Made by a program: the position numbers and the translations under genes
Notes under the pieces: model-generated
Told to the model about the DNA's origin: nothing
The model's input: the letters and a program-made list of their open reading frames with translations, nothing else
The model's database searches: none
NCBI RefSeq assembly: GCF_022637415.1
Contig: NZ_CP093340.1
Coordinates: 1,240,001 to 1,304,000 of the forward strand
DNA: 64,000 bases
Direction: 5' to 3'
From: Luteimonas sp. S4-F44
GTDB taxonomy: Bacteria > Pseudomonadota > Gammaproteobacteria > Xanthomonadales > Xanthomonadaceae
In this document: positions 1 through 64,000 of the stretch, in pieces
How positions within the stretch are numbered: position 1 is the first letter of the stretch
How the letters are laid out: each line of letters begins with the position of its first letter

Positions 1-154
1 GGTCAGCGGCGCGGTCGTCGCGGCGTTCGACGACGTCGAGCGCCGATTCGAGCTGCGCGGCCGCCATCTCGCCCATGCGCAGGATCTCGCCGGTCAGCCG
101 GCTGCGTTCTTCGTCGTAGCTCTTGACGATGTGGTCGTGCGGTTGGGTGGGCAT
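1..154 (-). CDS. phoU: Phosphate transport regulator PhoU, N-terminal part (runs off the window)
   Basis: Only the first 51 codons are present, read leftwards from the ATG at 154 off the window edge. The peptide begins MPTQPHDHIVKSYDEE and continues into a helical stretch with the GEILRMGEMA pattern typical of the first PhoU three-helix repeat. PhoU is a cytoplasmic partner of PstB and of the PhoR sensor kinase, and it silences the Pho regulon when phosphate is plentiful. It is the last gene of pstSCAB-phoU here, 160 bases behind pstB. The call rests on the residues visible plus the operon position. Confidence 0.9.
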   Translation of the reverse strand, partial: MPTQPHDHIVKSYDEERSRLTGEILRMGEMAAAQLESALDVVERRDDRAAD

Positions 155-205
155 GATGGTTACCTGGAAGGAAAGGCGCGGAAGCGTTCGTCTTGGGAAG
201 GGCGT

Positions 206-266
206 CGCCATCCATGGCGGGGTGTCGCCGGCTTCGGATCGACCGGCCCGGCCATCCCTGGCCGGG
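206..266. repeat. Two small hairpins between pstB and phoU
   Basis: Two perfect palindromes lie in the pstB-phoU gap. At 206-219 the stem CGCCAT surrounds CC. At 247-266 the 8-base stem CCCGGCCA surrounds a TCCC loop. They share the core CCATCC(A/C)TGG with a hairpin at 20484-20503. In the transcript they could slow decay or reduce read-through from pstB into phoU. That role is inferred; the base pairing is seen directly. Confidence 0.45.
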
Positions 267-314
267 CGTTCGGGGGCGCGGTCGAGGCCGGATGGCCTCG
301 ACCGCGCGCGCCCC

Positions 315-1142
315 TCACCCAAACCGTCCGGTGATGTAGTCCTCGGTCTGCCGCTTGGAGGGGTTGGAGAAGATCGTCTCGGTGGTGTCGTGTTCGATCA
401 GGTCGCCCAGGTACATGAAGGCGGTGTAATCGGACACGCGGGCGGCCTGCTGCATGTTGTGGGTGACGATGACGATCGTGTAGTCGACCTTCAGTTCCTC
501 GACCAGTTGCTCGATGCGGCTGGTGGAGATCGGATCGAGTGCCGAGGTCGGCTCGTCGAGCAGCAGCACGTCGGGGCGCAATGCGACCGCGCGTGCGATG
601 CACAGGCGCTGCTGCTGGCCACCCGACAAGCCCAATGCGTTCTGGCCGAGCTTGTCCTTGACCTCGGTCCACAGCGCGGCCTGGGTCAGGGCCTGCTCGA
701 CACGGTCGGCGAGCTGGCCCTTGGAGAGCTTTTCGTGGTGGCGGATCGCATAGGCGACGTTCTCGAAGATCGTCATCGGAAACGGCACCGGCTTCTGGAA
801 CACCATGCCGACCTTGGAGCGCAGCCGGTTCATCGGGTAGCGCGGCGAGAGGATGTTCTCGCCGTCGAGCAGCACGTCGCCGCTGGCCACCAGCTTGGGG
901 TACAGCGCATAGATGCGGTTGAGAATGCGCAGCAGCGTCGACTTGCCGCAGCCCGAAGGCCCGATCAGCGCGGTCACGCGCTTTTCGGGAATCTCCAGGT
1001 CGATGCTTTTGAGCGCGTGGAAGTCGCCGTAGTGGAAGTCCAGGCCGCGCGCGGCGATCTTGACCGGCCGCGGGGCCAGCGCTTCGCGGGCGTGGGTCGC
1101 CAGCTGGATGCGTTGCGACGGCGCGGTATGCAGGTCGTTCAT
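315..1142 (-). CDS. pstB: Phosphate ABC transporter ATP-binding protein PstB
   Basis: This is the ATPase of the high-affinity phosphate importer, working on the cytoplasmic face of PstA-PstC. Counted from MNDLHTAP, Walker [10 protein letters not shown] is at 61-69, the Q-loop Gln near 116, the signature LSGGQQQR at 172-179, Walker B LLLDEP near 193-198 and the H-loop His at 228. The 275 residues fit the family. An in-frame ATG at 1202 overlaps the pstA stop (ATGACTGA) and would add 20 Pro-rich residues. The shorter start is preferred because, as I recall, Xanthomonas PstB proteins also begin MND, but translational coupling at 1202 cannot be excluded. Confidence 0.95.
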
Positions 1143-1194
1143 GGCCGGATCCGGTCGAAAGGAAGGAGTGGGGTGGGGAAGGCGGGGCGCGGCG

Positions 1195-2088
1195 TCAGTC
1201 ATGCGGCACCCGGTTGCGCAGCAGGATCGCGCGGGCGCCCAGGCTCACCAGCAATACGAAGCAGGTCAGCACCAGCGCGCCGGCCCAGGCCAGCTGCTGC
1301 CAGGATTCGTAGGGGCTGCCGGCGTACTGGTACATCACCACCGGCACGCTCGCCATCGGGCGCAGCACGTCACTGTTCCAGTACTGGTTGCCGAACGCGG
1401 TGAACAGCAACGGCGCGGTCTCGCCGCTGATGCGTGCCAGCGCCAGCAGCACGCCGGTGACGATGCCGGCCGATGCGCTGCGGTAGAGCACTTGCACCAC
1501 GACCTTCCAGTGCGGCACGCCCAGCGACAGCGCGGCCTCGCGCATCTGCGTGGGCACCAACTGCAGCATCTCGTCGGTGGTGCGCACCACGACCGGCAGC
1601 ACGATAAACGCCAGCGCGATCGCACCGGCCAGCGCCGAGAAGCGACCGCCAGTCTGCATCACGAACAGGGTGTAGACGAACAGGCCGAGCACGATCGACG
1701 GCGCCGACAGCAGGATGTCGTTGATGAAGCGCACGACCACGCCGGCCTTGCGCGCCCGGCCGTATTCCGACAGCCAGGTGCCGGCGGCCACGCCCAGCGG
1801 CGTGCCGATCGCGATCGCCAGCGCGCACATCACCGCGCTGCCGAAGAACGCGTTGAGCAGGCCGCCTTCCTGCATCGGCGGGGGTGTCATTTGCGTGAAC
1901 AACGGCAGGTTGATGCCGCCGGCGGCCTTGCTGACCAGCGTCCACAGGATCCAGCCCAGGAAGAACAGGCCGAACGCGGCGGTCAGGCAGCCCATGAGAA
2001 TCGCGATGCCGTTGCGCACGCGGCGGCGCGCATACAGGCGGTCGGCGACCTGGCGTTCGCGCTCGGTGACAGTAGCGACAGCGGTCAT
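1195..2088 (-). CDS. pstA: Phosphate ABC transporter permease PstA
   Basis: Second membrane subunit of the phosphate importer, about 297 residues. It has six hydrophobic spans, starting near residue 30 after a basic RRRVRNG turn. The cytoplasmic EAA-type loop, which docks on PstB, is visible around the stretch [17 protein letters not shown]. The ATG at 2088 shares a base with the TGA of pstC (TGATG). A GTG one codon earlier is possible. This tight coupling implies equal amounts of the two permeases. Confidence 0.95.
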
Positions 2089-3062
2089 CACTTGCCCTCC
2101 CGGCGGGCGAGTTGCATCAGCATCAAGCGGGCGATCGCGAGCACCACGAAAGTGACGATGAACAGCACGAAGCCCAGCAGCAGCAGCGCCGAGCGATAGG
2201 TCTCGGTGGCTTCGCCGAAGTCATTGGCGATCAGTGCGGCGATCGTCGTTCCCGGTTCCAGCAACGACGGCGTCAGCCGCACCGAGTTGCCGATCACGAA
2301 GGCCACCGCCATCGTCTCGCCGAGCGCGCGGCCCAGTCCGAGGAAGATGCCGCCGATGACCGCCGAGCGGGTGTAGGGCAGCACGATGTCCCAGCTGACC
2401 TCCCACTTGGTCGCGCCCAGCGCGTAGGCCGATTCCTTGAGCCGCGTCGGTACGGTCAGGAAGACCTCGCGCATCACCGCCGAGATGAAGGGGATCACCA
2501 TGATCGCGAGGACGAAGCCGGCGGTCAGCGTGCCGATGCCCAGCGGCGGGCCCTGGAACAGCAGGCCGATGCCGGGCAGCGTGCCCAGGTGGTCGTTGAG
2601 CCAGGGCGTCACCCAGGTGGTCATCACCGGCACCAGCACGAACAGGCCCCACATGCCGTAGATGATCGACGGGATGCCGGCGAGCAGTTCGATCGCCGTG
2701 CCGACCGGGCCGCGCAGCCAGCGCGGCGCGACCTCGGTCAGAAAGAACGCGATGCCGAAGCTGACCGGCACCGCGATGATCATCGCGATCAGCGCGGTGA
2801 CGATGGTGCCGGCGATCGGTGCGAGCGCGCCGTAGCGGTTCTCGACCGGATTCCAGTCGGCGCTGGTGAAGAACGACAGGCCCTGCGAGGCGAGCGCATC
2901 GCGGCCGCCCCACAGCATCGACAGCGCGGCGCCGGCGAGCGCGAGCATCACCAGCACCACGGTCGTGGTCAGGACGAAGCGGAACAGACGATCGGCGCGT
3001 GCGTCGCGCAGGTCGCGGTCGCTCGGGGCAGGAAGCGCAGCGGTAACGGTGGCGGCGGTCAT
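2088..3062 (-). CDS. pstC: Phosphate ABC transporter permease PstC
   Basis: First membrane subunit of the phosphate importer, 324 residues. A cytoplasmic N-terminus of about 30 residues is followed by a transmembrane span. A periplasmic loop carries GLSFFTSADWNPVENRYGAL, typical of PstC, then come the remaining five spans. The EAA loop appears as ESAYALGATKWEVSWDIVL. No convincing Shine-Dalgarno sequence is visible before the ATG. A strong hairpin separates it from pstS1, so it is probably expressed below the level of the binding protein. Confidence 0.95.
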   Translation of the reverse strand: MTAATVTAALPAPSDRDLRDARADRLFRFVLTTTVVLVMLALAGAALSMLWGGRDALASQGLSFFTSADWNPVENRYGALAPIAGTIVTALIAMIIAVPVSFGIAFFLTEVAPRWLRGPVGTAIELLAGIPSIIYGMWGLFVLVPVMTTWVTPWLNDHLGTLPGIGLLFQGPPLGIGTLTAGFVLAIMVIPFISAVMREVFLTVPTRLKESAYALGATKWEVSWDIVLPYTRSAVIGGIFLGLGRALGETMAVAFVIGNSVRLTPSLLEPGTTIAALIANDFGEATETYRSALLLLGFVLFIVTFVVLAIARLMLMQLARREGK

Positions 3063-3196
3063 GGGAGGTCCGAGAAGGAGGTTGGGCCGCAGGTGGCGGG
3101 TGCCGTCATTCCCGCGTGGTGGGAAGCGCCTGGAGAGTCGACCGACGGGTCATCCAGGGATGTGCGCGACCCGACGCACCGCGATGACGCGGCGTG

Positions 3197-3222
3197 TCCG
3201 CGCCCGCTCGCACGGGCGCGGA
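3197..3222 (-). terminator. Intercistronic hairpin after pstS1
   Basis: A perfect 10-base stem (TCCGCGCCCG with CGGGCGCGGA) and a 6-base loop sit 7 bases past the pstS1 stop codon and 135 bases before pstC. There is no T-run. It therefore looks more like an mRNA-stabilising or partial-termination hairpin, as found after binding-protein genes in other ABC operons, than a full stop. Confidence 0.55.
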
Positions 3223-3229
3223 GGGACCG

Positions 3230-4321
3230 TCACTTGAACTCGGCGGCCCAGTAGGCCTCGATCTGCTGCACCAGTTCGGGCGGCAGCGGTACGTAGTGCA
3301 GCTCGCTGGCCTGTGCCTGGCCCGACTCGAACGTCCACTTGAAGAAATCGCGCGTCGCCTGGCTGCGCGCCGCGTCCTTGGGCTGCTTGTGCATCAGCAT
3401 GAAGTTGGTCGCGGTGATCGGCCAGGCATCGGCGCCCGGCGCGTTGGTGATCACCAGGTTGAAGTCCTGCGCGCTGGCCCAGTCAGCGGTGGCGGCGGCC
3501 GCGGCGAAGCTCGCTTCGCTCGGCTGCACCCAGTGGCCGGCCGCGTTCTGCAGCGAGGCGTACGGCATGCCGTTCTGCAGCGCGTAGGCCAGTTCGACAT
3601 AACCGATCGAGCCCTTGATCTGCTGCACGTACGAGGCCACGCCCTCATTGCCCTTGCCGCCCACACCGGTCGGCCATTGCACCGAGGTGCCTTCGCCGAC
3701 CCGCGACTTCCAGTCGGGGCTGACCTTGGACAGGTAGTTGGAGAAGTTGAATGTGGTGCCCGAACCGTCGGAGCGGTGGACGATGCTGATCTTGCTGGCC
3801 GGCAGGGTCACACCGGGGTTGAGCGCGGCGATCGCCGGGTCGTTCCAGGTCGCGACCTTGCCCAGGAAGATGTCGGCGAGCAGCGCGCCGGTGAGCTTGA
3901 GCTGGCCGGGGGCCAGGCCTTCGACGTTGAGAACGGGCACCACGCCACCGATCGCTGAGGGAAACTGGCCCAGACCCGCGGCCTGCAGTTCGGCGCTGTC
4001 GAGCGGCTTGTCGGACGACCCGAAGTCGACGGTGCCGGCCTTGATCTGGGCAATGCCGCCGCCCGAACCGATCGACTGGTAATTGACCTTGTTGCCGGTG
4101 GCGGCGTTGTAGTCGGCCGACCACTTGGACACCAGCGGGTAGATGAAGGAGGCGCCGGCGCCCGAGATCTCGGCGGCGACGCGATCGCGCGCGCCCGGCT
4201 GCGCGGCGGGCGTACCGTCGGCGGTCTGGCCGGCCGGAGCGTCGTGGCCGCCGCCGCAGGCGGCGAGGAAGAGCAGGGAGGACAGCGCGAGGGCGCCGAT
4301 GCGGACCGGATGACGGGACAT
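3230..4321 (-). CDS. pstS: Phosphate-binding lipoprotein PstS (first copy)
   Basis: Periplasmic phosphate-binding protein, 363 residues from the ATG at 4321, which has a GGAG ribosome site 7 bases upstream. An in-frame start 18 codons earlier is less likely because it spoils the signal peptide. The N-terminus is a lipoprotein signal with lipobox LAAC, so Cys22 would be acylated and the protein anchored in a membrane. Phosphate-contacting motifs are present: ISGAGASFIYP, YQSIGSGGG, DFGSSD and VHRSDGSGTTFNF. It starts the pstSCAB-phoU operon. A second, non-lipidated pstS lies just upstream. Confidence 0.95.
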   Translation of the reverse strand: MSRHPVRIGALALSSLLFLAACGGGHDAPAGQTADGTPAAQPGARDRVAAEISGAGASFIYPLVSKWSADYNAATGNKVNYQSIGSGGGIAQIKAGTVDFGSSDKPLDSAELQAAGLGQFPSAIGGVVPVLNVEGLAPGQLKLTGALLADIFLGKVATWNDPAIAALNPGVTLPASKISIVHRSDGSGTTFNFSNYLSKVSPDWKSRVGEGTSVQWPTGVGGKGNEGVASYVQQIKGSIGYVELAYALQNGMPYASLQNAAGHWVQPSEASFAAAAATADWASAQDFNLVITNAPGADAWPITATNFMLMHKQPKDAARSQATRDFFKWTFESGQAQASELHYVPLPPELVQQIEAYWAAEFK

Positions 4322-4378
4322 GCGCAAGCTCCATGTGGGGGGAGGCGACGCCGCGCGCCGCCGGGGTGCGCTCATGAA

Positions 4379-4396
4379 ATGATGTTTTTGTTACAG
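4379..4396 (-). promoter_or_regulatory. Weak PhoB box before pstS1
   Basis: On the minus strand CTGTAAC and ACATCAT are spaced 11 bases apart with an AAAA spacer, about 60 bases before the pstS1 start. They match the PhoB half-site CTGTCAT at 5 and 4 of 7 positions. The A/T run is unusual in this GC-rich sequence and fits a PhoB site. The match is much weaker than at 5716-5755. Confidence 0.4.
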
Positions 4397-4432
4397 GCGT
4401 ATGACGTCGGGGCCGTTGGCCGATGGGCGGTC

Positions 4433-4454
4433 AAAAAAAAGGGCCCGAAGGCCC
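4433..4454 (-). terminator. Rho-independent terminator after pstS2
   Basis: On the minus strand a GGGCC-TTC-GGGCCC type hairpin is followed directly by eight T residues, about 90 bases past the pstS2 stop. This is a textbook intrinsic terminator. It makes pstS2 a separate transcript from pstS1-pstCAB-phoU. Confidence 0.85.
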
Positions 4455-4545
4455 GTCGAGGAAGAAAGGACGCAGCGCGAGGCCACGGGCCGGCTGGGAG
4501 AGGGCAACCGGCCCGCGGTGTTGCCGGCGCGATGCGTCGAAGGCG

Positions 4546-5580
4546 TCAGTACTGCGCGTTCTGGCTCCAATAGCGCTCGATCTGCTGCACCAGCGACGCC
4601 GGCAACGGCACGTAGCCGAGCTGGCGGGCCTGCTGGCCGCCGTTGGCGTAGACCCAGCGGAAGAATTCCTGCGCATTCTTGGCGCCGGCACGGTTTCTCG
4701 GCTCGCGGTGCATCAGGATGAAATTGGTCGCCGTGATCGGCCAGGCGTTCTCGCCCGGGGCGTTGGTCATGACCAGATGGAAGTCGCGGGTCGAGGCCCA
4801 GTCCGCGCTGGCGGCCGCGGCCGAGAAGGTCTCTTCGCTCGGATTGACGAAGTTGCCCGCGGCATTCTTCAGGCGCGAATAGGCCAGGCGGTTCTGCACC
4901 GCATACGACAGTTCGACGTAGCCGATGCCGCCCTTGATCTGCTTGACGTACGCGGCGACGCCCTCGTTGCCCTTGCCGCCGATGCCGACCGGCCATTTGA
5001 CCGTCGTGCCTTCGCCCACGCCGTTCTTCCACTCCGCGCTGACCTTGGACAGGTAGTTGACGAAGTTGAAGGTGGTGCCCGAACCGTCGGAGCGGTGGAC
5101 GACGGTGATGCGCGCATCGGGCAGCGCCAGGCCGCCGTTGAGCGCGACGATCGCCGGGTCGTTCCAGCGGGTGATCTTGCCCAGGAAGATGTTGGCCAGC
5201 GTGTCGCCGTCGAGCTTCATCGCGCCGGCGGCGATGCCGTCGACGTTGACGATCGGCACCACGCCGCCGATCACCGACGGGAACTGCACCAGGCCGGATT
5301 TCGCCAGATCCTCGGGCGAGAGCGGGGCGTCCGACGAGCCGAAGTCGACGGTGCCGGCCTTGATCTGGGCGATGCCGCCGCCCGAGCCGATCGACTGGTA
5401 GTTGACCTGCTTGCCGGACGCGGCGCGGTAATCGGCCGACCACTTGGTCATTGCCGGATAGACGAACGAGGCGCCGGCGCCGGTGACATCGTTGGCCAAG
5501 GCGGGCGCGGCAAAGGCGCTCGCCAGCAGAGTGGTCAACAGCGCGAGGGTCGCGACCCGGTTCTTGAGCAGTGCGTACAT
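4546..5580 (-). CDS. pstS: Phosphate-binding protein PstS (second copy, soluble)
   Basis: Second phosphate-binding protein, 344 residues from the ATG at 5580, which has an AGGGAA ribosome site. It is closely similar to its neighbour along its whole length, sharing the YQSIGSGGG, DFGSSD and VHRSDGSGTTFNF phosphate contacts. Instead of a lipobox it has a normal Sec signal peptide ending ApalA, with cleavage expected after Ala29, so it should be free in the periplasm or secreted. It has its own terminator and its own PhoB-like box, so it is a single-gene unit. The pair probably arose by tandem duplication. Confidence 0.94.
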   Translation of the reverse strand: MYALLKNRVATLALLTTLLASAFAAPALANDVTGAGASFVYPAMTKWSADYRAASGKQVNYQSIGSGGGIAQIKAGTVDFGSSDAPLSPEDLAKSGLVQFPSVIGGVVPIVNVDGIAAGAMKLDGDTLANIFLGKITRWNDPAIVALNGGLALPDARITVVHRSDGSGTTFNFVNYLSKVSAEWKNGVGEGTTVKWPVGIGGKGNEGVAAYVKQIKGGIGYVELSYAVQNRLAYSRLKNAAGNFVNPSEETFSAAAASADWASTRDFHLVMTNAPGENAWPITATNFILMHREPRNRAGAKNAQEFFRWVYANGGQQARQLGYVPLPASLVQQIERYWSQNAQY

Positions 5581-5640
5581 GAGGTTCCCTGGAGTGATGG
5601 ACGGCTCACAGCGCCGTGCGGCGTATTGCACGCATGCGGC

Positions 5641-5680
5641 ATGACGATCCGGCGTCAATCGCGTGACCGTGCGATGACGC
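5641..5680 (-). promoter_or_regulatory. PhoB-like box for pstS2
   Basis: Read on the minus strand, 5680-5663 gives GCGTCAT-CGCA-CGGTCAC, two 7-base half-sites in 11-base register matching the PhoB consensus at 5 and 6 of 7 positions. A further TCGTCAT lies in register at the 5641 end. The site is about 85 bases upstream of the pstS2 start, as expected for PhoB activation. Confidence 0.5.
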
Positions 5681-5715
5681 CCGCGCGAGATCGGCGCGAC
5701 GCGCCGTCGGGCGCA

Positions 5716-5755
5716 CTGTCATCGGACTGTCATCGCGTTGCCATCGGCCTGTCAG
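5716..5755 (+). promoter_or_regulatory. Tandem PhoB boxes for the phosphate porin
   Basis: Four 7-base elements repeat every 11 bases: CTGTCAT at 5716, CTGTCAT at 5727, TTGCCAT at 5738 and CTGTCAG at 5749. The first two are perfect PhoB half-sites and the four together form two adjacent Pho boxes. They lie 120 bases upstream of the porin start, so induction by phosphate starvation through PhoB is strongly suggested. Confidence 0.85.
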
Positions 5756-5875
5756 CGAGCCCGCGCAGTCTGCGCAGCGTCGCTAACGGGCGCTTAACGC
5801 CGGCTCGGGTCACGCGGGGCGTGACGCACGGACATAGCGCTGCGACACCTCTCACTCTCTCCACGGGAATCCACC

Positions 5876-7177
5876 ATGCGTCATTCCATCCTGGCCGCGT
5901 CCGTCGCCGTCGCCGTTGCGTCCATTCCCTTCGCTGCTGCCGCACAGTCCCCGCGCGATGCGGAGGTCGCCGCGCTGCGCGCGCAGCTGGCCGAACTTCA
6001 GGCCAAGGTCGACGCGCTGGAAGTGCGCACCGACGCGCAATCGGACATCAACATCGGTACCCAGGAGAGCCTGGACAAGATGGCGACCACGATGCCGGTC
6101 GTCGACACCAAGGGCGGGCTGAAGGTCACCTCGGCAGACAAGCAGTTCGAGTTCTCCGCCGGCGGCCGCCTGCATTTCGACGCCTATGCCTTCGACCGCG
6201 ACCAGGCCTCGAGCACCGGCACCACCGAGTTCCGCCGCGCGCGCATTACGCTGCAGGGCAAGGCCTATGGCTGGGACTATAAGTTCGAGCAGGACTTCGC
6301 GGCCGGCAGCGGCCTGGACGGATTCCGCGACGTCTACATCGCCAAGTCGGCGCTGGGCGGCAAGTTCACCATCGGCCACTTCAAGCCGTACCGCTCGATG
6401 GAAGAGCTCACCAGCTCCAACGAAATCCTGATGATGGAGCGGCCGTTCGCGACCGCCACCGGCCTGTTCAGCGGCCGCCAGTTCCAGCAGGGCGTGGGCT
6501 ACCTGCGTGCCGATGGCAACTACACCGCCGGCCTGTCGGTGTTCAACCTGCGCAGCGCGTCGGGCAGCCGCAATGAGGGCGTCGGTGCGGCCGGGCGCGT
6601 GACGTTCGCGCCGATCAACACCGAGGACAGCACGCTGCACTTCGGCGGCTGGGTCAGCCAGGAGAACCTCAACCAGGGCTCGGCGGACTTCTCGGCGACG
6701 GCCAACTATGCCGGCCGCCGCGGCCCGTCGCAGACCATCGCCACCACCACCGGCGCCAGCCGCAACCAGGTCACCGCGGTCGGTGTCGAGGCCGCGGGCT
6801 CGTTCGGGCCGCTATTCTTCCAGGGTGAGTACGCCAATGCCACGTTCGGCCAGCCGGTCGGCCCCGATCAGGATGTCGCGACCTGGTACGTGCAGGGCAG
6901 CTGGCTGCTCAACGGCGGCCACAAGGCCTACAAGCCGGGCAATGGCATCTTCGCCTCGCCCAAGGTCGCCGACCGCGGCCTGTGGGAGCTGACCGCGCGC
7001 TACGACACGATCGAAAACAAGGACGTGCGCAACATGGACGTCAGCAGCTGGATCGTCGGCATGAACTACTACGTCAATCCGAACCTGCGCTTCATGTTCA
7101 ACTATACCAAGGGCGACAACACGCTCACCGGCGATGAGACCGGGCAGTACGCACTGCGCACGCAGTTCGCGTTCTGA
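5876..7177 (+). CDS. Phosphate-selective porin of the OprO/OprP family
   Basis: Outer-membrane anion porin, 433 residues. The signal peptide is MRHSILAASVAVAVASIPFAAAAQ, cleaved around residue 22. A short periplasmic coiled coil follows (residues 28-45, AALRAQLAELQAKVDALE), then a trimeric beta-barrel of alternating residues that ends in the aromatic ALRTQFAF, the usual Omp85 recognition end. The family lets phosphate or polyphosphate cross the outer membrane during starvation. It is divergent from pstS2 and preceded by tandem PhoB boxes. OprO versus OprP specificity cannot be told from sequence alone. Confidence 0.92.
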   Translation: MRHSILAASVAVAVASIPFAAAAQSPRDAEVAALRAQLAELQAKVDALEVRTDAQSDINIGTQESLDKMATTMPVVDTKGGLKVTSADKQFEFSAGGRLHFDAYAFDRDQASSTGTTEFRRARITLQGKAYGWDYKFEQDFAAGSGLDGFRDVYIAKSALGGKFTIGHFKPYRSMEELTSSNEILMMERPFATATGLFSGRQFQQGVGYLRADGNYTAGLSVFNLRSASGSRNEGVGAAGRVTFAPINTEDSTLHFGGWVSQENLNQGSADFSATANYAGRRGPSQTIATTTGASRNQVTAVGVEAAGSFGPLFFQGEYANATFGQPVGPDQDVATWYVQGSWLLNGGHKAYKPGNGIFASPKVADRGLWELTARYDTIENKDVRNMDVSSWIVGMNYYVNPNLRFMFNYTKGDNTLTGDETGQYALRTQFAF

Positions 7178-7196
7178 TCCACGCCCGTTGTGTCAT

Positions 7197-7232
7197 GCAT
7201 GCGGCCCGCGGCGAACGCCGTGGGCCGCATGC
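7197..7232 (+). terminator. Hairpin terminator after the phosphate porin
   Basis: A 16-17 base-pair stem (GCATGCGGCCC to GGGCCGCATGC, one G-T pair) begins 20 bases after the porin stop codon and is followed by GTTTGG. The stem is very stable but the T-run is short. Confidence 0.65.
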
Positions 7233-7412
7233 GTTTGGGCGACTGCGATCAGGGACATGCGCGCACGACATGCCGACAGGGCGGATCGGATGCGCAAGGG
7301 ATGCGTCGCGGCCTGCGGCTGCGGTTAGCATGGCGGTCCGGCGCCGCGGGGGCGGTGCCGTCGCCGGCCCGTCCGTTGTGCGGGCCTTCGTTCCGCAGTC
7401 CCGGGGAGTCTT

Positions 7413-9041
7413 GTGAGTACGCAATCCCACGTTTTCCGTCTGTTGCAGGCGGCATTGGCCGCCGTCGTCCTGTTGCCGGTGCTGGCGTCCGCCCAGGCCA
7501 TCGAGCCAGTCGACCTCGATGTCGTGGCCAAGATCCGCCACGAGGCCTTCCATCGCTCGCAGGCCGCCGCCAATCTCAAGGAACTCACCGAGACCGTCGG
7601 GCCGCGGCTGACCAATTCGCCGGCCTATGCGCGTTCGAGCGAATGGGCGCGCGACAAGCTGCGCGGCTACGGCCTGAGCCGGGTGCAGGACGAGGTCTAC
7701 GATCCGGCGTTCGGCCGCGGCTGGGACTTCCGCGCCTCGCGCGTGGAGATGATCGCGCCGCGCGAACTGCCGATCCACGCCTTGCCCAAGGCCTGGACCC
7801 CGGGTACCGAAGGCCCGGTCGAGGGCGAGGTGGTGCTGGCGACGTTCAAGACTCTCGAGGACATCGACAAGCAGCGCGGCAAGCTTGCCGGCAAGATCGT
7901 GCTGCTGGATGAGGCGCGCGCCTACAAGCCGGCCGACAAGCCCGATTTCCGCCGCTACACCGAGGAAGACCTCGGCGAGCTACAGACCTTCCCCGTGCCG
8001 CAGGACCCGGCCGGCGACGCGCAGGACAAGCGCCTGGAGGAGTACCGCAAGCGCCAGGTGCTCAACCGGGCGCTCAACACGTTCTTCGCCGAGGAAGGGG
8101 TGCTGGCGACACTGTCGATCAGCTCCTGGGACAACGGCATCGTCCGGGTGATGGGCGGTGGTGCGCGCAAGGCCGGCGAGCCGGTTGGCGTGCCGGATCT
8201 GGTCGTCGCTGCCGAGCACTACAACCAGTTGGTGCGCGCGGTCGAGCGCGGACAGGCGCCGCGGTTGCGGATCGATGTCGATGCGCGCTTCACCAGCGAC
8301 GGTGACCTGCCGGCCAGCAACACCTTCGCCGACCTGCCGGGCACGTCGAAAGCCGATGAACTGGTGGTCATCGGCGCGCACCTCGACTCCTGGCACACCG
8401 GGACTGGCGCGGCCGACAACGGCGCCGGCGTGGTCGTGATGATGGAGGCGATGCGCATCCTCAAGGCGATCGGCGTCCAGCCCCGGCGCACCATCCGGAT
8501 CGCACTGTGGGGCGGCGAGGAGCAGGGCTTGCACGGCTCGGCCGGTTACGTTTCCAGGCACCTGGCGGCCTATCCCGAGCCGACCGATCCCGAACAGCGG
8601 GCGCTGCCGCGGTCATTCCAGCGCGGTACCGGTCCGCTGCAGCGCCAGCGCGGCTATGACCGCTTCTCCACGTACTTCAATTTCGATAACGGCACCGGTC
8701 GCATCCGCGGCATCTATGCGCAGGAGAACCACGCCGCGGTGCCGATCTTCCAGGCATGGTTGGCGCCGTTCGCCGATCTGGGCGCAAGTATCGTTACCAC
8801 GCGTAACACTGGCGGTACCGACCATCTGTCCTTCGATCGCGTCGGCTTGCCGGGCTTCCAGTTCGTGCAGGACCCCGCCGACTACTTCAGCCATGTCCAC
8901 CACACCCATCTGGACACCTACGACCACGTGGTGCCCGAGGACCTGAAACAGGCGGCGGCGATCATCGCCTCGTTCGCCTATCACGCCGCGATGCGCGAGC
9001 AGCGGTTGCCGCGCAAGCCGTTCGTGGAACGCGACGAGTGA
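7413..9041 (+). CDS. Secreted M28-family zinc aminopeptidase/carboxypeptidase
   Basis: Predicted exported metallopeptidase of 542 residues, resembling the carboxypeptidase Q branch of M28. The start is GTG, 4 bases after GGGGAG. An N-terminal signal peptide ends near Ala28. A protease-associated insert spans roughly 100-280. The di-zinc site is visible as HLD (about 323-325), D335 in AADNGAG, the EE pair at 369-370 in GGEEQG, D470 in GGTDH and the His cluster HVHHTHLD near 494-500. It would release single amino acids from peptides in the periplasm or medium. It stands alone between two hairpins. Confidence 0.9.
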   Translation: MSTQSHVFRLLQAALAAVVLLPVLASAQAIEPVDLDVVAKIRHEAFHRSQAAANLKELTETVGPRLTNSPAYARSSEWARDKLRGYGLSRVQDEVYDPAFGRGWDFRASRVEMIAPRELPIHALPKAWTPGTEGPVEGEVVLATFKTLEDIDKQRGKLAGKIVLLDEARAYKPADKPDFRRYTEEDLGELQTFPVPQDPAGDAQDKRLEEYRKRQVLNRALNTFFAEEGVLATLSISSWDNGIVRVMGGGARKAGEPVGVPDLVVAAEHYNQLVRAVERGQAPRLRIDVDARFTSDGDLPASNTFADLPGTSKADELVVIGAHLDSWHTGTGAADNGAGVVVMMEAMRILKAIGVQPRRTIRIALWGGEEQGLHGSAGYVSRHLAAYPEPTDPEQRALPRSFQRGTGPLQRQRGYDRFSTYFNFDNGTGRIRGIYAQENHAAVPIFQAWLAPFADLGASIVTTRNTGGTDHLSFDRVGLPGFQFVQDPADYFSHVHHTHLDTYDHVVPEDLKQAAAIIASFAYHAAMREQRLPRKPFVERDE

Positions 9042-9047
9042 TGCGGC

Positions 9048-9079
9048 GACGCGGGCCGGCGTGTGCGCCAGCCCGCGTC
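9048..9079. terminator. Hairpin between convergent M28 peptidase and nth genes
   Basis: A 9-base stem GACGCGGGC/GCCCGCGTC with an inner GGCG/CGCC pairing lies just past the peptidase stop and is followed by TTC. It is the only strong inverted repeat I noticed in the 150-base convergent gap. Confidence 0.5.
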
Positions 9080-9190
9080 TTCGGTCGATCGCGCGGCCGG
9101 TCTCTCCCGTCATCCTGCTTTCCGTCATGTCCGTCGGGGCGGACGCCACCGGCGATCGTGGAGGACGCGCGCTTGGCGAGGGCGGCGCAG

Positions 9191-9883
9191 TCAGTCCGGC
9201 GTGCCCGGTGTCTTGTCCTTGAACCGGCACAGATCGCGGATCACGCACTTCGGACAGTCGGGCTTGCGCGCCTTGCAGGTGTAGCGGCCGTGCAGGATCA
9301 GCCAGTGGTGCGCACCGAGCAGAAATTCTTCGGGCACCACCCGCAGCAGCCGGTCCTCGACCGCGCGCACGTCCTTGCCCGGCGCCAGGCCCGTGCGGTT
9401 GGACACGCGGAAGATGTGCGTGTCGACGGCGATCGCCGGTTCGCCGAACACGGTGTTGAGCACGACGTTGGCGGTCTTGCGGCCGACACCGGGCAAGGCC
9501 TCGAGCGCCGCGCGATCGTGCGGGACCTCGCCGCCGTGCTGCTCGACGAGGATCCGGCAGGCGGCGATGACGTTCTTGGCCTTAGCGTTGAACAGCCCGA
9601 TCGTCGCAATGTGGCGCTTGAGGCCGTCTTCGCCCAGGTCGAGGATCGCCTGGGGGGTGTTAGCGACCGGATACAGCCGCCGCGTGGCCTTGTTGACGCC
9701 GACGTCGGTGGCCTGCGCCGACAGGATCACCGCGATCAGCAGCTCGAACGGCGTGGTGTATTCCAGCTCGGTCTTCGGCTCGGGATCGAGCGCGCGCAGG
9801 CGCGAGAACAGCTCGTGGATCTCGGCCCGGGTCAGGGTCGGTCCGCGGCGCCGGGACGGGGAGGGCTGGGCGCCGTCGCTCAT
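9191..9883 (-). CDS. nth: Endonuclease III (DNA glycosylase/AP lyase)
   Basis: Removes oxidised pyrimidines from DNA and nicks the abasic site in base-excision repair. It has 230 residues. The helix-hairpin-helix LPGVGRKTA carries catalytic Lys136, and VDTH carries the essential Asp154. The 4Fe-4S cluster ligands are Cys203, 210, 213 and 219 with exact C-x6-C-x2-C-x5-C spacing. Its ATG overlaps the stop of the preceding small gene (ATGA). It is third in an operon with an enoyl-CoA hydratase and a hypothetical gene. Confidence 0.97.
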   Translation of the reverse strand: MSDGAQPSPSRRRGPTLTRAEIHELFSRLRALDPEPKTELEYTTPFELLIAVILSAQATDVGVNKATRRLYPVANTPQAILDLGEDGLKRHIATIGLFNAKAKNVIAACRILVEQHGGEVPHDRAALEALPGVGRKTANVVLNTVFGEPAIAVDTHIFRVSNRTGLAPGKDVRAVEDRLLRVVPEEFLLGAHHWLILHGRYTCKARKPDCPKCVIRDLCRFKDKTPGTPD

Positions 9884-10263
9884 GCGTTGCCGCCTGCGCG
9901 CGCCTTGGCGCGGGCCAGGATGGCCGCGGCGCTGGCCGGCAGCGCCGGCCGTGGCGGGGCGGCTTCCGTTTCAGTGGCAGGCGTGGCAACGGGCGCCGGC
10001 GCGCGTGCCGCCTCTCTTGCAGCCGCGCGCCGTGCGCGCCGCGCCTCGCGGTCGCGGTAGCGCGCGCGTGCGTCCCAGGCGATCTGCAGCCGGGCGCGCG
10101 TATCGAGCAGTAGCCGGCGCGCCTCGTCGTCGAGCGCGGTCAGCGCCGCGTCCGGCCAAGCGGCCATCAGGCCGGCCTCGATCGCGCCGTCGACATCGTC
10201 GCGGCGCAGCAGCGCGACCAGGTGGTGCACAGGGACCGGGCTGGCGATGGGCTGGCCGGGCAT
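9880..10263 (-). CDS. Hypothetical protein between echA-like gene and nth
   Basis: I do not recognise the family. The product is 127 residues. An ordered N-terminal half, roughly 1-60, looks helical (VHHLVALLRRDDVDGAIEAG). A highly basic helix follows around 60-87, rich in R-A-R repeats, then an Ala/Pro linker and a final helix. It is supported as a gene by overlap at both ends: its ATG shares bases with the stop of the hydratase (TGATG) and its stop with the nth start (ATGA). The Arg-rich helix could bind nucleic acid, but that is a guess. Confidence 0.75.
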   Translation of the reverse strand: MPGQPIASPVPVHHLVALLRRDDVDGAIEAGLMAAWPDAALTALDDEARRLLLDTRARLQIAWDARARYRDREARRARRAAAREAARAPAPVATPATETEAAPPRPALPASAAAILARAKARAGGNA

Positions 10264-11045
10264 CAATGGTTTCCGAACGTGGGCTTGCGTCGTTCCAGGA
10301 ACGCGCGTGTCCCTTCGCGCATGTCCTGCGTCGAGAACGCCAGGCCGAACTGCGCGGCCTCATAGGCCAGGCCCTCGTCGAGCGCGCTCTCGCCGCCGAC
10401 GTGGACGCAGTCGAGGATGCCCCGCAGCGCCAGCGGCGCTGCCTGTGCCAGTTGCGTGGCCAGCGCCATCGTCTCGGTTTCCAGCGCATCGGCCGGCACC
10501 ACACGGTTGACCAGGCCCAGCGCCTGCGCACGGGTCGCGTCGATCGGTGTGCCGGTCAGGCACAGCTCGAGGGTCGCCGCGCGGCCGGCCAGGCGCAGCA
10601 GGCGCTGGCTGCCGCCGAAGCCCGGAATCAGGCCGAGATTGATCTCCGGCTGGCCAAGCTTGGCGGTGTCGGCGGCCAGGCGCAGATGACAGGCCATCGC
10701 CAGTTCCAACCCGCCGCCGAGTGCGAAACCGTTGACCATCGCGATCACCGGCTTGGGCATCGTTTCGATCCGGCGCATGGTGCGCTGACCGCGCAAGGCG
10801 AAATCGCGCCCCTCGACCGGGCGCAGGTCGGCCATCTCGGCGATGTCGGCGCCGGCGACGAAGGCCTTCGGGCCGGCCCCGGTCAGCACCACCACGCGTA
10901 CTTCGGGCGCCTGCGCGGCGGCCTCGAAGGCCTCGAACAGCGCGTCGAGCGTCGCCGAGTTCAGCGCATTCAGTTTTTCCGGGCGGTGGACGGTGACGAC
11001 GCGGATGGCGTCGCGATCGTCTATCAGTAGCGGGGAGTCGGACAT
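10263..11045 (-). CDS. Enoyl-CoA hydratase/isomerase family protein
   Basis: Crotonase-fold enzyme of 260 residues acting on acyl-CoA thioesters. The oxyanion-hole segment KAFVAGADIAEM is present. Both catalytic glutamates of hydratases are in place: one in GGGLELAMAC and one in LGQPEINLGLIPGFGG. That favours true 2-enoyl-CoA hydratase activity in fatty-acid or amino-acid breakdown. An AGGAG ribosome site lies 5 bases before the ATG. It leads the operon containing the hypothetical gene and nth. The exact substrate cannot be told. Confidence 0.9.
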   Translation of the reverse strand: MSDSPLLIDDRDAIRVVTVHRPEKLNALNSATLDALFEAFEAAAQAPEVRVVVLTGAGPKAFVAGADIAEMADLRPVEGRDFALRGQRTMRRIETMPKPVIAMVNGFALGGGLELAMACHLRLAADTAKLGQPEINLGLIPGFGGSQRLLRLAGRAATLELCLTGTPIDATRAQALGLVNRVVPADALETETMALATQLAQAAPLALRGILDCVHVGGESALDEGLAYEAAQFGLAFSTQDMREGTRAFLERRKPTFGNH

Positions 11046-11159
11046 AGGGGCTCCTGGCGCGGAACGCGGCGCCTGGAACTCGCCGGACCGCGCGCGGTCG
11101 AATAAGGAGGTCGTCAGTGGCGGTTAAGCCCTGCGACCGCTATCCTAGCGCGTCAAGAG

Positions 11160-11181
11160 GGGCGGTTCGACCGCCCTTTCT
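11160..11181 (+). terminator. Terminator-like hairpin in the leader of the FKBP-family gene
   Basis: The 7-base stem GGGCGGT/ACCGCCC with a TCG loop is followed by TTTCT. It sits about 45 bases before the FKBP-like start and downstream of a possible -10 (TATCCT at 11141). It could be an attenuator or end stray transcription. The structure is clear; the function is not. Confidence 0.4.
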
Positions 11182-11226
11182 CGTACAGGCGATATCGAAA
11201 AATCTGACCTAGCGGAGAACCAGGGA

Positions 11227-11931
11227 ATGAAGTTGCGTTTTATTGCGGCCGCCGTGGCGGCCATCACGTTCAGCGGTTCCGCGTTCGCACAGCAGCAGGC
11301 CGCAGCTCCCGCAGCTCCCGCGGCATCGGCGACCGACAGGACCACGCTGAGCTATGCGCTGGGGTTCGATCTGGGCAATCGCCTGGCCGAGACCGGTGAG
11401 TCGGTCGACGTCAACACGATCATCAAGGGTCTGCAGGACGGTCACGGCAAGCGCCAGCCGACCTACACCCCCGAGCAGATGGGCGCGGCCTACAACGCCT
11501 TCCAGCAGCGCATGCAGCAGAAGATCGTCGCTGAGCGTCGCGCGGCGCTGACCGAGAACGAAGGCAAGGCCTCGGCGTTCCTGGCCGAGTACAAGGCGCG
11601 CGAAGGCGTGGTGTCGCTGCCCAGCGGCGTGATGTACCGCGTCGTCGAGGCCGGCTCGGGCGCCAAGCCGACCGCGTCGAGCCAGGTCGAGATCGCCTAC
11701 CAGGCGCTGATCGTGCCGGTCGGTATCGGCGTCAGCGCCGAGGACAAGACCGCGCCGTTCCGCGTGTCGGAGGCTCAGATCACCGGTCTGCGCGAAGTGC
11801 TGCCGCTGATGCCGCTCAATGCGGTCTACGAGATCGTGCTGCCGCCGGGCAAGTTCGTCACCGGGCAGAACGCGCAGGAGATCGCCAAGCAGCCGGTCGG
11901 CGTGATGGTGAAACTGCTCAGCGTTCGCTGA
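11227..11931 (+). CDS. Exported FKBP-type peptidyl-prolyl isomerase-like protein (degenerate catalytic domain)
   Basis: A 234-residue exported protein with signal peptide MKLRFIAAAVAAITFSGSAFA. An Ala/Pro stretch precedes the helical dimerisation domain typical of Mip/FkpA foldases (about 38-130, SYALGFDLGNRLAE). The C-terminal part, about 135-234, follows the FKBP layout (LPSGVMYRVVEAGSG, then a final PPGKFVTG segment). It lacks the usual DG-x-x-F-D-S-S element; VEIAYQALIVPVGIGV stands in its place. It may therefore act as a chaperone rather than an active isomerase. It is monocistronic and followed by a hairpin. Confidence 0.8.
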   Translation: MKLRFIAAAVAAITFSGSAFAQQQAAAPAAPAASATDRTTLSYALGFDLGNRLAETGESVDVNTIIKGLQDGHGKRQPTYTPEQMGAAYNAFQQRMQQKIVAERRAALTENEGKASAFLAEYKAREGVVSLPSGVMYRVVEAGSGAKPTASSQVEIAYQALIVPVGIGVSAEDKTAPFRVSEAQITGLREVLPLMPLNAVYEIVLPPGKFVTGQNAQEIAKQPVGVMVKLLSVR

Positions 11932-11950
11932 TCGTCTCGCAAGCGTGTCC

Positions 11951-11988
11951 CACGACGCCGACGTGCTCCGCACGTCGGCGTTGTCGTG
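11951..11988 (+). terminator. Hairpin terminator after the FKBP-like gene
   Basis: A 10-base inner stem GCCGACGTGC/GCACGTCGGC with a TCC loop is extended by CACGAC/GTCGTG across a small bulge, 20 bases after the stop codon. No T-run follows. Confidence 0.55.
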
Positions 11989-12047
11989 TCCGGGCTCCGC
12001 CTCGCCGAGCACACGCTGCGCGCGCGCCACGTCGCTAGAATGGGGCG

Positions 12048-12233
12048 ATGGATGCTTCCTTCCGCGCCGTGCCGACGCCGTGCACCGGCGTGTGCACGCT
12101 CGACGACCAGGGCCGTTGCTACGGCTGCCTGCGCAGCACCGAGGAGATCGGATGCTGGCTGCAGATGAGCGACGACCAGCGCCGGCATCTGATGGAGGTG
12201 GTTCTGCCCGCCCGCCAGGCCGCGCGCGCATGA
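12048..12233 (+). CDS. DUF1289 small cysteine-rich protein
   Basis: A 61-residue protein with the DUF1289 pattern: PCTGVCTLDDQGRCYGC followed by RSTEEIGCW and a short helix. Four Cys residues (12, 16, 24, 27) are spaced as for a bound metal or iron-sulfur centre. Family function is unknown. The stop overlaps the ATG of the NUDIX gene (ATGA), giving a three-gene operon with the NUDIX hydrolase and a sulfurtransferase, which hints at sulfur or coenzyme-A metabolism. Confidence 0.85.
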   Translation: MDASFRAVPTPCTGVCTLDDQGRCYGCLRSTEEIGCWLQMSDDQRRHLMEVVLPARQAARA

Positions 12234-12856
12234 CGCCGCCTGTCCTCGCAGCACGCCTGCGCCGGGTCTTGCACCCACTTGATGGCGCGCCGACCGCACG
12301 CGGCTGGAACGTCGACGAGCTCGACGGCCTGCTTGGACCGGACGCGACCTTGCGCGAGGCCGCGGTGCTGGTCGGGCTGGTCGAGCGCAAGCACGGCCTG
12401 CAGGCGCTGCTGACGCGGCGGACCGACACCCTGCGCCATCACGCCGGCCAGGTCAGCTTCCCCGGCGGGCGGCTCGAGCTCGAGGACCGCGGGCCGCTGC
12501 AGGCCGCCCTGCGCGAGGCGAACGAGGAAATCGGACTTGCGCCCACCCAGGCCGTGCCGCTGGGCTTTCTCGATCCGCTGGCGACTGTCACTGGTTACCG
12601 CGTGGTGCCGGTGGTGGCGATGCTCGATCCCGACTTTGCGCCCGTGCCCGATCCGGGCGAGGTCGCCGAGGTGTTCGAGGTGCCGCTGGATTTCCTGATG
12701 TCGCCGGCGAAGCTACGCCGGGTCGACATCGCGTTCGCCGGACGCACGCGCCATGTGCTCGAGTACGAGACGCTGCCCGATGCGCCGACCCATCGCATCT
12801 GGGGCGTGACCGCATCGATCCTGCTGAACCTGCGTCGTCATCTGGAGCGCGCATGA
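12230..12856 (+). CDS. NUDIX hydrolase, CoA pyrophosphatase (NudL-like)
   Basis: A 208-residue cytoplasmic enzyme predicted to split coenzyme A into 4'-phosphopantetheine and 3',5'-ADP. The CoA-pyrophosphatase motif LLTRRTDTLRHHAGQVSFPGG is read as LLTxR, then R, G and FPGG in the family spacing, followed by the NUDIX catalytic helix ALREANEEIGL. The start at 12230 overlaps the DUF1289 stop; longer frames upstream are not supported. Its stop overlaps the next gene's ATG. Confidence 0.88.
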   Translation: MTPPVLAARLRRVLHPLDGAPTARGWNVDELDGLLGPDATLREAAVLVGLVERKHGLQALLTRRTDTLRHHAGQVSFPGGRLELEDRGPLQAALREANEEIGLAPTQAVPLGFLDPLATVTGYRVVPVVAMLDPDFAPVPDPGEVAEVFEVPLDFLMSPAKLRRVDIAFAGRTRHVLEYETLPDAPTHRIWGVTASILLNLRRHLERA

Positions 12857-13716
12857 GCACGGACTGGCGCACGCTGGTGTCCGCCGAAGCGCTGGCCGCG
12901 GCGCTCGGAGGCGAGGATCTCGTGGTGGTCGATTGCCGGTTCTCGCTCGCGGCCTCGGCCGGGGCCCTCGATGCCGGCGAACGCGCCTGGCGTGCCGGGC
13001 ACGTGCCCGGCGCGGTGTACGCGCATCTCGATCGCGACCTGTCGGGGCCGCACGGTCCCGGCCGCGGGCGCCATCCCTGGCCGATGGCAGCCGCATTCGC
13101 GCAGGTGCTGGGGCGTTGGGGGATCGATGCGGCCACCCAGGTCGTGGCCTACGACGACGGCGACGGCGCATTCGCCGCGCGGCTGTGGTGGCTGCTGCGC
13201 AGCTTCGGTCATCGCCAGGTCGCGGTGCTCGACGGCGGCTGGGCACGCTGGATCGCGCTGGGACTGCCGGTCGAGGCGCAGGCGCCGGTGCATCTGCCGC
13301 GCGAAGTAGCCGGCGCCTTCGACACCGAAGCGCTGCTGCACGCGGCCGACGACGTCCAGCGCCATGTCGCCGCAGGCGGCCTGCTGGTCGATGCCCGCGC
13401 GGCGCCCCGGTTCCGCGGCGAGGTCGAACCAATCGACCCGCGTGCCGGTCATGTGCCCGGTGCGATCAACCGGCCGTACACGGACAACCTGCTCGACGGC
13501 CGGTTCAAGGCCGCCGATGTGCTGGCGCGCGAGTTCGGCGCGCTGCTCGACGGTCGTCCGCCGTCGGCGCTGGTTGCGATGTGCGGGTCGGGCGTGACCG
13601 CCTGCCATCACCTGTTGGCGATGGCGCATGCCGGGCTCGATGGCGGGCGCCTGTACAGCGGTTCGTGGAGCGGCTGGATCGACGATCCCGCGCGTCCGGT
13701 GGCGACCGGGCCGTAG
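12853..13716 (+). CDS. sseA: 3-mercaptopyruvate/thiosulfate sulfurtransferase
   Basis: A 287-residue protein of two rhodanese domains: an inactive N-terminal one (about 8-140) and a catalytic C-terminal one. The active-site loop CGSGVTAC starts with the sulfur-carrying Cys244 and has the SseA-type sequence found in mercaptopyruvate sulfurtransferases rather than the CRxGxR of thiosulfate enzymes. It transfers sulfane sulfur to thiols or cyanide in the cytoplasm. It is last in the operon, ATGA-coupled to the NUDIX gene. Confidence 0.9.
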   Translation: MSTDWRTLVSAEALAAALGGEDLVVVDCRFSLAASAGALDAGERAWRAGHVPGAVYAHLDRDLSGPHGPGRGRHPWPMAAAFAQVLGRWGIDAATQVVAYDDGDGAFAARLWWLLRSFGHRQVAVLDGGWARWIALGLPVEAQAPVHLPREVAGAFDTEALLHAADDVQRHVAAGGLLVDARAAPRFRGEVEPIDPRAGHVPGAINRPYTDNLLDGRFKAADVLAREFGALLDGRPPSALVAMCGSGVTACHHLLAMAHAGLDGGRLYSGSWSGWIDDPARPVATGP

Positions 13717-13725
13717 ATCATGCAG

Positions 13726-13741
13726 TCGCGCGATCGCGCGA
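13726..13741. terminator. Palindrome between convergent sseA and crotonase genes
   Basis: The 16-base perfect palindrome TCGCGCGATCGCGCGA lies in the 50-base convergent gap. It could end transcription from either side, or simply be a GC-rich palindrome; no T-run follows. Confidence 0.35.
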
Positions 13742-13766
13742 TTCATGCCGTCTGCTGGGCGACCCG

Positions 13767-14522
13767 TCAGCGCCCCAGCCGCGCCACCAGGGCGCGCAGC
13801 CCGGCCTGGGTGTCGGGCGCCTGCCAGGCGGCGAGCTGGCGGTCGAGATCGAGCTGATCGGGTTGCAGGGCGTCGACGAGATCGGCGCGTGCGATCCGCC
13901 GCGTCTCGCGCATCGGCGCCTGCGGCAATGCCAGCAGCGAGCGCAGCCAGCCGCAGGCGGCCGGCACTGTCTCCTCGGGCTCGGCCAGGGCGTCGACCAG
14001 CCCGAGCCGCAGAGCCTCGTCCGGATCGACCTGTAGGCCGGCGACCAGCAGGCGCTCGGCCTGGCGCTGGCCCACGGTGCGCCGCATCAACTGCTGGATG
14101 CCGATGGGCGCGACCAGCCCGACCTGGGTCTCGTTGAGGCCGATCCCGAACGCGCCGCGCGTCATCACCCGGTAGTCGCAGGCCAGCGCCAGCACGCAGC
14201 CGCCGGCCGGCGCGTGGCCGGTGATCGCCGCCGCGACCGGGATGGGCGAGGCCGCGACCGCGCGCACGGCATCGAAGAAACCGTCCCAGGCCGCGCGCAG
14301 CGCGGCCGCATCGAGCGTCAGCAGATACGGCACGTCGAGCCCCGCGGAGAAGAACCGCGGCTGGCCCGACAGCACCAGGCCGGCGACGCCGTCGTCGGCC
14401 GCCACTTCGACGGCCTCGCGCAGCGCCCGGCACAGCGTCGGGTCAAGCGCATTGACCGGCGCGCGTGCGAGCCGCAGCTCGCGAATCGGGCCATGGGCGA
14501 GGATCTCGATCAGGGGCGGCAT
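13767..14522 (-). CDS. Enoyl-CoA hydratase/isomerase family protein (isomerase-like)
   Basis: Crotonase-fold enzyme, 251 residues. The oxyanion-hole segments RFFSAGLDVPYL and APAGGCVLALACD are present. The first hydratase glutamate is absent (GGCVLA in place of G-x-E-L-A), while a later Glu remains in GIGLNETQVGL. That pattern resembles delta3-delta2-enoyl-CoA isomerases more than hydratases, so a role in unsaturated fatty-acid breakdown is inferred. GGAAGG lies 6-7 bases before the ATG. Confidence 0.85.
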   Translation of the reverse strand: MPPLIEILAHGPIRELRLARAPVNALDPTLCRALREAVEVAADDGVAGLVLSGQPRFFSAGLDVPYLLTLDAAALRAAWDGFFDAVRAVAASPIPVAAAITGHAPAGGCVLALACDYRVMTRGAFGIGLNETQVGLVAPIGIQQLMRRTVGQRQAERLLVAGLQVDPDEALRLGLVDALAEPEETVPAACGWLRSLLALPQAPMRETRRIARADLVDALQPDQLDLDRQLAAWQAPDTQAGLRALVARLGR

Positions 14523-14668
14523 CGCGGACCTTCCGGCGGAACGGGAGCGGCGATGGTAGCCGATGCCGCCTGAGCGGCCGTCTGCGGCACCTCAGCCCGT
14601 GCTTGCGTGCTCGGCGTCGGGCGCGCTGGGGCGGCGGCCCCGATCCCCAGGTGGACGCGGCGTTCGAC

Positions 14669-15069
14669 TTAGGCCAGCGCCTTGGCCCGCACCGGTTCGG
14701 GCAGCGCCGTCGGCCGTCCGGTCGCGCGGTCGATCCAGACCACGACCACGTGGCCGTCGGCATGCAGCGTGGCGCCGTCTTCGGACACGATGCGGTGGCC
14801 GACGGTGACGCTGGTCGTGCCCACGCGCTGCGCCGACAGTTCGACGACGATGCGCGAGGGGTAGGGGATCGGCAGCCGGTAATTCATCTGCACGGCCGCC
14901 AGCAGCGGCGCGGTGGCGTCGGTGACCCAGGGCTCGCCGACCGAGTCGAACCAGCGGATGCGTGCTTCCTCCAGGTAGGTCATGAAGGTCGCGTTGTTGA
15001 CGTGGTCGAACGCGTCGAGGTCGCGCCAGCGCAACTCGATCGGCACGCGGATCAGCACCTTCCCCTCGC

Positions 15070-15073
<4 letters not shown>
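14669..15073 (-). CDS. Acyl-CoA thioesterase, hotdog fold (4HBT/YbgC type)
   Basis: A 134-residue single-hotdog protein. The signature [20 protein letters not shown] contains the Asp and the N-terminal part of the long helix used by 4-hydroxybenzoyl-CoA-type thioesterases. It hydrolyses acyl-CoA to free acid and CoA in the cytoplasm; chain-length preference is unknown. Its ATG overlaps the uvrA stop (ATGA), an unexpected partnership that may only reflect packing. Confidence 0.88.
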
Positions 15074-18120
<3,047 letters not shown>

Positions 18121-18432
18121 CGACGTCAGGTCCGGTTGGAGGGCGGGGGAGGCACGCACGCACCCTTGGGGGTGCGGGAACGGGCAATCGGTCAGACTAC
18201 CGAGCCGGTCATTTGGGGGCAAATCGGCCGAACGCCAGTGTGACGGGGGCTGGTCGCAGACCGTGAGACGAGGCGGTTCAGGCGTCCGGGGCGGCGGCTT
18301 GCCCTGCCGGACGGCCCTCCGGCCGTCCGGTCTGCGGTGGTTTGACCGCAAGCTGCTGATCGCATTACAATTCCGCTTCTGTCCGCCCTCGATGGCGGCA
18401 GCGACCACAATAACTACAGAGGAAGTCTGGTC
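18121..18432. other. Divergent control region between uvrA and rplU
   Basis: No gene is visible in these 312 bases. The region holds a perfect 10-base stem hairpin at 18307-18330 (CCGGACGGCC, CTCC loop) and the rplU promoter at 18342-18371. No SOS (LexA-type) box was recognised near uvrA. Confidence 0.6.
18342..18371 (+). promoter_or_regulatory. Promoter for rplU-rpmA
   Basis: The -35 TTGACC (18342) and -10 TACAAT (18366) are separated by 18 bases and each differ from the sigma-70 consensus at one position. The -10 ends 61 bases before the rplU start. This is one of the clearest promoters in the window. Confidence 0.7.
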
Positions 18433-18753
18433 ATGAGTTATGCAGTCCTGGTGACGGGCGGCAAGCAGTACCGCGTGATGGCGGGCGAGACGCTGCGCGT
18501 CGAGAAGCTCGACGGCGACGTCGGCAGCGAGATCAAGTTCGACAACGTACTGCTGCTCGGCGACGCCGACGGCGTGAAGCTCGGCGATGCGCTCGCCGGC
18601 GCCAGCGTCAGCGCGACGATCAAGTCGCACGGCCGCGCCGAGAAGATCCGCATCATCAAGTTCCGCCGCCGCAAGCACCACATGAAGCGGCAGGGGCACC
18701 GTCAGTACTACACCGAAATCGAGATCACCGGCATCGCCGGTGGCAGCAAGTAA
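18433..18753 (+). CDS. rplU: 50S ribosomal protein L21
   Basis: A 106-residue ribosomal protein binding 23S rRNA. It starts [16 protein letters not shown] and ends in the conserved basic block [16 protein letters not shown] with IEITGI after it. A GAGGAAG ribosome site precedes the ATG. It is co-transcribed with rpmA, 12 bases downstream, in the order usual for bacteria. Confidence 0.98.
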
Positions 18754-18765
18754 GGAGCAGCAGGC

Positions 18766-20276
<1,511 letters not shown>

Positions 20277-20304
20277 CGATGCGGGGCGCCTTGGCGTGAT
20301 CACC

Positions 20305-20328
20305 GGAGCCCGGCCGCAGGCCGGGTTC
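20305..20328 (+). terminator. Terminator after obgE
   Basis: The perfect stem CCCGGCC/GGCCGGG with a GCA loop and TTCC behind it lies 33 bases past the obgE stop. Confidence 0.6.
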
Positions 20329-20457
20329 CGTATTTCTGATGCCCGTACTTCTGATGAGGGGCCCTGGCGCTACAGAAAGTCCACCATCGAGGTGAGGGGT
20401 GGGAGTTCCATTTTCGATAGGCAGCGGCCTGCCAGCCGGAAGCCGCTCTCCCCTCGG

Positions 20458-20503
20458 TCAGGACATCCTGTCCTGACTCGGGCGCGCGCCATCCATGGCG
20501 CGC
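20458..20503. repeat. Pair of perfect short palindromes
   Basis: TCAGGACA-TCC-TGTCCTGA (20458-20476) and GCGCGCCAT-CC-ATGGCGCGC (20484-20503) lie 7 bases apart in non-coding sequence. The second shares the CCATCCATGG core with the hairpins near phoU. Such paired hairpins are typical of a dispersed intergenic repeat family. Confidence 0.5.
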
Positions 20504-20828
20504 TTGGCGCGGCCACCGACTGTCAGTCCGCTGTCGCAGGTGTCGGCAACTCGGCTTCGGTTGGCTGCAGGGTCGCCCGTAGGTAGAAGCCGGGGGCTGT
20601 CGGCCTCAGGGCGTCGTGCTGGTCGGGGTTGCGATGGCGGGCCATGGTGAGCGAAGTCGCCTGCGCGGCACTGCGCGCGATTTCGCAAACGCCCGGCGTG
20701 CGTTGCCGTGCTTGCCGAGCCGGGGGAATGGTCCCTGGCCGGCGCGACGTGGGCTCCGACGTGCGCTCCGAAGAAGAGCGCCGTGATGGAGCGAGCAGAA
20801 GCAGGATTCTCTGACTTGGCGAAGACCA

Positions 20829-20860
20829 ACAAAAAACCCGGCCGGAGCCGGGTTTTTTTT
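20829..20860 (-). terminator. Rho-independent terminator after rpsT
   Basis: The stem CCCGGC/GCCGGG (20837-20852) is flanked by A6 on one side and T8 on the other, so it works as an intrinsic terminator in both directions. It lies about 40 bases past the rpsT stop. Confidence 0.9.
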
Positions 20861-20891
20861 CGCATCGACCGCCGGGGCGGCCGGGCAGGGC

Positions 20892-21164
20892 TCAGGCAGC
20901 GGCCTTGAGTGCCTTGATGCGGGCCGACAGGCGGCTCTTGTGGCGGGCCGCCTTGTTCTTGTGGATCAGGCCGCGCGAGCTGAAACGGTCGAGGATCGGC
21001 TGGGCGACATTGAATGCCTCCTGCGCGCCGGCGGCGTCGTTGGCGTCGAGCGCCTTGAGCACCTTCTTGACGGCGGTGCGGAGCTGCGAGCGCTGGGCGG
21101 AGTTGCGCGCGTTGCGCACGACGGTCTGCTTGGCGCGCTTCTTGGCGGACTTGATGTTTGCCAC
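20892..21164 (-). CDS. rpsT: 30S ribosomal protein S20
   Basis: A 90-residue basic helical protein binding 16S rRNA, starting [15 protein letters not shown] and containing the conserved [15 protein letters not shown]. The start codon is GTG with AGGAA upstream. It is monocistronic with a strong terminator and divergent from murJ. Confidence 0.98.
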
Positions 21165-21288
21165 GATGGATTCCTGGAAGCTGGACGTGTGAAAATCCGG
21201 CTTGGCCGGACCAATGGAAATTTGAGCAGGAAATTATGGTGCTTTCATATACTTGCGTCAACAGGCCCGGCCTGAACGGACTGCGACG

Positions 21289-22881
21289 GTGACCGCGCCC
21301 GATCCGGCGGCCGTCGCGCCCAAGGCCCGAGGCGGGCTGCTGCGCTCGAGCGCGGTGTTCAGCGCGATGACCCTGCTGTCGCGCATCGCCGGCTTCGCGC
21401 GCGACATGCTGCAGGCGACGCTGTTCGGGACCGGCGGAGCGATGAGCGCCTTCATTGTCGCCTATCGCATCCCCAATTTCCTGCGCCGGGTGTTCGCCGA
21501 GGGCTCGATGGCGATGGCCTTCGTGCCGGTGCTCAACGAGATCAAGGAGCGCGGCGACCGGGCGGCGCTCAAGTCCTTCGTCGACCACATGGCCGGCGCG
21601 TTGTGCGCAGTGGTGCTGGTGGTCTGCGCGGCGGGCATGTTGCTGGCGCCGTTGGTCGCGCGGCTGTTCGCGCCGGGGTGGGCCGACCAGCCTGAACTGC
21701 TGGCGCAGACCGCGCAGATGCTGCGGATCACCTTCCCGTACCTGTTGTTCATCTCGCTGATGTCGCTGGCCGCGTCCATCCTCAACAGTCACGGCCGCTT
21801 CGGCTTGCCGGCGTTCACGCCGGTGCTGCACAACCTGACGATGATCGCCGCGATGCTGTGGCTGGCGCCGCGCTTCGCGCTGCCGCCGCAGGGCCTGGCC
21901 TGGGGCGTGCTGATCGCCGGTTTCCTGCAGTTGGCGCTGCTGTGGCCGGCGTTGGGCCGGCTGGGCCTGCGGCCGCGGCTGCGTCCCGGCTTCGGCCATG
22001 CCGAGGTGCGCAAGGTCGGGCGGCTGATGCTGCCGACGCTGTTCTCCTCGTCGGTCGCCCAGGTCAACCTGATCGTGGGCACCGCGTTCGCCTCGCTGCT
22101 GGCCAGCGGCAGCGTCGACTGGCTGTACTACTCGGATCGGCTGATCGAGTTCCCGCTCGGCCTGTTCGGCGTCGCGCTGGGCACGGTGATCCTGCCGCAC
22201 CTCTCGCGTCGGCATGCGGCCCAGGACGCGCAGGGCTACAGCCAGTCGCTGGACTGGGGCCTGCGCATGGCATTGCTGGCTGGCGTGCCGGCTGGTCTGG
22301 GCCTGCTGCTGCTGGCCGAGCCGATCACTGCGACCGTCTACAACTACGGCGCATTCGGCGCCTACGACACGCGAATGGCCGCGGTCAGTCTGACCGCGAT
22401 GAGTCTGGGCGTGCCGGCTTTCATGCTCAGCAAGGTGCTGGCCCCGGCGTTCTACGCCCGCCAGGACACCAGGACGCCGATGCGCGCGGCGATCTGGACG
22501 GTCGCGGCCAATGTCGCACTCACCGTCGCGCTGACCACGCCGCTGTGGTTCTACGCGGTGCCCGGCGCGCACGGTGGCATCGCGCTGGCAACAGCGCTGG
22601 CGGGCGTGGTCAATGCGGCGCTGCTGTGGCGCTACCTGCGCCAGCGCGCGATCTTCGTGCCCGAGCCGGGTTGGGGGCGCTACCTGCTGCGGCTGGCCGG
22701 CGCCTGCGTGGCGATGGCTGCGGCGGTGCTCGCACTGCGCGGCTGGATCGGCGAATGGACCGCGATCAGCGGCTGGCAGCACCGGATCGCCTGGCTGGCG
22801 CTGGTGATCGGCGCCGGTGCGGCCGCCTACGGCCTCGCGATGGTGGCGTTGGGGTTGCGGCCGCGGCACCTGCGGCACTGA
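21289..22881 (+). CDS. murJ: Lipid II flippase MurJ (MviN)
   Basis: Inner-membrane flippase of about 530 residues that moves lipid II to the periplasmic side for peptidoglycan synthesis. There are about 14 hydrophobic spans. Family motifs are MTLLSRIAGFARD near the N-terminus and AYRIPNFLRRVFAEGSM, whose Arg residues line the cavity, followed by FVPVLNE. The start is uncertain: GTG at 21289 is chosen, a TTG at 21253 lies in frame, and neither has a good ribosome site. Next comes ribF, a common neighbour. Confidence 0.93.
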   Translation: MTAPDPAAVAPKARGGLLRSSAVFSAMTLLSRIAGFARDMLQATLFGTGGAMSAFIVAYRIPNFLRRVFAEGSMAMAFVPVLNEIKERGDRAALKSFVDHMAGALCAVVLVVCAAGMLLAPLVARLFAPGWADQPELLAQTAQMLRITFPYLLFISLMSLAASILNSHGRFGLPAFTPVLHNLTMIAAMLWLAPRFALPPQGLAWGVLIAGFLQLALLWPALGRLGLRPRLRPGFGHAEVRKVGRLMLPTLFSSSVAQVNLIVGTAFASLLASGSVDWLYYSDRLIEFPLGLFGVALGTVILPHLSRRHAAQDAQGYSQSLDWGLRMALLAGVPAGLGLLLLAEPITATVYNYGAFGAYDTRMAAVSLTAMSLGVPAFMLSKVLAPAFYARQDTRTPMRAAIWTVAANVALTVALTTPLWFYAVPGAHGGIALATALAGVVNAALLWRYLRQRAIFVPEPGWGRYLLRLAGACVAMAAAVLALRGWIGEWTAISGWQHRIAWLALVIGAGAAAYGLAMVALGLRPRHLRH

Positions 22882-22932
22882 CTGTCGCAGCGGGCGGGTC
22901 CTTGCGGTCTGCGGCGTGGCGGCCGCGCCCGC

Positions 22933-22938
22933 TATAAT
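22933..22938 (+). promoter_or_regulatory. -10 element before ribF
   Basis: An exact TATAAT preceded by CCGC lies 57 bases before the ribF start; no good -35 is visible. The same GCTATAATC context is seen before ffh and rpsP. Confidence 0.45.
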
Positions 22939-22995
22939 CTCCGGTCACCTTCCGGAAGGCGGCGCCCGACGCCGCTTCCGCCCCGACGAGACGCC

Positions 22996-23976
22996 ATGAG
23001 CAGGCTGTTCCGCGACATCGCCGGCGGGTCCGAGTGTGCCGACGGCAGCGTGGTCTGCATCGGGGCGTTCGACGGCCTGCACCTCGGGCACCAGGCGCTG
23101 GTGCGCCACGCGGTGGCGCGCGCGCAGGCCCTGGGCGTCGCGGTCGCGGCATTGAGCTTCGAACCGCTGCCGCGTGAGTTCTTCGCCGCAGACGCACCGC
23201 CGCCGCGGTTGGGGCCGGTGCGGGCGAAGATCGAGGGCCTACGCGCACTCGGTGCAGACGTCGTCGGCCTGCTGCGCTTCGATGCGCGGATGGCGGCGAT
23301 GTCGCCCGAGGCCTTCGTCGAGCAGGTGCTGCTGGCGCGGTTGGGCGCACGCGAGGTCTGGGTCGGGCCGGGCTTCCGGTTCGGGCACCGGCGCGCCGGC
23401 GATCTGGCGACGCTGCAGGCGCTGGGGCGCGAGGCCGGCTTCGTCGCCGGCGAGATCGCGCCGCTGGCGATCGACGGCGAGCGGGTGTCGAGCACGCATA
23501 TCCGGGCCGCGCTCGTGGCCGGCGATTTCATCCACGCTGCCCGCTTGCTCGGACGCCCGTACGCGGTCTCCGGCCGGGTGGTGCGCGGCCAGCAACTCGG
23601 CCGCACGCTCGGTTACCCGACCGCGAACCTGCGCTTCGGCGGCAAGGTGCCGGCCCTGCGCGGCATCTACGCCACGCGCGTGCACGGCGTCGGCGATGCC
23701 CCGTGGCCTTCGGTCTCGAGTTTCGGCACCCGGCCCACGGTCGGTGGCGTCGAGCCGCTGCTCGAGGCCCATCTGTTCGATTTCGACGGCGACCTGTACG
23801 GGCGCAGGATCGAGGTCGAGTTCGTCGCGCGACTGCGCGACGAGGAAAAGTTCGACGACCTGCCCGCCCTGGTCGCGCAGATGGATCTGGACGCCGTGCG
23901 CGCCCGGACCCTGCTCGCCGAGGCGACCGCCGGCGCCCCTCCACGACAAGAACCGCAACGACAGGACGACGCGTGA
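22996..23976 (+). CDS. ribF: Bifunctional riboflavin kinase/FAD synthetase
   Basis: Makes FMN and then FAD from riboflavin and ATP. It has 326 residues. The N-terminal FAD-synthetase domain has the nucleotidyl-transferase motifs [13 protein letters not shown] and, later, [13 protein letters not shown]. The C-terminal kinase domain begins at about 190 with [20 protein letters not shown]. Its stop overlaps the GTG start of ileS (GTGA), the usual ribF-ileS-lspA arrangement. Confidence 0.97.
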
Positions 23977-26861
23977 GCGCCCAGGCCGACAACTCTCCAA
24001 ACCCCTACAAGTCGACGATCCACCTGCCGGCGACCGACTTTCCGATGCGCGGCGACCTGCCCAAGCGCGAGCCGGCGATGCTGGCGCGCTGGGAGGAGAC
24101 CGACCTGTACGCACAGTTGCGCGAGCATGCGCGCGGCCGTCCGCTGTTCATGCTGCACGACGGCCCGCCGTACGCGAACGGCGCGATCCACCTCGGCCAC
24201 GCGGTCAACAAGATCCTCAAGGACATCATCGTCAAGTCAAAGGGCATGGCCGGCTTCGATGCGCCCTACATCCCGGGCTGGGACTGCCACGGCCTGCCGA
24301 TCGAGATCGCGATCGAGAAGAAGTGGGGCAAGGTCGGGGTCAAGCTCGATGCGGTCGAGTTCCGGCGCAAATGCCGCGAGTACGCCAACGAGCAGATCGA
24401 CATCCAGCGCCGCGACTTCAAGCGCCTTGGCGTGATCGGCGACTGGGACAATCCCTATCGCACGCTGGACTTCCGCTTCGAGGCCGATGAGATCCGCGCA
24501 TTGGCGAAGATCGTCGACAACGGCCATCTGACCCGCGGGGTCAAGCCGGTGCACTGGTGCTTCGACTGCGGTTCGGCGCTGGCCGAGGCCGAGATCGAAT
24601 ACGCCGACAAGGTCTCGCCGGCGCTCGACGTCGCCTATGTCGCCCGCGATGCCGCGGCGTTCGCGCGCGCGTTCGGCGCCACGCTGCCGGCCGGTGTCGA
24701 GGTCGCGCTGCCGATCTGGACCACGACGCCGTGGACACTGCCGGCGTCGCTGGCGGTGTCGCTGGGCGCCGAGCTCGAGTACGCGCTGGTCGAAGGCCCG
24801 CCGGCGCAGGATGGTCACCGCCGCTGGCTGGTGCTGGCCGATGCGCTGGCCGAGAACGCGCTGCGCCGCTACGGCATCGAAGGCGACATCGTCGTGCACG
24901 GCCGCGTGGCCGGCAGCGCGCTCGAGCACCTGGTGCTTGGCCATCCCTTCTATGCCGAGCGCGATATCCCGGTGATCCTCGGCGATCACGTCTCGGCCGA
25001 GGACGGCACCGGCGCGGTCCACACCGCGCCCGGCCACGGCCAGGAGGACTACCTCGTCGGCAAGGCCTACGGCCTGCTCGAGCGCTACAGCGCCGCGCAG
25101 CTCAACCCGGTCGACGGCCGCGGCGTCTACCTGCCGTCGACGCCGCCGATCGGCGACACCGCACTGGCCGGCCTGCACATCTGGAAGGCCAACGACATCA
25201 TCGTCGACGCGCTGCGCGCGCAGGGCAGCCTGCTGGCGTTCGCGAAGCTCGAACACAGCTATCCGCACTGCTGGCGCCACAAGACGCCGATCGCGTTCCG
25301 CGCCACGCCGCAGTGGTTCATCTCGATGGAGCAGGGCGGGCTGCGCGCCGATGCGCTCGCCGCGATCGAGGGCGTGACCTGGTACCCGGCCTGGGGGCAG
25401 GCGCGCATCGCCGGCATGGTCGAGGGCCGCCCGGACTGGACGATCTCGCGCCAGCGCACCTGGGGCGTGCCGATCGCGCTGTTCGTGCACCGCGAAACCG
25501 GCGAGCCGCATCCGCGCACGGTCGAACTGATGCGCGCGGTCGCCGACCGCGTCGAACAGCACGGCGTCGACATCTGGTACACGCTCGATGCGACCGAGCT
25601 GCTCGGCAGTGATGCGGCCGACTACGACAGGATCACCGACATCCTCGATGTCTGGTTCGACTCGGGCGTCACCCACGAAGCGGTGCTGCGCGCGCGCGGG
25701 TACCCGAAGCCGGCCGACCTCTACCTCGAGGGCTCCGACCAGCACCGCGGCTGGTTCCAGTCCTCGCTGCTGACCGGCGTGGCGATCGACAAAGCGGCGC
25801 CGTACCGGCAGTGCCTGACGCACGGCTTCACCGTCGATGAGCACGGCCGCAAGATGTCCAAGTCGCTGGGCAACGGCATCGAGCCCCAGGACATCATGAA
25901 GACGCTGGGCGCCGACATCCTGCGCCTGTGGATCGCCTCGGCCGACTACAGCAACGAGATGTCGCTGTCGCAGGAGATCCTCAAGCGCACCGCCGACGCC
26001 TACCGCCGCATCCGCAACACCGCGCGCTTCCTGCTCGGCAACCTCGCCGGGTTCACGCCGGCGAGCGATCTCGTCGCGCCGCAGGACATGGTCGCGCTCG
26101 ACCGCTGGATCGTGCATCGCGCCGCCCAGTTGCAGGCGCGCGTCGAGGACGCGTACGCGCGCTACGACTTCGCCGAGATCGTCCAGGCGCTGTCGAACTT
26201 CTGCAGCGTCGACCTGGGCTCGCTGTACCTCGACGTGACCAAGGACCGCCTGTACACGATGCCCGAGCATTCGGTCGGGCGGCGCAGCGCGCAGACCGCG
26301 ATGTACCACATCGCCGAAGCCTTCGTGCGCTGGGTCGCGCCGGTGCTCAGCTTCACCGCCGATGAGATGTGGGGCTATCTGCCCGCACCGGCGCAGGGCA
26401 CGCGCGAGGCCAATGTGCAGTTCGCGACCTGGTATACCGGACTGACCTTGCTCGATGGCGACGCCGATTGGGGGCCGCAGGATTTCGAGCGCGTGCTGGA
26501 GCTGCGCGAGCGTGTGGCCAAGGTGCTCGAACCGATGCGCGCCAGCGGCGAGATCGGCGCCGCACTCGATGCCGAGATCGAACTGCGCTGCGGCGTTGCC
26601 GACGCCAACTGGCTCTCGCCGGTGGTCGACGAATTGCGTTTCCTGCTGATCAGCGGCGACGTGACCCTGGTCGACGACCCCAGCGCGACGGCGATCGGCG
26701 TGTCCGCACGCGCCACCGACAAGCCCAAGTGCGTGCGCTGCTGGCAGCGCCGCGCCGATGTCGGCGCGCACGCCGAGCACGCGGGGCTGTGCGGCCGTTG
26801 CGTGGAGAACATCGCGAGCGACGGCCGCGATGGCGGCGGCGAGACCCGGAGGTGGTTCTGA
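23973..26861 (+). CDS. ileS: Isoleucyl-tRNA synthetase
   Basis: Class I aminoacyl-tRNA synthetase, 962 residues from GTG at 23973. The HIGH motif is HLGH (73-76) and KMSKS is at 627-631. An editing CP1 domain lies between ([15 protein letters not shown]). A C-terminal zinc finger, CVRCWQRR...CGRC, marks the bacterial type found in mupirocin-sensitive enzymes. The long in-frame extension upstream overlaps ribF and is not used. Its stop overlaps the lspA start (TGATG). Confidence 0.97.
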
Positions 26862-27349
26862 TGGCCCGTCCCGTCCCCAACGCGCTGCCGTGGCTGACGC
26901 TCTCGGTGGTGGTGATCGCGCTCGACCAGCTGACCAAGTGGTGGGTGCTGACCTCGCTGCCCGAATACACCGCGATCCCGGTCATTGAAGGATTCTGGAA
27001 CTGGTACCGCACCTACAACACCGGCGCGGCGTTCAGCTTCCTGGCCGATGCTGGCGGCTGGCAGAAGTGGTTCTTCACGATCCTGGCGATCGTCATCAGC
27101 GGGGTCCTGGCCGTCTGGCTGGCCAGGACCCCGCGGCGCGACTGGCGCACCGCGCTGCCGTTCGCGCTGGTGATCGGCGGCGCACTGGGCAATGTCATCG
27201 ACCGTCAGATCCACGGCCACGTCGTCGATTTCATCCAGTGGCACTGGCGCGACCACTACTGGCCGGCGTTCAACCTCGCTGATGCGGCGATCGTCGGCGG
27301 CGCGATCGGGATCGCCCTGTTCGGCTTCTTCCCGGCGAAAAAGAAGTAG
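26861..27349 (+). CDS. lspA: Lipoprotein signal peptidase (signal peptidase II)
   Basis: Four-span inner-membrane aspartic protease of 162 residues that cleaves diacylglyceryl-prolipoproteins. The catalytic aspartates lie in the motifs GNVIDR and FNLADAAI, and [10 protein letters not shown] is also conserved. GGAGGT precedes the ATG. The protein ends PAKKK. It would process the lipoproteins encoded in this window (PstS1 and the efflux channel). Confidence 0.97.
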
Positions 27350-27632
27350 CTTCCGCCGCCAAGCCATGTGATCAGCGCTCTTACGCGGGATCTGACAGGC
27401 CGCGATTGCCGCCCCTTCTCCCGCAGGCGGGGCATTGCACCCGTTACGGGTGGAAGGCTGGGATGGGGGCGCGCTTGGTTCGCATCGCTCCGGGAGGTCG
27501 CCAGCGCAGCCAACCGCCCGGGCGGGGGGAGGCGCTAACCGCGTCACGCGAGCGTTCAGCGTCGCGCAGAAGACACGCCGTCCTGCCGCCGTTCCGCTTC
27601 GGAACCGCCGCCTCCGGTAGACTGCGCATCTC

Positions 27633-28583
27633 ATGGATATCGTCCTCGCCAACCCCCGCGGCTTCTGCGCCGGCGTCGACCGCGCGATCGAGATCGTCAA
27701 GCGCGCGATCGAGACGCTGGGCGCGCCGATCTACGTGCGCCACGAAGTCGTGCACAACCGGTTCGTGGTCGAGGACCTCAAGCGCCGCGGCGCGATCTTC
27801 GTCGAGGAGCTCGATGAAGTGCCCGACGGCGTGACCGTGATCTTCAGCGCACACGGCGTCTCGCAGGCCGTGCGCGAGGAAGCCGCTCGGCGCCGACTCA
27901 AGGTCTTCGACGCGACCTGTCCGCTGGTGACCAAGGTGCACTTCGAGGTCGCGCGCCATTGCCGCGCCGGCCGCGACGTGGTGCTGATCGGCCACCAGGG
28001 CCATCCCGAAGTCGAAGGCACGATGGGCCAGTGGCGCGCCGAGGCCGGCGCCGGCAGCATCTACCTCGTCGAGGATGAGGCCGATGTGGTCGCACTCGAC
28101 GTCGGCCAGCCCGAGAACCTGGCCTACACGACCCAGACCACGCTGTCGGTCGACGACACCCGCGGCGTCATCGCCGCGCTGCGCGAGAAGTACCCGGCGA
28201 TCCAGGGCCCGAAGAACGATGACATCTGCTACGCCACCCAGAACCGCCAGGACGCCGTGCGCGACCTGGCGAAGGAATGCGACCTGGTGCTGGTCGTCGG
28301 CTCGCCCAACAGCTCCAACTCCAACCGCCTGCGCGAACTTGCCGAGCGCGACGGGGTGGAGGCCTACCTGATCGACGGCGCCGACGAGATCGACCCGCGC
28401 TGGGTCGAAGGCCGCCACCACATCGGTGTGACCGCCGGCGCCTCGGCCCCGGACGTACTGGTGCAGGGCGTGCTCGACCGACTGCGCGAACTGGGCGCCA
28501 ACGGCATGCGCGAGCTCGCCGGCGAGCCCGAGAGCATGGTCTTCGCCCTGCCCAAGGAACTGCGCCTGCGCCTGGTCGATTGA
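27633..28583 (+). CDS. ispH: 4-hydroxy-3-methylbut-2-enyl diphosphate reductase
   Basis: Last enzyme of the MEP pathway, giving isopentenyl and dimethylallyl diphosphate; an iron-sulfur protein of 316 residues. The three cluster cysteines sit in [24 protein letters not shown] and [11 protein letters not shown]. The conserved SAHGVSQ and [11 protein letters not shown] are present. It follows lspA after a 283-base gap and ends just before tRNA-Thr. Confidence 0.97.
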
Positions 28584-28619
28584 CGGCCGGTCCCCCGCTC
28601 CCTAGAATTCGCGTCCCAT

Positions 28620-28695
28620 GCCGGAATAGCTCAGTTGGTAGAGCGGCGCATTCGTAATGCGTAGGTCGTAGGTTCGATTCCTATTTCCGGCACCA
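28620..28695 (+). tRNA. tRNA-Thr (anticodon CGT)
   Basis: A complete 76-base cloverleaf. The acceptor stem is GCCGGAA/TTCCGGC. The D arm is AGCTC...GAGC. The anticodon stem is GCGCA/TGCGT with loop TTCGTAA (anticodon CGT, reading ACG). The T-loop is GTTCGATTC and CCA is encoded. It is followed within 9 bases by a strong terminator, and by a region of foreign character, so its 3' end is a plausible integration site; no second copy of the 3' end was seen in the window. Confidence 0.97.
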
Positions 28696-28703
28696 TGTTT
28701 ATC

Positions 28704-28741
28704 AAGCACTTAGGCCGCCTTCGGGCGGCCTAAGTGCTTTT
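28704..28741 (+). terminator. Terminator after tRNA-Thr
   Basis: A perfect 16-base stem beginning AAGCACTTAGGCC, with a stable TTCG tetraloop, runs from 28704 to 28739 and ends in TTTT. Confidence 0.9.
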
Positions 28742-28949
28742 CGGGAAGGCGTCCGAACACGGTTCGAACACGAACCGTCAGTGCCTTGAGCATTCATGCG
28801 GTTTGAATCGGAAAGATGGCAGCGCCGCCTCGCGAGACTTGGCCAACCCAGAGTGGTCCTTTCCGAGCCCTTCCGTCTCACCTCGCGAGAGAGCGACCCA
28901 TCACAGTAGACAACCTAGACCTGCACGAGGCTTCCCTCCCGAGCTGCAA

Positions 28950-28982
28950 TGGATACAATCTGGATACACGCTGTGTATCCAG
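28950..28982 (+). promoter_or_regulatory. Operator of the restriction-modification operon
   Basis: The 10-base perfect inverted repeat CTGGATACAC/GTGTATCCAG (28960-28982, spacer GCT) is preceded by a third, direct copy of the half-site TGGATACA at 28950. A -10-like TACAAT at 28954-28959 lies inside the first half-site, and the AGGTG ribosome site of the next gene overlaps the last. Binding here would block both transcription and translation start. The adjacent ribbon-helix-helix protein is the obvious ligand. Confidence 0.65.
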
Positions 28983-28990
28983 GTGCGGCA

Positions 28991-29194
28991 ATGCACAATC
29001 CATCAAGTGGTCTAAGGATTCGGGTCGATCTGAAGCTGAGGCAGGAGTTCCTAGATGCCTGTCGTAGCCAGGATCGAGTCGCCGCTCAGGTCCTCAGAGA
29101 CTTCATGAGGAGCTATGTGGCCGAGTACTACGAGGGCGCGCAGGCAACTCTCTTTGAAATCGCAGCAAATAAGAATGGAAAGAAGGCTCTATGA
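28991..29194 (+). CDS. Small ribbon-helix-helix DNA-binding regulator
   Basis: A 67-residue protein with the layout of a ribbon-helix-helix repressor: strand GLRIRVDLKL (about 7-16), helix A (about 17-30) and helix B AAQVLRDFMRSYV. The ATG at 28991 is chosen over one 14 codons earlier because it has AGGTG upstream and because the operator would otherwise be coding. Its stop overlaps the methyltransferase ATG (ATGA). Lower GC than the core marks it as acquired. It is probably the controller of the methyltransferase, an analogue of R-M C proteins, though it could instead be an antitoxin-type protein. Confidence 0.75.
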   Translation: MHNPSSGLRIRVDLKLRQEFLDACRSQDRVAAQVLRDFMRSYVAEYYEGAQATLFEIAANKNGKKAL

Positions 29195-31047
29195 GTGCCC
29201 ATAAGAAAATTAAGACGCTTAGCTTGTTCTCCGGCGCGGGTGGCTTGGACATTGGCTTCCACAACGCCGGGTTTGAGATCGTCGGCTGCGTTGAGCTTGA
29301 GTCTGCTTACTGCAAGACGCTCGAGGCGAACTCGGGGACGGGCAAGTTCTTCGGTGGTCAGACGAAGGTGTATTGCACTGACATTCGCGAGTTCGATCCA
29401 AAGCCTTACGCGAACTCGGATATCGAATGCGTCATCGGTGGCCCTCCTTGTCAGACCTTCTCAGCGGCGGGGCGTAGGTCCGGAGGAGTGTTGGGTACCA
29501 TTGATGCACGCGGACGCCTCTTCGAGTCCTACTGCCGCATCTTGCGAGTGATAAAACCGAAAGTCTTCGTTTTCGAGAACGTTTACGGTCTGCCGGGCGC
29601 CAATGGTGGTGGTCCCTGGCGGGAGATCTGCAAGGCATTCTCTGCGCTTGGTTATGAGCTGAAGGCCGAAGTTGTCGACTCGGCAGACTATGGCGTGCCA
29701 CAGCATCGAGAGCGCCTAATCATCGTCGGCTACAAGCATGATGAGTTGGATTTCGCTTTCCCTGAGCCGACGCACGGACCCGATTCCAGTTCTGGAAAGG
29801 GGCTTATCACTGTGCTGGATGCAATCTCTGATCTGCAAGATGATGACGAGCCATATCACGAGTTCGATGGCTTGTATGGCCATCTTTTGCCTCTTGTGCC
29901 TGAGGGGTTGAACTACTCATTCTTCACGCGGGAGATGGGGTACCCGAAGCCATTCTTTGCGTGGCGCTCCAAGTTCCATGATTTTTTGTACAAGGTTGAC
30001 CGTGGTTCTCCCTCACGCACCATAAAAGCCCAGCCCGGGAAGTTCACTGGTCCGTTCCATTGGAAAAACCGACATTTCAATGTCGCCGAGCTAAAGCGGC
30101 TGCAGTCGTTCCCGGACAACTACGAGATTGCTGGCTCCTACGGAAAGGTAGTGGAGCAGATCGGAAATTCCGTGCCTCCGAAGCTAGCGGAAGTGGTGGC
30201 GATTTCGGTGCGTGAGCAGCTGCTGCGGCCACGCCGTACTCTCACTTACCCAGTGAGGACGCCTGGTTTTGAGTCAACTTTCAGGCAGCGACAGCGAGAG
30301 AGGACTAACCATTTCAAGAAGGTCGCCGCAGACGAGATTGCTAAGCGGTTCCCGAATGTTTTGAAGTTCGAAACGCCAAAAGCGGAAGCTATCGAGAATT
30401 ACTTCGTGGGTTATGAGAACAACTTCACGAAGCACACGCTTCCGGCCATGCAGGACATGGAGTTGGGACGAACATACTACTGTGTCAACGAGCGGCGTAA
30501 TGGCGAATTAATTACGCTGGACGTGAGTCCAGTGGGCGGACAGAAGCGTGGCGCCAAGAAGGTCACTATCGAGATTTTGGGGCTTTCAAAGTACTTGCTT
30601 GATGTGGATAGGCTTGAGTGTACGGCTCAGCTCAATAGTTTCGAGGACCTCTTTAGGGTTTGGAGCATTGTTGAGGGAGCGCTAACAAAGGGGAGTCAGT
30701 TCTACACGCTGATTGACATTTACGGGCACTACGCAAACCGCGGAGACACAGTCAGGGTGAAGACCGCCTTTGCAGGTCGAAAGAAATCGCTGCTAGAAAG
30801 CGCCATCGAGTTCTTTGGCTGTTCGGAGAACTCGGGAGCCTTCATGACTCAGAAGGCCGTTGCGGACATTCTTGGGGCCAAGAAATCTGAGATGTCGGAC
30901 TTGATTTCTCAACTCCGTGCCATGCGCTGGGATGTGCGGTCTCCAAAAACTCATCCAACCATCCAGCATGATTCCATTCTTTGCACCTACCCGTTCCCCC
31001 TCCTATCGGGGAAGGCTCAGCTTGAAAGAAAGGTCAGCTTGAGCTAG
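29191..31047 (+). CDS. DNA (cytosine-5-)-methyltransferase with C-terminal extension
   Basis: Modification enzyme of a type II system, 618 residues. C5-methyltransferase motifs are in order: I LFSGAGGLDIGF (12-23), IV GGPPCQTFS with catalytic Cys87, VI ENV (129-131), VIII QHRER (171-175) and X QIGNSVPP (323-330). The target-recognition region between VIII and X is short. Residues about 345-618 form an extra domain I do not recognise, with no obvious nuclease motif. Codon use and GC differ from the core: bases 30601-30660 hold 29 G/C, against 41 in 47461-47520. It is translationally coupled to the regulator and convergent with the HNH gene. Confidence 0.93.
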   Translation: MSAHKKIKTLSLFSGAGGLDIGFHNAGFEIVGCVELESAYCKTLEANSGTGKFFGGQTKVYCTDIREFDPKPYANSDIECVIGGPPCQTFSAAGRRSGGVLGTIDARGRLFESYCRILRVIKPKVFVFENVYGLPGANGGGPWREICKAFSALGYELKAEVVDSADYGVPQHRERLIIVGYKHDELDFAFPEPTHGPDSSSGKGLITVLDAISDLQDDDEPYHEFDGLYGHLLPLVPEGLNYSFFTREMGYPKPFFAWRSKFHDFLYKVDRGSPSRTIKAQPGKFTGPFHWKNRHFNVAELKRLQSFPDNYEIAGSYGKVVEQIGNSVPPKLAEVVAISVREQLLRPRRTLTYPVRTPGFESTFRQRQRERTNHFKKVAADEIAKRFPNVLKFETPKAEAIENYFVGYENNFTKHTLPAMQDMELGRTYYCVNERRNGELITLDVSPVGGQKRGAKKVTIEILGLSKYLLDVDRLECTAQLNSFEDLFRVWSIVEGALTKGSQFYTLIDIYGHYANRGDTVRVKTAFAGRKKSLLESAIEFFGCSENSGAFMTQKAVADILGAKKSEMSDLISQLRAMRWDVRSPKTHPTIQHDSILCTYPFPLLSGKAQLERKVSLS

Positions 31048-31053
31048 TTCATC

Positions 31054-31082
31054 GGCGCCGGATGGGAGTTTCCGCCGGCGCC
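31054..31082. terminator. Hairpin between convergent methyltransferase and HNH genes
   Basis: The 8-base stem GGCGCCGG/CCGGCGCC with a 13-base loop fills the 34-base gap and touches the stop codon of the HNH gene. It could end both transcripts. Confidence 0.55.
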
Positions 31083-32074
31083 TATTCTGCCCATGCGTAT
31101 TTGCCTTCATAGTGCGCATAGCGGTTTTCGAACATTTCACGCCGAGGCCTATGGGTCGGTTGCGTGGGAGGCTCCAGTCGCTCGCGGGTTGACTCGACGA
31201 AATGCCTCGTGCCCACGTTCGTGCGGGCCTCCTCCAGAAGCGAGGGGTGAAGTCGAATCGCCTTTGTTGCAGGATCAACCCAGATAAGGTGCTGGTCGAA
31301 GGCGCCGTGATGGTTGTGGCATAAGCTCAGGCCGTTCCAGACCTCATCCGTGGAACCAGGCGCTTCCACCGGGAAGATGTGCGCTCCTTCGAGCAGGTTG
31401 GAACCAATGCCGCACATCGCGCAGGTGTAGGCATAGGCTGAACGGATCTTTCGCCCAGCACCTGCTTTCCGGACCAGGATCTTGACTGCCTTCGTAGCGC
31501 GCGCCGCAGCGGCAGCCATTGCCGCCGGTTGATCCTGTGGTGTGTCTGCTGCACCGGATGCAGATGCGGCTTCAACCATCTGCACAACAGACAGCATCTC
31601 GCCTGCACGAACCTGTTCTATAAATGCAGGGAACAGAGCTGGAAGGAAGGCGTATATCTTTTCGCCAGTGTTGGACTCGTATACGGCCCAGCCGTTCGCC
31701 CTAGCCTCTGCAAGAATTCTCTCGTGAAACAGAATCGAGAAACGAGTAGTTCTACCTAGACGGGTACCCCCATCTATGGCGACAAACACACTTGGCTGAG
31801 CTGAGTGGTCTAGTCCGAGCAGGATGGGAGTTGCTGTTCCATTGAGGTCTGAGACAGCGGGGCGCGGCTCGCTGGCGGGGTTCTGAAACCTCTTCTCGTA
31901 TGGCTTTCTAGCGTGCGAAGAGACGCTAGATACATGCAGGGCGACGTTTACGTTGCCAGCTTGCGTCTGAATAATCAGGCTGCCAGGCCAGCCGTTGCCG
32001 GGGTCTGCATTGCCAATGACAAGCGGGCCAAGCAGGTCGGCAGCCGTTCGGAATTTCTTAGTTCGTTGGGTCAT
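31082..32074 (-). CDS. HNH endonuclease, probable restriction partner
   Basis: A 330-residue protein. The C-terminal HNH module has CAMC (Cys218, 221), then EGAHIFPVE (His232), WNGLSLCHNHHGAFD with Asn247 and His253-256: two zinc pairs and the catalytic His-Asn-His. The N-terminal 200 residues, including an Ala-rich linker near 165-195, are unrecognised and may read the target. An ATG at 32074 (GGGA upstream) is preferred over a TTG 12 codons earlier. Pairing with a cytosine methyltransferase in convergent orientation suggests a type II restriction enzyme. Confidence 0.82.
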   Translation of the reverse strand: MTQRTKKFRTAADLLGPLVIGNADPGNGWPGSLIIQTQAGNVNVALHVSSVSSHARKPYEKRFQNPASEPRPAVSDLNGTATPILLGLDHSAQPSVFVAIDGGTRLGRTTRFSILFHERILAEARANGWAVYESNTGEKIYAFLPALFPAFIEQVRAGEMLSVVQMVEAASASGAADTPQDQPAAMAAAAARATKAVKILVRKAGAGRKIRSAYAYTCAMCGIGSNLLEGAHIFPVEAPGSTDEVWNGLSLCHNHHGAFDQHLIWVDPATKAIRLHPSLLEEARTNVGTRHFVESTRERLEPPTQPTHRPRREMFENRYAHYEGKYAWAE

Positions 32075-32110
32075 TCCCAAAGAATGAACCACGAATAGGG
32101 AGGCACACAA

Positions 32111-32442
32111 GTAGCGCTTCGAGGTGGGTCACACGGCCTCGCCAGGCAGCCCGTGTCGCGTCCGGGTCCGCACGGCCTGATACCGAGCAGCCCGGACGAA
32201 ACCGGACGACCCGGACTCATCGGGGAGTCCGGGTGCAATGCTGGTATCAACGCGCAAGCACCTCTGGCAGTTTTGATTCGTCGGCGCCACCAGCCGCCGA
32301 CGCCAGGCTTTCGGCGGCCTACATGAGTCGAGACCCGCCCCCGACTGAGGGGAGCAAACGGGCCCATCTCTGCGACGCAAAGCAGGTAGTCCCCGCACGG
32401 CACGTCGCCGGGCGGGGATCGCACCTGCACGGAGTCCAGAAG
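32111..32442. other. Gene-free stretch upstream of the excisionase-like gene
   Basis: GC rises again to core level. It holds a perfect hairpin CCCGGACT/AGTCCGGG (32210-32233) and no supportable gene. It probably contains the promoter for the HNH gene on the minus strand and the leader of the small helix-turn-helix gene on the plus strand. Confidence 0.5.
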
Positions 32443-32634
32443 ATGTCCTACGAACCGAAGAAGTTCTCCCACGCTGAACTCGCCGAGCTGCACGCACTCC
32501 CCGACGACTTGCTGCTGACCGCCCAGGAGGCGGCGGCCTTGTTGCGCCTGAAGTACGGCACGTTGGCCTGGTATCGCTGCCAGGGCGGCGGCCCGGCGTT
32601 CACCCGAGTCGCGACGTACCCACGCTTTCAGTAG
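32443..32634 (+). pseudogene. Excisionase/AlpA-like helix-turn-helix gene, cut off by an IS element
   Basis: It starts MSYEPKKFSHAEL and carries the beginning of a MerR-like excisionase fold: LLTAQEAAALLRLKYGTLAWYR (read as helix, turn, helix), then GGGPAFTRV where the wing should follow. The frame stops at codon 64, inside the left end of the IS element at about 32628, so the wing and C-terminus are missing. Such proteins control excision of integrative elements, which fits a decayed island next to tRNA-Thr. The missing part was not found beyond the IS. Confidence 0.6.
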
Positions 32635-32656
32635 CGGAGCTGTTTGGAGTCCGTGT

Positions 32657-33194
32657 TCATCGTAGCGGCTTTGCCGCAAGTTGTTTCGCATAGGCGGCGG
32701 GCGTCAGCCCGCCGATGCCTTTCTTGGGTCGCTCCTCGTTGTACTCCCGGCGCCAGCGCTCGATCTCCGTGCGGGCATGTAGCAGCGTCGGGAACCAGTG
32801 TTCGTTGAGGCACTCGTCTCGCAGACGCCCATTGAGCGATTCGACGTAGGCATTCTGGTTCGGCTTGCCTGGCTGGATCAACCGCAGCGTCACGCCTCGT
32901 TCGTGCACCCACGCCACCATCGCCCTGCCGCAGAACTCCTTGCCGTTGTCGGTCCGGATCACTTGCGCGAGACCATGGTTGAGCGCCAGACGGTCAAGGC
33001 ATGCCCACGCCGTAGCGTTTGTGACGGTGCGCCAGCGCCTGGATCTGTTCCCGCAACTCGACGTTACGATCCGCACGCGGTGTGTAGCGAAGCGCGCTCG
33101 CACTCATGCCAACGACCCGCAAGGCGCGCCGCTCGCACAATCCCTTGCTTGCCGTGTAGCGCACCTGCTCGCGGCGGGCCGGTGCGCTCACCAT
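32657..33194 (-). pseudogene. IS3-family transposase OrfB, internally deleted
   Basis: The N-terminal piece (33194 to about 32997) carries the HTH_21-type start, ending HRHKRYGVGMP. The C-terminal piece is in a different frame and carries the second catalytic Asp in RTDNGKEF and the Glu region ESLNGRLRDECLN. The middle, with the first catalytic Asp, is missing, and the join near 32997 shifts frame. No functional DDE transposase can result. Confidence 0.85.
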
Positions 33195-33451
33195 TTTTTT
33201 TGCAGCACGTCCTTGATCACTTCGTTTTCAAGCACCTGCTCGGCCAACAGCTTCTTCAGCCGGGAATTCTCCGTCTCCAGCTCCTTCAACCGTTTGGCCC
33301 CGGACACGTTCATGCCGCCGAACTTGCTGCGCCACAGGTAGTACGACGCCTCGCTGAAGCCATGCCGACGGCGCAGCTCCTAGACCGGCAGGCCGGCCTC
33401 GGCCTCACGCAGGAAGCCGATGATCTGTTCTTCGCTGAAACGCTTCTTCAT
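33188..33451 (-). pseudogene. IS3-family transposase OrfA with internal stop
   Basis: It reads MKKRFSEEQIIGFLREAEAG, then LPV and a TAG at codon 24 (33380-33382), then continues in frame as ELRRRHGFSEASYYLWR to a leucine-zipper-like C-terminus ending LQKKW. Relatives have Lys at the stop position, so one base change (AAG to TAG) killed it. The A8 run at 33194-33201 is where frameshifting to OrfB would occur. Confidence 0.88.
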
Positions 33452-33502
33452 GTCCAATCTCCGGATCGTTGGGGATTGGACTCCAAACCAGGCTGCTACT
33501 CA

Positions 33503-34008
33503 ATTGCGGGGGACGTCGGTCGTCCCCGCCCGAGATGCCCCCACAATGATCCGCTCCCCTATACTTCGCCGGACCCGATGTGTTCCGGCCCGATGCCCGC
33601 GCGAGCGACCGCGACGATCAAGTAGCAACGCACGGACGCGCTAGGCACGCCCGTTGCGGTGACCAACGCATCCAACGCCTTGTCGAGAGCAGCGAGTACG
33701 AGCCCTATGAGCAGCTAGTGGAGCTGCTAGTTTTGGTCTAACACCCAGCTTGCACTAGTGGTCAAATCCCGCCGGCAGGCCGTGATCTCCGCGAGTCAGG
33801 GCTCTTCCAAAGTCACCGCCAGCCCGTCATCAGTGCCACCAGCGGCATGCCGGCACGCTTTGGACCCCTCGAATGCGGAGACGCTGGGTGCTAACGTCGG
33901 TCAGGTGCTTGCTCAGATCAACACTGCAGTAAATGCTCTTTGCGCGGCAGCATTTGGTTTGTCGCGCGTATGGAAGGCGAGGGCAGGCTTGGATTGTAGG
34001 AGGTAGGC
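33503..34008. other. Scarred intergenic region before the ATP-grasp gene
   Basis: It contains the broken copy of the deoxyribosyltransferase start (33546-33604) and, at about 33660-33741, a short frame reading QRLVESSEYEPYEQLVELL before a stop. That frame looks like the tail of a lost protein rather than random sequence. No intact gene is visible. The last 11 bases hold the strong ribosome site of the next gene. Confidence 0.5.
33546..33604 (+). pseudogene. Fragment of the nucleoside 2-deoxyribosyltransferase gene start
   Basis: The 59 bases from ATGATCCG to GCCCGCGCG repeat the first bases of the gene at 36406 with a few substitutions and one extra base near position 13, which breaks the frame. 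Similarity ends at about 33604. Together with the intact gene it makes a direct repeat 2.86 kb apart that brackets the ATP-grasp cluster. Confidence 0.85.
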
Positions 34009-35115
34009 TTGGAGACAGACGATGGGCGCGGTGCGCGCCGTGACGATGCCGCCGCGGGCACGCGACGTGTGCTGATCCACACCGTGGAAGGCGATTTCCA
34101 TGCGGCCGTGACCGGGCATGCGCTGCGGTTGCGAGGGCATGAGGTGGTGCGCTGGCGCGGTGATCACTATCCCGAGTTCAGCGCCAGCACGGTGCGCTTC
34201 GGACGCGACGGCATGCAGGGAACGCTGGTCTGCGACGGGCGCACGGTGTCGTCGGATGCGGTCGATGTGGTCTGGTATCGCCGGCGGCGTCTGGTGTCGT
34301 CGCCGGATTACGTGGATCCGCGCGACCAGGCGTTCTGCACCGAGGAGCTGCGGATGGCGGAGCGCTCGCATCCCGAGGCCTTCGCCGATGCCTTCTGGAT
34401 CAACCCGCCGGCCGCGTCCCTGCTGTGCGAGGTCAAGGCGCACCAGTTCCGTCATGCGCTGGCGGCCGGGCTCGCGGTGCCGCGCACATTGATCAGCAAC
34501 GACCCGGCGACGATCCGGAACTTCATCCTCGAGGTCGAGGACTGCATCTACAAGCCGCTCGGCGGCTATATCTGGAAGGAAGACGGGGCGAGCCTGAAGA
34601 CTTACACCGCGAAGGTTGCGATGGACGATCTCCCGTCCGACGCGCTGTTGCGCGCGACGCCGGGCATCTTCCAGGAGAAGGTCGCCAAGGCGTACGAGGT
34701 GCGGGCGCAGTTCTTCGGGCACAGTTGCTTCGCGATCAGGATCGACTCCAACACGCTCGAAGGCGGCGATCTGGACTGGCGGCTCGACCAGAGATCGATC
34801 CGGCGTTGCGAGCCGGCGCCGTTGCCGGCCAAGGTCGAGGCGGCCTGCATCGCGCTGATGGCGCGGCTGGGGATCGTGAGCGGGGGATTCGATTTCATCG
34901 TGACCCCGGAGGGCAACTGGCAGTTCCTGGAGGTCAACGAGGCGGGCCAGTTCTTCTTCATCGAGTCCTGGTGCCCGGACCTGCCGGTACTCGATGCGTT
35001 CTGCCAATTCATCGAAGCCGCGCGTGCGGATTTCAGGTATTCGGCGCCCGGGACGCCGATAACTTTGACGCAGGCCACGGTTTCGGCCTATGAGCACGGG
35101 CTAATCTCGAAGTGA
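34009..35115 (+). CDS. ATP-grasp RiPP maturase (MvdD/graspetide-synthetase-like)
   Basis: A 368-residue ATP-grasp ligase resembling the enzymes that join side chains of a precursor peptide by ester or amide bonds (graspetides, microviridin type). The pre-grasp domain is at 20-125 with the family VWYRR (88-92). ATP-grasp signs are IYKPLGGY (Lys182), FQEKVAKAYEVR (Glu230, Arg232), DWR (256-258), GFDFIV (Asp295) and FLEVNEAG (Glu308, Asn310 for magnesium). The start is TTG, 5 bases after a perfect AGGAGG; no better in-frame start has one. A precursor-like gene follows 111 bases later. Substrate and bond type are inferred from the family. Confidence 0.85.
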   Translation: METDDGRGARRDDAAAGTRRVLIHTVEGDFHAAVTGHALRLRGHEVVRWRGDHYPEFSASTVRFGRDGMQGTLVCDGRTVSSDAVDVVWYRRRRLVSSPDYVDPRDQAFCTEELRMAERSHPEAFADAFWINPPAASLLCEVKAHQFRHALAAGLAVPRTLISNDPATIRNFILEVEDCIYKPLGGYIWKEDGASLKTYTAKVAMDDLPSDALLRATPGIFQEKVAKAYEVRAQFFGHSCFAIRIDSNTLEGGDLDWRLDQRSIRRCEPAPLPAKVEAACIALMARLGIVSGGFDFIVTPEGNWQFLEVNEAGQFFFIESWCPDLPVLDAFCQFIEAARADFRYSAPGTPITLTQATVSAYEHGLISK

Positions 35116-35167
35116 TGCGCGAAGTGCAAGGAATCGCAAGGGCCGCCGAGCGCGGCATCTTTCGACG

Positions 35168-35186
35168 TCGCGGCGGTGTGCCGCGA
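35168..35186 (+). promoter_or_regulatory. Hairpin between maturase and precursor genes
   Basis: The perfect 7-base stem TCGCGGC/GCCGCGA with a GGTGT loop lies midway in the 111-base gap. It could be a processing site or stabiliser that lets precursor mRNA outlast maturase mRNA. That role is inferred. Confidence 0.35.
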
Positions 35187-35226
35187 TCGTGATGTGGTGG
35201 TGTCCCATCCAACCAGAGGAGTGGTT

Positions 35227-35421
35227 ATGTCCATCAAGTCTGAAGCTCGTACGGCGGTGGCTGCGGAAGGCCGGGTGTTGGCGCGTGTGCTGTCCCGCGA
35301 GGAGATCGCGCACGTCAGTGGCGGGGCTGGTGCGTTGGCCGAACCGACCGATTCGTGGGTCGACAACGGCACCTGCACGCCCAAGAGCGATCCGCCGCTC
35401 GTGTCGGATCCGCATCTCTGA
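35227..35421 (+). CDS. RiPP precursor peptide, predicted substrate of the ATP-grasp maturase
   Basis: A 64-residue peptide with GAGGAG 7 bases before the ATG. Residues 1-33 look like a leader: an acidic-basic helix and then LSREEIAHVSGG, a double-glycine end (Gly32-Gly33) of the kind removed by peptidase-transporters. Residues 34-64 look like a core rich in possible crosslinking partners: Thr41, Ser43, Thr49, Thr51, Lys53, Ser54 and Ser60 against Glu39, Asp42, Asp46, Asp55 and Asp61, with one Cys50 and several Pro. It lacks the PFFARFL leader helix of microviridins. A long hairpin follows directly. I know no named family for it. Confidence 0.72.
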   Translation: MSIKSEARTAVAAEGRVLARVLSREEIAHVSGGAGALAEPTDSWVDNGTCTPKSDPPLVSDPHL

Positions 35422-35461
35422 ACCATCGTGCGTCCGCGTCTGACGATCACGCGGGCGCCGA

Positions 35462-35490
35462 TCCTGGCGGCGATTCCATCGCCGCCAGGA
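35462..35490 (+). terminator. Strong hairpin after the precursor gene
   Basis: A perfect 13-base stem, TCCTGGCGGCGAT with ATCGCCGCCAGGA, and a TCC loop begin 40 bases after the precursor stop and are followed by CGTCTTCGTT. It would end or stabilise the precursor transcript and lower expression of the next gene. Confidence 0.7.
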
Positions 35491-35512
35491 CGTCTTCGTT
35501 GGGAGTGATCGC

Positions 35513-36217
35513 ATGCAGGCGCGTCTTGCGGGGGCGTTGCTGGTGCTGGTCTGCGATGCCGCACTGGCCGTGACGGGGACGCCATCCCCGTCCGATCCCT
35601 ATATCGAATTTCTGTGGTCCAAGACGCCCGAGGGCGCGTTGGCCAGACAGGAGACGCGGTCGTTCGTGCTCGGCGAGCGCTTCGGGCATCAGGTCTGCGT
35701 CGCGGTACTCGATGCAGACGCCACAACATCGGGGCTGACGATCGAGATGCGTGACACGGCGGGGCGGGTGGTCGCGCAGCAGGCGCATCCGGATTTCGAT
35801 GGCAGCAAACGCTGCTTTCCCGCGCAACTGCCCGCGGACGCGACGCCGGGGACCTGGCGCGTGGTCGTCTATCTGGATGGCGCAGCGGCGCCGGCCGGCA
35901 GCCGCGAGGTCGAGGTGTATCCGACACTCGATGCGCTGATCGCCGCCACGCCACAGGACATGCCCTATGTGCTGGGGCGTCCGAACTACGACGCGGCAAT
36001 CGCGCCCGAAGCGTTTGTCGGTGAGCTGGCCTGGGTCATGCACATCGCACCCGACGGCAGCGTGGATCGGGTGGAGATCGAACGTGCCGAGGGCATCGGC
36101 CTGAAGATTCAGGACCGCGCGATTCGCGCCGGTGAGATTTCGCTGTTCCCGCCGCGCTCGGGACCCGAATCGACCTCCACCTTCCGCCGGCAGCTGTCGT
36201 TCCGGAACGACGAGTAG
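35513..36217 (+). CDS. Secreted protein of unknown function next to the RiPP cluster
   Basis: A 234-residue protein with a signal peptide (about 1-19, ending ALA). The N-terminal half, about 28-140, starts IEFLW and looks like a beta-sandwich (SGLTIEMRDTAGRVV, GTWRVVVYLDG). The C-terminal part, about 150-234, begins YVLGRPNY and has VGELAWVMHIAPDGSVDRVEI, which resembles the beta-hairpin of TonB C-terminal domains. GGGAG precedes the ATG. A clear paralogue lies at 45061-45765. It could bind or protect against the peptide product, but nothing in the sequence proves a link beyond position. Confidence 0.78.
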   Translation: MQARLAGALLVLVCDAALAVTGTPSPSDPYIEFLWSKTPEGALARQETRSFVLGERFGHQVCVAVLDADATTSGLTIEMRDTAGRVVAQQAHPDFDGSKRCFPAQLPADATPGTWRVVVYLDGAAAPAGSREVEVYPTLDALIAATPQDMPYVLGRPNYDAAIAPEAFVGELAWVMHIAPDGSVDRVEIERAEGIGLKIQDRAIRAGEISLFPPRSGPESTSTFRRQLSFRNDE

Positions 36218-36229
36218 CCACGGCATCAC

Positions 36230-36247
36230 GGGCACCTGGCAGGTGCC
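36230..36247 (+). terminator. Hairpin after the secreted protein gene
   Basis: The 7-base stem GGCACCT/AGGTGCC with a GGC loop lies 13 bases past the stop codon. Confidence 0.5.
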
Positions 36248-36405
36248 TGGGCGGCCTCGCCGCGTCTGCCATCTGTTCGCGAAGCGCGACAGCTGCAGCG
36301 GTCCCGCCGTCAGCCAACACCAGCCCAAAGACAGCGGCATCGGGTCGCATTCCCGGTGTCGGCCGGCGCCGCGACAATGCGGTCCCTGCCGTCGTACTCG
36401 CCGCG

Positions 36406-36978
36406 ATGATCCGTTCCCTGTACCTCGCCGGACCCGATGTGTTCCGGCCCGATGCCCGCGCGCGCGGGACTGAGTTCAAAGCGCTGTGCGCGCGCTTCGG
36501 GATCGAGGGCTTGTATCCGCTCGACCAGGACGTGCCGTCGGCGCTCGTCGATCCGGGCGATCAGGCGCGGTGGATCTACCGCGCCAACATCGGCCTGATC
36601 GAGCGCGCCGACGCGGTGCTCGCCAATCTGGATTTCTTCCGCGGGCCGGAGCCAGACAGCGGCACCTGTTTCGAGGTCGGCTATGCGGTCGCGCGCGGCA
36701 AACCGGTGTACGGCTACATCCCCGAGGGCGGCACGCTGGCCCAGCGCATCCGCCAGCGACATCCGCACGCGATCGGCCCCGACGGCGTGCTCGACGCGCA
36801 CGGCTGGAACATCGAGGCGTTCGGCTTGCCGCTGAACCTGATGCTGTCGGTGCCGGCACCGCTGGTGGTCGGCGATGCAGCGATGGTATTGGTGCAGTTG
36901 ATGCGTTGCGGCGAGACGCCGCTGCCGGCGGAGATGCCTCGCGCGTCCGAATGTCGGATTGACGTCGCAGGTGTCTAG
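36406..36978 (+). CDS. Nucleoside 2-deoxyribosyltransferase family protein
   Basis: A 190-residue cytoplasmic enzyme family that swaps or hydrolyses bases on 2'-deoxynucleosides. The start YLAGPDVF is the substrate-binding beta-strand motif. DSGTCFEVGYAVARGKPV holds the catalytic Glu, and ANLDFFRG carries a conserved Asp. The first 59 bases are present again, mutated, at 33546, which shows that this gene's start took part in the rearrangement that placed the ATP-grasp cluster here. It is convergent with the diguanylate cyclase gene. Confidence 0.88.
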   Translation: MIRSLYLAGPDVFRPDARARGTEFKALCARFGIEGLYPLDQDVPSALVDPGDQARWIYRANIGLIERADAVLANLDFFRGPEPDSGTCFEVGYAVARGKPVYGYIPEGGTLAQRIRQRHPHAIGPDGVLDAHGWNIEAFGLPLNLMLSVPAPLVVGDAAMVLVQLMRCGETPLPAEMPRASECRIDVAGV

Positions 36979-36993
36979 GCGAGTGCGCCGGGC

Positions 36994-38049
36994 TCAGGCC
37001 ACCGCCACGCAATTGCGCCCGGCGGCCTTGGCGCGGTAGAGCGCGCCGTCGGCATCGCGCAGCCAATCCGCTGGCGAGACGAACTCCGGACGGGTCGTCG
37101 AGACGCCGATGCTGGCCGTGCACGCCAGCGTTGGATGGCCGTCGAAGGACAGTGCGGCGATGCCGGCGCGGACGTATTCGGCAACCGCGCACGCGCGCGC
37201 CGGCCCGGCAGGGGCGAGCAGGATCGCGAATTCGTCGCCGCCGATCCGGGCCGGCGTGTCGGTGGCGCCGGCGGCGGTCCGCAGCACATCGGCCACCCGT
37301 CGCAGCACGAGATCGCCGACGCCGTGGCCATAGTGGTCGTTGATCGATTTGAAGGCGTCGATGTCGATCATCAGCAGTGTGGCTGGATCGCCGTTGTGAT
37401 CGAAGCGCGACAAGGCGTCGCGCACCCGGATATCGAAATGCCGCCGGTTGGGCAGGTCGCTGCCCGAATCCGTCCGGCTGCTGCGTTCGAGCTCGCGGTT
37501 CTGCCGGGCAATCGTTCTGCCCAGGCGATAGGTCACCAGGCTCAGCGCGATGTGGTAGCCGAACATCAGCGGCAGGCAGGCGAGCAGGGTGCGTGTCGAG
37601 GTCGATGGCGCGAACGGAAAGCCGGCAAGTGCCCAGCCGGCCGCGAAGGCGAGTACGAACAGGGCGGCCGCGCGCCGGAACAGGCGCCAGCCGCCGGCGG
37701 CGAGCCGGTCGGAGGCCAGCACCGTCGCCATGACCGTGGTCGGCAGCAGGCTGAGTGCGATCGCCGCGACCCACAGGCCGCCGGCCACCGCGTCGACGAG
37801 CAGGTTGCGATATTCGGTGGCTACCGGATCGCGTGCGCGTCGCGACAGCATCCAGGCGACCTGCGGCCACACCAAGGCATTGACCGCGAGTGCGGCCCAG
37901 AGCCAGGCCGGGGCCCCGCGCTCGGCCAGCACCGATGCGATCGGCAGCGCGCACAGCGCCGCGCCGAGCATCCGCATCCGGAGGATGCGCGACGGGAACA
38001 ACAGGGCGGCAAGACGGGCCCGGTCGTGGTGGTCGTCGCGGTCGGGCAT
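36994..38049 (-). CDS. Membrane diguanylate cyclase, MASE2-GGDEF
   Basis: Makes cyclic di-GMP from two GTP. It has 351 residues. The N-terminal ~190 residues form a MASE2-type membrane sensor, with paired hydrophobic spans and the RILRMRMLG start also seen in AdrA/DgcC. The GGDEF domain follows (about 195-351), with active-site GGDEF intact and DIDAFKSINDHYGH upstream. The inhibitory I-site, RxxD five residues before GGDEF, reads GATD, so product feedback is probably lost. The in-frame extension upstream of ATG 38049 runs antisense through radA and is not used. Confidence 0.92.
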   Translation of the reverse strand: MPDRDDHHDRARLAALLFPSRILRMRMLGAALCALPIASVLAERGAPAWLWAALAVNALVWPQVAWMLSRRARDPVATEYRNLLVDAVAGGLWVAAIALSLLPTTVMATVLASDRLAAGGWRLFRRAAALFVLAFAAGWALAGFPFAPSTSTRTLLACLPLMFGYHIALSLVTYRLGRTIARQNRELERSSRTDSGSDLPNRRHFDIRVRDALSRFDHNGDPATLLMIDIDAFKSINDHYGHGVGDLVLRRVADVLRTAAGATDTPARIGGDEFAILLAPAGPARACAVAEYVRAGIAALSFDGHPTLACTASIGVSTTRPEFVSPADWLRDADGALYRAKAAGRNCVAVA

Positions 38050-38199
38050 CGGGGGCGACCCTCCGGGCCGGTCTGTCCGAAGCGATTGTAACGGTGCCTC
38101 GTGGGGACGCGCGTGCATGGGCACCACGCGGCAACCGCGTCTCCTTGGGTGCGACTGCTCTCGGCTATCCTGCCGATCCCTGCAACGGACCGATCGTCG

Positions 38200-39588
38200 A
38201 TGGCCAAGCCCGCCGCCAAAGCCCGAACCGCCTTCGTGTGCAGCGAGTGCGGCGCCGACTACAACAAGTGGCAGGGGCAGTGCAGCGCCTGCGGTGCCTG
38301 GGACACGATCGCCGAGATCGTGCTTGAGAGCGCGGCGTCGGTCCGCTCGCCCGCGGCGCGCCGATCGGGCTGGGCCGGCAAGGTCGATGCGCCCAAGGTC
38401 ATGGCGCTCAAGGATGTGCAGCAGGGCGAGGACGTGCGGGTGTCGACCGGCATCGGCGAGTTCGACCGGGTGCTGGGCGGCGGTCTGGTCGAAGGCGCGG
38501 TGGTGCTGGTCGGCGGCGATCCTGGCATCGGCAAATCCACGCTGCTGCTGCAGGCGCTGGCACGGATGGCGCACACGTTGCCGGGGCTGTACGTCACCGG
38601 CGAGGAATCGCTGGCCCAAGTCGCCGGGCGCGCGGTCCGGTTGGGCCTGTCGCTCGACGGTCTGCACGCGCTGGCCGAGACCGGGATCGAGCGCATTCTC
38701 GAGCACGCCTCCAAACTCAAGCCCGGGCTGATCATCGCCGACTCGATCCAGACCCTGTGGACCGAGTCGCTGACCGCGGCACCCGGCTCGGTGAGCCAGG
38801 TCCGCGAGTCGGCCGCGCGGCTGGTGCGCTATGCCAAGGAGACCGGCACCGCGGTGTTCCTGGTCGGCCACGTCACCAAGGAGGGCGGCATCGCCGGCCC
38901 GCGCGTGCTCGAGCACATGGTCGACGCGGTGCTGTATTTCGAGGGCGACAGCGGCAGCCGCTTCCGGGTGATGCGCGCATTCAAGAACCGCTTCGGCGCG
39001 GTCAACGAACTGGGCGTGTTCGCGATGGGTGAAAAAGGCCTCAAGGAGGTCGCCAACCCGTCGGCGATCTTCCTGTCGGGGGCGGGCGCGCAGCAGCCGG
39101 GCAGTTGCATCATGGTCACCCGCGAGGGCACCCGGCCGTTGCTGGTCGAGGTGCAGGCGCTGGTCGACGCCTCGCCGCTCTCGAACCCGCGACGCGTCGC
39201 GGTCGGCATGGAGGGCAACCGGCTGGCGATGCTGCTGGCGGTGCTGCATCGGCACGGTGGCATCATGACCGGGGACCAGGACGTGTTCGTCAACGTCGTC
39301 GGCGGCATCCGCGTGCAGGAGACCGCGGCCGACCTGCCGGTGCTGCTGTCGGTGCTGTCGTCGTTGCGCGACATCCCGCTGCCGGACAAGACCATCGCCT
39401 TCGGCGAGGTCGGCCTGGCCGGCGAGATCCGGCCGGTGCCCAACGGCGAGGAGCGCCTGAAGGAGGCCGCCACGCACGGCTTCGTGCGCGCGATCGTGCC
39501 GCGCGCCAACGCGCCCAAGGCCGGTGCCTACAAGGGCATGGAGGTCATCGCGGTCGAACGGCTGGCCGAGGCGCTCGAGCATGTCTGA
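38200..39588 (+). CDS. radA: DNA repair protein RadA (Sms)
   Basis: A 462-residue RecA-like helicase for branched recombination intermediates. The N-terminal zinc finger is FVCSECG...GQCSACGAW. Walker A is GGDPGIGKST (about 105-114). The RadA-specific KNRFG motif is at 262-266, followed by the Lon-like C-terminal domain. The start MAKPAAKARTAF is chosen over a longer in-frame ATG at 38101 because homology begins at this point. It is divergent from the cyclase gene. Confidence 0.96.
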   Translation: MAKPAAKARTAFVCSECGADYNKWQGQCSACGAWDTIAEIVLESAASVRSPAARRSGWAGKVDAPKVMALKDVQQGEDVRVSTGIGEFDRVLGGGLVEGAVVLVGGDPGIGKSTLLLQALARMAHTLPGLYVTGEESLAQVAGRAVRLGLSLDGLHALAETGIERILEHASKLKPGLIIADSIQTLWTESLTAAPGSVSQVRESAARLVRYAKETGTAVFLVGHVTKEGGIAGPRVLEHMVDAVLYFEGDSGSRFRVMRAFKNRFGAVNELGVFAMGEKGLKEVANPSAIFLSGAGAQQPGSCIMVTREGTRPLLVEVQALVDASPLSNPRRVAVGMEGNRLAMLLAVLHRHGGIMTGDQDVFVNVVGGIRVQETAADLPVLLSVLSSLRDIPLPDKTIAFGEVGLAGEIRPVPNGEERLKEAATHGFVRAIVPRANAPKAGAYKGMEVIAVERLAEALEHV

Positions 39589-39628
39589 GTGCCGGGCTGT
39601 TCGCCCGGACAAGCCGGCCTGAGCGGTG

Positions 39629-40183
39629 ATGCCGATCGCACGCATCGTCTCGATCGCGCTGCATCCATTCGTCGTGTTCGCGGCGCTCGCGTTGCTGGCC
39701 GCCTGGCGTGTCGACCCCGCCTCGCTCGGGCGGACCGTGCTGGGGCTCGTCGCGGGGGTCGCGATCGTCGCGGTCTTCATCTGGCAGCGGCGTCGGGGTG
39801 GGCACTGGGAAACAGTCGATGCGTCGCGACGGCAGGAGCGGCCGCTGCTCTATGCGCTGCTGTTGGTCATCGCCGGTGGCTACTGGCTGTGGATGGGCGG
39901 AAGCGGCTCGGCGACCTCCACCGGCGTGCTCGCGGGCGCGCTGATGCTGTGCGCGGCCGGCCTCGCCAACCGCTGGATCAAGCTGTCGCTGCACATGGCG
40001 AGCCTGGCGTTTGCGGGTGTGGCGATCTGGCCGTTGTCGCCCGTGGCTTCGGTCGCAGCGCTGCTGGCCCTGCCGGTGCTGGGCTGGTCACGGCTGCGTC
40101 TGGCGCGGCATACGTGGCCCGAGACGATCGCCGGCACCGCGCTCGGGCTGGTCACGGGCCTGGTGCTGCTGGCCGTGGGCTGA
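39629..40183 (+). CDS. PAP2-superfamily-like membrane phosphatase
   Basis: A 184-residue protein with five to six hydrophobic spans. The C-terminal part shows a PAP2 third-motif pattern: WSRLRLARHTWPETIAGTALG, read as SR...RH...E..AG. An earlier KLSLHMASLAFAG may be the second motif. It would dephosphorylate a lipid or nucleotide pyrophosphate at the membrane. The first PAP2 motif is not clear, so activity is uncertain. An alternative GTG start lies one codon upstream. Confidence 0.65.
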   Translation: MPIARIVSIALHPFVVFAALALLAAWRVDPASLGRTVLGLVAGVAIVAVFIWQRRRGGHWETVDASRRQERPLLYALLLVIAGGYWLWMGGSGSATSTGVLAGALMLCAAGLANRWIKLSLHMASLAFAGVAIWPLSPVASVAALLALPVLGWSRLRLARHTWPETIAGTALGLVTGLVLLAVG

Positions 40184-40185
40184 CA

Positions 40186-40208
40186 ACGCGCGCCCAGACG
40201 GCGCGCGT
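40186..40208. terminator. Hairpin between convergent PAP2-like and emrB genes
   Basis: The perfect 9-base stem ACGCGCGCC/GGCGCGCGT with a CAGAC loop fills most of the 31-base gap. Confidence 0.55.
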
Positions 40209-40214
40209 CGCCGC

Positions 40215-41789
40215 TCAGTGGCCGCCGGAAGCCGCGCCCCCGATTTTCGCCGCGAACGGGGGCCGCGCCATCCAGACGAACGCGATCACCAGCAGGAACA
40301 GGAGGCCCAGCAGATGGAAGATCTCGTTGAAGCCGATCTGGGTCGCCTGCTGGGCGATCATCTGATCGAGCACCATCGCGCCGCGTTGCACATCGCCCTG
40401 GCCGAGCGCGGCGACCGTCTGCTGGATCGCAGGATCGTGCGCGGGGATATGCTCGGTCAGCTGCGCATGGTGGATCGTGCTGCGCTGGTTCCAGGCCCAG
40501 GTGGTCAAGGATGCGGCGAAGCTGCCGCCGAGCGTGCGTACGAAGGTTGCCAGGCCTGAGCCGGCGGCGATCTCGTGCGGTTCGAGATCCGATAGCAGGA
40601 TGGTGAGCACCGGCATGAAGAACAACGCCACGCCCAGGCCCTGCCACAGCTGCACCATCGCGACATGCTGGAAGTCGACCTCGAGATTGAAGCCCGAGCG
40701 GATGAAGCTGGTGAAGGCCATCACCATGAACGCGAACGTCGCCAGGATGCGCAGGTCGAAGCGGGTGGCGTACTTGCCCACCAGCGGGGTGAGCAGCACC
40801 GGCAGGATGCCGATCGGCGCGGTCGCAAAGCCCGCCCAGATCGGCGTGTAGCCCAGGTTGCGCTGCAGCCACAGCGGCACCAGCAGGCCGACCGCGAAGA
40901 ACGCCGAGTAGCCGAGCACCATCGCGAGCGTGCCGAAGGCGAAGTTGCGATGGCGGAATAGCCGCAGGTTGACGATCGGGTCTTTCTCGGTGAGCTCCCA
41001 GATCAGGAACACCGCCAGGCCCAGTACCGAGGTGATCGCCAGCCACACGATCTTGTTCGACTCGAACCAGTCTTCCTCGTTGCCCAGGTCGAGCAGCGTC
41101 TGCAGTGCGCCGACGCCGATGATCAGCGTGATCAGACCGACGTAGTCCATCTTCGGTTTCTCGAGCTTCTCCGGGCGCCCGCGCAACTGGCTGGCGACGA
41201 CGAGGCTGGCGAAGATGCCGATCGGCACGTTGATGAAGAAGATCCATTCCCAGCTGTAGTTGTCGGTGATCCAGCCGCCGAGGATCGGGCCGCAGATCGG
41301 TGCGACCACGGTGACCATCGCCAGCAGCGCGATCGCCTGCCCGCGTTTGGCCGGGGGATAGATCGAGATCAGCAGGGCCTGGGTCACCGGATACATCGGG
41401 CCGGCGACGAAGCCCTGCAGCGCGCGGGCAGCGACCAGGAACCCCATGCTCGACGCCAGGCCGCACAGCAGCGAGGCGATCACGAACGCGAAGGTCGCCC
41501 ACACGAACAGCTTGCGCTCGCCGAAGCGGCGGGTCATGAAGCCGGTCAACGGCAGCGCGATCGCATTGCTGACCGCGAACGAGGTGATGACCCAGGTCGC
41601 CTGGTTCGAGCTCGCGCCGAGGTTGCCGGCGATCGTCGGCAACGAGACGTTGGCGATCGTGATGTCGAGCACCTGCATGAACGACGCCAGCGCAAGGCCG
41701 ATCGTCGTCAGCGCCAGATTCGGCGGACGGAAGGCGGATGCAGCGGCCGGGGCGGGGGCGCCCGGCGCGTCGGCGGTGGTCGTGGACAT
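40215..41789 (-). CDS. emrB: DHA2-family drug:H+ antiporter, EmrB/QacA type
   Basis: A 524-residue inner-membrane exporter with about 14 spans. Family motif A appears as GFMTRRFGERKLF after the second span. Motif C lies in the fifth span (ICGPILGGWITDNYSW), as in 14-span drug antiporters. It pumps hydrophobic drugs or uncouplers out through EmrA and the outer-membrane channel. It is last in the marR-OMF-emrA-emrB operon, 25 bases behind emrA. Confidence 0.93.
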   Translation of the reverse strand: MSTTTADAPGAPAPAAASAFRPPNLALTTIGLALASFMQVLDITIANVSLPTIAGNLGASSNQATWVITSFAVSNAIALPLTGFMTRRFGERKLFVWATFAFVIASLLCGLASSMGFLVAARALQGFVAGPMYPVTQALLISIYPPAKRGQAIALLAMVTVVAPICGPILGGWITDNYSWEWIFFINVPIGIFASLVVASQLRGRPEKLEKPKMDYVGLITLIIGVGALQTLLDLGNEEDWFESNKIVWLAITSVLGLAVFLIWELTEKDPIVNLRLFRHRNFAFGTLAMVLGYSAFFAVGLLVPLWLQRNLGYTPIWAGFATAPIGILPVLLTPLVGKYATRFDLRILATFAFMVMAFTSFIRSGFNLEVDFQHVAMVQLWQGLGVALFFMPVLTILLSDLEPHEIAAGSGLATFVRTLGGSFAASLTTWAWNQRSTIHHAQLTEHIPAHDPAIQQTVAALGQGDVQRGAMVLDQMIAQQATQIGFNEIFHLLGLLFLLVIAFVWMARPPFAAKIGGAASGGH

Positions 41790-41814
41790 GGCGGGCTCGA
41801 TGCCGGAAGGCGGC

Positions 41815-43002
41815 TCAGCGGCGGGCGGTGATCTGGGGCAGGTTGGCCTCGATCGTGCGCGTGATCAGCGCATCGGCCTGGGCCTGCTGCTCGGCGTAGG
41901 CATCGGTCGACAGCAGCGGCGCGGCGCGCTTGGCCTGCGAGGTGGCCAGCACCGGGCCGTCCTGGTCGCGCACCGCGACATCGACGTGCATGCTCAGGCC
42001 CAGACGCAGCGGATGCTCGGCCAGCTGCGCGGGATCGAGTTCGATGCGCACCGGCACGCGCTGGACGATCTTGATCCAGTTGCCGCTGGCGTTCTGCGCC
42101 GGCAGCAGCGAAAACGCGCTGCCGGTGCCCATGCCGAGGCTGGCGACCTTGCCGTTGTACCGCACCTTGCCGCCGTAGAGGTCGGCGCGCACGTCGACCG
42201 GCTGGCCGATGCGCATGCCGGTGAGCTGGGTCTCCTTGAAGTTGGCCTCCACCCAGACCTGCTCCAGCGGCACGATCGTCATCAGCGTGTTGCCCGGCTG
42301 CACCCGTTGGCCGAGCTGCACCTCGCGGCGGGCGACGTAGCCCGACACCGGCGCGACGATGGCCATGCGCTGCAGGTCGAGCCAGGCCTGGCGCAGCTGC
42401 GCGGCGGCGGCCTGGACCTGCGGCTGGCTCGCGACCTCGGTCGCGTCGACCAGCGCGCGACTGCGAGAGAGTTGACCTTGCGAGGCCGACAGCGCGGCCT
42501 CGGCGCCGGCCAGCACGTCGCGGGCGTGCGCCAGTTCCTCGCGCGAGACCGCACCGCTGGCGACCAGGCCTTCGCGGCGCCGCACGTCTTCGCGGGCCTG
42601 ACGCACGGCGACCTGTCGCGCCGCCAGTTCGGCCTGGCCGGATTCGACGCTGCTGTAGAGGCCGCGCACCTCGCGGACCGTGCCAGCCAGATTCGCGGCC
42701 GCCTGGTCGTAGGCGACCTGCGCGTCGTTGGGGTCGAGATGCACCAGCGCCTGACCGGCCTCGACGCGCATGCCTTCGTCGGCATCGATCGAGACCACCG
42801 TGCCCATGGTCTGCGGGACGATGCTCACGACATTGCCCTGCACATAGGCATCATCGGTGTCCTGGTGCCAACGCGCGACGAGCAGATACCAGGCCGCCCA
42901 GCCGACGCCGGCCAGGATGGCGACGGTGGCGAGGATCGTGAGGGCGCGGCGGCGCTTGCCATTCTTCTGCGGCGGGGTGGCGGTGTTGGATTCGGAGGTC
43001 AT
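41815..43002 (-). CDS. emrA: Membrane fusion protein, EmrA/HlyD family
   Basis: A 395-residue periplasmic adaptor. A cytoplasmic KKNGKRRRAL start precedes one span (about 18-38). A biotinyl-lipoyl half follows (YVQGNVVSIVPQTMGTVVS), then a long coiled-coil hairpin (about 100-215, QAREDVRRREGLV) and the second lipoyl half (APVSGYVARREVQLG). It bridges EmrB and the outer-membrane channel. Its ATG overlaps the stop of the channel gene (ATGA). Confidence 0.94.
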   Translation of the reverse strand: MTSESNTATPPQKNGKRRRALTILATVAILAGVGWAAWYLLVARWHQDTDDAYVQGNVVSIVPQTMGTVVSIDADEGMRVEAGQALVHLDPNDAQVAYDQAAANLAGTVREVRGLYSSVESGQAELAARQVAVRQAREDVRRREGLVASGAVSREELAHARDVLAGAEAALSASQGQLSRSRALVDATEVASQPQVQAAAAQLRQAWLDLQRMAIVAPVSGYVARREVQLGQRVQPGNTLMTIVPLEQVWVEANFKETQLTGMRIGQPVDVRADLYGGKVRYNGKVASLGMGTGSAFSLLPAQNASGNWIKIVQRVPVRIELDPAQLAEHPLRLGLSMHVDVAVRDQDGPVLATSQAKRAAPLLSTDAYAEQQAQADALITRTIEANLPQITARR

Positions 43003-44489
43003 GGCGTGGTCGCCCCGGCTTGGGTCTGCGTGAAAGGGATGGGCGCGGCGAGGGTCAGGCCACCGCCGAGCGCGCGGTCGAGATCGACCGCGGCGCCGAA
43101 GCGTTGCGCGCGCAGCGTCGCGAGTTGCTGTTCGAGCTGGAACAGTGGTCGCTGCGCGGCGAGGACATCGAGCTGGTTGCCGATCCCGGCGCGGTAGCGG
43201 GTGTCGGCGAGCACGAACGCCTGGCGGGCGGCCTCGGTCGCGCCGGCGACGGTGTCGATCTGCGCGTCGAGCGCGCGCGCCGCCTGCAAGGCGTCGGTGA
43301 CCTCGCGCAGCGCGCCGACCAGCGTCTGGTCATAGCTGGCGACCGCGGTGTCGTAGTCGGCATCGCGCTGGGCCAGGCCGGCGCGCAGCCGGCCGCCGTC
43401 GAAGATCGGCAGGCTCAGCGCCGGGCCGCCGAAGCCGAGCACCGCGTCGCTGCCGAACAGGTCCGAGAGGCTGCCCGCCGCCAGGCCGACGAGGGCGCTG
43501 AGGTTGACGCTGGGCTTGAAGGCAGCCTTGCCGGCGTCGACGCCGCGGGCGGCGGCCTCGACGCGCCAACGCGCGGCGACGACATCGGCGCGATGGCCCA
43601 GCAGTTCGCTCGGCAGCACCGTGGGCACCGCTGGCGGCGGTGCTTGCAGCAGCTGCGGGCGGGCGATGTCGAGGCCGCGGTCGGGTCCCTTGCCCAGCAA
43701 CGCGGCCAGCGCATTGCGCGCCGCATCGATCTGCTGTTGCGCGGCCTGCGCCTGCTGGCGCGCGATGCCGATCGCGGTGTCGGCATTGCGCAGCTGCAAC
43801 TGGTTGTCCAGACCGGCCTCCACGCGCTGCTGCGCAAGGTCGCGCAACCGGCTGGCGCGGTCGATCTCGCGCTGCGCCACGTCCTGCGCGTCGAAGGCCT
43901 GCGCCAGCGCGATATAGCCGCGGGCGACATTCGATGACAGTGTCAGGCGCGCGGCCTGGGCGTCGACCTCGGCGGCGCGCGCCTGCCCGGCTGCCGCCTC
44001 GAAAGCCGCGCGCTGGCCGCCCCACAGGTCGGGCGCCCACGCGAAGTCGAGCATCAGCACGTCGCTGGCCTTGAAGTCGCCGCCGATCGGGTCGGGCGCC
44101 AGGGTCTCCGGCAACTGCACGCCGCTGACGCGCGCGCTGGCGCCGAGGGTCGGCCGACGCTGCGCATCGGCGAGCCCGGCCTGCGCCTGCGCGCTGCGGG
44201 TGCGGGCGTCGGCGGCGGCCAAGGACGGGCTGTCGCGCAGCGCCTCTTGGATCAGCGCGTCGAGTTGAGGGTCGCCGAACGCGGTCCACCAGTCGCTGCG
44301 CGGAAAGTCGGCAGCGCTGAGCGGGGCGCCGGCCAGGCTGCGGCCTGCGGCGAGCGTGTCGGCATCGCTGGGCGTGAGTTGCGGTGCCAGGCCGCGACTG
44401 CTGGCGCAACCCGCCAGCAGCAGCGCGGCGACGATCGGCAACACCGCAGCCGGCACCCGTTGCCGGGCGCGTGTCGTGGGAGAAGGCAT
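42999..44489 (-). CDS. Outer-membrane efflux lipoprotein, NodT/OprM family
   Basis: A 496-residue TolC-like channel. The lipoprotein signal ends LLLAGC, so Cys28 would be lipidated. Two OEP repeats follow, each with long coiled-coil helices (SAQAQAGLADAQRRPTLG; QLRNADTAIGIARQQAQ) and the family ending around YRAGIGNQLDVLAAQ. It forms the exit duct of the EmrAB-type pump. A GTG two codons upstream overlaps the marR stop and could be the true start. Confidence 0.93.
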   Translation of the reverse strand: MPSPTTRARQRVPAAVLPIVAALLLAGCASSRGLAPQLTPSDADTLAAGRSLAGAPLSAADFPRSDWWTAFGDPQLDALIQEALRDSPSLAAADARTRSAQAQAGLADAQRRPTLGASARVSGVQLPETLAPDPIGGDFKASDVLMLDFAWAPDLWGGQRAAFEAAAGQARAAEVDAQAARLTLSSNVARGYIALAQAFDAQDVAQREIDRASRLRDLAQQRVEAGLDNQLQLRNADTAIGIARQQAQAAQQQIDAARNALAALLGKGPDRGLDIARPQLLQAPPPAVPTVLPSELLGHRADVVAARWRVEAAARGVDAGKAAFKPSVNLSALVGLAAGSLSDLFGSDAVLGFGGPALSLPIFDGGRLRAGLAQRDADYDTAVASYDQTLVGALREVTDALQAARALDAQIDTVAGATEAARQAFVLADTRYRAGIGNQLDVLAAQRPLFQLEQQLATLRAQRFGAAVDLDRALGGGLTLAAPIPFTQTQAGATTP

Positions 44490-44491
44490 GG

Positions 44492-44953
44492 TCACTGTCC
44501 CGGGAAGGAGAGGTTATCGCGAACCTGTTCGAGAAGCTGGATCAACTGCTGTCGCTGGGCGTCGTCAATGCCCGACATCGCACGCTCGCGCACGCGGTTG
44601 CCGCATTGGTCGATGTCGCGCCAGATCGCCTCGCCTTGTGCGCTGAGCCGGATGCGCACCACGCGGCGGTCATCGGGATCGGCGTGGCGTTCGACCAGGC
44701 CGCGGTCGATCAGCTTGTCGATCAGACGGGTCATGGCGCCGGGGTTGAGTTCGGCCGCGCGGGCCAGATCGGTGGCGTTGCTGGTGCCCATCGCCAGCTT
44801 CTTGATGGTGATGTACTGGCTGAAGCTCAGGTCATGCCCGGCCTGGGCGAGCTCGTCGGCCATGCGCGCCCACATCCCGTCGCGGACCTGCCGGAAGAGC
44901 AGACCCAGCGACGAACCGCTGGCGGAGGCACAAGGGCGGGGAGGCGACGACAT
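44492..44953 (-). CDS. MarR-family transcriptional regulator
   Basis: A 153-residue winged-helix repressor. The DNA-binding part is NATDLARAAELNPGAMTRLIDKLIDRGLVER, read as helix, turn and recognition helix, followed by the wing DPDDRRVVRIRLS. It heads the efflux operon and probably represses it, releasing when a drug binds. ATG 44953 is used; a TTG 9 codons upstream is the alternative. An A/T-rich inverted repeat and a TTGACA promoter sit directly upstream. Confidence 0.92.
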   Translation of the reverse strand: MSSPPRPCASASGSSLGLLFRQVRDGMWARMADELAQAGHDLSFSQYITIKKLAMGTSNATDLARAAELNPGAMTRLIDKLIDRGLVERHADPDDRRVVRIRLSAQGEAIWRDIDQCGNRVRERAMSGIDDAQRQQLIQLLEQVRDNLSFPGQ

Positions 44954-44958
44954 GGCGG

Positions 44959-45001
44959 CGCATATTCCCCGCCTCTGCAATTGTTGTCAATGCAAGTATT
45001 G
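44959..45001 (-). promoter_or_regulatory. Promoter and probable MarR operator of the efflux operon
   Basis: On the minus strand TTGACA is followed after 17 bases by GAATAT, which ends about 8 bases before the marR ATG, so the message is nearly leaderless. The inverted repeat CAATGC-AA-GTATTG (44988-45001) overlaps the upstream edge of the -35. The stretch is A/T-rich against its surroundings. Autoregulation by the MarR protein is inferred. Confidence 0.5.
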
Positions 45002-45060
45002 CCGCGACAAACGCCGTTCAGGCAGGCGGCTGGGATCGGTTCAGGCGCCGGCCCGACCGT

Positions 45061-45765
45061 TCAGGGAACAGGTCGGATGTCGTAAGGCTGCCGGAACTGG
45101 CGCAGCGGCTTGGCCGGGTCGGGTCCGATGCGGTAGAGCCGGGCGGCCGCTTGGCCCGCGGTCCGCAACCGCGTCGCGGCCAGTCCTTCTGCGACTTCGG
45201 TCTGGACGTCCACGACGTGGCCGTCCGGCCCGAAGCCCAGAACCCAGACGAGCCGGCCCACATAGTCGACCGGCGCGAGGTCGTCTGGATAATTGGTACG
45301 TCCGTGGACGTACATGCGGTCGCCTCGTGCGAACGCAGCCGAGGCCAGGGACTCGGCCACCTCGATCGTCGTCTGCGCCGCGATCTGCCCATCGAAACGC
45401 AGGACGATGCGACGCAGGCCGGGTGTCACGCCCAGCGCGGCGAGGTCGATCGTGCCGCAGCGGACGAACTTCGATTCGGTTCCAGGTTCGGTGCCTGACC
45501 ACAGCGTGTGGCGGCCGGCGCTGTCGTCGATCTCCAGCCGAATATCGACCGCGCGCTGCGGGAAGCCCTGCGTCTTCCAGCAGGCCAGGTGCGGTGTCTC
45601 GGGATGGCGCAACAGGCCCTGGGCGACCGGGCGGGCGCCGGACCCCGCCACCGGCGCGTTCCAGAGAAACTCGATGTGGCCGAAGATCGGCGACTGCGCC
45701 TCGTCGTCCGCGGTGGCGTTCGACATCGACGCGGCGAGTACCAGGGCGAACATCCATGCGCGCAT
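45061..45765 (-). CDS. Secreted protein, paralogue of the RiPP-adjacent protein
   Basis: A 234-residue protein with a signal peptide (MRAWMFALVLAASMSNATA). It has the same layout and length as the protein at 35513: HIEFLW near the N-terminus, then a sandwich-like domain, then YVHGRTNYPDDLAPVDYVGRLVWVLGFGPDG, which aligns with the paralogue's YVLGRPNY and VGELAWVMHIAPDG segments. No maturase or precursor lies beside it. It stands alone between the MarR operon and a cytochrome-assembly-like gene. Function is unknown. Confidence 0.78.
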   Translation of the reverse strand: MRAWMFALVLAASMSNATADDEAQSPIFGHIEFLWNAPVAGSGARPVAQGLLRHPETPHLACWKTQGFPQRAVDIRLEIDDSAGRHTLWSGTEPGTESKFVRCGTIDLAALGVTPGLRRIVLRFDGQIAAQTTIEVAESLASAAFARGDRMYVHGRTNYPDDLAPVDYVGRLVWVLGFGPDGHVVDVQTEVAEGLAATRLRTAGQAAARLYRIGPDPAKPLRQFRQPYDIRPVP

Positions 45766-45788
45766 GCGGATCGTCCCGATCAGCGAGA

Positions 45789-46577
45789 TTAGCTCGGGCG
45801 CTTGAGCACCAGCTCAAGCACGAACTTGCTGCCGAAGAACGCCAGCACCAGCAGCGCCATCGCCGCCAGTGTCCAGCCGACCGCGCGGGGGCCACGCCAG
45901 CCGTGGCGCCAGCGGCCCAGCAGCAGGGCGCCGAAGGCCAGCCACGACAGCACGCTCAGCACGGTCTTGTGGATCAGGTGCTGGGCGAAGAAGTCGTCGA
46001 CGAACAACACGCCGGTGACCAGCGTCGCGGTCAGCAGCGCGAACCCGACCCCGATCGTGCGAAACAGCAGCGATTCGAGTTCGGTCAGCGGCGGCAGTGC
46101 GCGCAGCCAGCGATGGAACTCGCGTCGGCGCAGCGCGCGTTCCTGCGCCCACAGCAGCAGCGCGAGCAGCGCGGCGATCGCGAGCGTGGCGTAGGACAGC
46201 AAGGCGCATGCGGCATGCAGCTGCAGGCGCCAGTCCGGCACGCTGGACGCGACATGCGCGCCCCGGCCGTAGGAGATCAGCGCCGCGGCGGCGATTGGAA
46301 ACACGATCACGCCCAGCGCGGCGACGCGCCCGCGGATGTCGTAGAGCATGGTCAGCACCGCCATTCCCAGGCCGACCAGCGACAGCGCGGCGTAGAAATG
46401 CAGCTCGGTGCCCACGTCGCGCCAGACCAGCATGTGCGCGGCGGCATGCAGCGCGACGGCCGCGCCGGCCGGCACCGCCCACCACGCGTTGCCGGGCGCA
46501 GGGTCGCGCCCGACGCCGTGCACAAGCGCCACGGCCGCGGCTACGTAGAGCAGGGCTGCGATGAGAACCATTGTCAT
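45789..46577 (-). CDS. Cytochrome c assembly-like membrane protein (CcsA/YpjD family)
   Basis: A 262-residue inner-membrane protein with about eight spans. Conserved histidines that could hold heme are in ALHAAAHMLVW, QLHAACALLSYATL and the late HLIHKTVLSVLSWLAFGALL. The family includes heme handlers for cytochrome c and the HemX-like YpjD. It is divergent from ffh, its usual neighbour in this group. A start two codons later is equally possible. Confidence 0.85.
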   Translation of the reverse strand: MTMVLIAALLYVAAAVALVHGVGRDPAPGNAWWAVPAGAAVALHAAAHMLVWRDVGTELHFYAALSLVGLGMAVLTMLYDIRGRVAALGVIVFPIAAAALISYGRGAHVASSVPDWRLQLHAACALLSYATLAIAALLALLLWAQERALRRREFHRWLRALPPLTELESLLFRTIGVGFALLTATLVTGVLFVDDFFAQHLIHKTVLSVLSWLAFGALLLGRWRHGWRGPRAVGWTLAAMALLVLAFFGSKFVLELVLKRPS

Positions 46578-46655
46578 CGCGGAAGTGTCGCACAGGAACG
46601 CCCTGAACGCGCCTGTCGCCCATTGGCGTGGGCCGGAGCGCCGGGGCGTGCGGGC

Positions 46656-46661
46656 TATAAT
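46656..46661 (+). promoter_or_regulatory. -10 element before ffh
   Basis: An exact TATAAT in the context GGGCTATAATCG lies 33 bases before the ffh start. No convincing -35 is seen at 16-19 bases. Confidence 0.45.
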
Positions 46662-46694
46662 CGTCGACCGTTTGCAAGCCAGCCCGAGTCCCGC

Positions 46695-48065
46695 ATGTTC
46701 GAGTCCCTGACCCAGCGCCTGTCCGGCACCATCGAGCGCCTGCGCGGGCGCGGCCGTCTGACCGAGGAGAACATCCGCGAGGCGACCCGCGAGGTGCGCA
46801 TCGCGCTGCTCGAAGCCGATGTCGCGCTGCCGGTGGTGCAGGCGTTGATCGAGCGGATCAAGGTCCGCGCGGTCGGCCAGGAAGTGCTCAAGTCGCTGAC
46901 CCCGGGCCAGGCGCTGATCAAGGTCGTGCGCGATGAGCTGACCGCGGTCATGGGCGCGCAGGCGACCGAGCTCAATCTCGCCGTGCCGGCGCCGGCGGTC
47001 GTGCTGATGGCCGGCCTGCAGGGCGCGGGCAAGACGACCACCGTCGGCAAGCTTGCCAAGCTGCTGAAGGAAAAGCGCAAGAAGAAGGTCATGGTCGTCA
47101 GCGCCGACGTCTACCGTCCGGCCGCGATCGAGCAGCTGCGCACGCTGGCCGAGCAGGTCGATGTGCGGTTCTTTCCGTCCGAGGCTTCGCAGCAGCCGGT
47201 CGACATCGTGCGCGCGGCGATCGCCGATGCGCGCAAGTCGTTCATCGACGTGCTGCTGGTCGACACCGCCGGCCGTCTGGCGATCGACGAGGCCATGATG
47301 GCCGAGATCAAGGCGCTGCATGCCGCGGTCAATCCGGTCGAGACGCTGTTCGTCGTCGACTCGATGACCGGCCAGGACGCGGCCAACACCGCCAAGGCCT
47401 TCGGCGAGGCGCTGCCATTGACCGGCGTGGTGCTGACCAAGACCGACGGCGATGCCCGCGGCGGCGCGGCGCTGAGCGTGCGCTACATCACCGGCAAGCC
47501 GATCAAGTTCGTCGGTACCGGCGAGAAGGTCGACGGCCTCGATGTCTTCCATCCCGAACGCGTTGCCAGCCGCATCCTCGACATGGGCGACGTGCTGTCG
47601 CTGGTCGAGCAGGTCGAGCACCAGGTCGACAAGGACAAGGCGGCCAAGCTCGCGCAGAAGGTCGCCAAGGGCAAGAAGTTCGACCTCAACGACATGAAGG
47701 ACCAGCTCGAACAGATGCAGAACATGGGCGGCATCGGCAGCCTGATGGAGAAGCTGCCGGGCCTGGGCCAGGTGCCCGAGCACCTCAAGCAGCAGGTCCA
47801 GCAGAACAAGGAAGTGCCGCGGATGATCGCGATCATCGACTCGATGACCAAGAAGGAACGGCGCAATCCGACCCTGCTCAACGGCTCGCGCCGCGCGCGC
47901 ATCGCCGCCGGCTCGGGCACCACGCCAGCCGACGTCAACAAGTTGATGAAGCAGTACATGCAGATGGAAAAGATGATGGGCAAGATGGCCCGCGGCGGCA
48001 TGAAGGGCATGATGCGCGGCCTGCAGGGCATGATGGGCGGCATGGGCCGCATGCCGTTCCGGTGA
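46695..48065 (+). CDS. ffh: Signal recognition particle protein Ffh
   Basis: GTPase of the signal recognition particle, 456 residues. The N domain precedes the G domain with GLQGAGKTTT (about 107-116), DTAGR and TKTDGDARGG. The Met-rich M domain, which binds signal peptides and 4.5S RNA, ends in KMARGGMKGMMRGLQ repeats. Long in-frame extension upstream crosses the opposite-strand genes and is not used. Its stop overlaps the next GTG start (GTGA). Confidence 0.97.
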   Translation: MFESLTQRLSGTIERLRGRGRLTEENIREATREVRIALLEADVALPVVQALIERIKVRAVGQEVLKSLTPGQALIKVVRDELTAVMGAQATELNLAVPAPAVVLMAGLQGAGKTTTVGKLAKLLKEKRKKKVMVVSADVYRPAAIEQLRTLAEQVDVRFFPSEASQQPVDIVRAAIADARKSFIDVLLVDTAGRLAIDEAMMAEIKALHAAVNPVETLFVVDSMTGQDAANTAKAFGEALPLTGVVLTKTDGDARGGAALSVRYITGKPIKFVGTGEKVDGLDVFHPERVASRILDMGDVLSLVEQVEHQVDKDKAAKLAQKVAKGKKFDLNDMKDQLEQMQNMGGIGSLMEKLPGLGQVPEHLKQQVQQNKEVPRMIAIIDSMTKKERRNPTLLNGSRRARIAAGSGTTPADVNKLMKQYMQMEKMMGKMARGGMKGMMRGLQGMMGGMGRMPFR

Positions 48066-49141
48066 GCGTGGGCGCGCACCCGGCGCGCCAGCGGGCCGAC
48101 GCGTTCTGTGCGCGTTTCGGCCTGCGGATTCCGGTCCTGATGGGGCCCATGGCCGGCGCCTGTCCGCCGGCGCTGGCGGCGGCGGTCGCCGAGGCGGGCG
48201 GCCTGGGGGCGATGGGCGCGGTGCTGTCGCAGCCGGCCGATATCGACACGTGGATGCGTGCGTTCCGTGATCGCACCGCGGGCCCGGCGCAGATCAACCT
48301 GTGGATTCCAGATCCGCCGCCGTCGCGCGACGCAGACGCCGAAGCGGCGACCCGGGTGTTCCTCGAGCGCTGGGGGCCGGCGGTGCCGGCGTCCGCCAGC
48401 GACGCCACGCCGGCCGATTTCGATGCCCAGTTCGACGCCTTGCTGGCGGCGCGGCCGACCGTGGCCTCGAGCATCATGGGGGTGTTTTCTGCGGTGCAGG
48501 TCGAACGCCTGAAGACGGCCGGCATCGCCTGGTTCGCGACCGTCACCACGCTCGATGAGGCGCGCCAGGCGCAGGCCGCGGGCGCCGATGCGGTGGTCGC
48601 ACAGGGCGCCGAGGCGGGTGGACACCGCGGCGCCTTCGAGGCCGCCGAGGCCGAACACCGAATCGTCGGGCTGTTCTCGCTGCTGCCACGGCTTGTCGAC
48701 GCCCTCGAGGTGCCGGTGATCGCCGCCGGCGGCATCGCCGATGGGCGCGGCATCGCGGCGGCCTTGTTGCTGGGGGCGAGCGCGGTGCAGGTCGGCACCG
48801 GCCTGTTGCGCACGCCCGAGGCGGCCATCACGCCGGTCTGGGCGGACGCGTTGGCGACCGCCGAGCCGGAGGCCTGCTGGCCGACCCGGGCGTTCAGTGG
48901 CCGGCTCGGCCGCGCGCTGGCGACCGACTACGTGCGCGCAGCCGCGGCCGACGACGCGCCACCGCCGCGGCCGTACCCGGTCCAGCGCGGACTCACCGCG
49001 CCGATGCGCGCGGCCGCGGTCCGCGAGGGCCGGCTCGACGCGATGCAGGCCTGGGCGGGCCAATCGGCCTGGCAGGCGCAGGCACGGCCGGCGGGTGAGC
49101 TCGTGCAGGACTGGTGGCGCGACGCGCAGGCGTTGCTGTGA
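48062..49141 (+). CDS. Nitronate monooxygenase family protein (2-nitropropane dioxygenase-like)
   Basis: A 359-residue FMN-binding TIM barrel. [25 protein letters not shown] forms the N-terminal flavin site. [11 protein letters not shown] carries the catalytic His. [19 protein letters not shown] binds the FMN phosphate. It oxidises toxic nitronates such as propionate-3-nitronate. It is GTGA-coupled to ffh and, at its other end, to the aminotransferase. Confidence 0.92.
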
Positions 49142-49962
49142 CACGCGCTGCGCTTGCTCTCAGTCACTGGATCGACGGCCGGCCGGCCGAGGCGGTCGAC
49201 CTTGCCGCCGCCCTGGTCAACTACGGGCATTTCTCGACATTGCAGGTGCGCGGACGCGCGGTGCAGGGGCTGGACTTGCATGTGGCGCGGTTGCAGGCCG
49301 CCAATCTGGAATTGTTCGACAGCCCGCTGGCATCGGATGCCCTCCTGGCTGCGATGGCCTCGGCCCTCGCGGCTGCTGGCGTCGACGATGCGACGTTGCG
49401 CATCGCGGCGTTCGCGCGCGATGTGCCGGCGGTCGAGCGCGGCGAGGCGGTGCCGGTGGTCCTGCTGGTCGCGTTGTCGCCCCCGCGCGAGCCACCGGCC
49501 GCGCCATTGCGGCTGGCCTCGCATGTCCACGTCCGCGCGCTGGCCCATCTCAAGCACGCCGCGACGTTGCCGCTGCTGCATGCGCGCCGGCAGGCGGCGC
49601 TGGCCGGCTACGACGATGCGCTGCTGGTCGATGCCGATGGCACGATCGGCGAGGGTGCGCTGTGGAACGTCGGCTTCGTCACTGGCGATGCGGTGGTGTG
49701 GCCGATCGCGCCGGCGTTGCGGGGGACGAGCGAGCGGCTGCTGCAGCGCGCGCTCGAGGCGGCGGGCATCGCGCAGCGCCACGCCCGTGTCGGCTTGGCC
49801 GATTGCGCGGACTTCGATGCCGCATTCGCCTGCAACAGCGGCGGGCTGCGTGCGGTGGCCTCGATCGACGGCTGGCGCTTTGCGGCCGACGCGGCGATGC
49901 CCGGGCGCTTGCGCGCGCTGCTCGCCGCCCAGCCCTGGATGCCGCTCGCGGGCGCGCGCTGA
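49138..49962 (+). CDS. Class IV aminotransferase, 4-amino-4-deoxychorismate lyase-like
   Basis: A 274-residue PLP enzyme of fold type IV. The start is GTG overlapping the previous stop. The PLP Lys is expected in [19 protein letters not shown]. The family segment [20 protein letters not shown] precedes the phosphate-binding loop [10 protein letters not shown]. Candidates are aminodeoxychorismate lyase (folate) or a branched-chain or D-amino-acid aminotransferase; the short N-terminus fits PabC best. Confidence 0.82.
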
Positions 49963-49994
49963 CCGGTGCTTGCGCCGGCGGCCGCCGCTTCCGC

Positions 49995-50000
49995 TATAAT
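49995..50000 (+). promoter_or_regulatory. -10 element before rpsP
   Basis: An exact TATAAT in CGCTATAATCGCCGG lies 52 bases before the rpsP start, in a 90-base gap. The best -35 candidate (TTGCGC) is 19 bases upstream. Confidence 0.5.
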
Positions 50001-50051
50001 CGCCGGCTTACCTCGCCACCCTGGCGACTGGGCAACACAGGAAGCAAAGCA

Positions 50052-50312
50052 ATGGTCAAGATCCGACTGACGCGCGGCGGCGCCAAGAAGCGTCCGTTCT
50101 ACCACATCATCGTGACCGACTCGCGCAGCGCGCGCGACGGCCGCAACATCGAGCGCGTGGGGTACTACAACCCGGTCGCGACCGGCGGTGAGCAGCGTGT
50201 CGTCCTCGACACCGAGCGCGTCGACCACTGGGTCAAGAACGGCGCCCAGATGAGCGACAAGGTCCGCGCCCTGTACAAGGAAGCGGGCAAGGCTGCGGTC
50301 GCCGCTGCCTGA
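50052..50312 (+). CDS. rpsP: 30S ribosomal protein S16
   Basis: An 86-residue protein beginning [17 protein letters not shown] with [19 protein letters not shown], the S16 signature. AGGAAG lies 9 bases upstream. It heads the standard rpsP-rimM-trmD-rplS set for ribosome and tRNA maturation. Confidence 0.98.
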
Positions 50313-50318
50313 TCCATG

Positions 50319-50340
50319 GGCCGCGCCTGCGGGCGCGGCC
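50319..50340 (+). terminator. Intercistronic hairpin rpsP-rimM
   Basis: The 9-base stem GGCCGCGCC/GGCGCGGCC lies 6 bases after the rpsP stop. No T-run follows. It probably lets rpsP be made in excess of rimM and trmD, as in other bacteria. Confidence 0.5.
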
Positions 50341-50348
50341 ATGCCGAT

Positions 50349-50876
50349 ATGAACGACCCGACGCGCCAGCCTCCCCAGCGGATGATCCAGCTGGGCAAGG
50401 TCCATGGCGCGTTCGGCGTGCGCGGCGAAGTGAAACTCGAATCGTTCACCGATCCGCGCAGCGCGATCTTCCGCTACCAGCCCTGGGTGCTGCGCGATGG
50501 CCGCGGGGGCGAGCGCATGCTGTCGGGCGCGCGCGGTCGCGAGACGCCCAAGGGCGTGGTCGCCACGCTGCCCGACATCGCCGACCGCGATGCCGCCGAG
50601 GCCGCACGCGGGCTCGAGGTCTGGGTGCCGCGCGAGGCGCTGCCGCCGCCCGCGCCGGGCGAGTACTACTGGGTCGACCTCGAGGGCCTGCGCGTGCGCA
50701 ATCTCGACGGCGTGGACCTGGGGACGGTGTCCCATCTGTTTTCGACCGGCGCCAATGACGTGCTGGTCGCCCAGGGCGAACGCGAACGCATGATCCCGTT
50801 CGTCGTGCCCGACTATGTCGTCTCGATCGACTTCGACGCCGGCCTGGTGACGGTCGATTGGGATGCGGACTTTTGA
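50349..50876 (+). CDS. rimM: Ribosome maturation factor RimM
   Basis: A 175-residue factor for 30S head assembly that binds S19. The N-terminal beta-barrel has [20 protein letters not shown]. The PRC-barrel domain starts at about 100 with YYWVDLEGL and ends [18 protein letters not shown] 50349 is chosen over an in-frame start 11 codons earlier that would overlap the hairpin. Confidence 0.96.
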
Positions 50877-50991
50877 ACGCCGCGAGACGCGATTGCTGAT
50901 CGGACGCTGCGGGTCGTGGCCTGCGAAGCTGCGCCACCCCCGGGATCGGCCATCGCAGCCGTCTCGTCGTTCGTGACCGGGAAGGACCGCC

Positions 50992-51801
50992 ATGTCGTCC
51001 GAAGCTCAAACGCAGCACGCATCCCAAACCGGCGATCACGCTGCCATCCGCATCGATGTCGTCAGCCTGTTTCCCGAGTTCATCGACCAGGCGGCCGCGG
51101 TCGGGGTGGTCGGGCGTGCGCGTGAGCGCGGACTCGTCGCGCTGCAGGGCTGGAATCCGCGCGACTACGCGCAGGGCAATTACCGCCGGGTCGACGACCG
51201 GCCGTTCGGTGGCGGGCCGGGCATGGTGATGCTGATTGAGCCGCTGCGGGCCGCGCTCGCCGCTGCGCGTGCGGCCGATCCGGCACCGGCGCGGACGATC
51301 TACATGAGCCCCCAGGGGCGGCCGCTGAGCCAGGCCAAGGTGCGCGAGCTGGCCGCGCTGCCGCGGCTGATCCTGCTGTGCGGCCGCTACGAGGGCGTCG
51401 ACGAGCGGCTGCTCGAGGCCGAGGTCGATGAGGAGCTGTCGATCGGCGACTACGTGCTGTCGGGCGGGGAACTGGCCGCGGCGGTCGTCGTCGACGCGGT
51501 GGCCCGGTTGCAGGATGGCGCGTTGAACGACGCCGATTCGGCGGTCCAGGACAGCTTCGAGGGCGATGGCCTGCTCGATTGCCCGCACTACACGCGGCCG
51601 GTCGACCATGCGCTGGGACGGGTGCCCGATGTGCTGTTGTCGGGCAATCACGCCCAGATCGCGGCCTGGCGCCGGCAGCAGTCGCTGGGCCGTACTGCCG
51701 AGCGGCGCCCGGATCTGCTCGACGAGTCCGCGCTGGGCAAGGTCGACCGGCGGCTGCTCGCGGCCTGGCGGGCCGAGCGAGGCGAGGATTCAGACGCCTG
51801 A
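50992..51801 (+). CDS. trmD: tRNA (guanine37-N1)-methyltransferase
   Basis: A 269-residue SPOUT methylase for G37 of tRNAs, which prevents frameshifting. Motifs are [34 protein letters not shown] and the trefoil-knot [14 protein letters not shown]. The first 20 residues are a variable extension. GGAAGGA precedes the ATG. Confidence 0.97.
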
Positions 51802-51843
51802 GCGCCGCCGCGCCGGCAGTGGCATTCGCCGGGCGGCTGGGCC

Positions 51844-51849
51844 TATAAT
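51844..51849 (+). promoter_or_regulatory. -10 element before rplS
   Basis: TATAAT in GGGCCTATAATGCG lies 96 bases before the rplS start, in the trmD-rplS gap. It suggests an extra promoter that raises L19 above RimM and TrmD. Confidence 0.4.
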
Positions 51850-51944
51850 GCGCGGCTAACCAAAACAACGGGCCATCGCGCCCGCCATGCCAGAGCGTGC
51901 GTCCACGTGCACCACGCCTACAACGACTCCAACAGGCCAAGACC

Positions 51945-52388
51945 ATGACCACCAAGCCCTCCCTGAACACCCTGCTGCAGGAATTCGAAAGCGCCCAGAC
52001 CGCGCGCGAGCTTCCCGACTTCGGCCCCGGCGACACCGTCGTCGTCAACGTCAAGGTCAAGGAAGGCAACCGCGAGCGCGTGCAGGCCTACGAAGGCGTG
52101 GTCATCGGCAAGAAGAACGCCGGTCTGAACTCCGCGTTCACCGTCCGCAAGATCTCGCACGGCTACGGCGTCGAGCGCGTGTTCCAGAGCCACAGCGCGC
52201 AGATCGAGTCGGTCGAAGTCAAGCGCCGCGGCAAGGTCCGCGCCGGCAAGCTGTACTACCTGCGCGGCCTGGAAGGCAAGAAGGCGCGCATCAAGGAAGA
52301 CCTGTCGGCTTCGGCGAAGGCCAAGAACGAGAAGGCACGTGCCGACAAGGCTGCTGCCGCCGCCGCACCGGCGCCGGCTGCCGAGTAA
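51945..52388 (+). CDS. rplS: 50S ribosomal protein L19
   Basis: A 147-residue protein at the 30S-50S interface. [22 protein letters not shown] and the conserved [16 protein letters not shown] are present. It is longer than E. coli L19 (115) because of a Lys/Ala-rich tail, [20 protein letters not shown]. The start [11 protein letters not shown] is preferred over upstream in-frame codons. A strong terminator follows. Confidence 0.97.
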
Positions 52389-52413
52389 TCGGCCCCCGGT
52401 TCCGTAGTCGCAC

Positions 52414-52443
52414 GACGGCCGCCGCAAGGCGGCCGTCTGCGTT
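52414..52443 (+). terminator. Terminator after rplS
   Basis: A perfect 10-base stem GACGGCCGCC/GGCGGCCGTC with a GCAA tetraloop is followed by TGCGTTT, 26 bases past the stop. Confidence 0.8.
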
Positions 52444-52533
52444 TAGGCGTCGTGGGACCGGGATGTCCCGACATGCCGCCCGCTCCCTGATCGCCGCGCT
52501 TGATTTGCCGGCCGGCGCACCGATATCGGACCA

Positions 52534-52947
52534 ATGAACCAAGCCCCTGGCGCCCATGCCGCCGACGGCGTCCGCCTCGACCTCTGGTTGTGGGCGGCGC
52601 GCTTCTTCAAGACCCGCGCATTGGCCAAGCAGGCGATCGAGACCGGCAAGGTCGACGTCGGCGGCCAGCGGGCCAAGCCCGCGCGTGCGGTGCGCCTGGG
52701 CGATGCGTTGCGTGTGGCCCGGGGCGAGGAAGTGTTCGAGGTCGTCGTGGCCGGGCTGTCCGACAAGCGCGGATCGGCCAGCGTGGCGCAAGGGCTGTAC
52801 ACCGAATCCGAGGACTCGCGCGCTGCACGCCTGGCGCGTGTCGCCGAGCAGCGCGCGCAGCGCGCCGGTTATCGCGCGCCCGAGCATAAGCCCGACAAGC
52901 GCGCCCGGCGGTTGATCCGGGCCCTGGGCGATATCGACGCGCTGTAG
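52534..52947 (+). CDS. hslR: S4-domain heat-shock protein Hsp15 family
   Basis: A 137-residue RNA-binding protein that rescues stalled 50S subunits carrying nascent chains. The S4 domain is VRLDLWLWAARFFKTRALAKQAIETGKV with GGQRAKPARAVRLGD. A basic C-terminal tail, HKPDKRARRLIRAL, is typical. It is monocistronic or leads the WYL gene 27 bases downstream. Confidence 0.9.
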   Translation: MNQAPGAHAADGVRLDLWLWAARFFKTRALAKQAIETGKVDVGGQRAKPARAVRLGDALRVARGEEVFEVVVAGLSDKRGSASVAQGLYTESEDSRAARLARVAEQRAQRAGYRAPEHKPDKRARRLIRALGDIDAL

Positions 52948-52974
52948 CATCAGCGCAGTTGGAGGGCTGGAATC

Positions 52975-53700
52975 ATGTCCGAACGCGCGACACGGCTGCT
53001 GCGCCTGCTCGATGACCTGCGCCGCCGGCGCCGGCCTGTCCCCGGCCGCGAACTGGCCGACCGGTTGGGCATCAGCCTGCGCACCCTGTATCGCGACATC
53101 GAGGCCTTGCGCGGGCAGGGCGCCGAGATCCAGGGCGATCCCGGGCTGGGCTATCTGCTGCGCCCCGGATTCCTGCTGCCCGCGATGATGTTCTCCGATG
53201 AGGAGCTCGAAGCGTTGGTGCTCGGCGCGCGCTGGGTCGGGAGCCACGCCGATCCGGAACTGGCGGCCGCGGCCACCCGTGCACTCGACCGCCTGGTCGG
53301 CGTCCTGCCTGGTGCATTGCGCTTGCAGGTCGAGACCAGCGGTCTGTTCGCCCCACACTGGGCGCCATCGGAGCCCGAGCCCTGGCTGCCGATCCTGCGG
53401 CGCGCGATCCGGGGCGAACGTGCGCTGCGCATGCAGTATGCCGACGCCGCGGGGCGCGGCAGCGAGCGCACGATCTGGCCGTTCGCGATGGCCTTCCTGT
53501 CCGATACCCGCCTGCTCGCCGCCTGGTGCGAGGCGCGCGGCGATTTCCGTCATTTCCGTGCCGACCGGGTCGTGGCGTTGGAGGACACCGGGGTGCGGTA
53601 TACCGTGCGTCGCCACGAACTGCTGCGCAGGTGGCACGCGCAGCGACGGACCGAGCAACATGCGGCGCTGGCCGGCGACGACGCTGCTGACAGCCACTGA
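52975..53700 (+). CDS. HTH-WYL transcriptional regulator (YafY-like)
   Basis: A 241-residue protein. The N-terminal winged helix (about 5-60) includes RELADRLGISLRTLYRDIEAL. The C-terminal WYL domain (about 140-200) starts ALRMQYADAAG, with a ligand-binding Arg in FRHFRADRV. Such regulators sense nucleotides or small ligands. The glutathione transferase 48 bases downstream is a likely co-transcribed or controlled gene. GGAGGG precedes the ATG. Confidence 0.9.
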   Translation: MSERATRLLRLLDDLRRRRRPVPGRELADRLGISLRTLYRDIEALRGQGAEIQGDPGLGYLLRPGFLLPAMMFSDEELEALVLGARWVGSHADPELAAAATRALDRLVGVLPGALRLQVETSGLFAPHWAPSEPEPWLPILRRAIRGERALRMQYADAAGRGSERTIWPFAMAFLSDTRLLAAWCEARGDFRHFRADRVVALEDTGVRYTVRRHELLRRWHAQRRTEQHAALAGDDAADSH

Positions 53701-53748
53701 CAGCGGGGCCGCGGAGACTGGGCGCTCCTTCCTGACCGAGCAAGCCCG

Positions 53749-54375
53749 ATGACCGAGACGCTGACCTTCTACACCCATCCGATGTCCCGTGGCCGGGTGG
53801 CCCGCTGGATGCTGGAGGAAACGGGATTGCCCTACGAGGAAGTGCTGCTGAGCTACGACGGCAGCATGAAGTCGCCGGCGTACCTGGCGATCAATCCGAT
53901 GGGCAAGGTGCCGGCGATCCGCCATGGCGATACGGTCGTGACCGAGAATGCGGCGGTGTGCGCCTACCTCGCCGAACTGGTCCCCGACAGGCAACTGGCG
54001 CCCCCGCCCGGTTCGCCCGAGCGGGGCAGTTACTACCGGTGGCTGTTCTTTCTGGCCGGGCCGCTCGAATCGCTGCTCACCGCGCAAGAAACCGGCGCCC
54101 TCGCGCCGGCGCGTACGGCCGGCTACGGCAATGCGGACGATGTGATGCGGACCTTGGAGCAGGCGGTGACGGGCAGAACGTTCCTGGCCGGCGAGCGGTT
54201 CAGTGCGGCGGATCTGTACATGGCCGCGGTGCTGGGCTACTACATGCAGATCGGCGCGCTCCAAGCGCGGCCGGCCTTCGTCGAGTTCGCGCGCATCCAC
54301 GCCGCACGCCCGGCGGCGCGGGCGGCTGCGAAGCGTGACGATGCCCTGGCTGCGCAGGCCTCGGCAGGCAGCTGA
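53749..54375 (+). CDS. Glutathione S-transferase
   Basis: A 208-residue detoxification enzyme. The N-terminal thioredoxin-like domain has THPMSRGRVARWMLEETG (likely catalytic Ser/Tyr region), NPMGKVPAI with cis-Pro, and ENAAVCAYLAE for glutathione binding. The helical C-terminal domain has the N-capping motif FLAGERFSAADLYMAAVL. Convergent with katG, it lies in an oxidative-stress neighbourhood. Confidence 0.92.
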   Translation: MTETLTFYTHPMSRGRVARWMLEETGLPYEEVLLSYDGSMKSPAYLAINPMGKVPAIRHGDTVVTENAAVCAYLAELVPDRQLAPPPGSPERGSYYRWLFFLAGPLESLLTAQETGALAPARTAGYGNADDVMRTLEQAVTGRTFLAGERFSAADLYMAAVLGYYMQIGALQARPAFVEFARIHAARPAARAAAKRDDALAAQASAGS

Positions 54376-54384
54376 CGTCCGATC

Positions 54385-54412
54385 GCGGACGGCGCATTGC
54401 GCAGCCGTCCGC
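54385..54412. terminator. Terminator between convergent GST and katG genes
   Basis: The perfect 9-base stem GCGGACGGC/GCCGTCCGC with a 10-base loop that itself contains GCA/TGC lies midway between the two stop codons. Confidence 0.6.
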
Positions 54413-54432
54413 GTTGCCTGCAGTGAGACAGC

Positions 54433-57006
<2,574 letters not shown>

Positions 57007-57050
57007 TTAGATAAGTAATTGATATTGAAGGAATAGCCTGCAATCAAAAG

Positions 57051-57104
57051 ATACTCACATTCTAGTGAGTGAGTATTGACGGCGGCTGTCGGCGGGCGTA
57101 CTGT
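57051..57104 (+). promoter_or_regulatory. Operator and promoter of the TonB receptor operon
   Basis: The perfect 8-base inverted repeat ATACTCAC-N10-GTGAGTAT (57051-57076), with an inner ACTCAC/GTGAGT pairing, ends at a -35 TTGACG (57076-57081). After 17 bases comes a weak -10, TACTGT (57099-57104), 53 bases before the receptor ATG. A repressor bound here would cover the -35. No regulator gene is present beside the operon in this window. Confidence 0.5.
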
Positions 57105-57156
57105 CGGCTCGGAAACAACGTGCTGATAGCAGTATCTCTTGGGAGGGAGAGCCTGT

Positions 57157-59457
57157 ATGAGAAGTCGTTTGTTCGCTGCCGCGTCCGTGGCGGCATTTTT
57201 GGCTGTACCCGTCTCCGCGCTGGCACAAGCCACCGCCGATGCGCTCGAGGTCGACAATTCCCGGCGCGATGCCCGGGATCCGGCCAAGCAACTGGACACG
57301 GTTGTCGTCACCGCCACGCGCCGCAGCGAACCGCTGCAGGACGTGCCGATCAGCGTCACCGCAATGTCGCAGGACGAACTGGATGCGAAGGGCATCGTCG
57401 GCTACGAGGGGCTGGCGCATGAAACGCCCGGCGTGGTGTTGAACCGGGCCAGTGCGAACTTCAACAACTTCACCGCGCGCGGTATCGCCACCAACGGCTA
57501 CAACGCCAACTTGCAGAGCACGGTGGCGATCTATGTCGACGAGCTGCCGATTTCGGCCAACGGCAACTCGACCATCCTCGATCCGAGCCTGTACGACGTG
57601 GAGCGCGTCGAATTCCTGCGCGGGCCACAGGGCACGCTGTTCGGGTCGGGCTCGCTGGCAGGCGCACTGCGCATCCTGACCCACGCGCCGGATCCCAACG
57701 TGTTCGAGGGCTCGGTCCTGGCCGACGTCGGCATCACCGGCTCGAGCTCGCTGCGCCAGCGCTACAACGCGATGCTGAACGTGCCGCTGGTCGAGGACCG
57801 GCTGGCCCTGCGCGTCGTTGGTTTCTCGCGCGACGAGGAAGGCTACATCGACAACGCGGGCACCGGGATCGACAAGGCCAATGCGCTGGAGAGCTGGGGC
57901 GGCCGGGCCACGCTGCTATGGGAACCCACCGACCGCATGTCGTTGCAGTTCCGGCTCTCGCGCGAGGAGAGCACGCCGAAGGATTCGTCACTGGTCAATC
58001 CCGATCGCGGCGAAGACACGCGCTATTCCGATCGTCCGGATCTGTTCTCGGGGGTGATGACGACCCAGAACGTGACGCTCGGCTACCAGTTCGACAGCGC
58101 GAAGCTGACCAGTTCGTCGACATGGTCCGACTACAAGGCGCTGTTCAACGTCGATCTGGCCGGCACCTACGGTCAGGCGTTCGCCTTCGCATTGGACGCC
58201 CCTGGCGAGGTCGAGACCTTCGTGCAGGAAGTGCGCCTGGTGTCGGACACCAGCGGACCGCTCGACTGGGTGCTGGGCGGCTTCTACTACAAGCGCGACC
58301 GCGATGTGCATTACGGCTACCGCTCCAACGAAGCGTATCTGGCCGAAAGTGGCATCACCGGCCTGTCCGACGTGTACTACCTGCGCTACGACACCTTCGA
58401 CCGGTTGACCGAACGTGCGCTGTTCGGCCAGTTGACCTATCGCTTCACCGACGATGTCTGGACGACGGTCGGCCTGCGCTACGGCAGCACCGAGGCGCAG
58501 GGCTTCACGCGGGCGGGCGGCTACGGCAGCGACTACCTGACGCTGGCCTACGCCTGCAGCTTTCTCGGCGTCTGCGGCCAACCGGTGACGATCGCGCCCG
58601 TCCCGGCGGCCGAGGGTGCCAAGGCCAAGGAAAGCGGTCCGTCCTATCGAGTGAGTGCGTCGTGGCGGCCGACGCCGTCGATCACCACGTACGCCGCGGT
58701 AGCGACCGGCTTCCGCGCACCGGTGGTCAATGCTCGCGCCGGCAGCATCAGCGTGCTCGATCCAGGTGATCTGGTGATTCCGGCCGGTGCCGATTCCGAC
58801 GAGCTGATCAGCTACGAGCTGGGCATGAAGGGACGCTGGCTGGGCGGTCGCCTGACGGCGAACCTCGCGCTGTTCCAGATCGACTGGAACGATATCCAGG
58901 TCCAAGCCAACCGCGTCTCCGATCAGGTGCAGTTCGCCACCAACATCGGCGGTGCCTACAGTCGTGGACTCGAGTTCGAGTTCATGACGATGCCGAACGC
59001 GAACTGGACGATCGCGCTCAACGGAGCGTTCAACCGGGCCCGGGTGGACACGCTGTCGAGCGAAGAAGCGGCGGTCTCGGGTGCGGTGATGGGGGCGCGT
59101 CTGTCGGGTCCCGAATTCAGCGGATCATTGACGGTCAACTATGGATTCGACGCCTTCGGCGGTGCGGCCGGCAACGCCTCGCTGGCCGTGGTGCACGTGG
59201 GCGGCTTTCCCGCGTCGTTCCCGAACGTGCCCGGCCGGCCCGGCGTGATCAGCCCCACGTTCGACAGCACCGATGACTACACCCTGGTCAACGCCAGCGT
59301 GGCCGCGGCGTTCGACCGCATCACCATCGGGCTCTACGCGGAGAACCTGTTCGACGACCGCTCGGTCACCTACGTGCACCCCGAGGCCTTCATCGACAGC
59401 CGCTACGGTGTGGTCCGGCCGCGGACGGTCGGCGTGCGGCTGGGGTACCGGTTCTGA
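57157..59457 (+). CDS. TonB-dependent outer-membrane receptor
   Basis: A 766-residue energised importer. The signal peptide ends SALA (about residue 22). A TonB-box-like LDTVVVTATRR leads into the plug domain (about 45-160), with RGIATNGYNANLQSTVAIYVDE. A 22-strand barrel ends VRLGYRF with terminal Phe. GGGAGGGAG precedes the ATG. The plug resembles receptors that sphingomonads and xanthomonads use for plant or aromatic compounds rather than siderophore receptors. It is coupled by TGATG to the MFS gene, so it feeds a dedicated catabolic unit. Confidence 0.93.
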   Translation: MRSRLFAAASVAAFLAVPVSALAQATADALEVDNSRRDARDPAKQLDTVVVTATRRSEPLQDVPISVTAMSQDELDAKGIVGYEGLAHETPGVVLNRASANFNNFTARGIATNGYNANLQSTVAIYVDELPISANGNSTILDPSLYDVERVEFLRGPQGTLFGSGSLAGALRILTHAPDPNVFEGSVLADVGITGSSSLRQRYNAMLNVPLVEDRLALRVVGFSRDEEGYIDNAGTGIDKANALESWGGRATLLWEPTDRMSLQFRLSREESTPKDSSLVNPDRGEDTRYSDRPDLFSGVMTTQNVTLGYQFDSAKLTSSSTWSDYKALFNVDLAGTYGQAFAFALDAPGEVETFVQEVRLVSDTSGPLDWVLGGFYYKRDRDVHYGYRSNEAYLAESGITGLSDVYYLRYDTFDRLTERALFGQLTYRFTDDVWTTVGLRYGSTEAQGFTRAGGYGSDYLTLAYACSFLGVCGQPVTIAPVPAAEGAKAKESGPSYRVSASWRPTPSITTYAAVATGFRAPVVNARAGSISVLDPGDLVIPAGADSDELISYELGMKGRWLGGRLTANLALFQIDWNDIQVQANRVSDQVQFATNIGGAYSRGLEFEFMTMPNANWTIALNGAFNRARVDTLSSEEAAVSGAVMGARLSGPEFSGSLTVNYGFDAFGGAAGNASLAVVHVGGFPASFPNVPGRPGVISPTFDSTDDYTLVNASVAAAFDRITIGLYAENLFDDRSVTYVHPEAFIDSRYGVVRPRTVGVRLGYRF

Positions 59458-60794
59458 TGGCCGGCATTCCGCTGTCACCGGTGGTGCCGGCGTCCGCTGT
59501 GACGCGTCCGGGCGCGCGCGCCTGGGCCGTTCTGGCGATCCTGTGCTTCGTCTACGTGCTGAACTTCCTCGATCGCCAGTTGCTGTCGATCCTGGCCAAG
59601 CCGATCCAGGACGAGTTGGGCGTCACCGACGGCCAGCTCGGGCTGCTGGGCGGGCTGTACTTCGCGATGTTCTACTGCATCCTCGCGATCCCGGTCGGCT
59701 GGCTGGCCGACCGCACCAACCGGGTCAAGGTGCTGGCGTTGTCGTGCGGGCTGTGGAGCGCGGCCACCGCCGCCTGCGGTGTGGCGGCGAGCTATCCGCA
59801 GCTTGCCGCGGCGCGCATGGCCGTGGGGGTCGGGGAGGCGGGCGGCGTCCCGCCGTCGTACGCGATCATCTCGGACTATTTCCCCTCTGGCACGCGCGGC
59901 ATGGCGTTGAGCCTATTCAACCTGGGGCCGCCGATCGGGCAGGCGTTGGGCGTGGCCTTCGGCGCGTCGATCGCGGCGGCGTACTCGTGGCGATCGGCGT
60001 TCGTCTGGGTCGGTGTGGTCGGCGTGGTCACCGCGCTGATCATCTGGTGCTTCGTGCGCGAGCCCAGGCGCGGCGGCCTCGACGCCAAACCCGCGGCACC
60101 GGTCGTTCCCCGGGCGGCCGCTGCGAACGCACCGGGCAAGCCGGGCTTCTGGGGCACCTGCCGGATGTTCTTCACCCATCCGGTGCTGCTGCGGGTCGCC
60201 CTGGCCTGCGCGGCGACCCAGTTCATCACCTACGGCTCGATGAACTTCACCGTGCTGTTCCTGATGCGCGAGAAGGGCATGGCGCTGGGCGACGTGGCGG
60301 TCTGGTACGCGCTGCTGGTGCTGCTGGGCGTCAGCGCGGGCATGCTGACGTCCGGGCGCCTGATCGATCGCCTGGTGCCGCGCAACAAGGCGGCCTACGC
60401 CTATGTGCCGGCCGCCGGTCTGGCGCTGGCGGTGCCGTTGTTCGTCGGCTTTGTCTGGGCACCGGGCTGGCCGTTGGCACTGGTGTTTCTGCTGCTGCCG
60501 ATGGGGCTGAACTACTTCTACCTGTCGCCGGCGGTCACGCTGGTCCAGGAGGAGGTGCGGCCCGACCAGCGCGTGCTCGCGGGCGCGCTGCTGCTGCTGG
60601 TGATGAATCTGGTCGGGCTCGGTCTGGGGCCGACCTATCTGGGCTTTGCCAGCGACCACTTCCGCGCGACTCATCCCGACAATTCGCTGCAGATGGCCTT
60701 CTACACGCTGGCGCCGTTCTACGGCGTGGCGATCGGCCTGTTCCTGTGGCTGGCCCGGGCGCTGAAACAGCAATCCAAGGAGGCTGCATCATGA
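59457..60794 (+). CDS. MFS transporter, Spinster-like
   Basis: A 445-residue inner-membrane protein with 12 spans. LNFLDRQLLSILAKPIQDELG at the first span and GWLADRTNRVKVL (MFS motif A) are typical of the Spinster-like branch common in TonB-receptor operons. VGVGEAGGVPPSYAII lies in span 4. It presumably carries the compound, or its breakdown product, across the inner membrane. Its stop overlaps the esterase start (ATGA). Confidence 0.92.
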   Translation: MAGIPLSPVVPASAVTRPGARAWAVLAILCFVYVLNFLDRQLLSILAKPIQDELGVTDGQLGLLGGLYFAMFYCILAIPVGWLADRTNRVKVLALSCGLWSAATAACGVAASYPQLAAARMAVGVGEAGGVPPSYAIISDYFPSGTRGMALSLFNLGPPIGQALGVAFGASIAAAYSWRSAFVWVGVVGVVTALIIWCFVREPRRGGLDAKPAAPVVPRAAAANAPGKPGFWGTCRMFFTHPVLLRVALACAATQFITYGSMNFTVLFLMREKGMALGDVAVWYALLVLLGVSAGMLTSGRLIDRLVPRNKAAYAYVPAAGLALAVPLFVGFVWAPGWPLALVFLLLPMGLNYFYLSPAVTLVQEEVRPDQRVLAGALLLLVMNLVGLGLGPTYLGFASDHFRATHPDNSLQMAFYTLAPFYGVAIGLFLWLARALKQQSKEAAS

Positions 60795-62434
60795 TCCGAT
60801 CGATCTTGTCCATGCTCGTGGGCGCGGCTGCGCTGTGGCTGGCCGCGCCGGTGACCGCTGCGCAGGCGCCGGTTGCCAGGACGCCGGATGGCGCCCTGCG
60901 CGGCGAGGCTCTGGAGACGGTGGATGTTTACCGGGGCATCCGCTATGCGCAGGCGCCGACCGGTCGCCTGCGCTGGCGGCCGCCGGTGGCGGCGACGCCG
61001 TGGCGCGACACGCGCGATGCGACCCGCTTCGGGCCGGCATGCCACCAGCCGCCCTCGATGCCGGGCAGCCTCTACGCACCGGCGGCGCCACCGGCCATGA
61101 GCGAGGACTGCTTGTCGCTGAACATCTGGGCGCCGCGTGATGCCGGCAAAGCACCGGTGTTCGTCTGGATTCACGGCGGGTCGCTGACCGGCGGGGCAGG
61201 CAGCGAACCGATGTACGACGGCGCGCGCCTGGCCGCGCACGGTGTGGTGGTCGTGACGTTCAACTACCGGCTCGGCGCGCTGGGCTACCTGGCCCATCCG
61301 CAGCTCAGTGAAGAATCGCCGGACGGCGTGTCGGGCAACTACGGTCTGCTGGATCAGATCGAGGCGTTGCGCTGGGTCGAACGCAATATCGCGGCGTTCG
61401 GGGGCGATCCGGGCAACGTCACCATCGCCGGCGAATCGGCCGGTGCGCTCAGCGTGATGTACCTGATGGCCGCACCCGCCGCGCGAGGGCTGTTCCACAA
61501 AGCAATTGCGCAGAGCGCCTACATGATTTCGACCCCGGCCTTGCGCGAGACCGCGCACGGCACGCCGTCGGCCGAGGACGCCGGATTGGCGCTCAGCCGC
61601 AAGATCGGGGTGCGCGGGCTCGCACGCCTGCGCGGCATGGACGCGCAGGCGCTGACCGTGCAGGCGGCGCTGGCCGGCTTCCTCCCGCTGGGCACGGTCG
61701 ATGGCAACGTCCTGCCCGACCAGATCGTCGACATCTTCGACAGCGGCCGGCAGGCACCGGTGCCGATCCTGGCTGGGTTCAACGCGGGCGAGATCCGCTC
61801 GCTGCGCTTCCTGTTGCCGCCCAAACCGGCCGACGCCGCCGCCTATGAGAAGACGATCCGCGCCAGCTACGGCGATCTGGCCGACGCGATGCTCGCACGC
61901 TACCCGGCCTCGGATCTGGAGGAGGCCATGCTGGCGACGACCCGCGACGCGATGTACGGCTGGACCGCCGAACGTCTGGTGCGCAAGCAGACGGCGCTCG
62001 GCCAGTCGGGGTTCCTGTACTTCTACGACCACGGATATCCCGCGACCGATACCGCCGGGCTGCACGCGTTCCACGCCAGCGAACTGCCGTATGTCTTCGG
62101 CACCCTGGATCGCACTTCGCCCAATTGGCCCCGGATTCCCGACACCGCGGGCGAGCGCGCGCTGTCGGACGCGATGGTGGGGTACTGGGCCGCCTTCGCG
62201 CGCGACGGCCGGCCGGCCGCCGACGGTGCGCCGGCGTGGCGGGCCTACGGCGACGCGCGCGCCTACATGGCCTTCAAGGCCGAGCCGCGTCCGGGCGAAC
62301 ACCTCATGCCGGGCATGTACGAGCTGGTCGAAACCGTCGTGTGCCGGCGCCGCGCCAAGGGTGATCTGCCCTGGCACTGGAACGTCGGCCTGGCCGCGCC
62401 GCCGTTGCCCGCCGGAGTGACTGGATGTCCGTGA
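60791..62434 (+). CDS. Exported type-B carboxylesterase
   Basis: A 547-residue alpha/beta hydrolase. The signal peptide MIRSILSMLVGAAALWLAAP ends near AQA, so it works outside the cytoplasm. The catalytic Ser is in GESAGALS, the oxyanion hole in WIHGGSLTGG, and the catalytic His probably in AFHASELPYVFG. EDCLSLNIWAP is the type-B signature. It would split an ester such as an aryl, terpenoid or fatty ester, supplying the acid that the next enzyme activates. It overlaps both neighbours. Confidence 0.93.
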   Translation: MIRSILSMLVGAAALWLAAPVTAAQAPVARTPDGALRGEALETVDVYRGIRYAQAPTGRLRWRPPVAATPWRDTRDATRFGPACHQPPSMPGSLYAPAAPPAMSEDCLSLNIWAPRDAGKAPVFVWIHGGSLTGGAGSEPMYDGARLAAHGVVVVTFNYRLGALGYLAHPQLSEESPDGVSGNYGLLDQIEALRWVERNIAAFGGDPGNVTIAGESAGALSVMYLMAAPAARGLFHKAIAQSAYMISTPALRETAHGTPSAEDAGLALSRKIGVRGLARLRGMDAQALTVQAALAGFLPLGTVDGNVLPDQIVDIFDSGRQAPVPILAGFNAGEIRSLRFLLPPKPADAAAYEKTIRASYGDLADAMLARYPASDLEEAMLATTRDAMYGWTAERLVRKQTALGQSGFLYFYDHGYPATDTAGLHAFHASELPYVFGTLDRTSPNWPRIPDTAGERALSDAMVGYWAAFARDGRPAADGAPAWRAYGDARAYMAFKAEPRPGEHLMPGMYELVETVVCRRRAKGDLPWHWNVGLAAPPLPAGVTGCP

Positions 62435-64000
62435 TCCACGGGGAGATGCAGCGCTATGCGCTGACCCTCGACAAGTTCCTGGCGCATGCGGCCAAGTGGC
62501 ATCCCGACGCGGAGGTGGTCAGTGCCCGCGATGGTGATGGCGCCGATCGGATCGGCTATGCGCAGTTGCAGCAGCGCAGCCAACAGGTGTCGGCGGTACT
62601 GGCCGGTCTGGGCGTGGGCCACGGCGACGTGGTCGCGACCCTGGCATGGAACACGCGCGCTCATGTCGAGGTTTGGTATGCGGTGATGGGCATGGGGGCG
62701 GTCTGCCACACCCTCAATCCGCGCCTGGGCGACGCGCAGCTGGTCGAAATGCTGGACAAATCCCAGGCACGGGTGCTGATCGTCGCCCACGATCTCGCAC
62801 CGGTGGCGCATCGCCTCGCCGCGCAGGCGCGTGCGATCGAGCGCGTGCTGTCGATCGACGGCGCGGCGGGCGAGGGCGGCGATGCGCCGGCGATCACGCC
62901 GCTGTACGCGCTGCTCGAGGCGGCGGGCGGGGCGTACGCATGGGGCAATTTCGACGAGCACGCGCCCTGCGGCCTGTGCTTCACCTCGGGCACGACCGGT
63001 GCCCCCAAAGGCGTCACCTACACCCATCGCGGCAATTTCCTGCATACGCTGCGCACGCTGCAGGCCGATGCGATGGCGCTTTCGAACCGGGACAGTGTGC
63101 TGCTCGCGGTGCCGATGTTCCATGCCAATGGTTGGGGCGTGCCATTCGCCACGCCTGCTGTGGGCGCGCGCTTGGTCCTGCCCGGGCGGCATCTGGATGG
63201 CGCCCGCCTGGCCGCGCTGATCAACGCCGAGTCGGTGACCGTGGCGGTGGGGATCGCCACGGTCTGGCTGGCGCTGGTCGAGCACCTGGAAGCGACCGGT
63301 GGGCAGACGCCTTCGCTGCAGCGGGTCGTCGTCGGGGGGGCGCCCTTGGCGCCGGCGCTGATGCAGCGGATCGAGCAGCGGCTGGGCGCGACGGTGCAGA
63401 CCAGTTGGGGCATGACCGAGTTGTCGCCGACGGGCACCGTGGCCGCGCCGGATGACCCGGCACGCGCGGCGCATCGCGCCGGGCGGCCGGCGATCGGCAT
63501 GGACCTGCTGCTGACCGACGCCGATGGCGTCGCGCTGCCCGAACAGCGCGACACCGAGGGGCACCTGCGCGTGCGCGGTGCGAGCGCGATTCAGCGTTAC
63601 TTCGGCGACACCCGGCCGGCGGTCGACGAGGCCGGCTGGTTCCCGACCGGCGATCTGGCGCGGATCGATCGCGCGGGCCACCTGATGATCACCGGACGCG
63701 CCAAGAACCTGATCAAGTCCGGCGGCGAATGGATCAATCCTGCCGAGATCGAAGAGATCGTCGGCGCGTTCCCGGACGTCTCGCTCGCGGCGGTCATCGG
63801 GCGCGAACACCCGAAATGGGGCGAGCGCCCCGTGCTGCTGGTGGAGATGCGCGAAGGCAGCGCGACCACCGACGCGGCGCTGCTCGCGTCGCTGCGCGCC
63901 CGCGTGGTCTCGTGGTGGGTGCCCGATTCGGTGATCCGGTTGGCACGCATGCCTTTGGCAGCGACCGGTAAAATTGACAGAATGCGCTTGAGAGCCGAAT
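62424..64000 (+). CDS. Acyl-CoA synthetase (AMP-forming), cut by the window end
   Basis: Over 525 residues, lacking only the C-terminal end. The adenylate-forming motifs TSGTTGAPKG (P-loop), WGMTELSP and GWFPTGDLARID are present, as is the start of the lysine motif, ATGKIDR. The opening YALTLDKFLAHAAKWHP is as in AlkK-type medium/long-chain fatty-acid ligases. The ATG overlaps the esterase stop by 11 bases, with GGAG upstream; another ATG lies 7 codons on. It converts a free acid to its CoA ester, completing the receptor-transporter-esterase-ligase unit. Confidence 0.92.

Follow-up and report, generated by a model that had tools for sequence, protein, structure and literature searches.

A Luteimonas graspetide cluster with a predicted two-ring core and a recurrent secreted companion protein

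The question raised by this locus is what becomes of a small peptide encoded between an ATP-grasp gene and a gene for a secreted protein, and how its producer might export and tolerate it. The locus lies in a window of 64,000 nucleotides (the whole stretch analysed) from Luteimonas sp. S4-F44, whose genome is a single contig of 3.69 Mb. An initial annotation had placed the ATP-grasp gene, a 64-residue peptide and a secreted protein together, and all three open reading frames were indeed found there, co-directional on the + strand between 34009 and 36217 (Table 1). With a synthetase, a short precursor carrying a conserved leader, and ester donors and acceptors all present, the cluster belongs, as judged from its sequence, to the graspetides (omega-ester RiPPs), a known class of natural products, and its product is very probably a small peptide closed by two ester-linked rings. 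We put at about 0.7 the probability of this reading as a whole, which includes the mechanism proposed below, export in trans and protection by the companion protein.

Table 1. Positions of the cluster genes and associated features in the window
Feature	Position	Strand	Basis or remarks
Graspetide synthetase (MvdC/MvdD-type ATP-grasp maturase), 368 aa	34009..35115	+	TTG start; TAGGAGG at 33997-34003
Precursor peptide, 64 aa	35227..35421	+	ATG start; AGAGGAG at 35215-35221; 33-residue leader ending EEIAHVSGG and 31-residue core
Leader segment RVLARVLSREEIAHVSGG (residues 16-33), conserved; presumably the helix recognised by the maturase, with the double-glycine cleavage site	35272..35325	+	Invariant residues (see text)
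Core motif TDSWVDNGTCTPKSD (T1, W4, D6, C10, T11, D15), predicted ring-forming part	35347..35391	+	T1, W4, D6, T11 and D15 invariant in 27/27
Companion protein, 234 aa: signal peptide (by eye), macroglobulin-like domain, TonB/TolA C-terminal-like domain	35513..36217	+	Predicted fold and co-occurrence at loci
TonB/TolA C-terminal-like domain of the companion (residues 150-234)	35960..36214	+	Predicted fold
Hairpin of 13 pairs, terminator-like, between precursor and companion genes	35462..35490	+	Hairpin scan
5' end of the nucleoside deoxyribosyltransferase gene, copied upstream	36416..36466	+	94% copy at 33557-33607

The maturase scores 37.5 bits against PF21068, the MvdD pre-ATP-grasp domain, above the cut-off of 27. 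Its best NCBIfam model is TIGR04187 (228 bits), followed by MvdD (162 bits) and MvdC (161 bits), all three scores being under the respective cut-offs of 350, 475 and 425. The same protein obtains 18 bits with the RimK and 17 bits with the glutathione synthase model. Its relatives of known structure, identified by sequence, include 5ig9, AMdnB (7m4s) and CdnC (7mgv), and residues D256-W257-R258, E308 and N310 are invariant in 19 homologues. Some related proteins are named 'glutathione synthase/RimK-type ligase-like' in databases, and one might therefore consider an ordinary ligase of that type standing next to an unrelated peptide. The family scores rule out this identity, and the co-conserved precursor and the C39 exporters found at related loci equally speak against it; we give this already contradicted explanation almost no weight. 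The earlier proposal of a graspetide-like rather than RimK-like enzyme is thus upheld by the family scores.

In a midpoint-rooted tree of maturases, built without a RimK outgroup and in which some long branches meet, the window's enzyme falls in a group of 29 rows with support 95/88. The neighbouring group of 42 rows (support 100/100) contains a subclade of 17 rows and 25 further rows, the latter mostly from Rhodanobacteraceae. In 16 of the 17 subclade rows, leaders of the type R[PV][FLI][AG]R..ARE[L].. precede THATGPNGDDP-like cores, a sequence that we take to be the thatisin core. Maturases of this THAT type, presumably that of thatisin and iso-thatisin from Lysobacter antibioticus (numbered group 16 in PMC13097080, cited here, like the other papers below, from extracts), stand in the tree group next to ours. 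The two types share a similar leader, R[P/V][FLI][A/G]R...E[I/V]..[I/V][S/A]GG, and C39 and HlyD genes are present at thatisin-type loci. They differ in the core, where thatisin types have T/T before D/D and ours alternates (T-x2-W-x-D-x3-C-T-x3-D), and in the companion protein, of which none was found at thatisin-type loci. The window's precursor has no THATGPNGDDP-like core and its maturase lies outside the 17-row subclade.

No Pfam or NCBIfam model matches the precursor. It is nevertheless a real gene, since other genera have related precursor genes next to maturases of the same kind; the absence of such a conserved short peptide had been named in the initial annotation as grounds for dropping the proposal. 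Two exceptions to this pairing were seen: at L124 a maturase remnant only is left, and L084, of the L009 type, has no maturase within ~1.5 kb. Between the window and Luteimonas sp. RC10 (L004), whose maturase is 93% identical, the precursor shows a dN/dS of ~0.2 (0.055/0.275), indicating purifying selection, with zero amino-acid changes in residues 16-33.

With an alignment of 10 precursors as query, 31 proteins matched at E<=10 and 28 at the stricter threshold of E<=1e-3. The motif T-x2-W-x-D-x3-[C/S]-T-x3-D is present without gaps in 27 of these 28 (P0121-P0147, including the window's own; 25 distinct cores), a proportion that overstates its exclusivity because the search was seeded with motif-bearing members. 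One of them, the Stenotrophomonas version P0124, occurs on 234 contigs. The remaining four of the 31 matches lack the full motif, and among these P0148 (E 8.6e-5) has a half-motif, CSPKTD. The weak precursor matches L083-L090 all lack both the core motif and the companion; among them, L083 repeats the L014 record, and the precursor in L084 is that of L009. The core had been described as pairing Thr, Ser or Lys with Asp or Glu and as including a Cys. This holds for T1, T11, D6 and D15, kept in 27/27, but not strictly for the other positions: Lys13 is found in 19/27, which sets aside a Lys-based lactam as a constant feature, and position 10 is Cys in 22/27 and Ser in 5/27, so Cys10 is not essential. 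Position 14 is Ser or Thr in 22/27.

Leader residues R16, V17, L18, L22, S23, G32 and G33 are invariant in 28 aligned rows, and the consensus ahead of the core motif reads RVL(A/G)RxLSREE..VxGG. Both features pointed out initially were confirmed, the EEIAHVSGG ending in the window's precursor and the lack of a PFFARFL helix there and in the alignment. Microviridins use two maturases and have the core TxKxPSDx(D/E)(D/E). Compared with them (group 1; MdnC/MvdD and MdnB/MvdC), the cluster has homologous ATP-grasp synthetases and the same Thr-to-Asp logic, but a single maturase and neither the PFFARFL leader nor the microviridin core. The Phhx(1,2)h leader motif is likewise absent, RVL(A/G)R having no Pro at that place; this motif occurs in about half of graspetide precursors according to PMC8939145, and so is not obligatory. 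Leaders of the form RVLGRxL..E....VxG[G/A] also precede quite different cores beside related maturases (L010, L011, L012, L013, L014, L015, L016 and L064), among them the DSGT-repeat cores of L010, L011 and L013 from Lysobacter-like bins. The maturases of L010-L016 and L064 belong to the same 29-row tree group as the window's.

How would such a core be closed? We propose that the leader is bound by the ATP-grasp enzyme via its RVLARVLSREEI segment, that the maturase phosphorylates Asp6 and Asp15 of the core, and that Thr1 and Thr11 would attack the activated Asp residues to give two macrolactones, with a loss of 36 Da. By our own count, the T1-D6 ring would be ~20-membered and enclose the invariant Trp, while the T11-D15 ring would be ~17-membered. 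The invariant donors and acceptors alternate along the core (T1, D6, T11, D15) and, because of this donor-acceptor-donor-acceptor order, two tandem rings are the simplest pairing. This suggests a topology that differs from those reported to date, in which the rings are nested or interlocked. In THAT-type cores the donors precede the acceptors, as they also do in fuscimiditide (PMC12291112) and in each Gra-4 repeat (PMC9576775), in the extracts available.

In L009, L014 and P0148, the half-motif [C/T][T/S]P[K/Q]TD is conserved although the T1-W-D6 part is missing. It arose in 0.087%, 0.018% and 0.041% of shuffled versions of these three cores, respectively, and in 0/7 other non-family cores, figures to be read with the fact that the pattern was picked after seeing the sequences and that looser forms are frequent in shuffles. 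The half-motif supports the prediction that the T11-D15 pair forms a self-sufficient ring.

The same cluster and chemistry could instead give nested rings, with T1-D15 outside and T11-D6 inside, or a single ester. Such an arrangement has precedent, characterised graspetides being called interlocked or ring-within-ring in the extract of PMC13097080. Fuscimiditide, as described in that of PMC12291112, likewise has two Thr-Asp esters in one core, as predicted here, but in the order Thr, Thr then Asp, Asp and nested, its Thr3-Asp22 ester closing around Thr7-Asp18, and a methyltransferase installs an aspartimide. Nesting would however require here a donor C-terminal to its acceptor, and the half-motif persists alone in three precursors; we consider it unlikely, while allowing it a real minority share. 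A further alternative is that the Cys or Ser at position 10 acts as a third donor and forms a native thioester or ester with D6 or D15. The restriction of this position to these two residues and the ability of graspetide synthetases to form non-native thioesters (extracts of PMC13097080 and PMC12291112) are in its favor. Since each of the two invariant acids already has an invariant Thr as counterpart, a thioester would be labile, and the Cys may serve disulfides, we regard a third link as improbable. Tandem T1-D6 and T11-D15 rings are therefore kept as the preferred pairing.

After ring closure the leader would be cut behind VSGG, and a C39 peptidase-ABC transporter together with an HlyD protein would carry the peptide out of the cell. 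It had been stated that no transporter or protease is nearby, which is correct for the window's cluster but not for the family. No C39 peptidase-ABC transporter was found at the three Luteimonas loci (the window's, L004/L126 and L125), while such an exporter and an HlyD-type protein are present at 7/10 distinct loci (L005, L006, L007, L008, L122, L123 and L124), and for L005 and L007 Pfam confirmed the domains. The only C39 domain of the window's genome is found at C1:1391948, ~115 kb away, in a locus with a THAT-type precursor (THATGPNGDDP) and its maturase (L003). The same ABC transporter is 98% identical in the THAT-type locus L034 of RC10, and also beside the THAT-type precursor of a third genome (G395, L131), where the comparison covers its C-terminal part. 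Within the genus, a maturase with >90% identity is present in 3/52 genomes, the window's included; the same three have the precursor at E<1e-30, and in each of them a THATGPNGDDP locus carries a near-identical transporter. Because the sole C39 exporter of the genome lies in this thatisin-like locus and near-identical transporters accompany the cluster in all three genomes, export in trans, with exporter and HlyD protein supplied by the thatisin-like graspetide locus, is likely. That the distant exporter would accept this leader is a prediction. The genome has a third graspetide-like locus, L002, besides the cluster and L003.

The initial annotation recorded the secreted protein but missed its constant membership in the cluster. 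The companion gene is present at 10/10 distinct loci with the core motif and at 0/60 other loci scanned. Among L009-L014 it is found at 0/6, L009 being weak evidence as it sits on a truncated contig; the companion is thus tied to the core rather than to the leader type or the maturase group. An AlphaFold model (pLDDT 87.9) predicts a macroglobulin (MG) fold in one half and a TonB/TolA C-terminal fold in the other, the latter half having been predicted alone because the macroglobulin half filled the whole-model fold search. Sequence profiles did not capture these domains: the score with Pfam MG2 (PF01835) is 18.2 bits, under the cut-off of 32.8, and for the TonB C-terminal model (PF03544) the window's protein is not listed, the best of four homologues (L108) reaching 16.9 bits against 24.6. 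Unlike TonB, the companion combines both domains in one 234-residue protein. This length is too short for a TonB anchor and spacer.

Since the companion carries an apparent signal peptide (by eye), it is presumably not in the cytoplasm with the maturase. We suggest that in the periplasm it most likely protects the producer, for which it would either bind the mature peptide or block its TonB- or Tol-dependent entry. It occurs in 38/395 family genomes, solitary in many of them, and a graspetide maturase was found in 0/20 such genomes tested; by analogy, these solitary copies may correspond to orphan immunity genes. These counts also dismiss a graspetide-only protein: the copies at graspetide loci are not one clade, linked and unlinked copies do not group by this label beyond what chance gives (185/500 shuffles were as low), and in two genera the unlinked copies recur at conserved positions. 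The protein may therefore have a general periplasmic role.

Alternatively, the companion could be a partner for biosynthesis or export, as an adaptor or a periplasmic chaperone, in the manner of the partner-dependent graspetides described in 2026, such as rosaritide, which depends on a partner protein (extract of PMC13097080). The order maturase-precursor-companion, kept at 9/9 distinct loci with an intact maturase, would agree with this. Against it stand the apparent signal peptide, the persistence of the companion in genomes devoid of the maturase, and the hairpin which separates it from the precursor gene. Hairpins of 10-20 pairs were found between these two genes at 9/9 loci examined, five of them being followed by 5 or more T within 10 bases; this count is without a shuffle control, and the two terminator-like sites in the stretch of the window that was scanned are not above shuffles (mean 1.5). 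A partner function is thus conceivable but on balance unlikely, and protection of the producer remains the reading that we retain.

Regarding distribution in the family, the precursor as a single-sequence query matched 6/395 genomes, the window's included; in the genus, a weak match in G144 corresponds to a THAT-type precursor (L087). The cluster is located between tRNA-Thr(CGT) (28620-28695) and a nucleoside deoxyribosyltransferase gene (36406). At L125 the tRNA and the cluster are ~0.3 kb apart, and in G408 (L079), without such a maturase, the tRNA is ~1 kb from the deoxyribosyltransferase gene. In the window, a 5.3-kb island with a cytosine methylase, an MTaX1-HNH endonuclease and an integrase-core transposase piece lies between tRNA and cluster; RC10 has a different island there, with one ORF resembling a reverse transcriptase (by eye). 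Direct repeats of 51 bp flank the three genes in the window's genome. They are not the ends of a mobile unit: as blastn showed, the cluster occurs without the upstream copy in L004, L125 and L126, and this copy therefore belongs to the neighbouring island. Carriage by plasmids or phages was also rejected, the precursor having no match in the plasmid collection and the maturase two distant ones (~30% identity) in the phage collection.

We found no description of the core motif or of the companion in the literature searched, consulted partly in extract, nor any relevant one on graspetides with macroglobulin, on Xanthomonas or Stenotrophomonas graspetides or on the DxR motif; this comparison did not extend to the sequences of clusters 70 and 75 of Makarova et al. 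2022 (PMC8939145), of the 24 groups of Ramesh 2021 or of groups 25-43 of Carter 2026. The motif and the companion may thus be new, although the precursor family may already be predicted in the 2022 survey. In the extract of PMC8939145, Xanthomonas clusters 70 and 75 are graspetide precursors with a distinct core pattern and, set beside ours by description only, may be the same family. The boldest formulation is a graspetide group with two independent tandem macrolactones and a new kind of immunity protein, namely a soluble periplasmic macroglobulin-TonB-CTD chimera which would bind the peptide or occlude TonB/Tol-dependent uptake and persist as an orphan among non-producers; taken in full, we hold it to be doubtful.

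If true, graspetide synthetases would build beads-on-a-string rings besides cages and hairpins, and a rigid 15-residue motif with only five fixed residues would be of interest to engineers. The companion would offer an initial lead on how Gram-negative producers protect themselves from their own graspetides, and would indicate that these peptides may act after TonB/Tol-dependent uptake. As the likely exporter stands in another graspetide locus, the split cluster illustrates that exporters can escape mining of single loci, and it suggests that several precursors may share one C39 exporter.

The gene cluster is flanked by a 51-bp direct repeat (94%), the upstream copy of which corresponds to the 5′ end of a nucleoside deoxyribosyltransferase gene, duplicated upstream of the cluster. 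This upstream copy was not found in L004 (Luteimonas sp. RC10), L126 or L125 (genome G395), and the repeat therefore looks like a recombination scar of the island at the tRNA-Thr described below. The L125 record, with its precursor P0122, carries the name Xanthomonas citri pv. mangiferaeindicae while G395 is placed in Luteimonas; it is probably a misnamed Luteimonas.

The tRNA-Thr upstream of the cluster is an integration hotspot carrying a 5.3-kb island. A different island occupies the same tRNA in RC10 (L004), and none was observed there in G395 (L125). A second, distant paralogue of the secreted companion protein lies near an ffh-like (SRP) reading frame, and similar distant copies are present in other Luteimonas genomes.

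Features in the window and in related loci
Feature	Location	Strand	Remark
tRNA-Thr hotspot	window 28620-33607		
C-5 cytosine methylase	window 29191-31047		tRNA-Thr island
MTaX1-HNH endonuclease	window 31082-32110	-	tRNA-Thr island
Transposase pieces with integrase core	within window 28620-33607		tRNA-Thr island
51-bp repeat, upstream copy	window 33557-33607		
51-bp repeat, downstream copy	window 36416-36466		
Companion-protein paralogue	window 45061-45765	-	32%
RC10 island	L004, about 2000-5700		
L002 maturase	G000:C1:2313491-2314459	-	
Multi-precursor locus	L010, 6900-9467		

L124 (G231, which shares its genus code with the X. prunicola genome) is a degenerate version of the cluster, where only a short maturase remnant persists and the HlyD gene is split, despite retention of the precursor and companion genes. 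At L084 (G665), the L009 precursor, with its half-motif core, occurs in a genome of another family; the surrounding sequence, out to about 1.5 kb, gives no maturase match.

The Luteimonas genome encodes a third graspetide-like maturase, L002, which is oriented divergently to a small ORF (leader FRLLSRQLARDLTDTEIDAVAGG, core TTSRTQLSAQVSAQIIVVDDADA). Myxococcal maturases of L015, L016 and L064 fall in the same tree group as that of the window; in their precursors a PGRVLGR leader is joined to a core of another type (LDFTGG..QSDGD or PDLTGG..QTDGD). The Lysobacter-like loci L010, L011 and L013 each hold several precursors (7, 5 and 6 seen, respectively), which have the RVLGR leader in common. 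Some of these precursors contain DSGTTADSGTT repeats, in which acceptors and donors alternate, as in the core of the window's precursor.
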